Positions 1-45,756 of a DNA stretch of 45,756 bases are shown piece after piece; position 1 is the first letter of the stretch, and each line of letters opens with the position of its first letter. Origin of the DNA: an uncultured Bacteroidia bacterium (GTDB lineage Bacteria; Bacteroidota; Bacteroidia; Bacteroidales; ML635J-15); contig CADARW010000002.1 of assembly GCA_902790405.1 (NCBI GenBank), forward strand, positions 1 to 45,756, written 5' to 3'. The position numbers and the translations under genes were made by a program. The notes below the pieces were generated by a model, which saw nothing but the letters and a program-made list of their open reading frames with translations, searched no databases and was not told where the DNA came from.

Positions 1-1
1 T

Positions 2-118
2 CTAGTAGAAAAATCACACATTCGCTTGCAGGAATATTATGCCCAACTCGGTTTTTCTCCAATTGAAAAAATTGTGGCATTCGGATCGGAATATACCAAA
101 ATGGAATATAAACTTTAA
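2..118 (+). CDS. C-terminal end of an unrecognised protein (partial)
   Basis: An open frame runs from the left edge to a TAA at 116-118, giving the last 38 residues of a protein that begins outside the window. The visible part includes the string EYYAQLGFSP, which resembles the YxxLGF segment near the end of GNAT acetyltransferases, but the fragment is too short to assign. It converges with the PNGase F-like gene, whose stop lies 8 bp away. The reading frame is visible; the GNAT comparison is only a guess. Confidence 0.5.
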   Translation, partial: LVEKSHIRLQEYYAQLGFSPIEKIVAFGSEYTKMEYKL

Positions 119-126
119 TACCTCCC

Positions 127-1878
127 CTACTCCACTATCAACACTCCGCTTACTGCCCAATGACTGAAACTTCCTGCCTGCGGTTCGCCCATCGGAATGG
201 CAACGGTAATGGTATGCTTGCCTACCGGCAAATGGCTAAGGTCGAAATAAACAGGTTGAGTGGCAGTTCCTGGACACCAGCCGCTTCGCGAATAGTCGCT
301 GCTCGACAGTCCATTCCAGAAGTTTCCGCTTACGGGATTAAACCTACGGTAGCAACCGCAATCCTCGCGCCATGGCGTATGCGTAAATGCTGGTTTTCCG
401 TCGATTAAGATTGTGTTAGCCTTGGGATTAAACTCATCGCCTCCCTCCCATCCGCCATGTCCGGTGCTGATGTAACGCAACCGAACACTTTTTGCCTCAG
501 GAATATAAACATCAACCGTAAGACTGTCGGTAGCAAAGAGTTTTCCGTAATTCTGTCCAGCCATCTCGAGCACATTGCAGGTGTTGAACAGCGGTATGCA
601 CCTACTGCCATCGGTTTCATTGTCCCAAAATTCGCTTTCGGGATAAGACTTTAAGTCGAGTGTAACCTTATGACCGCCACCATCGTAGTTGCCAATCCAA
701 ACGCCAATCCACACCTCTCCGCGAAGCAACGAAGCAAGGTCGGTAACATCCTGCTTGTAATAGGTTTCGTCGGCCCACTCCAGACCTTCAATCTGTACGC
801 GGTCGTTGAAATGCCCAACACCGAAAGGCGTGAAGAAACGCATCAGTTCAACAGGCGGAACATACATCATCGACGAAATCTTATATTGCTCGAGACCGCT
901 TACCGCAGGCATTATTCCCTGATATGTCTGACCATCCTTTCCAACGAATATCGGTAGCGAGTCGGGGTGGTTGTTGATGCCATCAAAGAAATTTGGACAC
1001 AACCCCTGTCCTGCTCCTGGAATTACAAATACGCTGCCAGTGCGGTCGTAGGCATCGCCGTTGCTACGCTGATGCAGTTCGATGAAAGTCTGGTAGTGGC
1101 TTGGCAGTTCGGGCAGACGAATGCGCTTGAGTGCAAGCGTTCCGCCAGCATAATGCAACACGCTGTCGAAAGGAACATTAACGCGATAGTCGCCATCGAT
1201 ATGGTCGTTTTTCTTGCCCCAACTAAGTTGCACATCGTCGAAAATGCGCGTGGTGATTACAAGCTTGTCCTTTTTCAGTTGCGATAGTTGGCGCGAAGTA
1301 ACACGCTGATAATTAGCATTATCTGACATTATTTTACCAACATTCTTGTCGAAAGAAGTTTCTGTCAGTTGCAAATATGTCTGACCATTGCGACGGAACG
1401 CCACAACTACGCCCTTGAAACGTCCGTAATACGGAGTGGGATTCAAGTCGTACTGATAATCCTGCACAAAGAATTCTAGCTTGTTGCTATTGATGTTACA
1501 CGTGTAACAAGTTAATCCATTGGCTTTTGCGGTTTCATAGTCGATGTCGGTACGGCTGAATTTGGATGCCACCTCGTAGCGCTCGTTGTCCGAAAATGTA
1601 GCACGCGAAAAAGTGCTGTCGAGGTCAAAGTTTACAAATGTTGCTGTGCTTGCGTAACCTGGCACGAAATTGCCTTCCTTTTCTTCCGAAACAATTTGAT
1701 ATACAGATTTTTGTAAAACAATCTCCATAACCGAAGTATCAATAGATGTACCATAATCGTAAACTTCGTAATGAAAACGGTTTGCGTTCTTGGTGATTTT
1801 CACGGGAGTAATCTGGGAAAAACTATTGGCCGTAACAAACAAAAAAGCAATCGCAATAAAAATAATTCTTTTCATCAT
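127..1878 (-). CDS. Secreted peptide-N-glycosidase F-like amidase
   Basis: This family cleaves the bond between Asn and the N-glycan core of glycoproteins. The protein has a signal peptide (MKRIIFIAIAFLFVTANS, then FSQ), a roughly 190-residue N-terminal domain like the extra domain of type II PNGases, and the two PNGase F beta-sandwich domains. Family hallmarks visible in the C-terminal part are STGHGGWEGGDEFNPK, TPWREDCGCYRRFNPVSGN and RSGWCPGT. The start at 1878 or 1875 is chosen because the longer frame (to 1899) would overlap a -7 promoter box. At about 583 residues it is longer than Flavobacterium PNGase F, which agrees with the type II architecture. No glycan-uptake genes adjoin it. The family call is strong; the substrate (host or dietary glycoprotein) is inferred. 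Confidence 0.88.
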   Translation of the reverse strand: MMKRIIFIAIAFLFVTANSFSQITPVKITKNANRFHYEVYDYGTSIDTSVMEIVLQKSVYQIVSEEKEGNFVPGYASTATFVNFDLDSTFSRATFSDNERYEVASKFSRTDIDYETAKANGLTCYTCNINSNKLEFFVQDYQYDLNPTPYYGRFKGVVVAFRRNGQTYLQLTETSFDKNVGKIMSDNANYQRVTSRQLSQLKKDKLVITTRIFDDVQLSWGKKNDHIDGDYRVNVPFDSVLHYAGGTLALKRIRLPELPSHYQTFIELHQRSNGDAYDRTGSVFVIPGAGQGLCPNFFDGINNHPDSLPIFVGKDGQTYQGIMPAVSGLEQYKISSMMYVPPVELMRFFTPFGVGHFNDRVQIEGLEWADETYYKQDVTDLASLLRGEVWIGVWIGNYDGGGHKVTLDLKSYPESEFWDNETDGSRCIPLFNTCNVLEMAGQNYGKLFATDSLTVDVYIPEAKSVRLRYISTGHGGWEGGDEFNPKANTILIDGKPAFTHTPWREDCGCYRRFNPVSGNFWNGLSSSDYSRSGWCPGTATQPVYFDLSHLPVGKHTITVAIPMGEPQAGSFSHWAVSGVLIVE

Positions 1879-1896
1879 ATCATTATTTACTTGTCG

Positions 1897-1904
1897 CAAA
1901 AATA
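1897..1904 (-). promoter_or_regulatory. Bacteroidetes -7 box for the PNGase F-like gene
   Basis: On the minus strand this reads TATTTTTG followed by C, matching the phylum's TAnnTTTG element. It lies about 19 bp upstream of the chosen ATG. A clear -33 element is not visible. Confidence 0.5.
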
Positions 1905-1976
1905 CTTGAATGTTATAACTATTTACTAATTTCAGGAAAACTTTTTTGAAGATTTTTTTGTTTTGTCTTCTTGAGC

Positions 1977-1988
1977 GACGTACTCGTC
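1977..1988. repeat. Small GACG-loop-CGTC hairpin next to the RAYT gene
   Basis: GACG, a TACT loop, then CGTC, preceded by GC, form a short hairpin 26 bp beyond the stop of the RAYT gene. A larger GCGAC-type hairpin lies on the other side of the gene at 3071-3105. RAYT genes are typically flanked by REP-like hairpins, so this may be one end of the unit. The hairpin alone is short enough to occur by chance. Confidence 0.3.
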
Positions 1989-2013
1989 ACCCCTATATGC
2001 CACACCATTTCCA

Positions 2014-3033
2014 TTATTCCATATCACTTACCATTGTCCATTCCATCATTTCTTCTGCAATTGTGTTGAGCTTTTGACATTCTTCTCTTGAAATTCTTTT
2101 ACGCGGACTTTCTTCCGCAGAAGCTTCAGTTAGGAAAAGCATCTTACCTTGTGCACACGCTTCCATAAACATGCCAACTGGCTTATAAAACTCTGATAAA
2201 CCATGAGGCAACAAAACGATAACAGGAAGCCCTTCTTTTAAAGCAACTTCAAGAATTTGTTTCTCTTTTGGGCTGATGAATGCACCTATTAGGACTGCAC
2301 CCTTTCTCGCAGTAACAATACAGTCGTTCATATAATTACGGGCATCTTCTTCCGAAAAGCGACTTCGCACATGAACAGCACACAAGGGATTGTCCAATAG
2401 TAAAATGTTGCCAACCGCTGAAAAATAATGGTCATTACAATGCACATCATGTAGAACCGCAAAATATTCTGGCTTCTTTTTCTTTAACCACAAACGACGA
2501 GGATTGTCGCGGACATATTCTATCATGTTCTGAAGTTGACCAGCATAAAGCAAAATGCGATCGTGAAAGCCCTTCTCCCAAAGTGGCTTAAGTGGTATAG
2601 GACTTTTTTCTTCTACTGAATTTTGTTCATTATAAGCCTTCGTGCAACCAACCATAAAACCTCTCACTACATCACCAATGGAAATATCCATTTCTTTCCT
2701 AACAAAGATAATCCCATGAAAATGGTCTGGCATAAGTTGGCAAGCTATAAGTGAAATTTTCCTCTGAAAAGGTGCACCTGTGCGCTCTGCTTTCTTTTTT
2801 GCGAACTGCTTCTGAATAGAGGGAATATTGTTCCAACATTGTAGCACCTGCAATCCAAGTGACGACGGGCATATAGCAGCATTTTCGGGACTATCTCCAG
2901 TTAGAGTTCCAAGCAGAGGCAAACGTCCATCAGTGCATAGTGTTATCATATAAATGCCGCGCCCATGGTAGTTGTTATGATGGCTACGCTTATGCTGTTG
3001 AGGTAATGGGCGTTTGTCTGTATTTCTTGGCAT
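2014..3033 (-). CDS. REP-associated tyrosine transposase (RAYT) with C-terminal Rossmann-like domain
   Basis: The first half is a Y1/TnpA_REP transposase. It has GIYMITLCT near the start, the HUH-type metal motif MPDHFHGIIFV near the middle of the domain, and YVRDNPRR, which carries the expected catalytic tyrosine. RAYTs cut single-stranded hairpins of REP repeats. After about residue 190 comes an extra segment of about 150 residues, including AVHVRSRFSEEDA, KGAVLIGAFISPKEKQIL, GLPVIVLLPHG and GKMLFLTE. Its strand-helix pattern resembles the DprA/LOG Rossmann fold, though this is judged from sequence pattern only. The start at 3033 is used because an upstream ATG at 3054 falls inside a -7 box. 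Hairpins lie on both flanks and REP-like repeats occur elsewhere in the window. Confidence 0.85.
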   Translation of the reverse strand: MPRNTDKRPLPQQHKRSHHNNYHGRGIYMITLCTDGRLPLLGTLTGDSPENAAICPSSLGLQVLQCWNNIPSIQKQFAKKKAERTGAPFQRKISLIACQLMPDHFHGIIFVRKEMDISIGDVVRGFMVGCTKAYNEQNSVEEKSPIPLKPLWEKGFHDRILLYAGQLQNMIEYVRDNPRRLWLKKKKPEYFAVLHDVHCNDHYFSAVGNILLLDNPLCAVHVRSRFSEEDARNYMNDCIVTARKGAVLIGAFISPKEKQILEVALKEGLPVIVLLPHGLSEFYKPVGMFMEACAQGKMLFLTEASAEESPRKRISREECQKLNTIAEEMMEWTMVSDME

Positions 3034-3051
3034 AGTTGTATTTTTGAAAAG

Positions 3052-3059
3052 CAAATATA
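3052..3059 (-). promoter_or_regulatory. -7 box for the RAYT gene
   Basis: The minus strand reads TATATTTG followed by C, a good TAnnTTTG match, 18 bp upstream of the ATG at 3033. It rules out the in-frame ATG at 3054 as the start. Confidence 0.5.
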
Positions 3060-3070
3060 AAGTATTTTTT

Positions 3071-3105
3071 GTTTATTCGCGACGATTAAGTCGCGCACAA
3101 TAAAC
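3071..3105. repeat. Strong nested hairpin upstream of the RAYT gene
   Basis: GTTTATT (3071-3077) pairs with AATAAAC (3099-3105), and inside it CGCGAC (3078-3083) pairs with GTCGCG (3090-3095) around a GATTAA loop, with CAC as a bulge. It lies between the RAYT gene and mnmG. The GCGAC core also occurs in the palindromes at 14511 and 1977. It could be a RAYT-recognised REP; there is no T-run to suggest a terminator. Confidence 0.5.
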
Positions 3106-3194
3106 AACTGTACAATCGGCATTATTATTAGTAATGATATTATTTCAACATCTCTGCGTTAAAAACTTAATTATCAACATCTCACATTATTCAC

Positions 3195-3202
3195 TACATT
3201 TG
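3195..3202 (+). promoter_or_regulatory. -7 box for mnmG
   Basis: TACATTTG matches TAnnTTTG and lies 35 bp upstream of the mnmG ATG. No good TTTG is seen at the expected -33 distance. Confidence 0.45.
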
Positions 3203-3237
3203 ACGGTTTGAATGAGATAAATTGTAAAATATATTAA

Positions 3238-5115
3238 ATGACTGAAAATTACGACATTATAGTAGTAGGAGCAGGACACGCAGGCTGCGAAGCGGCAGCA
3301 GCGGCGGCAAATATGGGAAGCAAGGTGCTGCTCGTGACAATCGACATGAACAAAATTGCACAGATGTCATGCAATCCTGCAATGGGTGGAGTTGCCAAAG
3401 GTCAGATTGTCAGAGAAATAGATGCACTTGGCGGACTTTCGGGAATCGTTACCGACAAGGCAATGATACAGTTCCGGATGCTCAATATGTCGAAAGGACC
3501 GGCAATGTGGAGTCCACGCGCACAATGCGACCGTATGGTCTTCAGTGCCGAATGGCGCAGCCAGCTCGAAGCGATAAAAAATGTTTCGTTTCTGCAAGAT
3601 ACTGTAAATAAGGTAATTGTGAAAAATAATCGTGTCTGTGGAATAGAAACCTACCTCGGAATAAAAGTTTATGCAAAAGCTGTAATCCTCACCACTGGTA
3701 CTTTCCTTAACGGTCTGATGCACATAGGACATAGCCACTTTGAAGGCGGACGAATCTCGGAACCAGCAGCTGTCGGACTCACACAGAACCTTGCCGAACT
3801 TGGTTTCACATACGACCGCATGAAGACCGGAACACCAGTGAGAATAGATGGTCGTACAATCGATTTCTCTGAGCTCCAGGAACAAAGCGGCGACGAAACT
3901 ATTATTCCGTTCTCATATTTACACAACTACAACCAGCATTTCCTAAAACAGCGCAGTTGCTACATTACATACACTAGCGAGGAAGTTCACGATACTCTGC
4001 GTCAAGGACTTAAGGACTCGCCACTCTACGATGGAACTATAAAGAGTATAGGTCCGCGCTACTGTCCGAGCATCGAGACTAAACTTGTAACTTTCCCCGA
4101 CAAAGACAAGCACCAGCTTTTCCTCGAACCAGAAGGGGAGACCTCGGTGGAATTTTACCTCAATGGATTCTCGTCGTCGTTGCCTATAGATGTACAGTAC
4201 AATGCTTTGCGTAAAATCAAAGGTCTTGAAAATGCCAAGATTTTCCGTCCAGGTTATGCCATCGAATACGACTTTTTCCATCCTACTCAACTGAAAGCAA
4301 CATTGGAGACTAAACTTATTGAAAATCTGTATTTTGCAGGGCAAATCAATGGCACTACAGGTTACGAAGAAGCAGCAGGGCAGGGGATTATCGCTGGCAT
4401 AAACGCACACTTAAAAATCAACGAAAAACCAGAATTCACACTCAACCGCGACCAGGCCTACATTGGTGTTCTTATTGATGACCTAATCACTAAGGGAGTT
4501 GACGAACCATACAGAATGTTCACATCGCGTGCAGAGTTCCGCATACTACTCCGTCAGGACAACTGCGATGTCAGACTTACAGAATTGTCACACAATATTG
4601 GCCTAGCAACCGATGAACGATTGAAAGTTTACGAAGACAAAATTGCAAAGCGAGACCAACTTATTGACTTCTGCAACAACCAGAGTTGCAAGCCAGAAAC
4701 TATCAATGCTATGCTCTCAGAATTAGGTAGTTCTGAATTAAAACAAAGCATAAAAATGAACAATATTATCACTCGTCCACAAGTGAAAATCAAGGATTTA
4801 TGTCCATACGACGAAGAGTTGAACAACCTAGTTTCTGGTTTTGGAGAGAAGAAGGACGAGATTGTTGATGCCGCCGAAATACTGCTGAAATACTCTGGCT
4901 ACATTGAACGCGAAAAACTCATAGCCGACAAGTTGAAGCGACTGGAGAATATCGTTATCGAAGGCAAGATTAACTATGCTGAAGTAAATTCACTTTCGAC
5001 TGAGGCTCGACAAAAACTGATGAAAATTAATCCGCACACAATTGGTCAGGCATCACGAATTAGCGGTGTTTCACCATCAGATATTAGTGTACTGTTGGTG
5101 CTGATGGGAAGATAA
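3238..5115 (+). CDS. mnmG: tRNA uridine-5-carboxymethylaminomethyl modification enzyme MnmG
   Basis: MnmG (GidA) works with MnmE to place the carboxymethylaminomethyl group on U34 of tRNAs that read split codon boxes, using FAD, NADH and methylene-tetrahydrofolate. The N-terminal FAD-binding loop is VGAGHAGCEAAAAAANMG (about residues 10-27). It is followed by the family strings MSCNPAMGGVAKGQIVREID, KTGTPVRIDGRTIDF and GQINGTTGYEEAAGQG, and a C-terminal helical domain ending SRISGVSPSDISVLLVLMGR. At 625 residues the length is normal. In many bacteria this gene sits near the chromosome origin beside parAB, which matters here because parS-like sites follow it directly. The adenine deaminase gene starts 43 bp downstream in the same direction. 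Confidence 0.97.
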   Translation: MTENYDIIVVGAGHAGCEAAAAAANMGSKVLLVTIDMNKIAQMSCNPAMGGVAKGQIVREIDALGGLSGIVTDKAMIQFRMLNMSKGPAMWSPRAQCDRMVFSAEWRSQLEAIKNVSFLQDTVNKVIVKNNRVCGIETYLGIKVYAKAVILTTGTFLNGLMHIGHSHFEGGRISEPAAVGLTQNLAELGFTYDRMKTGTPVRIDGRTIDFSELQEQSGDETIIPFSYLHNYNQHFLKQRSCYITYTSEEVHDTLRQGLKDSPLYDGTIKSIGPRYCPSIETKLVTFPDKDKHQLFLEPEGETSVEFYLNGFSSSLPIDVQYNALRKIKGLENAKIFRPGYAIEYDFFHPTQLKATLETKLIENLYFAGQINGTTGYEEAAGQGIIAGINAHLKINEKPEFTLNRDQAYIGVLIDDLITKGVDEPYRMFTSRAEFRILLRQDNCDVRLTELSHNIGLATDERLKVYEDKIAKRDQLIDFCNNQSCKPETINAMLSELGSSELKQSIKMNNIITRPQVKIKDLCPYDEELNNLVSGFGEKKDEIVDAAEILLKYSGYIEREKLIADKLKRLENIVIEGKINYAEVNSLSTEARQKLMKINPHTIGQASRISGVSPSDISVLLVLMGR

Positions 5116-5125
5116 TAAAATTAAA

Positions 5126-5141
5126 TGTTTCATGTGAAACA
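5126..5141. promoter_or_regulatory. parS-like site 1
   Basis: TGTTTCATGTGAAACA differs at one base from the near-universal chromosomal parS palindrome TGTTTCACGTGAAACA. It lies in the 43-bp gap between mnmG and ade. Two further copies follow at 6834 and 6928. ParB binding is inferred from the match, the clustering and the mnmG neighbourhood. Confidence 0.55.
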
Positions 5142-5158
5142 ATTATAACAATAAGATT

Positions 5159-6787
5159 ATGAGAAGAATAGAAGGTAACATTGTGAATCTCTTCGATAGA
5201 AAAATCTTCAGGGGCGAAGTAATTATCGAAGGCGACAGAATAATAAAAATCAATCCTAAGGAAACAAAAAGTGATGTTTACATACTACCAGGTTTAATCG
5301 ATTCGCACATACACATCGAAAGCACAATGATGATTCCAAGTGAATTTGCTAAGGTTGCTGTCAAGAACGGAACCATCGGTGTTGTGACCGACCCACACGA
5401 AATTGCAAATGTGCTTGGTGAAAAAGGCATTGATTTCATGATAAAGAACTCTGAATCAACACCTTTAAAGACATTCAACTGTGTGCCGTCGTGTGTTCCA
5501 GCAACCACTTTCGAGACATCTGGTGCTACACTTGATGCCGATAAAATCGACAAGATTTTCACTAAATACAACTTAAAAGTGCTTGGTGAAATGATGAATT
5601 ACCCAGGTGTAATATACGATGATACAGAAGTTTTATCAAAAATAGAAGTCGCAAAGAAACACGGTGCTGTAATTGATGGACATGCGCCACATGTAACAGG
5701 CGATAAACTTAAAAAATACATTGATGCAGGAATAAGCACTGACCACGAGTGCGGAGATATTGATGAGGCAATTGAAAAAATAAACCACGGAATGAATATT
5801 CTCATCCGCGAAGGTTCGGCAGCAAAGAATTTTGAAGCTTTATACCCTCTAATTTCTAAATTCAATAAAATGGTAATGCTTTCAACAGACGATTCACACC
5901 CCGATGACCTTTTAAAATTTGGACACATTAACAAAATATTGAAAATGGGCATAAAGTACGGAATTGACATTTTTGACTTACTAAATGCTGCCTGTGTAAA
6001 TCCTGTAAAACATTACAACCTATCAATCGGACTTCTCCGCGAAAACGATTACGCCGACATGATAATTGTTGATGACTTGAAATCGTTCAATATTCAAGAG
6101 ACAATAATTAATGGTAACACGGTTTACTCGAATGGTCGAATTTTATTCAGCACAAAAAATATTCAACCCATCAACAATTTCAATGCTCAAAAAATTTCAG
6201 AAGCAGATGTTAAAATAGAACCAAAGTCTAAAAAGATAAAGGTAATTGAAATCATCGAAAACGAATTGCTCACAAATTGCATTATTGAGAAGGCTAGGGT
6301 AGAGGATGGCAATATTGTTTCAGACACAAAATGTGACATTCTTAAAATTGCAGTTTTGAACCGTTACTCCAAAGATGCAAAACCGCAGATTGGATTTATC
6401 AAGGGGTTTGGCCTTACAGAAGGTGCTATTGCGACATCTGTGGCTCACGACAGTCACAACATAATTGCAGTAGGTGTTAGCGACGAAGATATTGTAAAAG
6501 CAATAAACGAAATAGTCGACAATAAAGGAGGTATGTGTTATGTAAAGGGTATGGACTATTACACCCTCCCTCTTGAGTTTGCAGGACTGATGACACAGCA
6601 AAGTTGTGAACGCATCAGTGATATGTATAGCCGGATGAACCACATCGTAAAGAGCAACGGTTGCCGACTTGCATCACCATTTATGACTCTTTCATTTATG
6701 GCATTGTTGGTCATCCCAAGTCTCAAATTAAGCGACAAAGGTCTATTCGATGGAGATAAGTTTGAGATGACAGATTTGTTTGTATAA
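5159..6787 (+). CDS. ade: Adenine deaminase
   Basis: The enzyme hydrolyses adenine to hypoxanthine and ammonia in purine salvage. It is a metal-dependent amidohydrolase: LPGLIDSHIHIESTMM (about residues 43-58) carries the HxH metal ligands, GVVTDPHEIANVLG and IDGHAPHVTG follow, and STDDSHPDDL carries the catalytic aspartate region. The C-terminal part includes GLTEGAIATSVAHDSHNI and LPLEFAGLM, both typical of the Ade family. The 542-residue length is normal. The gene is co-directional with mnmG (43 bp upstream) and could be cotranscribed with it. It is bracketed by parS-like sites, one before and two after. Confidence 0.95.
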   Translation: MRRIEGNIVNLFDRKIFRGEVIIEGDRIIKINPKETKSDVYILPGLIDSHIHIESTMMIPSEFAKVAVKNGTIGVVTDPHEIANVLGEKGIDFMIKNSESTPLKTFNCVPSCVPATTFETSGATLDADKIDKIFTKYNLKVLGEMMNYPGVIYDDTEVLSKIEVAKKHGAVIDGHAPHVTGDKLKKYIDAGISTDHECGDIDEAIEKINHGMNILIREGSAAKNFEALYPLISKFNKMVMLSTDDSHPDDLLKFGHINKILKMGIKYGIDIFDLLNAACVNPVKHYNLSIGLLRENDYADMIIVDDLKSFNIQETIINGNTVYSNGRILFSTKNIQPINNFNAQKISEADVKIEPKSKKIKVIEIIENELLTNCIIEKARVEDGNIVSDTKCDILKIAVLNRYSKDAKPQIGFIKGFGLTEGAIATSVAHDSHNIIAVGVSDEDIVKAINEIVDNKGGMCYVKGMDYYTLPLEFAGLMTQQSCERISDMYSRMNHIVKSNGCRLASPFMTLSFMALLVIPSLKLSDKGLFDGDKFEMTDLFV

Positions 6788-6801
6788 TAATCATCCGCCC
6801 G

Positions 6802-6815
6802 TTGAGCCTGTCGAA
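6802..6815. repeat. Single arm of a REP-like repeat
   Basis: TTGAGCCTGTCGAA is nearly the same as the left arm of the full REP dyad at 13846-13859 (CTGAGCCTGTCGAA). No partner arm is visible nearby, so this looks like a half or decayed copy. It lies between ade and the second parS-like site. Confidence 0.5.
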
Positions 6816-6833
6816 ACGAAGAATTCTAAACAT

Positions 6834-6849
6834 TGTTTCATGTGAAACA
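6834..6849. promoter_or_regulatory. parS-like site 2
   Basis: TGTTTCATGTGAAACA is identical to site 1 at 5126, and the match extends by one base on each side (6833-6850). It lies in the 199-bp noncoding gap between ade and dtd. Confidence 0.55.
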
Positions 6850-6927
6850 ATACGTAAAATATTGATAATTAACATTATAAATAATCAAAAAAAATAATAA
6901 CATAAATAACGCCTAAAAAGGAATAAT

Positions 6928-6943
6928 TGTTTCGCATGAAACA
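6928..6943. promoter_or_regulatory. parS-like site 3 (variant)
   Basis: TGTTTCGCATGAAACA keeps both outer arms of sites 1 and 2 but has a changed centre (CGCATG in place of CATGTG). It is 43 bp upstream of the dtd start, so a local operator role cannot be excluded. Confidence 0.45.
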
Positions 6944-6986
6944 AATTGTAAAACACTATAAATCAAAACACTAAGTACTCAAAAAT

Positions 6987-7439
6987 ATGAAAATTCTAAT
7001 TCAAAGAGTGAAATATTCAAAATGTACTGTTGATAGTAAAGAAATTTCTAAAATAGGGCAGGGGTTGCTCGTACTTTTGGGCATTACCCACGACGATACA
7101 ACCGAAGATATTGAGTGGCTGGTAAACAAAATGGTAAATCTCCGCATTTTCAACGACGAGGACGGAGTTATGAACAAGTCATGCCTTGAAATTAATGGTG
7201 AAATAATGATTATAAGCCAATTTACACTGCATGCTAAAACAAAGAAAGGCAACCGACCATCATACATTGACGCTGCACGACCAGAAATTGCAGAACCACT
7301 TTACAAAAAATTCATCGAAACTACCGATAAACTCACAGGCAAACCATCAGCTACTGGCATATTCGGTGCTGACATGAAAATTAAACTTCTGAACGACGGT
7401 CCAGTGACAATAATTATTGATTCGAAAAACAGAATATAA
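6987..7439 (+). CDS. dtd: D-aminoacyl-tRNA deacylase
   Basis: Dtd removes D-amino acids, and mischarged glycine, from tRNA as a proofreading step after aminoacylation. The 150-residue protein starts MKILIQRVKYSKCTVD and carries both active-site signatures: ISQFTLHA (about residue 75) and the C-terminal NDGPVTI with its cross-subunit Gly-Pro pair. The substrate-binding segment KKGNRPSYIDAA is also present. The gene lies 199 bp after ade and converges with the cysteine desulfidase-family gene, whose stop codon is only 4 bp away. Confidence 0.96.
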   Translation: MKILIQRVKYSKCTVDSKEISKIGQGLLVLLGITHDDTTEDIEWLVNKMVNLRIFNDEDGVMNKSCLEINGEIMIISQFTLHAKTKKGNRPSYIDAARPEIAEPLYKKFIETTDKLTGKPSATGIFGADMKIKLLNDGPVTIIIDSKNRI

Positions 7440-7443
7440 ATTT

Positions 7444-8727
7444 CTACTTCTTCGAAGTCATTATGTCCAATACATAATGATCAGTTTCGTTCATGCCGCT
7501 GGTGCCGATAAGAGTAAGGTTGCGGATGCAGTCGTCAACATCGTTGTCGATAATACCCTCGACGCACGAAACGCAATGGTTTTCCATTGCCAGCATCGAC
7601 GAAAAAGCAGCCGATGAAATTCCAGTGGCAATCTTGAGCGAACAACTCGGCTTGGCACCATCGCAAATCATACCGGTAATGTTGGCAATCATATTCTTTA
7701 CAGAATAGCAAATCTGCTCGTAGGTTCCACCCATCAGGTAGGTAATACCGCAGCTCGAACCTGTAGATGCAACCACACAGCCACACAAAGCCGACAGACG
7801 GCCAAGGCTCTGCTTAATGTATATTGATGTCAAGTTACTGAGTATCAAGGCACGGATAAGTTTTTCTTCTGGCTGTTGGGTATCGCGGGCGTAAATGCAC
7901 ACTGGAACTGTTGTTGCAATACCTTGGTTTCCACTACCGGAGTTACTCATTACCGGACTCGGACAGCCAGCCATACGAGCATCACAGGCAGCCGAGGTAT
8001 AGGAAACTATATCCTTGAAAATTCCATTTCCGAAAAGTGCATCGTGCTGATGTCCGTGCAACATTTTGCCCAAGGTATGACCAAAATTATTGTTGAACGA
8101 TTCCTCTGCAATCGACATGTTCATCTTGCCAGCCTCGAGGATGAAAGAAATTTCGTCAATAGGTGCAGTCGTTGCAAAATCGTAAACTTTGCGCATGCTC
8201 AACTGGCAACATTCCGAATCTTTGCATTCCGAAGAGTCAACTTTTTTCTCAAAAATTATCTCATTGTTGCGCGAAATGTGAATGAAATTGGTATGTCCGC
8301 AAGCAATAACAGCCTTGGCCGAATCGTTTCCAGCACAGCAAATTGCCTCGATGTAGAGTTTTTCGGTGATTCCAGTCTTGCGCTTTATGCCGATACGCTT
8401 CTCGTCAATCATCTGCTTGCCTTTGGCAATGCTGTCGGCGTTCACATCCTTCAGCACCTCGAGTCCATATTCCGACTTGCCAATCAAGGCACCCAATGCA
8501 ATAGAAATAGGCAGACCAATCATTCCAGTACCGGGGATACCAACGCCCATCGCATTTTTCAGCACATTGTCGCTCAGGTAAACCTCGATGCGTTCGGGAA
8601 CAGAGCCAAGAGTTTCCTTAGCCTTTGCCACCGCCAATGCCACTGCTACAGGTTCGGTACAACCGATTGCCGGAACTACCTCGTTCTTAATAAGGTCGAT
8701 AATCTGTTTTCTTTCCGTTGCGTCCAT
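7444..8727 (-). CDS. cyuA: UPF0597 / L-cysteine desulfidase family protein
   Basis: The family (E. coli CyuA, formerly YhaM) has distant similarity to serine dehydratase alpha subunits and releases sulfide, ammonia and pyruvate from L-cysteine using an iron-sulfur cluster. Visible signatures are VPAIGCTEPVAVALA near the start, IPGTGMIGLPISIALGA, SGSGNQGIATTVPV and MICDGAKPSCSLKIATG near the end, with conserved cysteines. The start at 8727 (MDATERKQ) gives 427 residues, the family's usual length. The longer frame to 8820 would run through the promoter and into vapC. The TACTTTTG box at 8745-8752 supports this start. The family call is firm; cysteine as substrate is inferred from E. coli. Confidence 0.85.
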   Translation of the reverse strand: MDATERKQIIDLIKNEVVPAIGCTEPVAVALAVAKAKETLGSVPERIEVYLSDNVLKNAMGVGIPGTGMIGLPISIALGALIGKSEYGLEVLKDVNADSIAKGKQMIDEKRIGIKRKTGITEKLYIEAICCAGNDSAKAVIACGHTNFIHISRNNEIIFEKKVDSSECKDSECCQLSMRKVYDFATTAPIDEISFILEAGKMNMSIAEESFNNNFGHTLGKMLHGHQHDALFGNGIFKDIVSYTSAACDARMAGCPSPVMSNSGSGNQGIATTVPVCIYARDTQQPEEKLIRALILSNLTSIYIKQSLGRLSALCGCVVASTGSSCGITYLMGGTYEQICYSVKNMIANITGMICDGAKPSCSLKIATGISSAAFSSMLAMENHCVSCVEGIIDNDVDDCIRNLTLIGTSGMNETDHYVLDIMTSKK

Positions 8728-8744
8728 ACAAAAAAATTTTTTTG

Positions 8745-8752
8745 CAAAAGTA
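8745..8752 (-). promoter_or_regulatory. -7 box for the cysteine desulfidase-family gene
   Basis: The minus strand reads TACTTTTG followed by C, 17 bp before the ATG at 8727. A TTTG lies about 22 bp further upstream as a possible -33 element. Confidence 0.55.
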
Positions 8753-8804
8753 AGGTTTTTGGAAATATGGAAGGCAAATGGAGGAATGTTTTTGGAAAAT
8801 AAGT

Positions 8805-9209
8805 CTATCGTACAACCCAATTTTCTATTCTTATATTTGGAATACGCTCAAAATGCTTTATATTTTCAGTTACCATAATGAGATTGTAATTGGTTGCTGT
8901 AGAACCAATCAGCAAATCAAAATCGTCAATCGACATACCTTTGCTTTCAAGATATGCTTTGTTTATACCATATGTTTCAATGGCATTGTCTATTGGTAGT
9001 ACAATGAAATTTTTTGAAATAAGTTCAACATCTTTCATTCGTTCATCTTTTCTGTCGCTTTTTGCCGCACCGTAATATAGTTCTGCTAAAGTAATTACAG
9101 ATATACAGCAATGTTCCTGTCCAATTTTTTGTATATGTTCCCTTATCCCATACTTATTCTTTAGCAGGAATATACAGATGTTAGTATCAAGCAAATAAAT
9201 ATCATTCAT
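8805..9209 (-). CDS. VapC-like PIN-domain ribonuclease toxin
   Basis: The 134-residue protein is a PIN-domain nuclease of the VapC type, which cleaves specific RNAs when released from its antitoxin. The acidic metal-binding residues are in place: D8 in LLDTN, E43 in LAELYYG, and D96/D98 in IDDFDLLIGSTA. A late TENIKHFERIPNI segment is also typical of VapC. Its ATG overlaps the TGA of the preceding small gene (ATGA), the usual translational coupling of antitoxin and toxin. The coding sequence is AT-rich compared with its neighbours, as expected for a mobile toxin-antitoxin module. The RNA target cannot be told from sequence. Confidence 0.9.
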   Translation of the reverse strand: MNDIYLLDTNICIFLLKNKYGIREHIQKIGQEHCCISVITLAELYYGAAKSDRKDERMKDVELISKNFIVLPIDNAIETYGINKAYLESKGMSIDDFDLLIGSTATNYNLIMVTENIKHFERIPNIRIENWVVR

Positions 9210-9469
9210 AATTCTTCTATTTGCCTTGTTACATTATGAAATCTAGCATTTCTTATCATTTCTGCTTCTTCATCGGCAGAAAGTCCGTCGGTTTCCCATG
9301 CACCACTGAGACATTCTAGCCAGTTGAGGTCGCTTGGCTTATCAGAATGATGTAATTCAACAGGAGTACATAGCAATTTAATTGCGAGACACTTCTTCAC
9401 TTCAGCATTAAGGTCGTTAAGCCTATAGCTAAGAAATATTTTTTCGGCTATGTTCTCTGCTGCAAGCAT
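9206..9469 (-). CDS. Antitoxin partner of the VapC-like toxin
   Basis: This 87-residue protein lies directly upstream of the toxin and overlaps it by 4 bp (ATGA). The C-terminal segment WETDGLSADEEAEMIRNARF followed by HNVTRQIEEL resembles the toxin-binding tail of antitoxins paired with PIN toxins. The N-terminal part (MLAAENIAEKIFLSYRLNDL) is predicted helical and has no DNA-binding fold that I recognise. The start at 9469 is preferred because the frame to 9508 would overlap the -7 box at 9496-9503. The antitoxin role rests mainly on gene order. Confidence 0.75.
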   Translation of the reverse strand: MLAAENIAEKIFLSYRLNDLNAEVKKCLAIKLLCTPVELHHSDKPSDLNWLECLSGAWETDGLSADEEAEMIRNARFHNVTRQIEEL

Positions 9470-9495
9470 ATTTTTAGTATTTATTTTGTTCGTGG

Positions 9496-9503
9496 CAAAA
9501 ATA
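9496..9503 (-). promoter_or_regulatory. -7 box of the VapC-type toxin-antitoxin operon
   Basis: The minus strand reads TATTTTTG followed by C, 26 bp upstream of the antitoxin ATG at 9469. Confidence 0.5.
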
Positions 9504-9532
9504 AACATTTAATCAAAAGGATAAAAATTTTT

Positions 9533-9563
9533 TTTGCCATTTCCTTTTTATTCCATACATTTG
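9533..9563 (+). promoter_or_regulatory. Full Bacteroidetes promoter (-33 and -7)
   Basis: TTTG (9533-9536), a 19-bp spacer, then TACATTTG (9556-9563) match the phylum consensus for both elements with ideal spacing. It is one of the best promoters in the window. It fires into a region of about 275 bp that holds no credible ORF before the secreted-protein gene at 9842. Confidence 0.75.
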
Positions 9564-9569
9564 CCGTTG

Positions 9570-9775
9570 GTTTGGTGAATAACCAAGCCGTACATATTGA
9601 TTAACGAAGCGTTATGCTCGTCTTGTTAGTAGAAATGTGAGAAACTTCTATCAGGGACAAGAGAGTGTAATAATTCGCGCTATAGCGTGGATTGTTATAT
9701 CTACATCTTTCCCACAGGTAATTCTCACAACCTCTACTAAAAGAAGTGGTATATCAGTGCCACGCTTCTATTATA
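9570..9775 (+). ncRNA. Candidate structured RNA (leader or stand-alone, 6S-like shape possible)
   Basis: Transcription from the 9533-9563 promoter should begin near 9570. The RNA would fold as a long interrupted hairpin: AGTAGA (9628-9633) with TCTACT (9733-9738), TGTGAGAA (9636-9643) with TTCTCACA (9722-9729), GGGA (9654-9657) with TCCC (9710-9713), and a tip of CGCGC-TATA-GCGTG (9676-9689). A second hairpin follows: AGAAG/CTTCT with TGGTA/TGCCA at 9742-9769. A TTGGT/ACCAA hairpin opens the 5' end. No T-run follows 9769, so the RNA may read on into the gene at 9842. A long rod of about 200 nt recalls 6S RNA, but I cannot confirm that homology. Confidence 0.4.
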
Positions 9776-9808
9776 TAAAATTGTCCATTTGGTACTGGTG
9801 GGCGAAAG

Positions 9809-9828
9809 AGGTTGCGCCCGACACGGAT
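9809..9828 (+). promoter_or_regulatory. 20-bp leader element, copy 1
   Basis: AGGTTGCGCCCGACACGGAT lies 13 bp before the ATG of the secreted SprB-repeat protein. The identical 20-mer occurs 15 bp before the ATG of the fibronectin-repeat protein on the other strand (24204-24223). In this copy CGCCC can pair with GGGCG at 9800-9804, which would hide part of the element in a hairpin. Confidence 0.6.
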
Positions 9829-9841
9829 TAGGGATACAAAA

Positions 9842-11305
9842 ATGAAAATTTGTATTTTTTACAAAAAAGCAATTTACAAAATGAGTTTTTTATTAGGTAT
9901 CTTATTTGCTCTCAACGCAAATGCACAAACAGAGATAACCAATCTGAACTTTGAGAGTTGGAATGGAACAGAGCCATCAAACTGGACAACTTCAAATGAA
10001 CTTTCAACAGATGGTGGTGGTGTACAGACAGCATTCAAAGAAACAACAAATCCTGGCGAAGGGTCCGCTTCACTTAAACTTGTAACAGGCAGTTGCCCAG
10101 AATGTCCTAATTTCCAAATTGGAGGATTTATGGGTTTTGGTGGAATTTCACTACCTTTTCCAAATCCAGTTGGCGGTTTCATACAACTTGGAGAATATGG
10201 CGAAGGTGTTCCTTACAATAAGCGACCAGTTTCTGTTGATTTCATTTACAAAGCAAAACCAATGGGCAACGATGCTGCATGCTTTCACATTCAACTTACT
10301 AGGTACAACAATTCTACAAATCAAACCGATACAATTGGGGAATGCTATTTCGAGGTTAGCAATACTGTAGATGAATGGACACAAATGAACATTCCTTTTG
10401 CGTACTCATCACCGCTTGCACCCGATACAATCAATATCCTGATTACATCAAGCGTTGGTTCTGTCCCAGACTATTCCGCTATGTTTCCCGGATTTCCTTC
10501 TCCATCGCAACTTGGCATACCTTCACCCGTTGCAGGTAGCGAATTCTATATCGACGGAATAGTTTTTAATATGCCTTCATGCGACGGCTTTTCAGTAAAT
10601 GTGACAGGAACCAATGAAACATCTATAGGTGCAATGGACGGTACTGCTACAGCTACTCCAAATGGAGGAACTTCGCCATACACTTACATTTGGAACAATC
10701 TTGCCACAACTCAAACAATAAACAATTTACCACCAGCAACATATTTTGTTACGGTTACCGATGGAAATGCTTGTCAAAAGGTGGGCAAATACACGGTAAA
10801 TCCAGCTGGGTGCAATATATCTGTAAATGTTACTGGAACAAATTCAAATAGCAATTCAATATTCTCTGGTACAGGCTCAGCAACAGCTAATGTCACTGGT
10901 GGCAATCCGCCATATAGTTACACTTGGAACAATGGAGAAGAGACGCAGACAATTACAAATCTTGCAGTTGGTGCATATTCGGTATTAGTCGAAGAAATTA
11001 ACAATTCAGGATGTGTAGCTTGGGGATTCTATACTGTTTATGGTCCAAATGGTGCAGCAGTAGAAAATGAATTTATAGGCTCAATAAAGATGTATCCTAA
11101 TCCAACTGATGATTTCATAAATGTTAATGGAGATGTTGAAATTACAGAAGTATCCATTTATGATGGACTTGGAAGACTTGTAACACATAGCAATATTTAT
11201 GATACATCTGCTAGCATTAATGTATCATCGTTTGAAGCAGGAATATACATTGTGCTCATAAATACTGAAAAAGGAATTCTCGAAAGTAAATTCATAAAGG
11301 AATAA
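9842..11305 (+). CDS. Secreted SprB-repeat protein with T9SS type A sorting domain
   Basis: The protein (487 residues from this start) has an N-terminal signal region (FLLGILFALNANAQ) and a roughly 220-residue first domain beginning ITNLNFESWNGTEPSNW, of the type seen in Bacteroidetes carbohydrate-binding or 'choice-of-anchor' proteins. Two SprB-type repeats of about 75 residues follow, each with the PYTYIWNN / PYSYTWNN core and an LPPATYFVTVTD-like strand. The end (IKMYPNPTDDFINVNG to ESKFIKE) is a type A C-terminal sorting domain, which directs export through the type IX secretion system and cell-surface attachment. PorQ of that system is encoded at 15946-16989. The start at 9842 fits the signal peptide. 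The leader carries the shared 20-bp element. The binding target is unknown. Confidence 0.85.
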   Translation: MKICIFYKKAIYKMSFLLGILFALNANAQTEITNLNFESWNGTEPSNWTTSNELSTDGGGVQTAFKETTNPGEGSASLKLVTGSCPECPNFQIGGFMGFGGISLPFPNPVGGFIQLGEYGEGVPYNKRPVSVDFIYKAKPMGNDAACFHIQLTRYNNSTNQTDTIGECYFEVSNTVDEWTQMNIPFAYSSPLAPDTINILITSSVGSVPDYSAMFPGFPSPSQLGIPSPVAGSEFYIDGIVFNMPSCDGFSVNVTGTNETSIGAMDGTATATPNGGTSPYTYIWNNLATTQTINNLPPATYFVTVTDGNACQKVGKYTVNPAGCNISVNVTGTNSNSNSIFSGTGSATANVTGGNPPYSYTWNNGEETQTITNLAVGAYSVLVEEINNSGCVAWGFYTVYGPNGAAVENEFIGSIKMYPNPTDDFINVNGDVEITEVSIYDGLGRLVTHSNIYDTSASINVSSFEAGIYIVLINTEKGILESKFIKE

Positions 11306-11321
11306 GAGAATTTATTACACG

Positions 11322-11360
11322 AAAAAGGAATGTGTTTAATTAAAATGCATTCCTTTTTTT
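11322..11360 (+). terminator. Intrinsic terminator of the SprB-repeat gene
   Basis: AAAAAGGAATG (11322-11332) pairs with CATTCCTTTTT (11348-11358) and the right arm runs into a T-tract, 17 bp after the stop codon. Confidence 0.85.
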
Positions 11361-11409
11361 ATTATAATTAATTTATATTCAATTAAATACAATTTTCTGT
11401 TGACAAAAA

Positions 11410-11532
11410 TTGCGTATATACGCAAAAATTTTCAATGAGTGCTTTACGGCTCAAAAAATTATTGAATCAGGCATTTTTTATTTCATCGTGAGCCGCAAAT
11501 TGTGAAAAATATGGGGTAGTTGAGCCGCAAAT
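11410..11532. promoter_or_regulatory. Palindrome and repeated TGAGCC boxes upstream of the serine ammonia-lyase gene
   Basis: The 358-bp gap before the serine ammonia-lyase gene contains a perfect 16-bp palindrome TTGCGTATATACGCAA (11410-11425), an inverted GGCTCA (11448-11453), and two exact copies of TGAGCCGCAAAT (11489-11500 and 11521-11532) that start 32 bp apart, about three helical turns. The arrangement suggests regulator binding, but no family is recognised. Confidence 0.35.
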
Positions 11533-11633
11533 AAACATCAACATTTTCTTCTTTTAAACTGTCAGCCTCCCTTTGTTAATCCAAATGTTGAAAAAATAGC
11601 ATAAGATTTTTATGTATTTTGCCGTGCAGAATG

Positions 11634-11641
11634 TAGTTTTG
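11634..11641 (+). promoter_or_regulatory. -7 box for the serine ammonia-lyase gene
   Basis: TAGTTTTG followed by C lies 22 bp before the ATG at 11664 and fits TAnnTTTG. The -33 region is not clear. Confidence 0.45.
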
Positions 11642-11663
11642 CACAAAAATAAAATTTACGACA

Positions 11664-13829
11664 ATGAAAAGCTTAAAGGAACTGATGCCCGAAATTTACT
11701 TCGAGGTAATGGACAAGGAAGATTTCGCAGAACACGAAATGTATCTTAACAAGATAATCGACCCAAACAACCACACAAAGATATTCAAGCAGAAAGGCGA
11801 CATAGAGGAGTTCGTATTCTACAACTTCGACCTCAAGCGACTGAAAAACAAAATTCTGAAAGTTGTATCCAGTACAAAGAACAATGTGCTAATGTACAGG
11901 GTTTTCCCGAGCAAGGAACACGATTTTATACTTGCTTCGTTCTACGAAGACCTTGAGTTCAGTTCGCGCCGAAACGAATTCAACATCCCAAATACTGAGG
12001 ATTTCAGAAAAATATTCATTGACAAGAACAACAAAATTACAAAGTATGTGGATTTCGGTTGCAAGGTTGACGAGGCAAAGAAAAAAATAACTTTGTTGCT
12101 GAAATGCGTAAATATTTCGCACAATACACTTATTTCCAACATATTCGAAACCATCGAACGCCACGAACTCAACTGCGACTACATGGAATTGTGGCAGGTA
12201 AAGAAATCGGACAAGAAAATTGATGTTTATTACGAAATAGCCATCGAAATAAGTTCGCTGCTTCCGAAGGAAGAAATTGACTCGATAGGCGACGACTTCG
12301 AACGCTACATACAGTGCTACATAAAGCCGATGAGTATTTTCGACCTTGTTGGTCCTGCAATGGTTGGTCCGTCGAGCTCGCACACAGCCGGTGCAAACCG
12401 CATCGGACAGATTGCACGAAACATTATCTGCGCTGTTGAACAGTCGGGCGAAAAGATTGAAACCGTAGAAGTTAAACTTATCGGTTCGTTCCGCGACACT
12501 GGCGTTGGCCACAAGACTCCATCGGCTCTCGGCGGCGGACTTTGTGGTTATGTTACCGACGACCCGCGTATGATTGAAGCCGGAGACCCTCAATCGCTGA
12601 GCAAGAACGGAATCAAGTTTGCAAACTGCACCGCAAAGTTCAACGGATATAAGAAAGGTTCTGCCGACGACGATGCAAGATATGCCGACCAGAAGAACGC
12701 AAACATTGCCGAGGTCATCTTCAAGACCGACAAGGGAACACATTGTGTAACAGGTTTTTCAATCGGTGCTGGAAATGTTGAGATAAGATTCTACGACGGA
12801 ATGCTTGATTTTGCACTCGACGGAAAAATTGATACTGTCCTAAATGGTGGAAAAATTGAAAAAATCAACGAAAAGAACGCAAATATGCCAAAAATTGCAA
12901 AGATTTACAACGAAAATTCGGCTACCGAACTTCCAATGATGCCTTTCCACACTTTCGAGGAACTTATCGAATATGTAAACGAGGAAAAAATTAATCTTAT
13001 TGACCTTATCCTTGACATTGAAAGGCAGTTGCAGAATACCGACCGCAAGCAAGTTTATGACAAGATGCGCAGCTACTGGAACATCATGCAGAAGTCGGTT
13101 GACGATGGAATCCGCAGCAACGAACTCACTTTATTGAAACTTACTGGCAAAGATTCTAAGAATATCAACAATTATCGCGAAGGAAACAAGATTTTCGACA
13201 ACATTTACGGTAAGGCAGTTGCATATGCTGTGGCAGTAAATGAGATAAATGCAAAGTCGGGTGTTATAATCGCTTGTCCTACCGCTGGCTCGTGCGGAAT
13301 TTTGCCAGGCGTACTAAAGGCTTACAACGAAATTCACAAACCGGAAGAAGACAGGATACTGGAATCGCTGATGATTGCAGGTTTCTTCGGAATGATACTG
13401 TTTGGTGATGTTTCTACCGCTGGAGCCGACTACGGATGCCAGGCCGAAATTGGTTCGGCAGCAGCAATGGCGGCAGCAGCTTTGGTTTATCTCGAAGGTG
13501 GCGATGTGGAACAGATGATTGAAGGTTTTACCATTGCAATAAAGAATTCTCTTGGTCTTATCTGCGACCCTATTGCCGGACTTGTGGAGGTTCCTTGCGT
13601 AAAGCGTAACGGTATTTACTCGTCGCACGCAATCAGCGCGGCACTTATGGCACTTAGCGGAGTGAAGTCGTTTGTTTCGCCAGATGAGGTTGTGCTTACG
13701 ATGCGTGAAGTTGGTGAACGCCTGAATGTCGATTACAAGGAAACTGGCAAGGCTGGTCTCGCCAAGACCCGCGATGGCAAGGAAGTAGAAAAGAACTTTG
13801 CCAACGAGGTAAAGAAGTTCTTCAACTAA
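11664..13829 (+). CDS. sdaA: L-serine ammonia-lyase, fused beta-alpha form with a long N-terminal extension
   Basis: The enzyme converts L-serine to pyruvate and ammonia with an oxygen-labile [4Fe-4S] cluster. The beta-type domain starts near residue 227 (SIFDLVGPAMVGPSSSHTAG). The alpha-type catalytic domain includes IIACPTAGSCGILPG, GADYGCQAEIGSAAAMAAAA and LICDPIAGLVEVPCVKRN, with the cluster cysteines. Single-chain enzymes of this type are usually about 400-540 residues, and this one has 721. The first 225 or so residues (MKSLKELMPEIYFEVMDKED onward) match nothing I recognise and are rich in charged residues. The extension may be a regulatory domain. The gene ends at 13829 and is followed by a REP dyad rather than a terminator. 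Confidence 0.93.
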   Translation: MKSLKELMPEIYFEVMDKEDFAEHEMYLNKIIDPNNHTKIFKQKGDIEEFVFYNFDLKRLKNKILKVVSSTKNNVLMYRVFPSKEHDFILASFYEDLEFSSRRNEFNIPNTEDFRKIFIDKNNKITKYVDFGCKVDEAKKKITLLLKCVNISHNTLISNIFETIERHELNCDYMELWQVKKSDKKIDVYYEIAIEISSLLPKEEIDSIGDDFERYIQCYIKPMSIFDLVGPAMVGPSSSHTAGANRIGQIARNIICAVEQSGEKIETVEVKLIGSFRDTGVGHKTPSALGGGLCGYVTDDPRMIEAGDPQSLSKNGIKFANCTAKFNGYKKGSADDDARYADQKNANIAEVIFKTDKGTHCVTGFSIGAGNVEIRFYDGMLDFALDGKIDTVLNGGKIEKINEKNANMPKIAKIYNENSATELPMMPFHTFEELIEYVNEEKINLIDLILDIERQLQNTDRKQVYDKMRSYWNIMQKSVDDGIRSNELTLLKLTGKDSKNINNYREGNKIFDNIYGKAVAYAVAVNEINAKSGVIIACPTAGSCGILPGVLKAYNEIHKPEEDRILESLMIAGFFGMILFGDVSTAGADYGCQAEIGSAAAMAAAALVYLEGGDVEQMIEGFTIAIKNSLGLICDPIAGLVEVPCVKRNGIYSSHAISAALMALSGVKSFVSPDEVVLTMREVGERLNVDYKETGKAGLAKTRDGKEVEKNFANEVKKFFN

Positions 13830-13836
13830 ACAATAT

Positions 13837-13903
13837 TTCAGCCGACTGAGCCTGTCGAAGCCAAGATAACAAATACACCATTCTACAAGCTCAGGGTGCT
13901 GAA
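13837..13903. repeat. Full REP-like dyad after the serine ammonia-lyase gene
   Basis: CTGAGCCTGTCGAA (13846-13859) pairs with TTCTACAAGCTCAG (13881-13894) with two mismatches, and outside it TTCAGC (13837-13842) pairs with GCTGAA (13898-13903). The core CTGARCYTGT is shared with the repeats at 6802, 32446 and 44381. It starts 8 bp after the stop codon. Confidence 0.65.
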
Positions 13904-14510
13904 TAGTGCGAATAATTATCAATTGTTAATTGTAAATTATCCATTATTAATTTGACTTCCACGCTCTTTGAAATATGCAAGCAAACTTATCAACTTTTTT
14001 CAAAAATGCGGTTAATTTGCTGAATGAAAAATCATTGAAAAATCAGTTTTTTCGTAAGTCGTTGACTTAAATAATAAATCGAAATTAACAGAATCGGTTT
14101 TCAAAATGTTATTTCTGTGAATAAAAATTATTAAATTTTTCTTGCAGAATTGTAAGGTGCTCGACTATATGGAAGTTGGATTTTGGCAAGAATTTTTTGT
14201 AATTTTTTAATGTAATTTTTTCAACAGAAAAGCAGAGCGATTTGAACAATCTGAGAGGTAAAATTAACCAATAAGGGGGTGATGAAAAATGTCAAATTCT
14301 GCGTATATAAAAATACTGAATTATAAATATCTTACACTTTTTTCGCTGCAATAAAATAACATTTGATAGGTAACTTGCAAGACAAATTTTCATAAATTTA
14401 CTAACCTATTCACAAGTATTAATAATAATCATCAATTAAATTTAATTAAATATTTATTTATTGTAATTATGATAATGTGATTTGAGGCGAAAGAAAAATT
14501 TTGAAAAATA
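13904..14510. other. AT-rich intergenic region
   Basis: Most of the 776-bp gap between the serine ammonia-lyase gene and birA is AT-rich sequence without convincing genes. It holds a short TTATCAATTGTTAATTG / ATTATCCATTATT stretch (about 13916-13950), of a kind repeated just before birA (14541-14567). It also holds many A and T tracts and one 21-codon ORF with an unusually good Shine-Dalgarno (listed separately). No tRNA, CRISPR or terminator is visible. Confidence 0.5.
14289..14354 (+). CDS. Possible 21-residue peptide with a strong Shine-Dalgarno
   Basis: ATG at 14289 opens a 21-codon frame (MSNSAYIKILNYKYLTLFSLQ) ending at TAA 14352-14354. AAGGGGGTGAT at 14273-14283 matches 10 of 11 bases of the ideal anti-16S complement AAGGAGGTGAT, 5 bp before the ATG. 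Bacteroidetes rarely use Shine-Dalgarno sequences, so the match is notable, but the peptide has no recognised family and the AT-rich setting makes chance ORFs common. Confidence 0.2.
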   Translation: MSNSAYIKILNYKYLTLFSLQ

Positions 14511-14538
14511 GTAGCGACGCAATGCATTACGTCGCTAC
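14511..14538. repeat. 28-bp palindrome, GTAGCG family
   Basis: The element starts GTAGCGACGCAATG and ends CATTACGTCGCTAC. It is palindromic except for one mismatched pair. A second member lies at 28107-28136, where the A-T pair next to GTAGCG is replaced by G-C on both arms, a compensatory change. It lies 33 bp upstream of the birA -7 box. Confidence 0.65.
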
Positions 14539-14548
14539 AGATTATCCA

Positions 14549-14578
14549 TTGTCAATTATCAATTATTCCCTACCTTTG
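14549..14578 (+). promoter_or_regulatory. Promoter of birA
   Basis: TTG (14549-14551), a 19-bp spacer and TACCTTTG (14571-14578) followed by C form a consensus Bacteroidetes promoter. The spacer lies inside the TTATCAATT-type repeat. Confidence 0.65.
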
Positions 14579-14606
14579 CTAAACATTTTACAAAAGATTT
14601 TAAACG

Positions 14607-15344
14607 ATGAAATACATAGAACTTAACGAGATTGACTCGACCAATGCTTACCTTTCCGAAAAACTTTTGTCGGGAGAGATAACTGAACCTACAACTGTAT
14701 TCACCCATTCGCAAAACAAGGGAAAGGGAATGGGACAGAACATCTGGGTAAGCGACAACAATAAGAACGCGCTTTTCAGCATTGCACTGTTTACCGAGAT
14801 AAAAACCGAAGAAATTTTTAAGGTCAGTCTGGCAACCTCGATGGCTATATATGAATTTTTGAAATTAAAGGGCATTACAACGAAGATTAAGTGGCCTAAC
14901 GATATTTATTACGACGGGAAAAAACTCGGCGGAATACTTATCGAAAATAAGTTAGACGGCAATGTCGTGAAGGCATCTGTTATAGGTGTAGGATTAAATC
15001 TCAACCAGGAGAAATTTCCAAAGTGGTTACCAAACCCCATTTCGTTGAAGAACATCACTGGTCATGACTACGATGCCAAGGAATTTATAACTGGCATATC
15101 GGAAATGGTGGAAAAGAAGCTCAACGAAATAAAGGATGTTCCGTTTGCCGACCTTCGTCTCGACTATCTGCTGAACCTTTATTGCTTTGGAAAGATTATG
15201 ATGTGGAAGATTCAGGGCATAAAGGATGAGATTAGTGGAAGCATCGTCGATGTAAAGCCGTCTGGAAAAATTGTAGTACAGGCTGTATCCGGCCAGTTGT
15301 GCGAATGCGACATCAAGGAGATTAAGTTGATTGATGATTTTTAA
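14607..15344 (+). CDS. birA: Biotin-[acetyl-CoA-carboxylase] ligase
   Basis: The enzyme attaches biotin to the lysine of biotin carboxyl carrier proteins through biotinyl-AMP. The 245-residue protein has the catalytic core: EIDSTNAYL (about residues 7-15), the adenylate-binding loop HSQNKGKGMGQNIWVS in place of the usual GRGRxG form, KWPNDIYYDGKKLGGILIEN, and the small C-terminal SH3-like domain. It lacks the N-terminal helix-turn-helix of E. coli BirA, so it should be a ligase only. It precedes the ParE-type toxin-antitoxin pair by 58 bp. Confidence 0.93.
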   Translation: MKYIELNEIDSTNAYLSEKLLSGEITEPTTVFTHSQNKGKGMGQNIWVSDNNKNALFSIALFTEIKTEEIFKVSLATSMAIYEFLKLKGITTKIKWPNDIYYDGKKLGGILIENKLDGNVVKASVIGVGLNLNQEKFPKWLPNPISLKNITGHDYDAKEFITGISEMVEKKLNEIKDVPFADLRLDYLLNLYCFGKIMMWKIQGIKDEISGSIVDVKPSGKIVVQAVSGQLCECDIKEIKLIDDF

Positions 15345-15402
15345 ATTTTGTTTATAGAGTAAATTATTGTATTTTTACATCGTCTTTTTAATAGTTAATT
15401 AA

Positions 15403-15636
15403 ATGAGTTTAGAAACATTAACGAGTTTAAGGGATTATCTGTATGGTACGCTATCTACAGAAAATATGCTGTGGTTGGCTGGTGAGTTAGAATCTTATGC
15501 CAAAAGTGCAAAAAAAGATGTTTACACTAAAGAAGACATCTATAACATAATTAAAGAAGGAGAAAGGCAAATTTCAGAAGGTAAATGTAAGACTACAGAA
15601 GAAGTTTTTTCGAGTTACAAAGAATTAAAATTGTAG
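15403..15636 (+). CDS. Antitoxin of the ParE-type pair
   Basis: This 77-residue acidic and basic helical protein is encoded 4 bp upstream of the ParE-like toxin. It has an N-terminal MSLETLTSLRDYLYGTLSTE and a C-terminal segment KEGERQISEGKCKTTEEVFS that resembles the GxxxTxEEVF motif of antitoxins paired with RelE/ParE toxins. I see no clear DNA-binding fold. The role is assigned from the partner and the motif. Confidence 0.75.
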   Translation: MSLETLTSLRDYLYGTLSTENMLWLAGELESYAKSAKKDVYTKEDIYNIIKEGERQISEGKCKTTEEVFSSYKELKL

Positions 15637-15640
15637 TTAA

Positions 15641-15949
15641 ATGATTGTAATTTGGTCTGAAAAAGCTGAAAATACCTTAAAGCAAACGGCTGATTATATT
15701 TTAGAAAAGTTTGGTGAAAATAATAGGAATAATTTTATTCAAGAAGTTTATAAAATTGTAAAGCTTTTAGAAACAAATCCCAATTTAGGCAAGATTGAAC
15801 CTTTGCTTGTTGATTTTCCTGAAATATATAGAAGTATTGTAGTAAATTTTTTGAATAAAATAATATATAGGGTTGAGAATGATAAAATTCTAATAGTTGC
15901 ATTATGGGATGTAAGAAGAGAACCTATGAATAATGTTTATTCAATTTAA
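15641..15949 (+). CDS. RelE/ParE-type toxin
   Basis: The 102-residue protein has the family layout: MIVIWSEKAENTLKQTADYI (first strand and helix), NPNLGKIEPL in the middle, YRSIVVNFLNKIIYRVEND, then ILIVALWDVRREPMN at the end. ParE members poison gyrase and RelE members cleave mRNA on the ribosome; the sequence alone does not tell which applies. The last four bases overlap the end of porQ on the other strand. It is AT-rich compared with its neighbours. Confidence 0.88.
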   Translation: MIVIWSEKAENTLKQTADYILEKFGENNRNNFIQEVYKIVKLLETNPNLGKIEPLLVDFPEIYRSIVVNFLNKIIYRVENDKILIVALWDVRREPMNNVYSI

Positions 15950-16989
15950 TTCTTTCTTATTATATTATCCAAGTTTATCTTCAGCGATACGTAGTTTACC
16001 GAACCTGCAAGATGATATGAGGAATAAGAGTATTCAAGGCTGAATTTCTTTAGGCATAAACCTAATCCTGCCGAAAAACCAACAATCTTACCTTTGTTTA
16101 TAAGTGTCAGTTCCGATCTGCGGCGATAGTTGAATCCAAGCGATATGTAGAATACATTTTTAATATTAATGTCGGCACTCAAAACAAGATGTCGCATAAG
16201 TTCATCGCCTGCATGTCCTAGTTTGTTCAAGAAATTTTCCTTCGTTTCTTCGTTGTTCTGGTAGTTGTTTCTAAGAGTGCTTTCGTAGCGAAGGCTCCAG
16301 TTGAACAAATCTATAGCAGTGAGCGAAAGTGAAAATGGTGCGTGCTTGAATTTTTTAGTAATACCGAGCTGCATGTCTATAGGCAAACTTTCGCGTACTC
16401 CTTTGGTATATTTCTTAATTTGAAAACCAAGGTTCTTAAATACCAATCCAGCTGAAAAAAGCGATGCCGTGTCCTTATATGTAGCTCCTAAATCTACTGC
16501 CATGCCAAATGATGTTGCTTCCCAGTAGTCCGACACGATAGTTTTAAGTGTTCCGCCGAAGTTAAATTTTTTCAGAGGATAGGCATACGAAATGTTTATT
16601 GCATAGTCGGCTGCGTTGAACTTGCCGAGAACTTCACCAAATTCGTTTGTGTTGTAGAATTTTCCATAGTTGAGATATTGTATCCCTGCCGAAAAAATTC
16701 CAGCTTTCTCAAAATTTCGTGCATATATTGCATATCCGAGGTTAATGTCCGAAACATAATTTGTGTAGCTTAGAACAAACTGGTTGTTCATGTCAGCAGT
16801 AAGCATTGCCGGGTTTGCATTAACGAAACTCAGATCGCCGTCGATATGCGAAACGTTGAAGCCACCGAGTGCCGATATGCGTGCTGAAGTAGGTATGTTG
16901 AGGAACTTGTATGTTTTCTCTCCGCCGTTCTGTGAAAATACAGAAAGACAGATAATTAAAGAGACAATTATTAATACAAGCCTTTTCAT
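15946..16989 (-). CDS. porQ: Type IX secretion system protein PorQ
   Basis: PorQ is an outer-membrane beta-barrel of the type IX secretion system, part of the attachment machinery with PorU, PorV and PorZ. The 347-residue protein has a signal peptide (MKRLVLIIVSLIICLSVFSQ) and then TYKFLNIPTSARISALGGFN, NANPAMLTADMNNQFVLSY and a series of amphipathic strands up to FSLEYSYSSYHLAGSVNYVS and LKINL. This matches the PorQ/PorV-type pattern; the IPTSARISALGG start is characteristic of PorQ. Its presence fits the sorting-domain protein at 9842. The stop overlaps the ParE-like gene by 4 bp. Confidence 0.9.
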   Translation of the reverse strand: MKRLVLIIVSLIICLSVFSQNGGEKTYKFLNIPTSARISALGGFNVSHIDGDLSFVNANPAMLTADMNNQFVLSYTNYVSDINLGYAIYARNFEKAGIFSAGIQYLNYGKFYNTNEFGEVLGKFNAADYAINISYAYPLKKFNFGGTLKTIVSDYWEATSFGMAVDLGATYKDTASLFSAGLVFKNLGFQIKKYTKGVRESLPIDMQLGITKKFKHAPFSLSLTAIDLFNWSLRYESTLRNNYQNNEETKENFLNKLGHAGDELMRHLVLSADINIKNVFYISLGFNYRRRSELTLINKGKIVGFSAGLGLCLKKFSLEYSYSSYHLAGSVNYVSLKINLDNIIRKN

Positions 16990-17006
16990 TGTTTGAAATT
17001 AACGCG

Positions 17007-17014
17007 CAAACTTA
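17007..17014 (-). promoter_or_regulatory. -7 box for porQ
   Basis: The minus strand reads TAAGTTTG followed by C, 17 bp before the porQ ATG. Confidence 0.5.
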
Positions 17015-17129
17015 CACAAAATTTTACACTCACGCAGAATTTAGGAAAAAAATATGTCTTAATTTATCTGACTTACCCCAAAAATTTGTCCAAAATAGCC
17101 TAAAATAAGGTAAAAAAAATATTTTTTTT

Positions 17130-17234
17130 ACAACTATAATTAATTAACAATCAATAAAATAAATGTAGTTTCATTAAAAAAATAATAATATAACTAAAAA
17201 AATAGTTGTATATTTAAAAAAGTCTTTATATTTG
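17130..17234 (+). promoter_or_regulatory. Promoter and possible operator of the blaI-like operon
   Basis: TATATTTG (17227-17234) is a clear -7 box with TTG (17206-17208) 18 bp upstream as the -33. An inverted repeat AACTA-N6-TAGTT (17192-17207) covers the -33 element. A further inverted half-site pair, ACAACTAT (17130-17137) and ATAGTTGT (17202-17209), lies around it. BlaI-family repressors bind such dyads in their own promoters, so autoregulation is likely but inferred. Confidence 0.5.
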
Positions 17235-17297
17235 CAGTGTCGAGATTATTTAAAATTTGACATTTAAAAAATTAGTAACAATAAAAATTATTTTGTT

Positions 17298-17672
17298 ATG
17301 AAAGAGTTGACCAAAGGAGAAGAACAGGTGATGCAGGTAATCTGGAGCATCGGTCAGGGATTTGCCAATGAGATAATTGCGGCATTTCCCGAACCAAAGC
17401 CGGCTTACAACACAGTGCTTACCGTAATAAAGATATTAGAGAACAAAGGTTTTGTAGCTCACGAGACTTTCTGCCGTGCAAATCGCTACAAAGCAATAAT
17501 CAGTAAGGAGGAATATTCGCAGCGGTATCTAGGAAGTGTTGTTGAGCGTTATTTCAACAATTCGTACCTTGATTTGGTATCGTCCTTTGCAAAAAAGGAG
17601 AATTTCAGCATAGAGGAGTTGGAGTCGCTGAAAAAAGTGATAGATGAAGCTATTGAAAACGAAAAAAAATAA
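17298..17672 (+). CDS. BlaI/MecI-family transcriptional repressor
   Basis: The 124-residue protein starts MKELTKGEEQVMQVIWSIGQ and has the winged-helix signature KPAYNTVLTVIKILENKGFV (about residues 34-53), followed by a C-terminal dimerisation region KEEYSQRYLGSVVERYFNNS. BlaI-family repressors are inactivated by proteolysis that depends on an M56 membrane sensor, and such a sensor is encoded 3 bp downstream. In Bacteroidetes these pairs usually do not carry a linked beta-lactamase, and none is seen here. Confidence 0.92.
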   Translation: MKELTKGEEQVMQVIWSIGQGFANEIIAAFPEPKPAYNTVLTVIKILENKGFVAHETFCRANRYKAIISKEEYSQRYLGSVVERYFNNSYLDLVSSFAKKENFSIEELESLKKVIDEAIENEKK

Positions 17673-17675
17673 GTC

Positions 17676-18956
17676 ATGAATGCACAGGAATTAATATTAG
17701 GTCGTCTTTTGCCAGTTGCCGCAGCCATTGCAGTTTTCTGGATAGTTTATCGTTTGTTGTTCACAAATAGCAACCGAATTAAATTCAACAGATTTTACAT
17801 ATTGGCATCAATAGTAATTGCTTTTTTACTTCCATTTTTAGGAATAATTATTGGTAATGGTTCTCCCCAGATGTTAAGTTTTAAGCAAAACATTTTTGGT
17901 GAAATAACGCTTGATGAGGTCATTGTAGCTGCAGATGCTAATGTAAACTTGTCTGAAACTGCAACACAGCATTACAACATTTGGCAGGTTGTAGTAATTT
18001 TATATTTCATCGGTGTCGGTATATCGTTGCTGCTGTTGATGTTCAAATTATTGAAGATATTTTTATTGATTGTCAAATCGCCAAAGGAAAAATACGGAAG
18101 TTATACCGCAGTGTTTACTGGTAAGGAGCAAGGATCGTTCTCTTTCCTTAACTATGCTTTCTTTCCAGACCAATCGGTTGATAAAGAAATTGTTAGACAC
18201 GAAATTAGTCACATCTCACATCGTCATTCTTGGGATATAGTTTTTGTGGAGGTTATGATGGTATTGCAATGGTTCAATCCATTCATTTATATGTTGAAGA
18301 GGGAATTGCAATGCGTTCATGAATATCAGGCAGATCGCGATGTAGTAGATGCTGGCGTAAACAAGAGGGACTATATGATGCTGATTTTGCAGCAGTGCAC
18401 GGCTGTCGATTTTAGCAGAATTAGTAATAATTTCAGTTTAATATTAACTAAAAAACGAATTAAAATGATTACTATGAGTGAAAAGACCAAAGGTCTCTGG
18501 TGGAGGCTTCTGGTCACGCTACCTGTGTTGGCTGTGATGCTGGTCGCCAACACAAATGCGACAGCCAAGGAACAGCTCGCTGAGAATAATTCCGAAGCAA
18601 AAATTTTAACGGATGCTATAAAGGATGTTTCGCAGAGCAAGGACAGCATTTACGAAAATCCCGAAGTTATGCCTGTATTTCCAGGTGGCGACGCAGCCAT
18701 GATTGAATTTTTGCAAAAGAATATGCTTTATCCAGAGAACGCAAAGAAAAAAGGAATTACCGGAAAAGTATATATAGGTTTTGTTGTAGAAGCAAATGGA
18801 TCTATAACCGATGTCAAAGTATTGAGGGGCTTTGATAAGGAATGCGATGCAGAAGCAGTACGCTTGGTAAAGTCGATGCCTAAGTGGAAACCAGGTAGTG
18901 ACAAAGGAAAACCGGTTAGGGTAAGTTTTGTAATGCCTTTCAATTTTAAGTTATAG
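17676..18956 (+). CDS. M56-family sensor peptidase with C-terminal TonB domain
   Basis: This is a BlaR1-like membrane protein. Hydrophobic segments near residues 11-28, 40-60 and 100-130 frame a cytoplasmic loop with the zinc peptidase motif HEISH (about 175-179) and the downstream HEYQADRD. A further membrane segment (LLVTLPVLAVMLVANTNATA) follows near residue 285. The periplasmic end is not a penicillin-binding domain but a TonB C-terminal domain, VMPVFPGGDAAMIEFLQKNM through YPENAKKKGITGKVYIGFVV to MPKWKPGSDKGKPVRVSFVM. It is translated 3 bp after the repressor and ends at a strong terminator. The signal sensed is unknown. Confidence 0.9.
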   Translation: MNAQELILGRLLPVAAAIAVFWIVYRLLFTNSNRIKFNRFYILASIVIAFLLPFLGIIIGNGSPQMLSFKQNIFGEITLDEVIVAADANVNLSETATQHYNIWQVVVILYFIGVGISLLLLMFKLLKIFLLIVKSPKEKYGSYTAVFTGKEQGSFSFLNYAFFPDQSVDKEIVRHEISHISHRHSWDIVFVEVMMVLQWFNPFIYMLKRELQCVHEYQADRDVVDAGVNKRDYMMLILQQCTAVDFSRISNNFSLILTKKRIKMITMSEKTKGLWWRLLVTLPVLAVMLVANTNATAKEQLAENNSEAKILTDAIKDVSQSKDSIYENPEVMPVFPGGDAAMIEFLQKNMLYPENAKKKGITGKVYIGFVVEANGSITDVKVLRGFDKECDAEAVRLVKSMPKWKPGSDKGKPVRVSFVMPFNFKL

Positions 18957-18983
18957 AAAAGACATTAGACAAAAGTTTATTTT

Positions 18984-19013
18984 AGTTGCAGTCGTTAGAC
19001 TGCAACTTTTTTT
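18984..19013 (+). terminator. Terminator of the blaI-like/M56 operon
   Basis: AGTTGCAGTC (18984-18993), loop GTTA, GACTGCAACT (18998-19007) form a perfect 10-bp stem followed by six T residues. Confidence 0.93.
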
Positions 19014-19134
19014 GTGTCTCATTACACATTTTGTGTAACACATTTTGTGAAATCGAAGCAAAATTCACTTCACAATATTGTACTTATATTTCCATAGAAT
19101 GACATTTTATCGGAATATATTCCAGTAAAATACA
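19014..19134. other. Noncoding gap between the M56 operon and the HNH gene
   Basis: Between two terminators lies AT-rich DNA with a tandem 12-mer ACACATTTTGTG, seen twice within about 30 bp (near 19024-19050). No gene or promoter is visible. Confidence 0.35.
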
Positions 19135-19170
19135 GAAAAAAGGAACACACCATTTTTGATGTATTCCTTT
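19135..19170 (-). terminator. Terminator downstream of the HNH gene
   Basis: Read on the minus strand, AAAGGAATACA pairs imperfectly with TGTGTTCCTTTTTT, a stem running into a T-tract, about 100 bp beyond the HNH stop codon. Confidence 0.6.
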
Positions 19171-19272
19171 GTGGTTTGCTAGTTTGTGTAAGGTGTTAAT
19201 CTTAGAACTACTAAAATCATAGATTATTTCTTATGTCAAATACACATTTTTCAGTAAATTTAGTTAAAAACG

Positions 19273-20280
19273 CTATATTACATAACCCAAATCCAGTTGA
19301 TTCACATGTCGTTTCCATATATTCATAACATTAGCTACTCTTTTCTCAACAAATGGTAAATAGTCTTGATATTGTCCTAATTGATTTCTAAATTGCTCCA
19401 AATCATCAAATCTAAGCGGAAAAGAGAAATGTCGAGATACTTCTTTTCCTGTTACTACATCATAAGTGTATGTCATATTAATATCTTTCCCACTATAATT
19501 CTTGTCGAATACGATGAAATACACATATATACTATAGTATTCCATCATTGCATACAGCAATCTTGTTTTTGAAGTCCCCTCAATATGAATCATGTGCGTA
19601 ACCTGTTCATTATTTTCTATATAGGGCAATGTTTTGGAGAGATAAAGGTATAATACGTCTTTGGTGTCCGCCTTACCTTCAATATATGGCACAAGCAATT
19701 TTACTGCATCAGCATCATGCGTCATGAAGACATAGTAATTAGTAGCAGACTTGATGATACTTGGAAAAGCTTCATCAGAAATACAAATCTGTCTTTGCAA
19801 TATCGGGTGAAACTCTTCAATTTCTGCTTTTGTCATTATTTCTTCAACATATTTTTGTGGCAATTCTTTCCGCTTGACCATTCCTGTCAGAATATCATGC
19901 AATTCTTTCTTATTCCTAACTTTCAAATGTATTCTTTTTCGCCCATCTTTATTTTCGATATTTATATATGGTTTCCGTAATATAGCAGTCTCCCCCCCAT
20001 TATTAACAATAATCTCATGACCTTCTTCATCAACCATGACTTGATTATGATTATTTTGGCGACTCTTCTTTACTTTTAGCATATCTGTGTAAAATGACAA
20101 ATCTTCAGCAAGTTGGCAATCAGCTGCTTCACCAATTCTTACATTACAATCATTGCAAATGATAGTATTGGAATGTAAATGACCACCTAAAGCATTCAAA
20201 ATGATATGTTCATTCGTTTTGTTTGCATCAGTTATTTCTTCTCCGCAAATGTAGCAGTAATATTTATGCTCTTTATTCAT
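19273..20280 (-). CDS. HNH-endonuclease domain protein
   Basis: The first 55 residues form an HNH/zinc-ribbon nuclease module: CYICG (C9, C12), NEHIILNALGG with the E-H pair near residue 28, and IICNDCNVRIG (C43, C46). The remaining 280 residues are a mixed alpha/beta region without a family I recognise, containing RKPYINIENKDGRKRIHLKV and a stretch rich in Tyr and Phe near the end. The HNH core suggests DNA or RNA cleavage, and such proteins are common in defence islets; the specific role is unknown. It is low in GC and near the Abi, XRE and PLD genes. Its own terminator lies downstream. Confidence 0.75.
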   Translation of the reverse strand: MNKEHKYYCYICGEEITDANKTNEHIILNALGGHLHSNTIICNDCNVRIGEAADCQLAEDLSFYTDMLKVKKSRQNNHNQVMVDEEGHEIIVNNGGETAILRKPYINIENKDGRKRIHLKVRNKKELHDILTGMVKRKELPQKYVEEIMTKAEIEEFHPILQRQICISDEAFPSIIKSATNYYVFMTHDADAVKLLVPYIEGKADTKDVLYLYLSKTLPYIENNEQVTHMIHIEGTSKTRLLYAMMEYYSIYVYFIVFDKNYSGKDINMTYTYDVVTGKEVSRHFSFPLRFDDLEQFRNQLGQYQDYLPFVEKRVANVMNIWKRHVNQLDLGYVI

Positions 20281-20356
20281 TTATTTCCTAATACTACATT
20301 GGTTATAGTTTTTTTATCCCTTATGCAACGCACTGACTTCCCGTAGTACTTATATA

Positions 20357-20391
20357 GACAGCCACTACGCCGATGTGCGGCTGTGGCTGTC
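20357..20391. repeat. Large hairpin 57 bp beyond the lectin-like C-terminus
   Basis: GACAGCCAC (20357-20365) pairs perfectly with GTGGCTGTC (20383-20391), and inside it GCCG pairs with CGGC. The hairpin lies downstream of the stop of the fibronectin-repeat gene on the minus strand. It has no T-run on either side, so it is a poor terminator. Hairpins shortly after the variable repeat are needed for target recognition in DGRs, which makes the position notable. Confidence 0.55.
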
Positions 20392-20447
20392 GTTCACCAA
20401 GATTTTCGGTTTGGAATGTGTTTGTTTGCATTAGTTTTGGAAAATGG

Positions 20448-23400
20448 TTAATTCTGCACCACCCGTACCAAACGGACAGAATGACCGTAGTAGCGACCAC
20501 CGCCGTCGGCCATGTAAGCATTGCTGACATGGAAGCATAGGTACCATGCATAGTTGTTGCTGCCGCCAGCCGTCGAAGCCGTCGAAGACCAGTAAGCGCC
20601 GCTTGAACTGACACTGCCCACGCTCGTACCGTAGAAGCGGTCGCCAGCAGCGGGAAGAAACACAGCACCTGCCAACTCCATTGCAGACCATTGCGAAGTT
20701 GTATAGGTGTTTGCGGTGAACTCCTTGCCTATTCCAGAGGTAAACGAGCAGCCAGATGGCAATGTCCAGTTGTCTGGCAAGAAGACAAGACCGGTAACAC
20801 CGTTTACTGTTGCCTTTCCTACCAGCGAGGCAGCATTGGTGCGACCGCTCAGCAGGTAGCTCCATTCGTCCTTGGTGAGAGTGCGCCACAATCCGCCTTG
20901 GTTGCCACCGTTGCTGATGGTGTTGTTGCCCCAGTCGGTAAATATGTAATAACTGCTGTTATTGGTGCTTGTATTTGTGGGGTTCCTGCCTGTGCCCCAG
21001 CCGAAGAGGTCTATCCAGCCTGTGTACGAGGAAGATATGTTCGAGTTGGCGGAGCCTACTATGTCGTACTGGCTTGCAGCAAACTGCCAAGTATTGGTAT
21101 TTGCCTTGTACTGTAAGTTGCCTTGCGAGAAATAGACTTGTGTGGTCAAGGATGTTGAGAACACCCCACCAATGGCACCTTGTGGCAAAGATGTGAACTG
21201 CTTTGTCTCACCTATTGCCGTACTTATGGAGTTTGTTGCGTATGCACAATAATAATAAGTCGTGCGTTCCGTCAATCCTGTAAGGTTTACACTGAAATTA
21301 TTTGCTGTGCCATCATATATTGCATTGTTTTCAAGATTGTCAGCAGACGTACCCCAGTAGAAACCGCGGACTGTAATCTCTGTACCGCCATCATCGGTAA
21401 TAGTAGCGTTTAAGGTTGCTAAACTTGCTGTAATATTCGTTGCAGCATTTGTAACAACTGTAGGTGCTGTAAGCGGATTTGTACGAGATGAAAGAACTTC
21501 ACCAAGCGTGGTGCCACGAATGTTTGTTGCAGCAGCGCAATAGTAATATACGGTGTTTACTTCCAAATCGCTTATTGTTGCAGAGAAGTCTGCCGTTGTT
21601 TGCTCGGATGCCACGTAGTTTGGCAAATCGTTTTCGGCTGTTCCCCAATAGAATCCACGTGCTGTAACTGCCGCACCACCGTCGCTGGTAATGTTAGCAT
21701 TCAAGGTAAGCGAAGTTCTTGTGTTGTCGGTAGCAGGCATGGTTACAACCGTAGGTGCTACAATCTCTACAGTGGTAAACGACTTGGTTTCGCCGTATGC
21801 AGTGCCCTGCGTATTGGAGACGTATGCACGGTAGTAGTAGGTAGTGTTGTCGTCGAGGTCGGTAAGTGTGGTCGAAATTGCTCCTGCGCCTATTCCAAGC
21901 GTTACGGTGTTTGCAAGGTTGTCGGCAGAAGTGCCATACTGGAATCCTTTGGCTGTAATGGTGGAACCGCCATCGGAAGTAATGTTTCCGTTGAGCGTTG
22001 CAGAAGAGATTGTAACATCGGTTGCATCGTTTGTCACAACAGTAGGCAAGTAAAATTCAAGGGTTGTAAACTGCATTGCTTGTCCGTAAGCAGTTCCGCG
22101 GCTATTGGTCGCAAATGCCTTGTAGTAGTATGTTGTTACAGGTGATAATGATTCAATGTTTAAATAGAACACATTTTCTGTTGTTGCCGCGTTTACAGTT
22201 TCGTAGGTTGTAAAGTTTGAATACTGGCTGTAAATGAATCCCCTTGCCGTAACATCGGTACCACCGTCGGCAGTGATTTCGCCATTGAGTTTTGCCGAAA
22301 CGCGTGTAATTTCGGTTGCAGCCCTTGTTTCAACCGTCGGCGCAAGTATTTCGGGAGTTGTAAAGTTCAAGGTATTGCCGTATGCAGTACCTGCACTGTT
22401 GGTTGCATATGCTTTGTAGTAATAGGTGGTGTTGTCTGTAAGTCCATCAAGTGAAACGTTGAAGTTGCTTGTTCCAATGCCTGCCGTAACTTGTTCGCTT
22501 AGGTTGTCGGCGGTAGTACCCCAATAGAATCCGCGTCCCGTGATTGTAGCACCACCATCGGAAACTACTGCGCCATTGATTACCACTGATGTATAGGTCA
22601 CGTTGGTTGCCGCGTATGTTTCTACCGACGGATTACCTATTGCCAGAGTAGTAAAATTGAGTATTTCGCCGTAGGTTGTTCCAACGCTGTTGGTTGCGTA
22701 TGCCTTGTAGTAGTATGTAGTGCTAGGTGTAAGTTCTGCGATATTTGCCGAGAAACTGTAGGTTTCGCTATCGCTTGTAACGGTTGAAGATGTACTAAAC
22801 AATGGCGATGTGCTATATACAAATCCACGTTCGGTGATTTCTGCTCCGCCGTCAGAGGTTACAGTTCCGTTTATGGTTGCGCTAGTAACCGTAATGCCGC
22901 TTGCTGCAAGGGTTGTAACTGCTGGAGCGAGGTAAGAATCAGTGGTAAAAGTCTGCACTTCGCCCAAAGATGTTCCAACTTCATTGGTGGCGTATGCTTT
23001 CACATAATATGTTGTGCCTGTATTCAAACCTTCGAGGCTGTATCCGAAGTTGTTTGAAACAGATGAGCATGTGACTGTTTCGTACGAACCGAACATCGGC
23101 GAAGTGCTGTAGCGGAAACCGCATTCGGCAACTGCTGCTCCACCGTCGGAGGTTATGCTGCCAGCCAAGGTTGCCGTTGTGTATGTAACGCCAGTAACTG
23201 CAAGAGTACTTACCGTAGGAGCAACAACCGAGGATGTTGTAAAGCCCATAACTTCGCCATATACAGTGCCAAACTCATCTGTGGCGTATGCACGGAAATA
23301 ATATGTAGTATTTGCATCAAGTCCAGGAATGTTCATCGAGAATGTTGCATCGGTTGTGTTTACTGGCAAACTTACAGAAAGGTCGTTTTCGGAAACACCG

Positions 23401-24188
23401 AGCTGGAATCCGCGTGCGGTTACGCTTGCATTGTTTTCGGTTATGTTGCCGTTAAGCCTAGCAGAAGTAATTGTAATGTCGGTTGCGGCAAGTGTTACGA
23501 CAGTTGGGCGTGAATTATGCGTGAAATTTAGTGTAACATACTGGCTTGTATTCTGAGGTTGCTCAACGGCGGCACTAGTAACAACTTCGCCAGCAATGGT
23601 CGAATAGCCTATATATCGCATATTGTCTCCTGTCTGGAATTCATTGGCGGAGGTCAGTTTTGCCGTAATGCTGCCTGAAATACCAGCATACTTTATGCTG
23701 CTTCCGCAACCGCTGCCCATATTTACCATACGTATGGAATAGGAACGGCTTCCTACGGTTGCATTGAGTACGTATGTCTGCGGTGCTGCCGCCGAAATGT
23801 CGAAGGTATGTACACCTGCATCAAGCGAACCGCTATATTCGGCATACTGCTTTCCCGAAGCGTCAAGCAGCTGCATACGCACATTTTCGCGTTGAGATAC
23901 CGAAAGTTCAACGCGAGTTTCGCAGTCGAACGGATTTGGAATGTTCTGTCCAAGCCCCTGAGTGGCGGCAATGTTTAAGTCAGTACCCACAGTACCACCA
24001 AGCACAATTATTGTGTCGGGGTACTCGACTGTTTCAGTCCAGTCGCGTGTAATGTTAGTAACTTTAACACTGTCCAAACGGCAGTAGCTTGTTCCATTAA
24101 GTTGTCCTGTAAAGCGGACAGTGATTTCCTGCGAAAATGCAATTGTTCCTATTGAGAATAATACCAATAGTAAAACTATTTTTCTCAT
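20448..24188 (-). CDS. Giant secreted fibronectin-like repeat protein with C-type-lectin/FISUMP-like C-terminus
   Basis: This 1246-residue protein starts with a signal peptide (MRKIVLLLVLFSIGTIAFSQ). It then has an early FlgD/T9SS-like beta segment (QNIPNPFDCETRVELSVSQR, about residues 75-125) and a second short beta module. Eight tandem repeats of about 97 residues follow (about 225-1005), each with a (L/A)PTVVT start, SDGGAxxTxRGF, TTYYYKAYATN and GEVxxFTT. The last 240 residues (GAIGGVFSTSLTTQVYFSQG onward) match the lectin-like/FISUMP-type domain common in Bacteroidales, ending YWSSTASTAGGSNNYAWYLC ... RYYGHSVRLVRV. Such domains are used as DGR variable proteins, but no reverse transcriptase is in the window. 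The start at 24188 is the ATG; a GTG at 24197 is less likely. Surface binding is inferred. Confidence 0.85.
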   Translation of the reverse strand: MRKIVLLLVLFSIGTIAFSQEITVRFTGQLNGTSYCRLDSVKVTNITRDWTETVEYPDTIIVLGGTVGTDLNIAATQGLGQNIPNPFDCETRVELSVSQRENVRMQLLDASGKQYAEYSGSLDAGVHTFDISAAAPQTYVLNATVGSRSYSIRMVNMGSGCGSSIKYAGISGSITAKLTSANEFQTGDNMRYIGYSTIAGEVVTSAAVEQPQNTSQYVTLNFTHNSRPTVVTLAATDITITSARLNGNITENNASVTARGFQLGVSENDLSVSLPVNTTDATFSMNIPGLDANTTYYFRAYATDEFGTVYGEVMGFTTSSVVAPTVSTLAVTGVTYTTATLAGSITSDGGAAVAECGFRYSTSPMFGSYETVTCSSVSNNFGYSLEGLNTGTTYYVKAYATNEVGTSLGEVQTFTTDSYLAPAVTTLAASGITVTSATINGTVTSDGGAEITERGFVYSTSPLFSTSSTVTSDSETYSFSANIAELTPSTTYYYKAYATNSVGTTYGEILNFTTLAIGNPSVETYAATNVTYTSVVINGAVVSDGGATITGRGFYWGTTADNLSEQVTAGIGTSNFNVSLDGLTDNTTYYYKAYATNSAGTAYGNTLNFTTPEILAPTVETRAATEITRVSAKLNGEITADGGTDVTARGFIYSQYSNFTTYETVNAATTENVFYLNIESLSPVTTYYYKAFATNSRGTAYGQAMQFTTLEFYLPTVVTNDATDVTISSATLNGNITSDGGSTITAKGFQYGTSADNLANTVTLGIGAGAISTTLTDLDDNTTYYYRAYVSNTQGTAYGETKSFTTVEIVAPTVVTMPATDNTRTSLTLNANITSDGGAAVTARGFYWGTAENDLPNYVASEQTTADFSATISDLEVNTVYYYCAAATNIRGTTLGEVLSSRTNPLTAPTVVTNAATNITASLATLNATITDDGGTEITVRGFYWGTSADNLENNAIYDGTANNFSVNLTGLTERTTYYYCAYATNSISTAIGETKQFTSLPQGAIGGVFSTSLTTQVYFSQGNLQYKANTNTWQFAASQYDIVGSANSNISSSYTGWIDLFGWGTGRNPTNTSTNNSSYYIFTDWGNNTISNGGNQGGLWRTLTKDEWSYLLSGRTNAASLVGKATVNGVTGLVFLPDNWTLPSGCSFTSGIGKEFTANTYTTSQWSAMELAGAVFLPAAGDRFYGTSVGSVSSSGAYWSSTASTAGGSNNYAWYLCFHVSNAYMADGGGRYYGHSVRLVRVVQN

Positions 24189-24203
24189 ATAACTCACCCT
24201 TTT

Positions 24204-24223
24204 ATCCGTGTCGGGCGCAACCT
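24204..24223 (-). promoter_or_regulatory. 20-bp leader element, copy 2
   Basis: Read on the minus strand this is AGGTTGCGCCCGACACGGAT, identical to 9809-9828, and lies 15 bp before the ATG of the fibronectin-repeat gene. Both copies are followed closely by A-rich sequence and GGG. Confidence 0.6.
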
Positions 24224-24520
24224 TTAATAACAGGCATTTTTACACTATAAAACACACTTGAGCAATGCCTAACAGCTCAAAATAAGTTCAGACACAAATT
24301 TAAACTATGTCTAACCTACATTAAAATATTTGGTGTTGCATATTTTACCCCGAATTTGTGGCGAATTTTACCACAAGGGAATTTACGATTGACGAAGTAC
24401 GATTGACGATTTTGCCGACAAGATGCAAAAGGATTTATTTTTAGTTGGTCGAGCAAAGCAGAGTCGTGATGTTTTTCAGAAAAAAGTTTGAAAAAGTTAC
24501 GCCATTTCAAAAATAAGTTC
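24224..24520. other. Divergent intergenic region between the repeat protein and the Abi gene
   Basis: The 24189-24592 gap holds the roughly 100-nt leader of the fibronectin-repeat gene (minus strand), whose probable -7 box is at 24295-24302. It also holds two direct copies of TACGATTGACGA (24384-24395 and 24399-24410), and the promoter and RNA-like leader of the Abi gene. In the leader, AGGCATT and AATGCCT can pair on the minus strand. No ORF is credible here. Confidence 0.45.
24295..24302 (-). promoter_or_regulatory. Likely -7 box of the fibronectin-repeat gene
   Basis: The minus strand reads TAAATTTG followed by T. It would give a 5' leader of about 100 nt that includes the shared 20-bp element. 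No convincing -33 is seen. Confidence 0.4.
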
Positions 24521-24528
24521 TATCTTTG
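24521..24528 (+). promoter_or_regulatory. -7 box upstream of the Abi leader RNA
   Basis: TATCTTTG followed by C is a consensus -7 element, placing a transcription start near 24534, just before the hairpin at 24538-24579. Confidence 0.6.
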
Positions 24529-24533
24529 CATCA

Positions 24534-24588
24534 ACAAACTTACCCCGCTTCCCGCAAGAACAGCGCGCTTAGGGTAAGTCTTTTTTTA
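24534..24588 (+). ncRNA. Compact structured leader RNA of the Abi/HEPN gene
   Basis: ACTTACCC (24538-24545) pairs perfectly with GGGTAAGT (24572-24579), and the next bases CGCT (24546-24549) pair with AGCG (24562-24565). The stem is followed by C and seven T residues, so the transcript could end here as an RNA of about 50 nt. The Abi ATG is only 14 bp beyond the stem. Conserved RNAs are known directly upstream of abiF-type genes and are thought to act as RNA partners of the HEPN protein. The fold and position are visible; membership of that RNA family is inferred. Confidence 0.55.
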
Positions 24589-24592
24589 TATT

Positions 24593-25480
24593 ATGGCAAA
24601 TTATACAGATAGACCATTGAATTTTAACGAACAGATTGCTTTACTCAAAAGCAAAGGTCTTATTTTTGCAAATGAGGACAAGGCATTGCATATTTTGCAG
24701 AATGTGAGCTATTTTCGGATGAAAAGTTACCTGATGCCGCTTATGGAAGATAAAATCAACCACACATTTAAAGAAGGTGCAACTTTTGAACAGGCATTTG
24801 AATTATATAAATTCGATGATTGTCTGCGGAAATTAGTCATGGCGGAATTGGAAAAGATTGAAATTTCAGTACGTACCCAAATGGCATATAAATTGGCCGA
24901 TGAAATTGGAATTTACTGGTTTTCGGACAACAACAATTTTATTGACCAACCAAAGCACGCTATTGTAATGACTAATCTTAAGTCTGAATTTGCTCGTAGC
25001 GATGATGAACAAATATTGCGTTTTAAGGAGATGTATTCAGATCCTTTTCCTCCAGCATGGATGACATTAGAGATTTCGTCTTTTGGCACACTGTCAATGC
25101 TATATAAATTGCTGAAACCTTCTAATGTAAAGCGAAGTGTTGCTAATTTTTACGGTATTAGCGATAAAGTCTTTGAATCGTGGCTACATAGTATAGTTTA
25201 TGTTAGGAATATTTGCGCCCATCATAGTAGATTGTGGAACAAATCCCTGCGTATTAAACCATTATATCCCCGAAAAACAGAATATGCATTTCTTTCCCCT
25301 TCTGTTCGCCACGACCGTGCGTATTATGTTCTGTCTATAATTCAATATCTTCTTAAAATAGTCAATCCTAAAACAACATTCCCCGTTAAATTAAAGAACC
25401 TACTTAACGATTTTCCGAGTGTTGATATTGCTGCAATGGGATTTTCCAATGATTGGTTTAAGGAAGAACTTTGGAGATAA
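24593..25480 (+). CDS. Abi family (AbiD/AbiF-like) HEPN protein
   Basis: The 295-residue protein belongs to the Abi_2 family of abortive-infection proteins, related to HEPN RNases. The start YTDRPLNFNEQIALLKSKGL is the family signature. SYFRMKSYLMPL and YKFDDCLRKLVMAELEKIEI follow, and near residue 205 comes the HEPN Rx4-6H motif in YVRNICAHHSRLWNKSLRIK. Family members are phage-defence or toxin-antitoxin effectors that act on RNA. The upstream hairpin RNA (24534-24588) is in the position where abiF-associated RNAs are found. The gene is lower in GC than the housekeeping genes around it. Confidence 0.92.
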   Translation: MANYTDRPLNFNEQIALLKSKGLIFANEDKALHILQNVSYFRMKSYLMPLMEDKINHTFKEGATFEQAFELYKFDDCLRKLVMAELEKIEISVRTQMAYKLADEIGIYWFSDNNNFIDQPKHAIVMTNLKSEFARSDDEQILRFKEMYSDPFPPAWMTLEISSFGTLSMLYKLLKPSNVKRSVANFYGISDKVFESWLHSIVYVRNICAHHSRLWNKSLRIKPLYPRKTEYAFLSPSVRHDRAYYVLSIIQYLLKIVNPKTTFPVKLKNLLNDFPSVDIAAMGFSNDWFKEELWR

Positions 25481-25530
25481 ATATATCTTTCCTTTCAATT
25501 TATAACAGTAACAAATACGCAATAAAACCT

Positions 25531-25644
25531 ATGAAAAAATCACAAAAAGCAAACAAATGCTCAGATATACCAGCCAATTGCAGAGCATTCGAAGATTTTG
25601 CTGTTGCTTTGAAAAATGCAGTAAAGCAGCACTATAAAAAATAG
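25531..25644 (+). CDS. Possible 37-residue peptide
   Basis: ATG at 25531 begins a 37-codon frame ending at TAG 25642-25644. It encodes a basic peptide with two cysteines (KCSDIPANC) and an amphipathic helix (RAFEDFAVALKNAVKQHYKK). It follows the Abi gene by 50 bp in the same direction. Its composition looks protein-like, but no family is recognised. Confidence 0.4.
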   Translation: MKKSQKANKCSDIPANCRAFEDFAVALKNAVKQHYKK

Positions 25645-25677
25645 GGAAGTAATCGCAATATCAAATTTGCATTAGAT

Positions 25678-25917
25678 TTATTTTGTTCTGCTTTCGGTTT
25701 GCTCAAAAATTGTCAATTTCTCCGAGCATTCCCTCAAGAAATCATGTCCAAGCAGTTCAGAGATTTTTATCAGCAAGGCAAGGTCTATGCTCGGCTTTTT
25801 CAGCATCTTGTAGGTATTGCTACGGTCGGAATGTATGGCTGCAGCAAACCAGGTGACCGTCCGTCCCTGTCGTTTCAATTCCTGCCTTATCATATTTCCG
25901 ATGTGAATTTCTTCCAT
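25678..25917 (-). CDS. XRE-family helix-turn-helix regulator
   Basis: The 79-residue protein starts MEEIHIGNMIRQELKRQGRT and contains a lambda-repressor-type helix-turn-helix (VTWFAAAIHSDRSNTYKMLK, about residues 21-40), then a short helical tail. Such small regulators are common in Bacteroidales accessory regions. The start at 25917 is the family start; an upstream frame to 25935 adds only six residues. Just upstream lies a large inverted-repeat structure (25944-26058), and ATGTCGCGAG at 25923-25932, next to the start codon, is complementary to part of it. Autoregulation through these repeats is likely but inferred. Confidence 0.85.
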   Translation of the reverse strand: MEEIHIGNMIRQELKRQGRTVTWFAAAIHSDRSNTYKMLKKPSIDLALLIKISELLGHDFLRECSEKLTIFEQTESRTK

Positions 25918-25943
25918 AAAAAATGTCGCGAGCAAATTTTATC

Positions 25944-26058
25944 TTCTTGGAAGGCCTGGAATACCTTAGGAAATCAATAAAAAAACTCGCGACATAAAGT
26001 CACGAGCGTTTTCACTTACATTGATTTCCTTTTTCAAAGTTTCCAGCTTTACCAAGAA
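25944..26058 (-). other. 115-nt nested inverted-repeat structure in the XRE leader
   Basis: Four sets of arms pair in register: TTCTTGG (25944-25950) with CCAAGAA (26052-26058), CTGGAA (25956-25961) with TTCCAG (26041-26046), AGGAAATCAAT (25968-25978) with ATTGATTTCCT (26020-26030), and CTCGCGAC (25986-25993) with GTCACGAG (25999-26006). Read toward the XRE gene, the central stem is followed by seven T residues, like an intrinsic terminator. ATGTCGCGAG (25923-25932) can instead pair with CTCGCGACAT (25986-25995). It could be an attenuator, a small RNA or a palindromic mobile element. Confidence 0.5.
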
Positions 26059-26217
26059 AAATAGTCAGTTAAACGCTATCTTGCTGTATGTTAAATGTTA
26101 TGTTCTTCTTCCTGTTTTGTAAAATTTATGGTTAACGGGACAAAAGTAAGGAAAAATATAGAATGTATGCTGGTGAGAGAACAAAAAATTTATTTTAAAT
26201 TATTCCGCTATAAGTTT

Positions 26218-26225
26218 TATTTTTG
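26218..26225 (+). promoter_or_regulatory. -7 box for the PLD-like gene
   Basis: TATTTTTG followed by C lies 15 bp before the ATG at 26241. It overlaps an in-frame TTG at 26223, which is therefore unlikely to be the start. Confidence 0.5.
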
Positions 26226-26240
26226 CGGAAAAATATTGAT

Positions 26241-26975
26241 ATGGAATTTGATTCTGGTTATTGTTCTGATAAAGAATTATCTTTTCTATTGGAAGAATTG
26301 ATCCAAGGAACAAGAAATTGGCTTATAATAGTAAGTCCATTTGTTCGAATTTCAGGAAGAATAAAAGGATATTTAGAGAAATTAATATCAAGAAAGGTTA
26401 AGATTATTTTAGTTTACAAAACTAATAGCGACAAACTTGTAAACATAAAAGAAGAGGATTATCAATGGTTGATTGAAAATAAGGTTCAAGTCAAAAGTTC
26501 TAGAAATTTACATGCAAAATGCTATATAAATGAAAAATGTGCACTTGTAACATCAATGAATTTAGTTGATTATTCATTGTCAAATAATTTTGAAATGGGT
26601 GTTGCATATTCTGCAAAATCAGATTATGATACCTATATGTACATTTTGAAAGATGTTTTACAAATTAATTGTGATGGGACAAAGATAGATTTTAATTATT
26701 ATAAAAATAGTTCAGATAGAGGATTTTGCATAAGAACAGGCATTGAAATTCCTTTCAATATAGATAAACCAATGTGTGACGAAGCATGGGAAGAATGGTG
26801 TAAAATTGGAGATCCAGATACGCCGGAGAAATATTGTCATTATACAGGTGAAGAATCTAATGGAGAAACCAGTGTAAGGTTTCCAATAAAATATGAAAAT
26901 TTTCAAGAGGCATGTAGTGAATATCATATTAGTGGTTTTCGAGACAAAAGCATGTGGAAAAAAAAGAATAAGTAA
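26241..26975 (+). CDS. Phospholipase D-like (HKD) domain protein
   Basis: The 244-residue protein has one PLD-type catalytic motif, LHAKCYINEKCALVTSMNL (about residues 90-108), where H and K are followed by TSMN. An N-terminal strand-helix unit (NWLIIVSPFVRISGRIKGYL) is typical of PLD-like nucleases. Single-motif members act as dimers and include DNases and restriction-type nucleases. The C-terminal 90 residues are Trp- and Cys-containing (CDEAWEEWCKIGDPDTPEKY) and unrecognised. The gene is very AT-rich, lies among the Abi and XRE genes, and ends 41 bp before pheS. A nuclease role in defence is plausible but not shown. Confidence 0.75.
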   Translation: MEFDSGYCSDKELSFLLEELIQGTRNWLIIVSPFVRISGRIKGYLEKLISRKVKIILVYKTNSDKLVNIKEEDYQWLIENKVQVKSSRNLHAKCYINEKCALVTSMNLVDYSLSNNFEMGVAYSAKSDYDTYMYILKDVLQINCDGTKIDFNYYKNSSDRGFCIRTGIEIPFNIDKPMCDEAWEEWCKIGDPDTPEKYCHYTGEESNGETSVRFPIKYENFQEACSEYHISGFRDKSMWKKKNK

Positions 26976-26992
26976 AATTAGTTTGAATAGAT

Positions 26993-27000
26993 TATTTTTG
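26993..27000 (+). promoter_or_regulatory. -7 box for pheS
   Basis: TATTTTTG followed by C lies 16 bp before the pheS ATG, inside the 41-bp gap after the PLD-like gene. Confidence 0.5.
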
Positions 27001-27016
27001 CAAAAATTTTACATCG

Positions 27017-28036
27017 ATGTTAGACCGAATAAGAAAAATAAGCGAAGAGGTTGCAAATTTCGCACCCAAGGCATTAAGCGAAGTTGAAGATTTCAGATTA
27101 AAATACTTGTCGAAGAAGGGTTTGATACCCGCATTGTTCGACGATTTCAGGAATGTTCCCGCCGAACAGAAAAAGGAAGTGGGCCAGCGCATAAACGAAC
27201 TCAAGCAGACGGCTCTCGCCAAGTTGGAAGAACTGAAGGCTTCGTTGCAGGTAAGCAACGACGGCAAGGTGGAACTCGACCTAAGCCGTCCGGGCGACCC
27301 GCTGAACCTCGGCGCACGCCATCCGCTGTCAATCGTAAGAAACGAAATAGTGAACATTTTCACAAAAATAGGCTTCAGCGTTAACGAAAGCCAGGAAATC
27401 GAGGACGATGCCCACTGCTTCGAGAAGATGAACTTCCCTCCCGACCATCCAGCACGCGACATGCAGGACACTTTCTTCATCTCGTCGGATATGAATGTGC
27501 TGCTCCGCACCCACACTTCGTCGGGACAGTCGCGCGAAATGGAAACAATGACTCCGCCAATCCGCAGCCTTTCGCCGGGACGAGTTTTCCGCAACGAGGC
27601 TATTTCGGCACGCGCTCACTGTCAGTTCCATCAGATTGAAGGTCTGTATGTTGACAAGAATGTCTCCTTCGCCGACCTCAAGCAGACCCTCGACTACTTT
27701 GCAAAGGAATTCTTCGGCGAGAAGTCGCAGATTCGTATGCGTCCGTCGTATTTCCCGTTCACCGAGCCGTCGGCCGAAGTCGATGTAAGCTGTTCGCTTT
27801 GCGGCGGTAAGGGCTGCAATGTGTGCAAGGGTAGCGGCTGGCTCGAAATTCTCGGCTGCGGTATGGTTCACCCCAATGTCTTCAAAGCTGCTGGCATCGA
27901 CCCGAAGGTTTATTCAGGTTTTGCTTTCGGTATGGGCATCGAGCGTATCGCCATGTTGCGCTTCGGCGTCAAGGACCTGCGCTTGTTCTTCGAGAACGAT
28001 ATAAGGTTCTTGGAGCAGTTCGTAGCGGCTTATTAA
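27017..28036 (+). CDS. pheS: Phenylalanine--tRNA ligase alpha subunit
   Basis: PheS is the catalytic alpha subunit of the alpha2-beta2 enzyme that charges tRNA-Phe. The 339-residue protein has the N-terminal coiled coil (about residues 1-90), DLSRPGDPLNLGARHPLSIV, the motif 2 region SPGRVFRNEAISARAHCQFH, and motif 3 GFAFGMGIERIAMLRFGVKD near the end. A Cys-rich insertion CSLCGGKGCNVCKGSG (about residues 258-273) is usual in many bacterial PheS proteins. pheT is not adjacent in this window. Codon use is clearly more GC-rich than in the PLD-like gene before it, marking the end of the accessory islet. Confidence 0.96.
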   Translation: MLDRIRKISEEVANFAPKALSEVEDFRLKYLSKKGLIPALFDDFRNVPAEQKKEVGQRINELKQTALAKLEELKASLQVSNDGKVELDLSRPGDPLNLGARHPLSIVRNEIVNIFTKIGFSVNESQEIEDDAHCFEKMNFPPDHPARDMQDTFFISSDMNVLLRTHTSSGQSREMETMTPPIRSLSPGRVFRNEAISARAHCQFHQIEGLYVDKNVSFADLKQTLDYFAKEFFGEKSQIRMRPSYFPFTEPSAEVDVSCSLCGGKGCNVCKGSGWLEILGCGMVHPNVFKAAGIDPKVYSGFAFGMGIERIAMLRFGVKDLRLFFENDIRFLEQFVAAY

Positions 28037-28106
28037 AGTCTAACGGGCTTGCAGGCTAACTTGTTTCTAGCTAACGGTAAGATGCAAAAATGTATGAATG
28101 ATAATC

Positions 28107-28136
28107 TGTAGCGGCGCAATGCATTGCGCCGCTACA
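28107..28136. repeat. 30-bp perfect palindrome, GTAGCG family
   Basis: The left arm TGTAGCGGCGCAATG (28107-28121) is the exact reverse complement of the right arm. It is a close relative of the palindrome at 14511-14538. It lies between pheS and the hydrolase gene and has no T-run. Confidence 0.7.
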
Positions 28137-28159
28137 AAATTGATATAAAATATTTTAAA

Positions 28160-28213
28160 ACAATCATAAACATAGAAACCAAGAAACGCCGAAGACATTA
28201 AAACTTAGAAACC
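28160..28213. repeat. Degenerate GAAACC / GCCGAAG repeat before the hydrolase gene
   Basis: The 50 bp before the hydrolase ATG consist of short imperfect units such as TAGAAACCAAGAAACGCCG and TTAGAAACCATGAAACC. The same kind of unit fills the asnB-DUF4476 gap at 32317-32567. It looks like decayed simple-sequence DNA. Confidence 0.4.
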
Positions 28214-28978
28214 ATGAAACCTTATCCCATTTTCATTCTCCACGGTCTCTTCGACTGCTCCCTCTCCTGGAAACCCATCGCCGACCAGCTTTCCGACAGG
28301 TTCGACGTTCATCTCCTTCCCCTCCGCAACCACCGCGATGCAAAGCGTTATCCATCAATGTCGTTCGAAGAAATGGCGGATGATATAAAGCAATATGCCG
28401 ACGAAAACGGAATCGAAAAATTCAGTCTTGTGGGACATTCGCTGGGTGGAAAGACAGCAATGAACTTTGCACTAAGATATCCGCAGATGCTCGAAAAATT
28501 GGTAGTCGTTGATATATCGCCCTGCCGCGGGAGTTCGCTTGTTGAGTACAATTCACTAGTAACCAGTCTGTTGAATCAGGTCATGGCATTGAAAAATCTT
28601 CCGCTTGACGATTTTCATTCGCTAGCCGACTTTGCCAACGGAATCTCCACTTTTGACGACGATACGAAACGTGCTATTATAGGAAACATAAATTTCGACG
28701 GCAAGACTTTCTCGTGGCACCTCGACATCGATGCTATTTTCAACAATTTCGATAAACTTACCGGTGGTTTCGATGTTGACGATTTTATTGATAAAAAGAT
28801 AGAAGTACCTACCTTGTTTATCAGAGCGTTAGATTCAGAATTTCTTCCTTCAGCCGACTACAAGGCAGCAAAATATATCTTTCCAAATAGCCAAATAGTG
28901 GAAATCGCCGACTGCACACATAGGATTCATCTTGAGAAGCCTGCGGTGCTGGCTGCAGAAATTGAAAAGTTTTTGTAG
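28214..28978 (+). CDS. Alpha/beta-hydrolase (YbfF-like esterase)
   Basis: The 254-residue protein has an alpha/beta-hydrolase fold: ILHGLFDCSLSWKPIADQL (oxyanion-hole region, residues 8-26), the nucleophile elbow LVGHSLGGKTAMNFAL (Ser near residue 78), a downstream acidic region near ALDSEF and a late histidine in DCTHRIHLEKP. The layout is closest to the YbfF and small acyl-esterase group. The natural substrate is unknown. It is followed by fumC at 53 bp in the same direction, which may be coincidental. Confidence 0.85.
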   Translation: MKPYPIFILHGLFDCSLSWKPIADQLSDRFDVHLLPLRNHRDAKRYPSMSFEEMADDIKQYADENGIEKFSLVGHSLGGKTAMNFALRYPQMLEKLVVVDISPCRGSSLVEYNSLVTSLLNQVMALKNLPLDDFHSLADFANGISTFDDDTKRAIIGNINFDGKTFSWHLDIDAIFNNFDKLTGGFDVDDFIDKKIEVPTLFIRALDSEFLPSADYKAAKYIFPNSQIVEIADCTHRIHLEKPAVLAAEIEKFL

Positions 28979-29031
28979 GAGCTATGCTCTTTTTATTTTA
29001 TTTTCGCAATCGTTAAAAATTTGTTGTAACA

Positions 29032-30411
29032 ATGGAATATCGCGAAGAAAAAGATACCATGGGAATCGTTAAGGTTCCTGCCGAAAAGTACTGGGGCGCA
29101 CAGACTCAGCGCTCGTTTCAGAATTTCAAGATTGGTGGACAAATGCCGATAGAAATAATCCGTGCTTTTGCCATATTGAAAAAATCTACAGCACGTGCAA
29201 ACGAACAGTTAGGCAAACTTTCGTCAGAAAAAGCTAATCTCATAGCGCAGGTGTGCGACGAAATTTCGAAAGGCGAGCTCGACGACCAGTTCCCGTTGGT
29301 AGTGTGGCAGACAGGTTCGGGAACGCAGACCAATATGAATGTAAACGAGGTTATCGCCAACCGCGCACATGTCATCTCGGGCGGAAATCTTACTGATGCC
29401 AAGAAGATTATGCATCCCAACGACGACGTAAACAAAAGCCAGTCGTCCAACGACACTTTCCCGACTGCAATGCACATTGCAGCTTTGACAGCTATGCAGA
29501 AAAAGACAATTCCAGCTATCGAAAAGCTCCGCAATTGCCTAGATGCCAAGGCTCACGAATTCTACTACACCATCAAGACTGGGCGTACACATTTTATGGA
29601 CGCCACACCAATAAGTTTCGGTCAGGAGTTTTCGGGTTATGTATCGCAGCTCGACCATGGACTGAAGGTTTTGAAACACAGTCTTTTGCATTTGTCGGAA
29701 CTTGCAATTGGCGGTACTGCCGTCGGCACAGGGCTAAATGCTCCCAAAGGTTTCGATTCGGCTGTGTGCAAGCAAATTTCTGCCGAAACGGGATTGCAGT
29801 TTGTTCCTGCTCCCAATAAATTTGAGTCGCTTGCTTCGCACGATGCAATAGTAGAGACTCATGCCGCACTTAAGCAGTTGGCTGTAAGCCTTGCAAAAAT
29901 CGCTGGCGATTTGCGCTATATGGCAAGTGGTCCTCGTTGCGGTTTTGCCGAAATCCTTATTCCCGAAAACGAACCAGGTTCGTCAATCATGCCTGGCAAG
30001 GTAAATCCTACACAGATTGAAGCAATGACAATGGTTTGTGCACAGGTTATCGGCAACGATACTGCAATAACTATTGGCGGAATGAACGGACATTTCGAAC
30101 TGAACGTTTACAAGCCGATGATAATAAAGAATTTCCTCGAATCGGCCAATCTGCTTGCCGAGGCTTGCATATCGTTTACCGACAACTGCGTATCGGGAAT
30201 ACGCATAAACGAGGAAAAAGTTGCCAAATATATGGAAATGTCGCTGATGCTTGTAACTGCACTGAACGAAAGGATAGGTTACGAGAAGGCTGCCATAATA
30301 GCAAAAACTGCCCATAAGGAGAATATTTCGCTTCGCGAAGCAGCAATAAAAACAGGCTTTATATCGGCAGAAGAGTTCGATATAGCTGTAGATCCGCGTA
30401 AGATGATATAA
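29032..30411 (+). CDS. fumC: Fumarate hydratase class II
   Basis: This enzyme interconverts fumarate and L-malate without a metal cluster. The 459-residue protein shows the class II features [78 protein letters not shown] and the family signature [20 protein letters not shown] with its active-site Ser. In Bacteroidales it would work in the reductive branch toward succinate. A TATTTTCG sequence upstream is a weak -7 candidate. The gene ends 51 bp before asnB, and both are on the same strand. Confidence 0.96.
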
Positions 30412-30439
30412 ATCATTTTTTCGTTTGGCTAATAAGTAA

Positions 30440-30447
30440 TATTTTTG
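30440..30447 (+). promoter_or_regulatory. -7 box for asnB
   Basis: TATTTTTG followed by C lies 15 bp before the MCGI start codon. It overlaps an upstream in-frame TTG at 30445, which is therefore not the start. Confidence 0.5.
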
Positions 30448-30462
30448 CGCAAATTTTTTGCC

Positions 30463-32316
30463 ATGTGCGGAATAACTGGATTCTACTCGATAAGGCACAA
30501 TGAATTTGTCTCGCAGGACGAACTCAAGGCAATGACCGACTGCATCGGACATCGTGGTCCCGACGCTCAAGGTCATTACTACAACGATTATGTCGGCCTC
30601 GGTCATCGTCGCCTGAGCATACTCGACTTGTCGTCGGATGCCAACCAGCCTATGGAATCGCATTCGATGAGGTACATTTGCGTATTCAACGGCGAAATAT
30701 ACAATTTCATGGATATTGCCGCCGAATTAAACATCGAACTCAAGACCAGTTGCGATACCGAGGTGGTGGTTGAGGCTTTCGCCGAGTGGGGAATTACTTT
30801 CATCAACAAGCTCAACGGAATATTCTCCATCTGCATATACGACAAGCAGGAGCGTGTGATGTATCTTTTTCGCGACCGACTCGGAATAAAGCCGCTGTTC
30901 TACTATTGGGACGGCGAAAATTTTGCCTTTTCGTCCGAAATAAAATCTTTGCTCAAGATAAGGAAAATAAGCGACAATCGCCAGCTTAACAACATAGCAA
31001 TCAGCGAATTCCTCAACTTAGGCTTTATTCCTGAACCCGATACCATCTATTCGGGCATAAAGAAATTCCCAAGCGGCGAAATCGGCATTATTTCCGAAAA
31101 AGGATTCCGTACCGAAACCTATTGGGACATCGAGGGAATAATCCGCCGAAACATAATAAACGACTACGATGAGGCAAAGTTGCGCATAAAGGAAACCCTG
31201 GAATCGTCTGTCAAGATGCAGCTTATGAGCGACGTACCCTATGGCACATTTCTTAGCGGCGGTATCGACTCGAGCCTTGTAACTGCTGTGGCATCGAAAG
31301 TTTGCAACGGAAAGCTCAATACATTTTCGATAGGCTTTGCCGACCGTGATCACGACGAGTCGGAATATGCTCAAAAAGTGGCCGAATATCTTGGCACCGA
31401 GCATCATAAATATATAGTTACCGAAAATGATGCCAAGGAACTGGTAGGCGACATGCTCGAATTCTACGATGAACCATTTGCCGATTCGTCGGCAATACCT
31501 ACAATGATGGTGTCGAGGCTTGCAAAGAGAGATGTCTCCATGGCTCTTTCGGGCGATGGTGGCGACGAACTTTTCCATGGCTATGGGGCATACATCTGGG
31601 CAAAACGTATGCACAACCTCGAACCTATAAAACAGATGATAGGTGATTTGTTAAGCATTTCGCCTTCAGATAGATACAAGCGAGCATCCTACATATTCAA
31701 GTACAAGAACAAGGAGCATCTAAAGAGCCATATTTTCTCGCAGGAACAGTATCTTTTCAGCGAACTGGAGCTTGCAAGGATTCTTAATGGCAATATATAT
31801 GTCGATACAGGTGTCGAGCAGGACTATTCCAATTATGTGCGCAAACTTACACCCGAGGAGGCACAGGCAATATTCGATATAAGGTATTACTTGAAAGACG
31901 ATCTGCTTGTAAAAGTTGACCGCGCTTCGATGAAGTATTCTCTCGAGGTTCGTGTGCCGCTTCTCGACCACAGGTTGGTTGAACTGGCTCTGAATATCAA
32001 TCCTAGATTCAAGATTTCCAACGGAGTGCAGAAATTTATCCTAAAAGACATACTTTACGATTATGTCCCGAAGGAATTCTTCGACAGGAAAAAGAGCGGC
32101 TTCTCAATTCCACTCGAACGCTGGCTACAGTCCGATTTGTCGTATCTAATCGACGACTATCTGAACAAAGATATAATATCGAGATACAATCTTGTGAACT
32201 TTTCGGAAGTACAGCGACTTATCAAGAAATTCCGCGCAGGTCATGGTTTCCTATACAATAGGATATGGGCGCTTATAGTGCTTCACAAGTTCATGGTCCA
32301 GAACGAGAAATGTTAA
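30463..32316 (+). CDS. asnB: Asparagine synthase (glutamine-hydrolysing)
   Basis: The enzyme makes asparagine from aspartate, ATP and glutamine. The start at 30463 gives MCGITGFYS, which puts Cys2 at the new N-terminus as the glutaminase nucleophile. IGHRGPDAQGHYYN, GHRRLSILDLS and VFNGEIYNF follow in the class II amidotransferase domain. The synthetase domain has the PP-loop FLSGGIDSSLVTAVA (about residues 263-277), SGDGGDELFHGYGAY and KVDRASMKYSLEVRVPLLDH. At 617 residues it is closer to the exosortase/polysaccharide-associated long AsnB group than to the 550-residue E. coli enzyme, so a role in amidating a cell-surface product is also possible. A bidirectional terminator containing a REP follows. 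Confidence 0.92.
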   Translation: MCGITGFYSIRHNEFVSQDELKAMTDCIGHRGPDAQGHYYNDYVGLGHRRLSILDLSSDANQPMESHSMRYICVFNGEIYNFMDIAAELNIELKTSCDTEVVVEAFAEWGITFINKLNGIFSICIYDKQERVMYLFRDRLGIKPLFYYWDGENFAFSSEIKSLLKIRKISDNRQLNNIAISEFLNLGFIPEPDTIYSGIKKFPSGEIGIISEKGFRTETYWDIEGIIRRNIINDYDEAKLRIKETLESSVKMQLMSDVPYGTFLSGGIDSSLVTAVASKVCNGKLNTFSIGFADRDHDESEYAQKVAEYLGTEHHKYIVTENDAKELVGDMLEFYDEPFADSSAIPTMMVSRLAKRDVSMALSGDGGDELFHGYGAYIWAKRMHNLEPIKQMIGDLLSISPSDRYKRASYIFKYKNKEHLKSHIFSQEQYLFSELELARILNGNIYVDTGVEQDYSNYVRKLTPEEAQAIFDIRYYLKDDLLVKVDRASMKYSLEVRVPLLDHRLVELALNINPRFKISNGVQKFILKDILYDYVPKEFFDRKKSGFSIPLERWLQSDLSYLIDDYLNKDIISRYNLVNFSEVQRLIKKFRAGHGFLYNRIWALIVLHKFMVQNEKC

Positions 32317-32567
32317 ACGCCGAACCTTGAAACGGCGCTAGCCAAAGAAACATAGAAACTGGCTTTTGCCCTTGAACGGTGAAGCCCTCAACGAAGTTAA
32401 CCTTTAGCTCAGCCTAAGCTAAACCCAGAAACAAAAAAGCGGAATGTCATGCTGAACTTGTTTCAGCATCTGATTCCGCTTTTTTAGAAACGCGAAGCAT
32501 TAAACGGCGTCAGCCATTGAAACACCGAAGGCATTGAAGCGGCGTAGCCATTCCAACGGCCTCAGCA
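32317..32567. repeat. Degenerate repeat region between asnB and DUF4476 gene
   Basis: The gap is filled with imperfect GC-containing units such as AACGCCGAACC, AAACGGCGCTAGCC, AAACGGCGTCAGCC, GAAGCGGCGTAGCC and GAAACACCGAAGGCATTGAA on both sides of the REP-bearing terminator. It resembles scattered short-unit repeat DNA and codes for nothing visible. Confidence 0.5.
32433..32485. terminator. Bidirectional terminator with nested REP repeat
   Basis: AAAAAAGCGGAAT (32433-32445) pairs with ATTCCGCTTTTTT (32473-32485), flanking an internal REP hairpin ATGCTGAA-CTTGT-TTCAGCAT (32449-32469). It lies between the convergent asnB and DUF4476 genes and has a T-run in both directions. The same layout recurs at 44367-44420. 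Confidence 0.8.
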
Positions 32568-33470
32568 CTAATATTTGCTTATGTATTCGTTCAGTTCGTC
32601 AACCGACGATGAGAAATCGAACACGTTGTTTACTATATAGTATTTGTTCTGGTCGTAGCAGAATTGGTAAGCGTATTTGAGGAATTCCAGTTTGGTGTGT
32701 TCAAAGTCGAAAAGACTTGCTATTTCGGCCAGTTGCCTTGCAGTCATCAGTTCCGAAGCAACAATCTGCTTTGCTATTGTAAGTTTTGTTTCCTCGAAAG
32801 TTGCATTCTTTATAGTAATCTTTGCATCTTCGAAATCGGCATCGGAACAAGGCATTACCACTGGTTCGGGTGCTGGTTCTGTGGTATGTTCAACAATTAT
32901 TACCTGCGTCGGTGGCTGTTGAGGAGGATATTGGTTGTTGTTATGTCCGTGCTGATGTGGATTACCCTGTGGCGGATATTGCTGGTGGTTATGATTGTGT
33001 TGGTCTCCATGCTGATGTTGCGGTGGATACTGCTGATTGTTGTAATTGTGCTGATTTCCATGTTGATGCTGTGGCGGGTACTGCTGATTGTTGCTGTAGT
33101 GACCATGCTGTTGCTGGTTTGCATCGTATGTTGCGTAGGCATGTATAGGTCGGTTGGTTGCATTAAATCTTATGCGACCGCTTCTTGAGTCGCTGCTGAG
33201 CAAATAGTTGTTTTGACCATGATGCAGACGCATTACTGTTGACATTTCCGAATGTCGGCGGTTGTCCATTACTATACGAATGTTGTAATCAAAATCGGGA
33301 TAAAGTCCGTTAATTTGTATCGAAGACTCGGGATTATGATTTTGTTGCTTGCCATTTATGTAAATCCAGAAGCGTTCGTGTCTATCGCTTTCAATTGCCA
33401 TGGATGTATACTGAGCAAATGAGTATGCGCTTGATAATACTATGAGTATGAATAAACAAAATCTTTTCAT
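32568..33470 (-). CDS. Secreted DUF4476 protein with His/Gln-rich repeats
   Basis: The 300-residue protein has a signal peptide (MKRFCLFILIVLSSAYSFAQ) and a first beta-rich domain (about residues 22-110). It then has a low-complexity region of about four units built on NNQQYPPQHQHGNQHN (about 120-185). It ends in a DUF4476 helical domain (CSDADFEDAKITIKNATFEE to DELNEYISKY). DUF4476 is found in many Bacteroidetes exported proteins of unknown role. The dense histidines could bind metal, which is only a suggestion. A tRNA-Cys gene lies upstream on the same strand. Confidence 0.82.
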   Translation of the reverse strand: MKRFCLFILIVLSSAYSFAQYTSMAIESDRHERFWIYINGKQQNHNPESSIQINGLYPDFDYNIRIVMDNRRHSEMSTVMRLHHGQNNYLLSSDSRSGRIRFNATNRPIHAYATYDANQQQHGHYSNNQQYPPQHQHGNQHNYNNQQYPPQHQHGDQHNHNHQQYPPQGNPHQHGHNNNQYPPQQPPTQVIIVEHTTEPAPEPVVMPCSDADFEDAKITIKNATFEETKLTIAKQIVASELMTARQLAEIASLFDFEHTKLEFLKYAYQFCYDQNKYYIVNNVFDFSSSVDELNEYISKY

Positions 33471-33524
33471 TGTGTTTAAATTTTAAATTTCTGGGTGCTA
33501 AAATAATTATATTTTTTTGATAAA

Positions 33525-33558
33525 CAAAAAAAGACACCCGATATGGATGTCTTTTTTG
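33525..33558 (-). terminator. Terminator of tRNA-Cys
   Basis: Read on the minus strand, AAAAAAGACATCC pairs with GGGTGTCTTTTTTT around ATATC, a short GC stem with a T-tract, just downstream of the tRNA 3' end. It can also work in the other direction. Confidence 0.8.
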
Positions 33559-33561
33559 TTG

Positions 33562-33632
33562 AGGTACCTTGCAGAATCGAACTGCAGTACCCAGTTTTGC
33601 AGACTGGTGCCTCACCACTCGGCCAAGGTACC
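33562..33632 (-). tRNA. tRNA-Cys (anticodon GCA)
   Basis: The minus strand starts GGTACCTTGGCCGAGTGG and folds into a complete cloverleaf. The acceptor stem GGTACCT pairs with AGGTACC, with discriminator T. The anticodon arm is CCAGT-CTGCAAA-ACTGG, with GCA reading Cys codons, and the T arm is TGCAG-TTCGATT-CTGCA. The CCA end is not encoded. Confidence 0.95.
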
Positions 33633-33643
33633 TTAAGTGGGTG

Positions 33644-33675
33644 CAAAGGTAGTGCATTTTATTTACCCTGCAAAA
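33644..33675 (-). promoter_or_regulatory. Promoter of tRNA-Cys
   Basis: The minus strand reads TTTTG, a 19-bp spacer and TACCTTTG followed by C, a near-perfect consensus. The -7 box is 11 bp before the tRNA 5' end. Confidence 0.7.
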
Positions 33676-33847
33676 TTTTTTCCTTGTTTTTTAGAATTTT
33701 AGTCATACAATCCTCGCAAAGGCAGTCGAAGTATTTGCTTCTCAGGTAGTTGGCAACATCTTCGGGAATGGTGATGCGTGTACACCAGCAGTTTTCACTC
33801 TGCGAACATTCGAATGTCTTGTTGCATTCGGGACAAGTTTTCTGCAT
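33659..33847 (-). CDS. Cysteine-rich CWC family protein
   Basis: This 62-residue protein carries the CWC pattern CPECNKTFECSQSENCWCTR followed by CLCEDCMTKIL, giving eight cysteines and a probable zinc site. The family is small, widespread and of unknown function. The C-terminal coding region overlaps the -33 and -7 elements of tRNA-Cys (33644-33675). Ferredoxin is the next gene upstream on the same strand. Confidence 0.85.
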   Translation of the reverse strand: MQKTCPECNKTFECSQSENCWCTRITIPEDVANYLRSKYFDCLCEDCMTKILKNKEKILQGK

Positions 33848-33957
33848 AAAAATTTAGTTTAATATTATTCTTTAGGAGATTCCGCATAGTCGAACATTAC
33901 AACGCTCTCCGTTTCGTATCGCGTGTATGTTCTGACTTGTGGAATGACCAGTGGATT

Positions 33958-33988
33958 CAAAAAAATAGGTTGCCAATCGGCAACCTAT
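33958..33988 (-). terminator. Terminator of the ferredoxin gene
   Basis: ATAGGTTGCC (33965-33974) and GGCAACCTAT (33979-33988) form a perfect 10-bp stem with an AATC loop. On the minus strand it is followed by a T-tract, 22 bp after the ferredoxin stop. Confidence 0.85.
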
Positions 33989-34009
33989 CAATCTTTTTTC
34001 AGACTGCTA

Positions 34010-34177
34010 TTATTCCTCTGAAATTGCGCCAGTTGGGCATGCACCTGCGCAAGTACCGCAAGAGATGCATTCGTTTGCGTCGATTACATAAGGAGTTCCT
34101 TCTTTGATAGCGCCTACTGGGCATTCGCCAGCGCAAGTACCGCAAGATACGCAGTCGTTACTGATTTTATAAGCCAT
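34010..34177 (-). CDS. 2[4Fe-4S] ferredoxin
   Basis: The 55-residue protein (start MAYKISNDCVSCGTCAGECP) has two clostridial-type cluster motifs, CVSCGTCAGECPVGAI and CISCGTCAGACPTGAI, each CxxCxxCxxxCP. It is a low-potential electron carrier for anaerobic enzymes such as pyruvate:ferredoxin oxidoreductase. It has its own promoter at 34222 and its own terminator, so it forms a single-gene unit. High use of preferred codons suggests strong expression. Confidence 0.96.
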   Translation of the reverse strand: MAYKISNDCVSCGTCAGECPVGAIKEGTPYVIDANECISCGTCAGACPTGAISEE

Positions 34178-34221
34178 TTCTTTAAAATTTAAATATTAAT
34201 TAATACTGAAAATTTCGCTGG

Positions 34222-34250
34222 CAAAGGTAGTTAATTTTTTTCAACTCCAA
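34222..34250 (-). promoter_or_regulatory. Promoter of the ferredoxin gene
   Basis: The minus strand reads TTG, an 18-bp spacer, then TACCTTTG followed by C, about 45 bp before the start codon. Confidence 0.65.
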
Positions 34251-34282
34251 CAAAACATTTTAGCATATTATTCGTTATGGTT

Positions 34283-34311
34283 TTTGGATTCGCTTTTATG
34301 TTGTAATTTTG
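34283..34311 (+). promoter_or_regulatory. Promoter of the flippase gene
   Basis: TTTG (34283-34286), 17 bp, then TAATTTTG (34304-34311) followed by C, 15 bp before the ATG at 34327. The spacing is slightly short. Confidence 0.5.
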
Positions 34312-34326
34312 CGCTTCGTTACAAGG

Positions 34327-35787
34327 ATGAAGAGAAATTTTGTAATAAACCTATGTTTCCTTCTCTTCCTCAATATCCTAGTAAAACCTTTCTGGATATT
34401 CGGGGTTGAGCGTTCGGTGCAGAACATTGTCGGCGCCGAGGAGTTCGGCATATATTTTTCACTGCTTAACTTCTCGCTGCTGCTCAACATCATCCTCGAC
34501 ATGGGCATTACCAATTTCAACAACCGCAACATTGCCCAGAACCGCAACCTGCTCGACAAAAGTCTTTCCAACCTATTGGCACTCAGACTTGTGCTGGCTG
34601 TGGTTTATATAGCAATATCGTTGATTATCGCCCTATGTCTCGGCTACGAACTGCGCCAGATGAAAATTCTTGGCATATTGGTTGTCAACCAGTTCCTGCA
34701 GTCGATGACTCTTTACCTGCGCTCCAATGTAAGCGGTATGCAGATGTTCAAGACCGACAGCATGCTTTCGGTGCTCGACCGTCTGCTGATGATAATTTTC
34801 TGCAGCATATTAGTCTGGGGACATGTTACCGATACTCCTATAAAAATAGAGTGGTTTGTGCTTACGCAGACGGCCGCATATTTCATCACCGCCCTTGTGG
34901 CATTCCTTATCGTCTTCAGCAAGACAAAACACTTCCGCCTCAACTTCCAGATGAAATATTTCATCGCCTTCATAAAGCAGAGTTTCCCGTATGCGTTGCT
35001 CATTCTTCTTATGGCGTTCTACAATCGCATCGACTCTGTTATGCTCGAGCGAATGCTTCCAGATGGTAAGGAACAGGCTGGAATCTACGCACAGGCGTTC
35101 CGAATCTTGGAAGCCGCTTCGATGTTCGCCTACCTATTCTCGGTGTTGCTACTGCCGATGTTTGCACGCATGATAAAGCAGAAGCAGAATGTTGAAGGTC
35201 TGTGCAAGACGGCTTTTGTGCTGATTTTTGTGCCGGCTATCGTCCTTATGAGCGTCTGCCTTTTCTTCAACCGCGAAATTATGGGACTTATGTACTTCGA
35301 GCATATTGAGACTAGTTCCATTGTGCTGTCGATACTGATGGTAGGCTTCGTCGGAATCTGCATAACCTACATTTTCGGCACTCTGCTGACCTCAAACGGC
35401 AGTCTCAAATACTTGAACATTATGGCAGCCTGCGGAATGGTGCTCAACATCATACTGAATTTCATTCTCATACCTCACTACGGCGTAATCGGTGCGGCAA
35501 TTTCGAGCATGGTAACTCAGCTTGCAACCGGACTTTGCCAGTACATCATAGCTTTCCGTTTGTTCAAGTTCAATTTCAACCTGAAGTTTACGATTGTAAC
35601 GATACTCTTCGTAATAATATCAGTAGCAGCTAGTTATTTTGCAACAATGATTGACTACAACCGTTGGGTTGTGGTGTGTGGTGCTGCTGTGGTTTGCGTA
35701 CTTGTGGCTGTTGCACTTCGCGTGCTTGACTTGCGCTCGGCATTAGGTATGATAAAGGAAAGTCTGGCAAAAAAGAGAGAGCAGTAG
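34327..35787 (+). CDS. Oligosaccharide flippase / polysaccharide biosynthesis membrane protein
   Basis: The 486-residue protein has about 12-14 hydrophobic segments and the Wzx/MATE-type flippase layout, starting MKRNFVINLCFLLFLNILVK. Next comes GAEEFGIYFSLLNFSLLLNI, with later RIDSVMLERMLPDGKEQAGIYAQAFRILEAA and PHYGVIGAAISSMVTQLATG. Members move lipid-linked sugars across the inner membrane for O-antigen, capsule or related polymers. The start at 34327 follows the -7 box; the frame's earlier ATG is upstream of it. A glycosyltransferase gene converges on it 4 bp away, consistent with a surface-glycan function. Confidence 0.88.
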   Translation: MKRNFVINLCFLLFLNILVKPFWIFGVERSVQNIVGAEEFGIYFSLLNFSLLLNIILDMGITNFNNRNIAQNRNLLDKSLSNLLALRLVLAVVYIAISLIIALCLGYELRQMKILGILVVNQFLQSMTLYLRSNVSGMQMFKTDSMLSVLDRLLMIIFCSILVWGHVTDTPIKIEWFVLTQTAAYFITALVAFLIVFSKTKHFRLNFQMKYFIAFIKQSFPYALLILLMAFYNRIDSVMLERMLPDGKEQAGIYAQAFRILEAASMFAYLFSVLLLPMFARMIKQKQNVEGLCKTAFVLIFVPAIVLMSVCLFFNREIMGLMYFEHIETSSIVLSILMVGFVGICITYIFGTLLTSNGSLKYLNIMAACGMVLNIILNFILIPHYGVIGAAISSMVTQLATGLCQYIIAFRLFKFNFNLKFTIVTILFVIISVAASYFATMIDYNRWVVVCGAAVVCVLVAVALRVLDLRSALGMIKESLAKKREQ

Positions 35788-35790
35788 AAA

Positions 35791-36816
35791 TTACTTTCCA
35801 AATATCTCCTTCGAAGTTTTCTTTTTGCCCATAAAATGCTTGAAAACTATGCTTCCGCAGTACATTCCGGTGATTTGCGATGAGGCTTTGCGAGTTACGG
35901 GCAGACGTTTTTTCTTCATCTTGCGCTTATTCTTCAGAAATGCTCCGTAGGCGCGGAAAACGGCATGACATTCCTTGAAATTGCCTTGGAAAATCATCCT
36001 CACCGCGGCAACCACATCAAGGAAAAAACGTACAAAGAGCACCCAGCCGATTTCGTTGTTTGGCAGGTTCTTTACAATAAGGTAAAGGTTGTTGCGGAAG
36101 TTTAGGAAGGTCTTGAACGGATTGGATTTTGGCAATGCACCGCCACCTACATGGTATATTTCCGATTTTGGCTCACACACAACGCGGTAGCCAGAATTTT
36201 GTACCCGCCAGCAAAGGTCTATTTCTTCTTGATGTGCAAAGAAATCGTCGTCGAAACCACCAACTTCAAAGAAAAGCTTGGCACGTATAAACAATGCTGC
36301 ACCGCTTATCCAGAGGCAGTCCTCGCGTGTGTCGTGCTGACCATTGTCGGTTTCGAGGTATTCGAAAAGCCTACCACGGCAGAACGGATAGCCGTATTTG
36401 TCGATGTAGCCGCCAGCAGCACCTGCGTATTCAAACTTGTCGCGGTTGTTGTAGTCGATGAGCTTTGGTCCGCACACGCCTATGGTTTGATCGCTGTCCA
36501 TAAGTTCCACAAGCGGTGTAATCCAGTCCTTGCCGACTTCGACATCGGAATTGAGCAGCATAAAGTATTCGGCTTCAATTTCCTTCAGACCACGATTGTA
36601 GCCACCAGCAAAACCGTAGTTTTTGTCGAGTTTTACAAGCTGTATCTGCGAGAAATGTTCGGCAAGAAAAGCTAGCGAGCCATCGGTAGACCCATTGTCA
36701 ATAATGCAGATGCGTGCTAGGTCGGGATTGGTGTTCTCGACAAGCGTAGGCAGAAACTGACGGAGAAATTTTTCACCGTTCCAGTTCAATATTACGATTG
36801 CTGTACGTGCTGGCAT
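35791..36816 (-). CDS. Family 2 glycosyltransferase (rhamnosyltransferase-like)
   Basis: The 341-residue protein starts with a GT-A fold: AIVILNWNGEKFLRQFLPTL, CIIDNGSTDGSLAFL, DKNYGFAGGYNRGL, and LNSDVEVGKDWITPLVELMD, with the metal-binding DVE in the DxD position. IDLCWRVQNSGYRVV follows. This pattern matches GT2 enzymes annotated as rhamnosyltransferases and their relatives. A C-terminal basic region (KNKRKMKKKRLPVTRKA) may contact the membrane. Sugar and acceptor are unknown. The -7 box at 36837-36844 is partly inside the terminator of the neighbouring operon. Confidence 0.9.
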   Translation of the reverse strand: MPARTAIVILNWNGEKFLRQFLPTLVENTNPDLARICIIDNGSTDGSLAFLAEHFSQIQLVKLDKNYGFAGGYNRGLKEIEAEYFMLLNSDVEVGKDWITPLVELMDSDQTIGVCGPKLIDYNNRDKFEYAGAAGGYIDKYGYPFCRGRLFEYLETDNGQHDTREDCLWISGAALFIRAKLFFEVGGFDDDFFAHQEEIDLCWRVQNSGYRVVCEPKSEIYHVGGGALPKSNPFKTFLNFRNNLYLIVKNLPNNEIGWVLFVRFFLDVVAAVRMIFQGNFKECHAVFRAYGAFLKNKRKMKKKRLPVTRKASSQITGMYCGSIVFKHFMGKKKTSKEIFGK

Positions 36817-36836
36817 CTGTCATTAAAATCGAGTCG

Positions 36837-36844
36837 CAAATATA
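36837..36844 (-). promoter_or_regulatory. -7 box for the GT2 gene
   Basis: The minus strand reads TATATTTG followed by C with TTTG 18 bp upstream. The upstream half overlaps the terminator of the ECF sigma operon. Confidence 0.5.
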
Positions 36845-36846
36845 AT

Positions 36847-36880
36847 AAAAAAATGCCCACCGCAAACGATGGGCATTTTA
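36847..36880 (-). terminator. Terminator of the ECF sigma operon
   Basis: On the minus strand AAAATGCCCA pairs with TGGGCATTTTTTT (loop of 10 bases with slight mismatch), 15-50 bp after the stop of the membrane protein. Confidence 0.85.
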
Positions 36881-36894
36881 TATTGATATTACTG

Positions 36895-37845
36895 TTATGC
36901 TTTGCGTCGCTTGACGAAATAACTTATAGTAGCGCTTGCAAGCAATATTCCCGATACGGTAAAAAGCACCTCGGAGAATGGCCAGTGGCTTATCAGAAAA
37001 TGTATGCTTAGAAGTAAAAATATTACAAATAAGGCACCCAGGGCCGCTAGAATCTTTGGTGTTCCATTATGTGCAAGCATACTCGCAATGACAATTACCA
37101 AAACGACCGACATCAATGTTCCAGCAATTACAATCAGGCTGCCAAATGGAATGTGGAATATCTTGAATATAAGCCCAATCAGGTATATGCAAAGTGTTAT
37201 TATTCCAAATGCCAGAACCTTGCGGTTAAGTATAAGCGGTTGCTTCTCTATCTGATTGATTATCATGCTTGTCTTGCTTAAATTACGCATCTTATATACG
37301 ATGTACCCGACAATCAGTAGAAATACAGGCAAACCAATAAATAATGCACGCTGTTTTATGCTGCGGCAATATTCTTCATTTGCAAAATAAGAGTCCATGT
37401 TCATAATAAGCAAGATTATCCAGAGGACAAGCAGAATGGAAGCCGCTAGATAGAAGAATATATAGTTGCGCTGCATTCGTCTCGTTTCCTTTGCAAAGGT
37501 AAGTATGTCGTTGTCTGTCTTTACTTTGTTTATAAAGTTGCCATAAAGATTAAGTTCAACTATCAACGATGCTATCAATATCAGTGCAAGACTGACGCTT
37601 ATCCATGGCGACAACCGCATTGCAGATTGTAATACGTATATGCTTATAACAGTTCCAATTAGGTAACTTGCTGCGATAAAAATCCTTTTCCGTCTGAAAC
37701 GTGCGGTTTGTTTATCTATTTCCTCTTCAAAAGGCTTGTTGTTTACAATGTCGCGCTTCGAAAATTTTTCCTGCATTTTATCGTATTGCATTTTGGTTTC
37801 TTCCAATGGATTTTTTGCTCCCGAGTTTTCTTTTTTTGTTTCCAT
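36895..37845 (-). CDS. Multi-pass membrane protein cotranscribed with an ECF sigma factor
   Basis: The 316-residue protein has a charged cytoplasmic N-terminus of about 50 residues (EETKMQYDKMQEKFSKRDIV). About eight predicted membrane segments follow, for example near residues 54-70, 78-95, 130-150, 168-186, 207-228, 232-257, 263-280 and 288-305. I recognise no family. It begins 7 bp after the stop of the sigma factor, so the two are cotranscribed. A membrane protein next to an ECF sigma can act as its anti-sigma or sensor, but no zinc anti-sigma motif is seen, so that role is only suggested by position. Confidence 0.75.
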   Translation of the reverse strand: METKKENSGAKNPLEETKMQYDKMQEKFSKRDIVNNKPFEEEIDKQTARFRRKRIFIAASYLIGTVISIYVLQSAMRLSPWISVSLALILIASLIVELNLYGNFINKVKTDNDILTFAKETRRMQRNYIFFYLAASILLVLWIILLIMNMDSYFANEEYCRSIKQRALFIGLPVFLLIVGYIVYKMRNLSKTSMIINQIEKQPLILNRKVLAFGIITLCIYLIGLIFKIFHIPFGSLIVIAGTLMSVVLVIVIASMLAHNGTPKILAALGALFVIFLLLSIHFLISHWPFSEVLFTVSGILLASATISYFVKRRKA

Positions 37846-37852
37846 ACCTCAA

Positions 37853-38338
37853 TTATTTATTATTAGCCATTTTTATAAGTTTTTCCTTTATGCGAACCAA
37901 GCGAACACCGACATTCTGCGACGAAATGCCAATTATGCTGGCAATTTCGTCGTAGGACAAGTCTTCGAGCCACAACATCACCAATGCTCTGTCGGCCATA
38001 TCAAGGCGAAGAATCCGCTCGTGAAGTTCCGAAAAGCGAGCGTCCGAAGAGTTTGCTTCATCGTAAGGATTTATGTCCATGGTAAGCGGTAGAGTCTGGG
38101 GGCATCTGCCTTTTAGCGCTTTTTCGTTCAGTGCCGTATTAAGTGCTATCCTATACACCCAGGTATTCATGTTGCTTCGTTCTTCAAATCCTTCCATTCC
38201 GTTCCAGATTCGTATCAGAATCTCTTGGAAAAGATCCTCGACATCTTCCTTCTGACTGGTAAAGAGATAGCATACCGTGTATATTGTACGCTTGTGTTCC
38301 CGCACCAGATTGATAAATTTTGATTCTTTATTATCCAT
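37853..38338 (-). CDS. ECF-type RNA polymerase sigma factor
   Basis: The 161-residue protein has the sigma-2 region (FINLVREHKRTIYTVCYLFT with DLFQEILIRIWNGMEGFEER and TWVYRIALNTALN) and a sigma-4 helix-turn-helix (ADRALVMLWLEDLSYDEIAS followed by IIGISSQNVGVRLVRIKEKL). Sequence and size fit extracytoplasmic-function sigma factors, which redirect RNA polymerase to a small regulon. It heads a two-gene operon with the membrane protein downstream. No -7 box of the housekeeping type is clear in its upstream gap, so it may be self-activated. Confidence 0.92.
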   Translation of the reverse strand: MDNKESKFINLVREHKRTIYTVCYLFTSQKEDVEDLFQEILIRIWNGMEGFEERSNMNTWVYRIALNTALNEKALKGRCPQTLPLTMDINPYDEANSSDARFSELHERILRLDMADRALVMLWLEDLSYDEIASIIGISSQNVGVRLVRIKEKLIKMANNK

Positions 38339-38473
38339 TATTTCTGCGTTTTGCTTCCATATTAGACAGGGAATTGTCCTTTTTATTACATCAAAACATG
38401 TATTTTTTTTACAAAAATGTGTAAAATATGAAAAATGACTAATAATTAATTTGTTTTCAGGTTGTTACAATAT

Positions 38474-38507
38474 AAAAAAGCGGAAATCCAAAGACTGAAT
38501 TTCCGCT
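38474..38507 (-). terminator. Terminator of the speB-dhs operon
   Basis: On the minus strand AGCGGAAAT pairs with ATTTCCGCT followed by six T residues, about 25 bp after the deoxyhypusine synthase-like stop. Confidence 0.88.
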
Positions 38508-38529
38508 GCATATTTACTAATTGATACAA

Positions 38530-39510
38530 TTACCAACCTAAAACATAGCTGAACAACAACGGAGCTACGATTGTTGCATCCGATTCGATGATGAAACGTG
38601 GAGTGTCCTTCGAGAGTTTACCCCAGGTAATCTTTTCGTTCGGAACTGCGCCCGAGTACGAACCGTATGATGTTGTACAGTCGCTAATCTGGCAGAAGTA
38701 AGCCCACAAAGGAGTGCCGTGCCATTCGAGGTCCTGCTCCATCATAGGAACTACGCAAATCGGGAAGTCGCCTGCTGTACCACCACCAATCTGGAAGAAG
38801 CCAACGCCCTTGCCGCCGCTGTTCTTCTTGTACCATTCGGTGAGGAATATCATGGTTTCAATACCGTTCTTAATCATCGAGATTGACGGGTCGAACTCGC
38901 CACGAATGCAGTGTGCGGTGTAGATGTTTGCTGTTGTGCAGTCTTCCCATGCCGGAACGATGATAGGAATATTCTTTTCGCAAGCTGCAAGAACCCAGCT
39001 GTCCTTCGGGTCGATTTCGTAGTACTGTTCGAGAACGCCGCTGCGGAGAAGTCTGTAGATAACTTCCCATGCGAAAAGTCTTTCGCCCTTAGCCTTCATG
39101 TCCTTCCAAATATCTACAAGGTGGTGTTCGAGACGACGGAAAGCTTCCTCTTCTGGGATACATGTGTCGGTAACACGGTTGTAGTGGTTGTTGAGCAACT
39201 CGTGTTCCTGTTCCGGAGTGAGGTCGCGGTAGTTGGGAACGCGGTAGTAGTGGTTGTGAGCCACGAGGTTCATGATGTCCTCTTCGAGGTTGTTTGCCGA
39301 GCAGCACACGATGCTAATCTTGTCCTGACGGATCATTTCGGCGAGCGAAAGTCCGATTTCGGCGGTACTCATTGCACCAGCCATTGCAAGCATCATTTTG
39401 CCACCTGCCTTGATGTGTTCGTCGTATGCCTTTGCAGCGTCAACGATAACTGCCGAGTTGAAATGACGGTAGTGATGTGTGATGAATTGTGAAATAGGTC
39501 CTTTTTCCAT
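38530..39510 (-). CDS. Deoxyhypusine synthase-like protein
   Basis: The 326-residue protein belongs to the deoxyhypusine synthase family, NAD-dependent enzymes that move the aminobutyl group of spermidine. Visible features include KAGGKMMLAMAGAMSTAEIG (NAD-binding region near the start), IPIIVPAWEDCTTANIYTAH, GVGFFQIGGGTAGDFPICVV, and SGAVPNEKITWGKLSKDTPR with the lysine that carries the enzyme-imine intermediate (near residue 297). Bacteria lack eIF5A, so bacterial members may make homospermidine or modify another target. It lies 12 bp after agmatinase, whose product putrescine is a polyamine precursor, so a polyamine role is likely. Confidence 0.9.
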   Translation of the reverse strand: MEKGPISQFITHHYRHFNSAVIVDAAKAYDEHIKAGGKMMLAMAGAMSTAEIGLSLAEMIRQDKISIVCCSANNLEEDIMNLVAHNHYYRVPNYRDLTPEQEHELLNNHYNRVTDTCIPEEEAFRRLEHHLVDIWKDMKAKGERLFAWEVIYRLLRSGVLEQYYEIDPKDSWVLAACEKNIPIIVPAWEDCTTANIYTAHCIRGEFDPSISMIKNGIETMIFLTEWYKKNSGGKGVGFFQIGGGTAGDFPICVVPMMEQDLEWHGTPLWAYFCQISDCTTSYGSYSGAVPNEKITWGKLSKDTPRFIIESDATIVAPLLFSYVLGW

Positions 39511-39522
39511 TTCTTTTTGTTT

Positions 39523-40374
39523 TTAAAGTTCGAATATATACGTTAAAATCTTGAAATACAATTTTGCTGCAAGGAAATCCGACGACTTGTCGGCCGGATT
39601 CGGGGCAAGTTCAACGATGTCGAAACCGACGATTTTTTTCTGCTTTGCCAATTTTTTGAGCAGTTTGAGCGTTGGATACCAAGTCATTCCGCCCGGTTCG
39701 GGTGTGCCGGTAGATGGCAGTACCGACGGGTCGAAGTAGTCGAGGTCGATTGAGAGGTATACATTGTCGGTAAGTTTGTCGATTACTTCCTGCTGCCAGT
39801 CGTCGGTGCGCTCGGCAATGTCCTCGGCGCGGAAAACATTTTCGCGCTTCGAGTATTGCTTCTCCGAAATGTCCATGCTGCGGATTCCAACCTGAATGAG
39901 ATTGGTATGCTTTGATGCCCAATGCATTGCACAGGCGTGGCTGAATGGTGTGCCTTCGTATTCGCTGCGAAGGTCGGAATGTGCATCGAGATGCAGTACG
40001 CTCAGGTTGTCGAAATGCTCTACGGTTGACATTATTGCGCCGATCGACACCGAATGTTCGCCTCCAATCATCGTGAAAAGCTTGCCGTCCTCGTAGAACT
40101 TGTCGGCTTTGGCTTTCACCTGCATAGCCATTTTTTCCGGGTCCTTGTCGCAGTCCATGATGTCGTCGAGCCACACGCCGCGCTTATAGACTTCGGTATC
40201 CGATTCGAGGTCGTATATTTCCATGTTTTCCGATGCTTCGAGGAAGGCTTCGGGACCTTGGTCGGCACCTTTTACCCATGTTGAAGTTTCGTCGTAAGGC
40301 ACTGGCAACACCACTACTTTGGCGTTTTCGTAGCCTGCATATTCTTCTGGAATTCCTGCGTAAGTTCTTTCCAT
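39523..40374 (-). CDS. speB: Agmatinase (ureohydrolase family)
   Basis: Agmatinase splits agmatine into putrescine and urea. The 283-residue protein has the manganese-binding motifs of the family: MIGGEHSVSIG (about 103-113), LHLDAHSDLRSEYEG (about 128-142), and YLSIDLDYFDPSVLPSTGTP with GGMTWYP (about 206-232). FDIVELAPNPADKSSDFLAA near the end is the typical last motif. It is the first gene of an operon with the deoxyhypusine synthase-like gene. The TACTTTTG box at 40394-40401 supports the start. Arginine decarboxylase, needed upstream in the pathway, is not in the window. Confidence 0.94.
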   Translation of the reverse strand: MERTYAGIPEEYAGYENAKVVVLPVPYDETSTWVKGADQGPEAFLEASENMEIYDLESDTEVYKRGVWLDDIMDCDKDPEKMAMQVKAKADKFYEDGKLFTMIGGEHSVSIGAIMSTVEHFDNLSVLHLDAHSDLRSEYEGTPFSHACAMHWASKHTNLIQVGIRSMDISEKQYSKRENVFRAEDIAERTDDWQQEVIDKLTDNVYLSIDLDYFDPSVLPSTGTPEPGGMTWYPTLKLLKKLAKQKKIVGFDIVELAPNPADKSSDFLAAKLYFKILTYIFEL

Positions 40375-40393
40375 TGCAAATTAAATTATTTTG

Positions 40394-40401
40394 CAAAAGT
40401 A
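40394..40401 (-). promoter_or_regulatory. -7 box of the speB operon
   Basis: The minus strand reads TACTTTTG followed by C, 19 bp before the speB ATG, with a TTG about 18 bp further upstream. Confidence 0.6.
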
Positions 40402-40506
40402 TGTTTTATTATTGAGACAAGGAATGTTTTTTTTGATTATTAGTTTAAGAAGCAATTCATTTTTGAAGTTTCTCGTTTTCTATGAACGAGAATCATGCGA
40501 TTGTAG

Positions 40507-40514
40507 TATCTTTG
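40507..40514 (+). promoter_or_regulatory. -7 box for rlmN
   Basis: TATCTTTG followed by C lies 15 bp before the ATG at 40530. It also lies inside the longer frame that starts at 40482, which argues against that start. Confidence 0.55.
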
Positions 40515-40529
40515 CGTTTTTACTTTGAT

Positions 40530-41573
40530 ATGGTTTTGGAGAAAAAAGACATACGCGAACTTTCACGCACCGAAATAGAAGATTTTCTTGTCGGCATCGG
40601 CGAGAAAAAATTCCGTGCTTCACAAATTTACGAATGGATTTGGAAGAAAGGTGCGGCAAGTTTCGATGAAATGAGCAACATTTCGAAGCCTTTGCGCGAC
40701 AAACTGTCCGAAAATTTCCTGTTTGCAAATGTAAAGTGCGTTTATTCGGTCGCTTCGGTCGACGGCACGCGCAAATTCCTTTTCGAAACCTGCGACGGAT
40801 GCAAGTTCGAGGGCGTGCTAATTCCCAGTGCTGACCGTGTCACTTCATGCATTTCAACGCAAATAGGATGCCAGATGGGCTGCGCCTTTTGTGCTACGGG
40901 TCAACTCGGATTCAAACGGAACCTTACGTCGGGCGAAATATACCACCAGGTGTTTCTGCTCAATGCCATGTCGGTCGAAATTTTTGGCACTCCGCTGTCG
41001 AACATTGTGATAATGGGCATGGGAGAGCCGCTTATGAATTACGAAAATACGCTTGCCGCTATAGGAAAAATCTGCTCCGATGATGCCATGGGAATGTCGC
41101 CGCAGCGCATAACCATGTCGACTTGCGGAATTGCTCCGCAAATCAAGCGCCTTGCCGACGACGGTATACGCTTCAACCTTTCGATTTCGCTGCATTCGGC
41201 AATAGATGCCAAGCGCAACCAGATAATGCCCATAAACCGCAAGTACAACCTTGCTGAGCTATCCGATGCAATAAAATATTTTCACGCAAAAACCGGGACG
41301 CGCATCACCTACGAATACCTGATGCTCGGTGGTGTGAACGACAGCCTTGACGATGCACGTGCGCTTACCGAATTTACAAAACTTTCGCCTTGCAAGATTA
41401 ATATCATCGAGTACAATCCGCACCCAAATGACACTTTCAAGCGAACTAACAGCGCCACGTTAGAAAATTTTATTAGGCATATTGAAGCTTGTAATATCGT
41501 TGTAACTATCAGAAAATCAAAGGGTATGGACATTGATGCCGCTTGCGGGCAACTTGCCAACAAGAAAAAATAA
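40530..41573 (+). CDS. rlmN: 23S rRNA (adenine2503-C2)-methyltransferase RlmN
   Basis: RlmN is a radical-SAM enzyme that methylates A2503 of 23S rRNA and A37 of some tRNAs. The 347-residue protein has the cluster motif CQMGCAFC (C114, C118, C121), preceded by VLIPSADRVTSCISTQIG, then GMGEPLMNYENTL, STCGIAPQIKRLAD, NLSISLHSAIDAKRN and YEYLMLGGVND. The second catalytic cysteine appears in DAACGQL (near residue 339). The start at 40530 (MVLEKKDIRELSRTEIEDFL) fits the family and the -7 box just upstream. The gene is followed 60 bp later by a secreted-protein gene with its own candidate promoter. Confidence 0.95.
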   Translation: MVLEKKDIRELSRTEIEDFLVGIGEKKFRASQIYEWIWKKGAASFDEMSNISKPLRDKLSENFLFANVKCVYSVASVDGTRKFLFETCDGCKFEGVLIPSADRVTSCISTQIGCQMGCAFCATGQLGFKRNLTSGEIYHQVFLLNAMSVEIFGTPLSNIVIMGMGEPLMNYENTLAAIGKICSDDAMGMSPQRITMSTCGIAPQIKRLADDGIRFNLSISLHSAIDAKRNQIMPINRKYNLAELSDAIKYFHAKTGTRITYEYLMLGGVNDSLDDARALTEFTKLSPCKINIIEYNPHPNDTFKRTNSATLENFIRHIEACNIVVTIRKSKGMDIDAACGQLANKKK

Positions 41574-41633
41574 TTTTCGCTTTCCAAAAAAACATATATC
41601 TTCGCAAATTATTTACGTAAATAACTTTTTGAG

Positions 41634-43208
41634 ATGAAGAAAATATTTTTGTTTGTTCTAACGCTTTGCATGTGCGTTGCAGTTAATGCACAGCAGAAGG
41701 CAGTGGCTAATTTCGGATACGACAAGGACATCGTGCTCGAAGAAGGCAACGACTACGTAAGAATGATTGGTGGCGACTCCGACGGATTCTTCGCAATTAG
41801 GATGGACGCCGAGGACAAGCTGTGGCTCGAATACTTCAACGCAGCATCGCTCGTAAGGGAAACTTCGGGACAGATAATTCTTCCGGTTGTAGATGGAAAC
41901 CAGACCGAATATGTAGAAGCTTTCTACGTTGACGGACAGGTAGTTCTGTTTACGCAGGTCGAAGATTTCCTGAAGAAGGAAAAACTGTTGTATATACAGG
42001 AACTTGGACGTAGCGGACAGGTAATGGGCGAACCAAGGGTAATTGGTAAGCTTACCAACCAGAACATGTCTGCCGACTTCAACGTATGCCTCACTCCAAA
42101 CGGACAGAACATGTTCGTATGGTACAACCGTCCTTTCCAGACATACAACGAGGAGCCGTTCTATTTCAAGATGTACAACTCCAACTTGAGAGAAGTGTAC
42201 AACAAGCAGGTTAAGCTTCCGCTTGTAGGTCAAGCATTTGCTGTAGAAAGCATGAAGATTACAAATACGGGCAGCGTATACATGCTCGTTCGCATCAGCC
42301 CATCGGAAGCACAGTTGCAGAAGATGAAAATCATAACCTACGACTACAAAATGCTCGTTTTCAATCCGACAATGGACGACGTTACCACCTTCGACGTTAA
42401 GGACAAAAAGCTCGTTCTTGTTGACGCTATCTTCGGCATCGACGACAACGACAACATCGATGTATACGGTTTCCTCGTTCCTAAGGGCAAGACAACATAC
42501 CAGGCAATATTCCACCAGAAGTATGATGTAAAGGAAAAGAAGCCTATCAACGCAAGAGATTCGAAGAAGGGTATCTACACTTTCCAAAAGACCGAAATCC
42601 CTGCTTTCAATGCAGAACGTCTCAGCAAGATTATGGACCAGAAGTACGACTATCAGCTTCTCGATGTACTTTATCTAACTGATGGAGGTTCGGTTGTTGT
42701 TGCAGAACACAAGAACTACTGGAAGGACTCTATTTTCGATCCGCAGACTAGAGAGACAATCTACAACGAATACTACCGTTTCAACGATGTGCTTGTTGCA
42801 TACACCAGTCCTCTTAACAATATGGAATGGATGGTTAGAATTCCAAAGAGCCAGTACAGCTGGAACGACTACGGAAAGTATTCGTCAGTTGCAACTTACG
42901 CAATCGGCGAAAAGGTATTCTTGTTCTACAACGACAATCCAAAGAACCTGACAAACCTTGAAGCTGGCGAATCCAAGGCTAACCTCAACGGCGACAAGTA
43001 CAAAGAAGCAACTTCGCCCGACCGCAACGGTTTTGCAATGGCAGTGTCTATTTTCTCAGATGGTGCTGTTTCGGGACAGGCTTTGTTCCCAAAGAGCAAC
43101 AAGAAGAGCAAGATCATTCCCGAACTTTTCCAGGAATACAACGGGACACACTACATGTTCACCCGTAATGCCAAGAAGGGTAAGTTCGCAATGTTCAACC
43201 CAGAATAG
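41634..43208 (+). CDS. Secreted protein of unknown function
   Basis: The 524-residue protein has a clear signal peptide (MKKIFLFVLTLCMCVAVNAQ). The remainder is beta-rich and aromatic, with repeated short Asp/Asn-rich turns (FGIDDNDNIDVYGFLVPKGK, GGDSDGFFAIRMDAEDKLWL). The pattern of repeated strand units suggests a beta-propeller-like or other all-beta fold, but I recognise no family. Codon use is strongly biased to preferred codons, as in highly expressed genes. No sorting domain or lipobox is seen, so periplasm or outer membrane is likely. A strong terminator follows 22 bp after the stop. Confidence 0.7.
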   Translation: MKKIFLFVLTLCMCVAVNAQQKAVANFGYDKDIVLEEGNDYVRMIGGDSDGFFAIRMDAEDKLWLEYFNAASLVRETSGQIILPVVDGNQTEYVEAFYVDGQVVLFTQVEDFLKKEKLLYIQELGRSGQVMGEPRVIGKLTNQNMSADFNVCLTPNGQNMFVWYNRPFQTYNEEPFYFKMYNSNLREVYNKQVKLPLVGQAFAVESMKITNTGSVYMLVRISPSEAQLQKMKIITYDYKMLVFNPTMDDVTTFDVKDKKLVLVDAIFGIDDNDNIDVYGFLVPKGKTTYQAIFHQKYDVKEKKPINARDSKKGIYTFQKTEIPAFNAERLSKIMDQKYDYQLLDVLYLTDGGSVVVAEHKNYWKDSIFDPQTRETIYNEYYRFNDVLVAYTSPLNNMEWMVRIPKSQYSWNDYGKYSSVATYAIGEKVFLFYNDNPKNLTNLEAGESKANLNGDKYKEATSPDRNGFAMAVSIFSDGAVSGQALFPKSNKKSKIIPELFQEYNGTHYMFTRNAKKGKFAMFNPE

Positions 43209-43228
43209 AAATAACTTAATACCAAATA

Positions 43229-43259
43229 AAATAAGGGCAAATAAGCCCTTATTTTTTTA
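43229..43259 (+). terminator. Terminator of the secreted-protein gene
   Basis: ATAAGGGC (43231-43238) pairs with GCCCTTAT (43245-43252) around AAATAA, followed by six T residues. It ends 7 bp before the next start codon. Confidence 0.9.
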
Positions 43260-43265
43260 TAGGAC

Positions 43266-44360
43266 ATGATTATCGCTCTTGCCATAGTAACCATATTATA
43301 TTCGCTGCTGATTTTGGCGTTTTGCTATAATTGGCGCGACGACGACAAGCCAGTGCCATGCATTCCTGTTGAAGATGCTCCATTGGTGAGTGTTATTGTG
43401 GCATTTCGCAACGAGTCGGCAAATCTCAATGCGCTTATCGACAGTCTTTTAGCTCAGACATACAAAAAATGTGAGTTTGTTTTTGTAAATGACCATAGTG
43501 ACGATGATTCATTGTCTGTTGCAAAATCGTATAATGATTCACGAATTAAGGTCATAGATTCACCCGATGAGGTTTCGGGCAAAAAGGCAGCCCTGAGGTT
43601 TGGTTACGAAAAGTCTCATGGCGATATTTTGTATTTCACCGATGCCGACTGCATTCTCGGAAACAACTGCATCGAAACGCTTGTGTCGAGAATGCGTTTC
43701 GAGAATTGTGCTATGATGTGCGGCCCCGTGCGCTATTCGGATTCAAAGGGATTTTTTAGCGGCATTGTACAACTTGAATTTCTTTCGCTTACGGGCACTG
43801 GTGCAGCAGGCTTTTTTATGGGACGGCCGTTTATGTGCAATGGAGCCAACTTTGCTGTGGAACGCAAAGTTTACGCCGAAGCTGACCTCAACAAAAAGTA
43901 TTCTTCGGGTGACGATGTGTTTCTATTGCATTATGCCGACAAAAAATATAAGGTGGGGTTCGCTCAGTCGGTCGATTGTATTGTCGAAACCAAGGCTCCC
44001 GAAAACCTTGCCGAGTTTTTTGCTCAGAGGGTAAGGTGGGCGTCGAAAGCTGGTGGTTACAAGAACCTGTTTGCAATATTTGTGTCGGCAATAGTTTTTC
44101 TCATGGCTGTTGCCTTGTTGGTTGCGTTTGTCATGGGATGCATACAGCCTTTGTATTTCCTAGTGTTTGCCTGCCTGTTCTTTATGAAAAATGCCGTAGA
44201 TATGTATTTTATAGTATATGTACTGCACTTCTATCGTTGCGGCAGATTGTGGTGGGCAACCATACCGCTAACTATTGTCCATCCGCTATACATTGTCTCG
44301 GTGGTTCTTGCATCGTTGGTGTATAGACCAAAGTGGAAAGGCAGAAAAATAAAAGCATAA
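43266..44360 (+). CDS. Membrane-bound family 2 glycosyltransferase
   Basis: The 364-residue protein has an N-terminal membrane segment (IIALAIVTILYSLLILAFCY). A GT-A catalytic domain follows (VSVIVAFRNESANLNALIDS, FVNDHSDDDSLSVAKSYND, YFTDADCILGNNCIET with the DAD metal site, GANFAVERKVYAEADL, and QRVRWASKAGGYKN resembling the QxxRW motif). Two or three C-terminal membrane segments follow (about residues 270-290, 295-315, 335-355). QxxRW marks processive GT2 enzymes such as cellulose or poly-GlcNAc synthases, but shorter non-processive enzymes also carry it. The product is unknown. It starts 7 bp after the preceding terminator. Confidence 0.88.
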   Translation: MIIALAIVTILYSLLILAFCYNWRDDDKPVPCIPVEDAPLVSVIVAFRNESANLNALIDSLLAQTYKKCEFVFVNDHSDDDSLSVAKSYNDSRIKVIDSPDEVSGKKAALRFGYEKSHGDILYFTDADCILGNNCIETLVSRMRFENCAMMCGPVRYSDSKGFFSGIVQLEFLSLTGTGAAGFFMGRPFMCNGANFAVERKVYAEADLNKKYSSGDDVFLLHYADKKYKVGFAQSVDCIVETKAPENLAEFFAQRVRWASKAGGYKNLFAIFVSAIVFLMAVALLVAFVMGCIQPLYFLVFACLFFMKNAVDMYFIVYVLHFYRCGRLWWATIPLTIVHPLYIVSVVLASLVYRPKWKGRKIKA

Positions 44361-44366
44361 GGATAC

Positions 44367-44420
44367 AAAAAACAGCATTCAAGATCTTGAAACAAGTTCA
44401 GGATGACGAATGCTGTTTTT
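44367..44420. terminator. Bidirectional terminator with nested REP repeat, second copy
   Basis: AAAAACAGCATTC (44368-44380) pairs with GAATGCTGTTTTT (44408-44420). Inside, ATCTTGAA pairs with TTCAGGAT around ACAAG, the same REP as at 32446 read on the opposite strand. It separates the convergent glycosyltransferase and prfA genes. Confidence 0.85.
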
Positions 44421-44437
44421 ATATTATATAACGACAA

Positions 44438-45526
44438 TTATTCGTTGTTAGCTTCCTTCAGTCTCTCGGCGTTTTCTGCCATAATCAGCTGGTCGATGAG
44501 TTCCTGAATGTCACCGAGCATGAAGTTCTGCAGATTGTACATCGTGTAGTTGATGCGATGGTCGGTAACACGGCCCTGCGGGAAGTTGTAGGTACGGATT
44601 TTTGCCGAACGGTCGCCTGTGGAAACCATAGTCTTACGCTTCTTCGAGATTTCGTCGAGGTACTTCTGGTATTCGAGGTTGTACAATCGGGTACGAAGTT
44701 CCTTCATTGCCGACTCGATGTTCTTAAGTTTCGACTTTTCGTCCTGGCAGGTAACTACGATTCCTGTCGGGATGTGGGTAAGACGAATTGCCGAGTAAGT
44801 TGTGTTAACCGACTGACCGCCAGGTCCCGACGAGCAGAACTCGTCGCGCTTGATGTCGGCTGGGTTTATTTTGATGTCAACTTCGTCGGCTTCGGGCAGT
44901 ACTGCCACCGATGCTGCCGATGTGTGTACACGGCCCTGGGTTTCGGTCTGCGGAACGCGCTGTACGCGGTGAACGCCCGATTCGTACTTCAAAATACCAT
45001 AGACTCCGTGTCCGGTAACGGTGAAAACAACTTCTTTGTAACCGCCGACAGTACCTTCGGTAGCGCGGGTAATTTCGGTTTTCCAACCCTTGGTTTCGCA
45101 GTACTTCATGTACATGCGCATAAGTTCGCCTGCAAACAAGCTGGCTTCGTCGCCACCTGCGCCGCCACGGATTTCCACGATGGCGTTCTTTTCGTCCTCT
45201 GGATCTTTTGGTATAAGCAAAAGCTTTATCTTTTCCTCCATCGGGTCAATTTTGGCGCTGAGTTCATCGATTTCCATCTTTGCCATCTCGCGCATTTCCT
45301 CGTCCTTTTCGGTCGAGAGTATCGACTTGGCGTTGTCAATGTTGGAAATTATGTTGGTGTATTCGTCGTAAGCCTCGATAATAGGCTCAAGGTCCTTGTA
45401 TTCCTTGTTCAGTTTTACATATTTGTCCATGTCGGACATTATCGACTGGTCGGTAAGCATTTTGCCTACTTCGATGAATCTTGCTTTTACGCCTTGTAGT
45501 TTTTCTAATATTAAGTTGTTTGCCAT
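44438..45526 (-). CDS. prfA: Peptide chain release factor 1
   Basis: RF1 reads UAA and UAG stop codons and triggers peptidyl-tRNA hydrolysis. The 362-residue protein has the coiled-coil N-terminal domain, EIRGGAGGDEASLFAGELMR (about 120-139), HRVQRVPQTETQGRVHTSAA with the RVPxTExxGR string that includes the PxT codon-recognition region, and the catalytic GGQ in FCSSGPGGQSVNTTYSAIRL (near residues 232-235). It lacks the frameshift site of RF2, confirming RF1. The adjacent gene at the right edge fits the Bacteroidetes purM-prfA order. Confidence 0.96.
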   Translation of the reverse strand: MANNLILEKLQGVKARFIEVGKMLTDQSIMSDMDKYVKLNKEYKDLEPIIEAYDEYTNIISNIDNAKSILSTEKDEEMREMAKMEIDELSAKIDPMEEKIKLLLIPKDPEDEKNAIVEIRGGAGGDEASLFAGELMRMYMKYCETKGWKTEITRATEGTVGGYKEVVFTVTGHGVYGILKYESGVHRVQRVPQTETQGRVHTSAASVAVLPEADEVDIKINPADIKRDEFCSSGPGGQSVNTTYSAIRLTHIPTGIVVTCQDEKSKLKNIESAMKELRTRLYNLEYQKYLDEISKKRKTMVSTGDRSAKIRTYNFPQGRVTDHRINYTMYNLQNFMLGDIQELIDQLIMAENAERLKEANNE

Positions 45527-45529
45527 AAG

Positions 45530-45640
45530 CTAAAGTTCAATGTTCAAAAATTCAAAGTTCAAAAGTTTCTTGTTGAGTCGTGGCGCGCCGCGACCGTACT
45601 TAATGGTTCAAAAGTTCAATGTTCAATGATTTGATTATTC
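45530..45640. repeat. TTCAA-type short repeats with an embedded palindrome
   Basis: The gap upstream of prfA contains GTTCAATGTTCAAAAATTC and AAAGTTCAAAAGTTTC, then GGTTCAAAAGTTCAATG, arranged as direct repeats of TTCAAAA and TTCAATG units. Between them lies an 18-bp palindrome (45577-45594), GTCGTGGCG plus CGCCGCGAC, with one mismatched pair. Similar short-unit DNA is common in this phylum between genes. Confidence 0.5.
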
Positions 45641-45669
45641 AAAATTCCTAAATCCTATTCAATCGTAAA

Positions 45670-45756
45670 TTAATAAGTAAATTCTCCCTTGTCCGACTTG
45701 ATTGTCAGCTTCTTACCTTCGTATTTTTCGCAGTGACCGATAATCTTGGCATCCAC
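45670..45756 (-). CDS. purM: Probable phosphoribosylformylglycinamidine cyclo-ligase, C-terminus (partial)
   Basis: Only the last 28 codons are in the window; the end is KLTIKSDKGEFTY and the stop is TAA at 45670-45672. The segment DAKIIGHCE followed by KLTIKS and a GEFTY end resembles the tail of Bacteroidetes AIR synthase (purM), and prfA is usually its downstream neighbour. The call rests on gene order and a short match, so it is tentative. Confidence 0.5.
   Translation of the reverse strand: MDAKIIGHCEKYEGKKLTIKSDKGEFTY

What the first reader, a model, noticed from the sequence alone, without database searches (positions are those of the whole stretch)
24521..25480. HEPN/Abi gene with a compact RNA wedged between promoter and start codon
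Seen: TATCTTTG (24521-24528) would start an RNA near 24534. It contains an 8-bp perfect stem (24538-24545 with 24572-24579), an inner CGCT/AGCG pairing and a T-run, all within 60 bp of the Abi ATG. The Abi protein carries the HEPN Rx4-6H motif. Known: conserved RNAs occur upstream of abiF-type genes, and AbiF-like proteins have been linked to the ancestry of Cas13. Inference: this may be an RNA-regulated RNase toxin rather than a plain Abi gene.
Basis: partly seen in the sequence, partly recalled or inferred. Interest (0 to 1): 0.8.

Follow-up and report, generated by a model that had tools for sequence, protein, structure and literature searches.

The report
RNA-guarded AbiF toxin, phage RNA copies
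A Bacteroidota bacterium carries a probable RNA-cutting suicide gene whose own short leader RNA very likely keeps it switched off, and viruses carry the same RNA without the gene, probably as a decoy against this defence.

Summary
The stem, inner pairing, T-run, promoter box and HEPN motif are at the stated coordinates. The RNA is real by comparative evidence: 35 aligned loci keep it almost letter for letter, with 348/348 base-pair cells intact and 38 two-sided changes. The gene is an Abi_2 (AbiD/F) protein whose model overlays PbAbiF of the solved AbiF–ncRNA complex 8vz6 (TM 0.94). The most likely reading is a type III-like toxin–antitoxin module: one hairpin is both intrinsic terminator (limiting toxin readthrough) and antitoxin. 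It is gained and lost as one ~1.07-kb unit.

The RNA is not the described one: Rfam abiF (RF03085) misses it, and the nearest PbAbiF relative found (89% identical) has an RF03085-type RNA instead. RNA class follows toxin clade (11 label changes versus 69 shuffled), so this is a new variant of a known kind.

Unexpected: AbiF-type RNAs in virus contigs are almost all orphans (no Abi_2 gene in 68 of 71 whole records). Half sit beside tRNAs, and stem bases left free by the search still pair (77/80). Phage-encoded decoy antitoxins are the best explanation, untested. No held paper proposes this; the Cell 2025 AbiF paper was not available.

The parts
24438..25503 (+). Whole module (promoter, RNA, toxin gene) present or absent as one unit
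   Evidence: Sister genomes (G673, G480, G664, G665) keep flanking sequence but lack this stretch; the contig of UBA1184 (L257) has it
24521..24528 (+). Bacteroidota-type -7 promoter box TATCTTTG
   Evidence: TAnnTTTG ends 4 nt before the RNA core in 60 of 63 cellular loci
24533..24588 (+). Leader RNA (type-1 AbiF-associated RNA), predicted antitoxin; exact 5' and 3' ends not measured
   Evidence: Alignment A1 of 35 loci, 89% mean column identity; covariance model hit 81.4 bits
24538..24545 (+). Outer stem P1, 5' strand
   Evidence: Pairs with 24572-24579; 4 of 8 pairs with two-sided changes, none broken
24572..24579 (+). Outer stem P1, 3' strand
24546..24549 (+). Inner stem P2, 5' strand (CGCT)
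   Evidence: Pairs with 24562-24565; G-C to C-G swap in 3 distinct sequences
24562..24565 (+). Inner stem P2, 3' strand (AGCG)
24550..24561 (+). Loop TCCCGCAAGAAC, strongly conserved
24566..24571 (+). Unpaired 3' bulge CGCTTA (CGCTYA in all), predicted toxin contact
   Evidence: Invariant except one position in 35 loci; contact role inferred from PbAbiFr, where bulge nucleotides are reported to inhibit the toxin
24581..24587 (+). T-run directly after P1: predicted intrinsic terminator
   Evidence: At least 5 T in 8 nt after the stem in 36/36 type-1 loci
24593..25480 (+). AbiF/AbiD-type HEPN toxin gene, 295 aa
   Evidence: Pfam Abi_2 E 3.5e-53; PADLOC AbiD E 3.6e-73; 8vz6 phmmer E 4.6e-65, Foldseek TM 0.94
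25205..25222 (+). HEPN catalytic motif RNICAH (aa 205-210)
   Evidence: R205, N206, A209, H210 invariant in 40 homologues; aligned to R210/H215 of PbAbiF, whose double mutant is reported inactive

Best explanation
[quoted passage not shown] A promoter drives a ~50-nt RNA made of two stacked stems with a conserved loop and a one-sided 3' bulge. The outer stem plus T-run is an intrinsic terminator, so most transcripts stop there and only readthrough makes toxin mRNA (inferred). The released hairpin binds the AbiF HEPN dimer and holds its RNase off (inferred from homologues). When transcription is shut off or the RNA is depleted, as in phage infection, free AbiF would cut RNA and arrest the cell (inferred). 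Shown here: the anatomy, its conservation, covariation, co-inheritance with the toxin and gain/loss as a unit.
For: Abi_2 domain and AbiF fold. RNA at fixed spacing from a conserved promoter box and followed by a T-run in every type-1 locus. Perfect covariation. In 295 genomes of the class, all 12 RNA hits of 38 bits or more precede an Abi_2 gene or its remnant; in L090, L094 and L095 the toxin is broken but the RNA is kept. RNA class follows toxin clade: type 1 fills one 99/96 branch (44 of 45 rows); 11 label changes against 68.9 shuffled. Clean empty sites in sister genomes. Published homologues: RCd22 neutralises AbiF of C. difficile in cis and in trans by direct binding, with a terminator before the gene (PMC12373285); PbAbiF bound to its ncRNA, 8vz6.
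Against: No transcript, binding, toxicity or phage data for this locus. Rfam RF03085 gives no match. The RNA is a single copy, whereas classical type III antitoxins are repeated. Two homologues with an intact HEPN motif show no such RNA (L032, L164).
Confidence: 0.82

Rival explanations
1. The hairpin is only a transcription attenuator or cis-regulatory 5'UTR that controls Abi expression (as described for AbiD1 of Lactococcus), and does not bind the toxin.
For: Stem plus T-run directly before the ATG in all cellular type-1 loci; a structured 5'UTR and a short premature transcript are reported for abiD1 (cited in PMC12373285).
Against: A terminator needs no conserved loop or 3' bulge, yet these are among the most invariant parts. 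RNA class tracks toxin sequence. The same core occurs without any Abi gene, and often without a T-run, in phages.
Confidence: 0.1
2. The RNA acts as a guide that directs the HEPN RNase to targets, an ancestor-like Cas13 ribonucleoprotein.
For: AbiF is proposed as ancestor of Cas13.
Against: The RNA is almost invariant across families of Bacteroidota and has no variable, spacer-like part; the structure search gives no confident Cas13 match.
Confidence: 0.03
3. The locus is decayed: an old Abi gene with a leftover leader and no present function.
For: Absent from sister genomes.
Against: Open frame with invariant catalytic residues, intact promoter, perfect RNA; decayed copies look different (L090, L094, L095).
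Confidence: 0.04

Closest known systems
PbAbiF-AbiFr complex (PDB 8vz6; Zilberzwige-Tal et al., Cell 2025, known here only through citing papers)
   Same: Full-length protein fold (TM 0.94, 35-37% identity), HEPN motif position, hairpin ncRNA immediately upstream, one-sided bulge
   Different: The closest PbAbiF relative found (L135, 89% identical) has an RF03085-type RNA, not the type-1 RNA; the proteins fall in separate, well-supported clades
AbiF of Clostridioides difficile with RCd22 (PMC12373285)
   Same: Abi_2 toxin, leader RNA with terminator before the gene, shared promoter; predicted cis and trans control
   Different: RCd22 carries two abiF motifs plus a separate terminator; here one hairpin would do both jobs
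Rfam abiF RNA, RF03085
   Same: Small two-stem hairpin with 3' bulge upstream of Abi_2 genes
   Different: Sequence and stem lengths differ; the model does not reach the window RNA at E 10 in a 401-nt search
ToxIN type III toxin-antitoxin and the phage mimic pseudo-ToxI of PhiTE (PMC3475682)
   Same: RNA antitoxin, terminator, RNase toxin; phage-borne RNA copies
   Different: Unrelated toxin fold and RNA fold; ToxI is a tandem repeat; pseudo-ToxI became active by expansion in escape mutants of one phage
Racr RNA anti-CRISPRs (PMC10651486)
   Same: Solitary phage-encoded copies of a host defence RNA
   Different: They target CRISPR-Cas; the orphan RNAs here resemble AbiF antitoxins

Membership tests
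Abi_2 / AbiD-AbiF proteins | Pfam PF07751 over its cut-off | tested here: met
   181.1 bits against 25.6
Abi_2 / AbiD-AbiF proteins | AbiF fold | tested here: met
   AF2 pLDDT 94.9; 8vz6 TM 0.94, E 1.3e-24
Abi_2 / AbiD-AbiF proteins | HEPN RxxxxH catalytic motif | tested here: met
   RNICAH 205-210, invariant R and H
Abi_2 / AbiD-AbiF proteins | Toxic RNase and/or anti-phage effect | not testable with these tools
   needs expression and plaque assays
Rfam abiF RNA RF03085 | Score over the gathering cut-off | tested here: not met
   No match in window or genome, while other loci in relatives match
Rfam abiF RNA RF03085 | Hairpin with two stems and 3' bulge directly upstream of an Abi_2 gene | tested here: met
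   Same architecture by inspection
Type III toxin-antitoxin | RNA antitoxin upstream, shared promoter, terminator between | tested here: met
   Sequence level only: box, RNA, T-run, gene in fixed order
Type III toxin-antitoxin | Tandem antitoxin repeats | tested here: not met
   One copy before the gene in the window and in type-1 relatives
Type III toxin-antitoxin | RNA binds and inhibits the toxin | not testable with these tools
   Shown for homologues only (PMC12373285)
Cas13 / type VI CRISPR | Two HEPN domains in one chain and a crRNA array | tested here: not met
   295-aa protein with one HEPN motif, like 8vz6; no spacer-like variable part in the RNA

The most novel reading that the evidence does not exclude
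Tailed phages widely carry stand-alone copies of AbiF antitoxin RNAs, including the window's class, often inside tRNA arrays and sometimes beside a second AbiF-type hairpin. These act as RNA decoys that keep host AbiF toxins off during infection: a general RNA-based anti-Abi strategy.
Probability: 0.55. Interest if true: 0.87.

Novelty: new variant of a known kind. Interest (0 to 1): 0.66.

Why it matters
AbiF RNA-toxin pairs are held to be ancestors of Cas13. A further well-defined RNA class with its own toxin clade gives natural swaps to work out what makes RNA and toxin recognise each other. The phage orphans, if they are decoys, would show that RNA counter-defence against AbiF is common, would give a role to some unexplained hairpins in phage tRNA arrays, and can be tested with isolates already in collections (Acinetobacter phage Acj61, Roseobacter phage CRP-143).

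Tried and rejected
Rfam abiF model: no match at any threshold. blastn of the type-1 and type-2 RNAs against phage isolates: no real match; only RF03085-type copies were found. R1 hits below about 38 bits in cellular genomes mostly lack an Abi gene and are partly chance. A weak R1 match at window 36846-36879 (-), E 0.011, was not pursued. Looking for a plasmid AbiF whose RNA matches the Acj61 copy gave only a Phocaeicola plasmid. The simple promoter/terminator scan was uninformative. The Cell 2025 AbiF paper is not held, so whether its authors saw these RNA classes or phage orphans is unknown.

Full report
OBSERVATION. The leader folds at -14.1 kcal/mol, z -2.76. The gene encodes 295 aa with RNICAH at 205-210.

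THE PROTEIN. Pfam Abi_2, E 3.5e-53; PADLOC AbiD, E 3.6e-73. The only strong hit among solved structures is 8vz6, the PbAbiF dimer bound to its ncRNA: phmmer E 4.6e-65, and Foldseek TM 0.94 from a model with mean pLDDT 94.9. R205, N206, A209 and H210 are invariant in 40 homologues. They align with PbAbiF R210/H215, whose double mutant is reported inactive (PMC12373285).

THE RNA IN RELATIVES. One genome scan gave 80 relatives. In relatives L001-L038, all but L032 (none) and L037 (cut off), the leader is nearly identical, although the proteins go down to about 40% identity. I call this type 1. Most of the more distant relatives have a related hairpin, type 2. A type-2 covariance model finds the window RNA at E 3e-8, and a type-1 model finds type-2 RNAs, so the two are homologous. 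On 29 distinct type-1 sequences all 348 pair cells are standard pairs, 5 of 12 pairs have changes on both sides (38 cells), and no shuffle reaches the pairing, the number of changed cells or the covariation score. Type 2 behaves the same way.

TRANSCRIPTION SIGNALS. In 34 of 36 type-1 and 26 of 27 type-2 cellular loci a TAnnTTTG box ends exactly 4 nt before the RNA core; the background is 1.2% per 27-nt stretch. A T-rich tail follows the stem in all 63. This matches promoter, RNA, terminator, toxin, the order reported for RCd22-AbiF of C. difficile, where most transcription stops before the gene and the RNA also neutralises the toxin in trans (PMC12373285). That the window RNA does the same is inference from homology.

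LINKAGE OF RNA AND TOXIN. Over 295 genomes of the class, 12 type-1 model hits score 38 bits or more. Eleven lie by an Abi_2 gene or fragment found by a family HMM; the twelfth (L094) is followed by a recognisable Abi N-terminus that then breaks off, judged by reading the translation. In L090, L094 and L095 the toxin is broken while the RNA is kept, as expected if the RNA is the harmless partner. On a tree of 124 toxins, type-1 RNAs occupy one branch (support 99/96; 44 of 45 rows, the exception L032 being a long branch), RF03085-type RNAs another (100/100), and all classes together need 11 changes against 68.9 shuffled. RNA classes were assigned by pattern and, for about 20 rows, by eye. In sister genomes G673, G480, G664 and G665 flanking sequence is intact but 24438-25503 is missing, so promoter, RNA and gene move as one unit.

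RELATION TO THE KNOWN abiF RNA. RF03085 does not match the window, even at E 10 in a 401-nt search, nor elsewhere in its genome. It does match other Abi_2 loci in Phocaeicola, Leyella and others. The closest relative of PbAbiF found, L135 (89% identical), has this RF03085-type leader. The window RNA is therefore a separate class with the same architecture: two stems, a loop and a 3' bulge.

THE UNEXPECTED PART: PHAGE COPIES. An exact core pattern of the type-1 RNA occurs in 21 IMG/VR contigs. Only one (L115) has an Abi_2 gene anywhere in its record. For type 2 there were 23 contigs and for the RF03085 core 45. Of 50 of these records scanned whole, 48 have no Abi_2 gene; over all 89, only three loci show one. 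Some records are near-duplicates (e.g. L117/L124, L131/L132, L130/L134, L169/L180, L184/L187, L222/L224), and many are fragments, so absence is not proof. The five outer stem pairs that the search pattern left free are formed in 77 of 80 cells in 16 type-1 orphans, with 24 two-sided changes and no shuffle as high. These look like maintained structures, not relics. Of 86 orphans, 44 have a same-strand tRNA within 500 nt, against about 8 at random positions and 2 of 57 cellular copies (examples). Phage genes lie on the same contigs: portal (L118), baseplate (L120), terminase (L125, L181), virion protein (L127), DNA polymerase (L166), endolysin-like (L168). The promoter box is mostly gone (6 of 43) and the T-run is less frequent (24 of 43), as expected if many copies ride in tRNA operons and no toxin follows. 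RF03085-type copies exist in isolates Acinetobacter phage Acj61, near its tRNA cluster, and Roseobacter phage CRP-143, between the scaffold and capsid genes.

READING OF THE PHAGE COPIES. The simplest reading is decoy antitoxins, as shown for the pseudo-ToxI of phage PhiTE (PMC3475682) and comparable with Racr RNAs (PMC10651486, abstract). A cyanophage abiF sRNA was listed once, without this interpretation (PMC9964418). No held paper found proposes the decoy role for AbiF RNAs. The Cell 2025 paper on AbiF could not be read, and subscription papers are mostly missing from the library.

VERDICT. The locus is a new RNA class within the known AbiF RNA-toxin kind. Mechanism confidence is high by homology, with no direct test here. 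The most novel reading not excluded is widespread phage-encoded RNA decoys against AbiF.

Noticed in passing
window 26238-26991 (+): A PLD-like nuclease gene (Pfam PLDc_2 E 9e-9, weak PADLOC DrmC/MkoB) is a second presence/absence cassette between the Abi module and pheS in sister genomes: a small defence-like hot spot.
   Followed up: partly
window 15641-15949 (+): ParE-type toxin gene (Pfam E 1.3e-11); no partner antitoxin was looked for.
   Followed up: no
window 19273-20280 (-): HNH_5 endonuclease domain protein next to a giant repetitive surface-type protein (20448-24197, -).
   Followed up: no
L100 (G059:C17:10620-10675) and L102 (G172:C23:124539-124594): Cellular type-2 RNAs without an Abi gene in the locus; in L102 the RNA is followed by a second, RF03085-like hairpin. 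Possibly prophage-borne decoys or remnants.
   Followed up: no
L098 and L236 (G104:C33, 84322 and 90308): Two AbiF-type hairpins about 6 kb apart on one contig, neither with an Abi gene detected in the locus held.
   Followed up: no
L237 1400-1600, L108 around 1501-1575: Two different AbiF-type hairpins in tandem before one Abi_2 gene.
   Followed up: no
L163 and L103 leaders: A further hairpin class (e.g. CTTAGCATACCGTAAGATCTGCTGG in L163) upstream of Abi_2 genes, unlike type 1, type 2 and RF03085.
   Followed up: no
L216 and L219: Two RF03085-type hairpins in direct tandem in virus contigs without an Abi gene in the locus.
   Followed up: no
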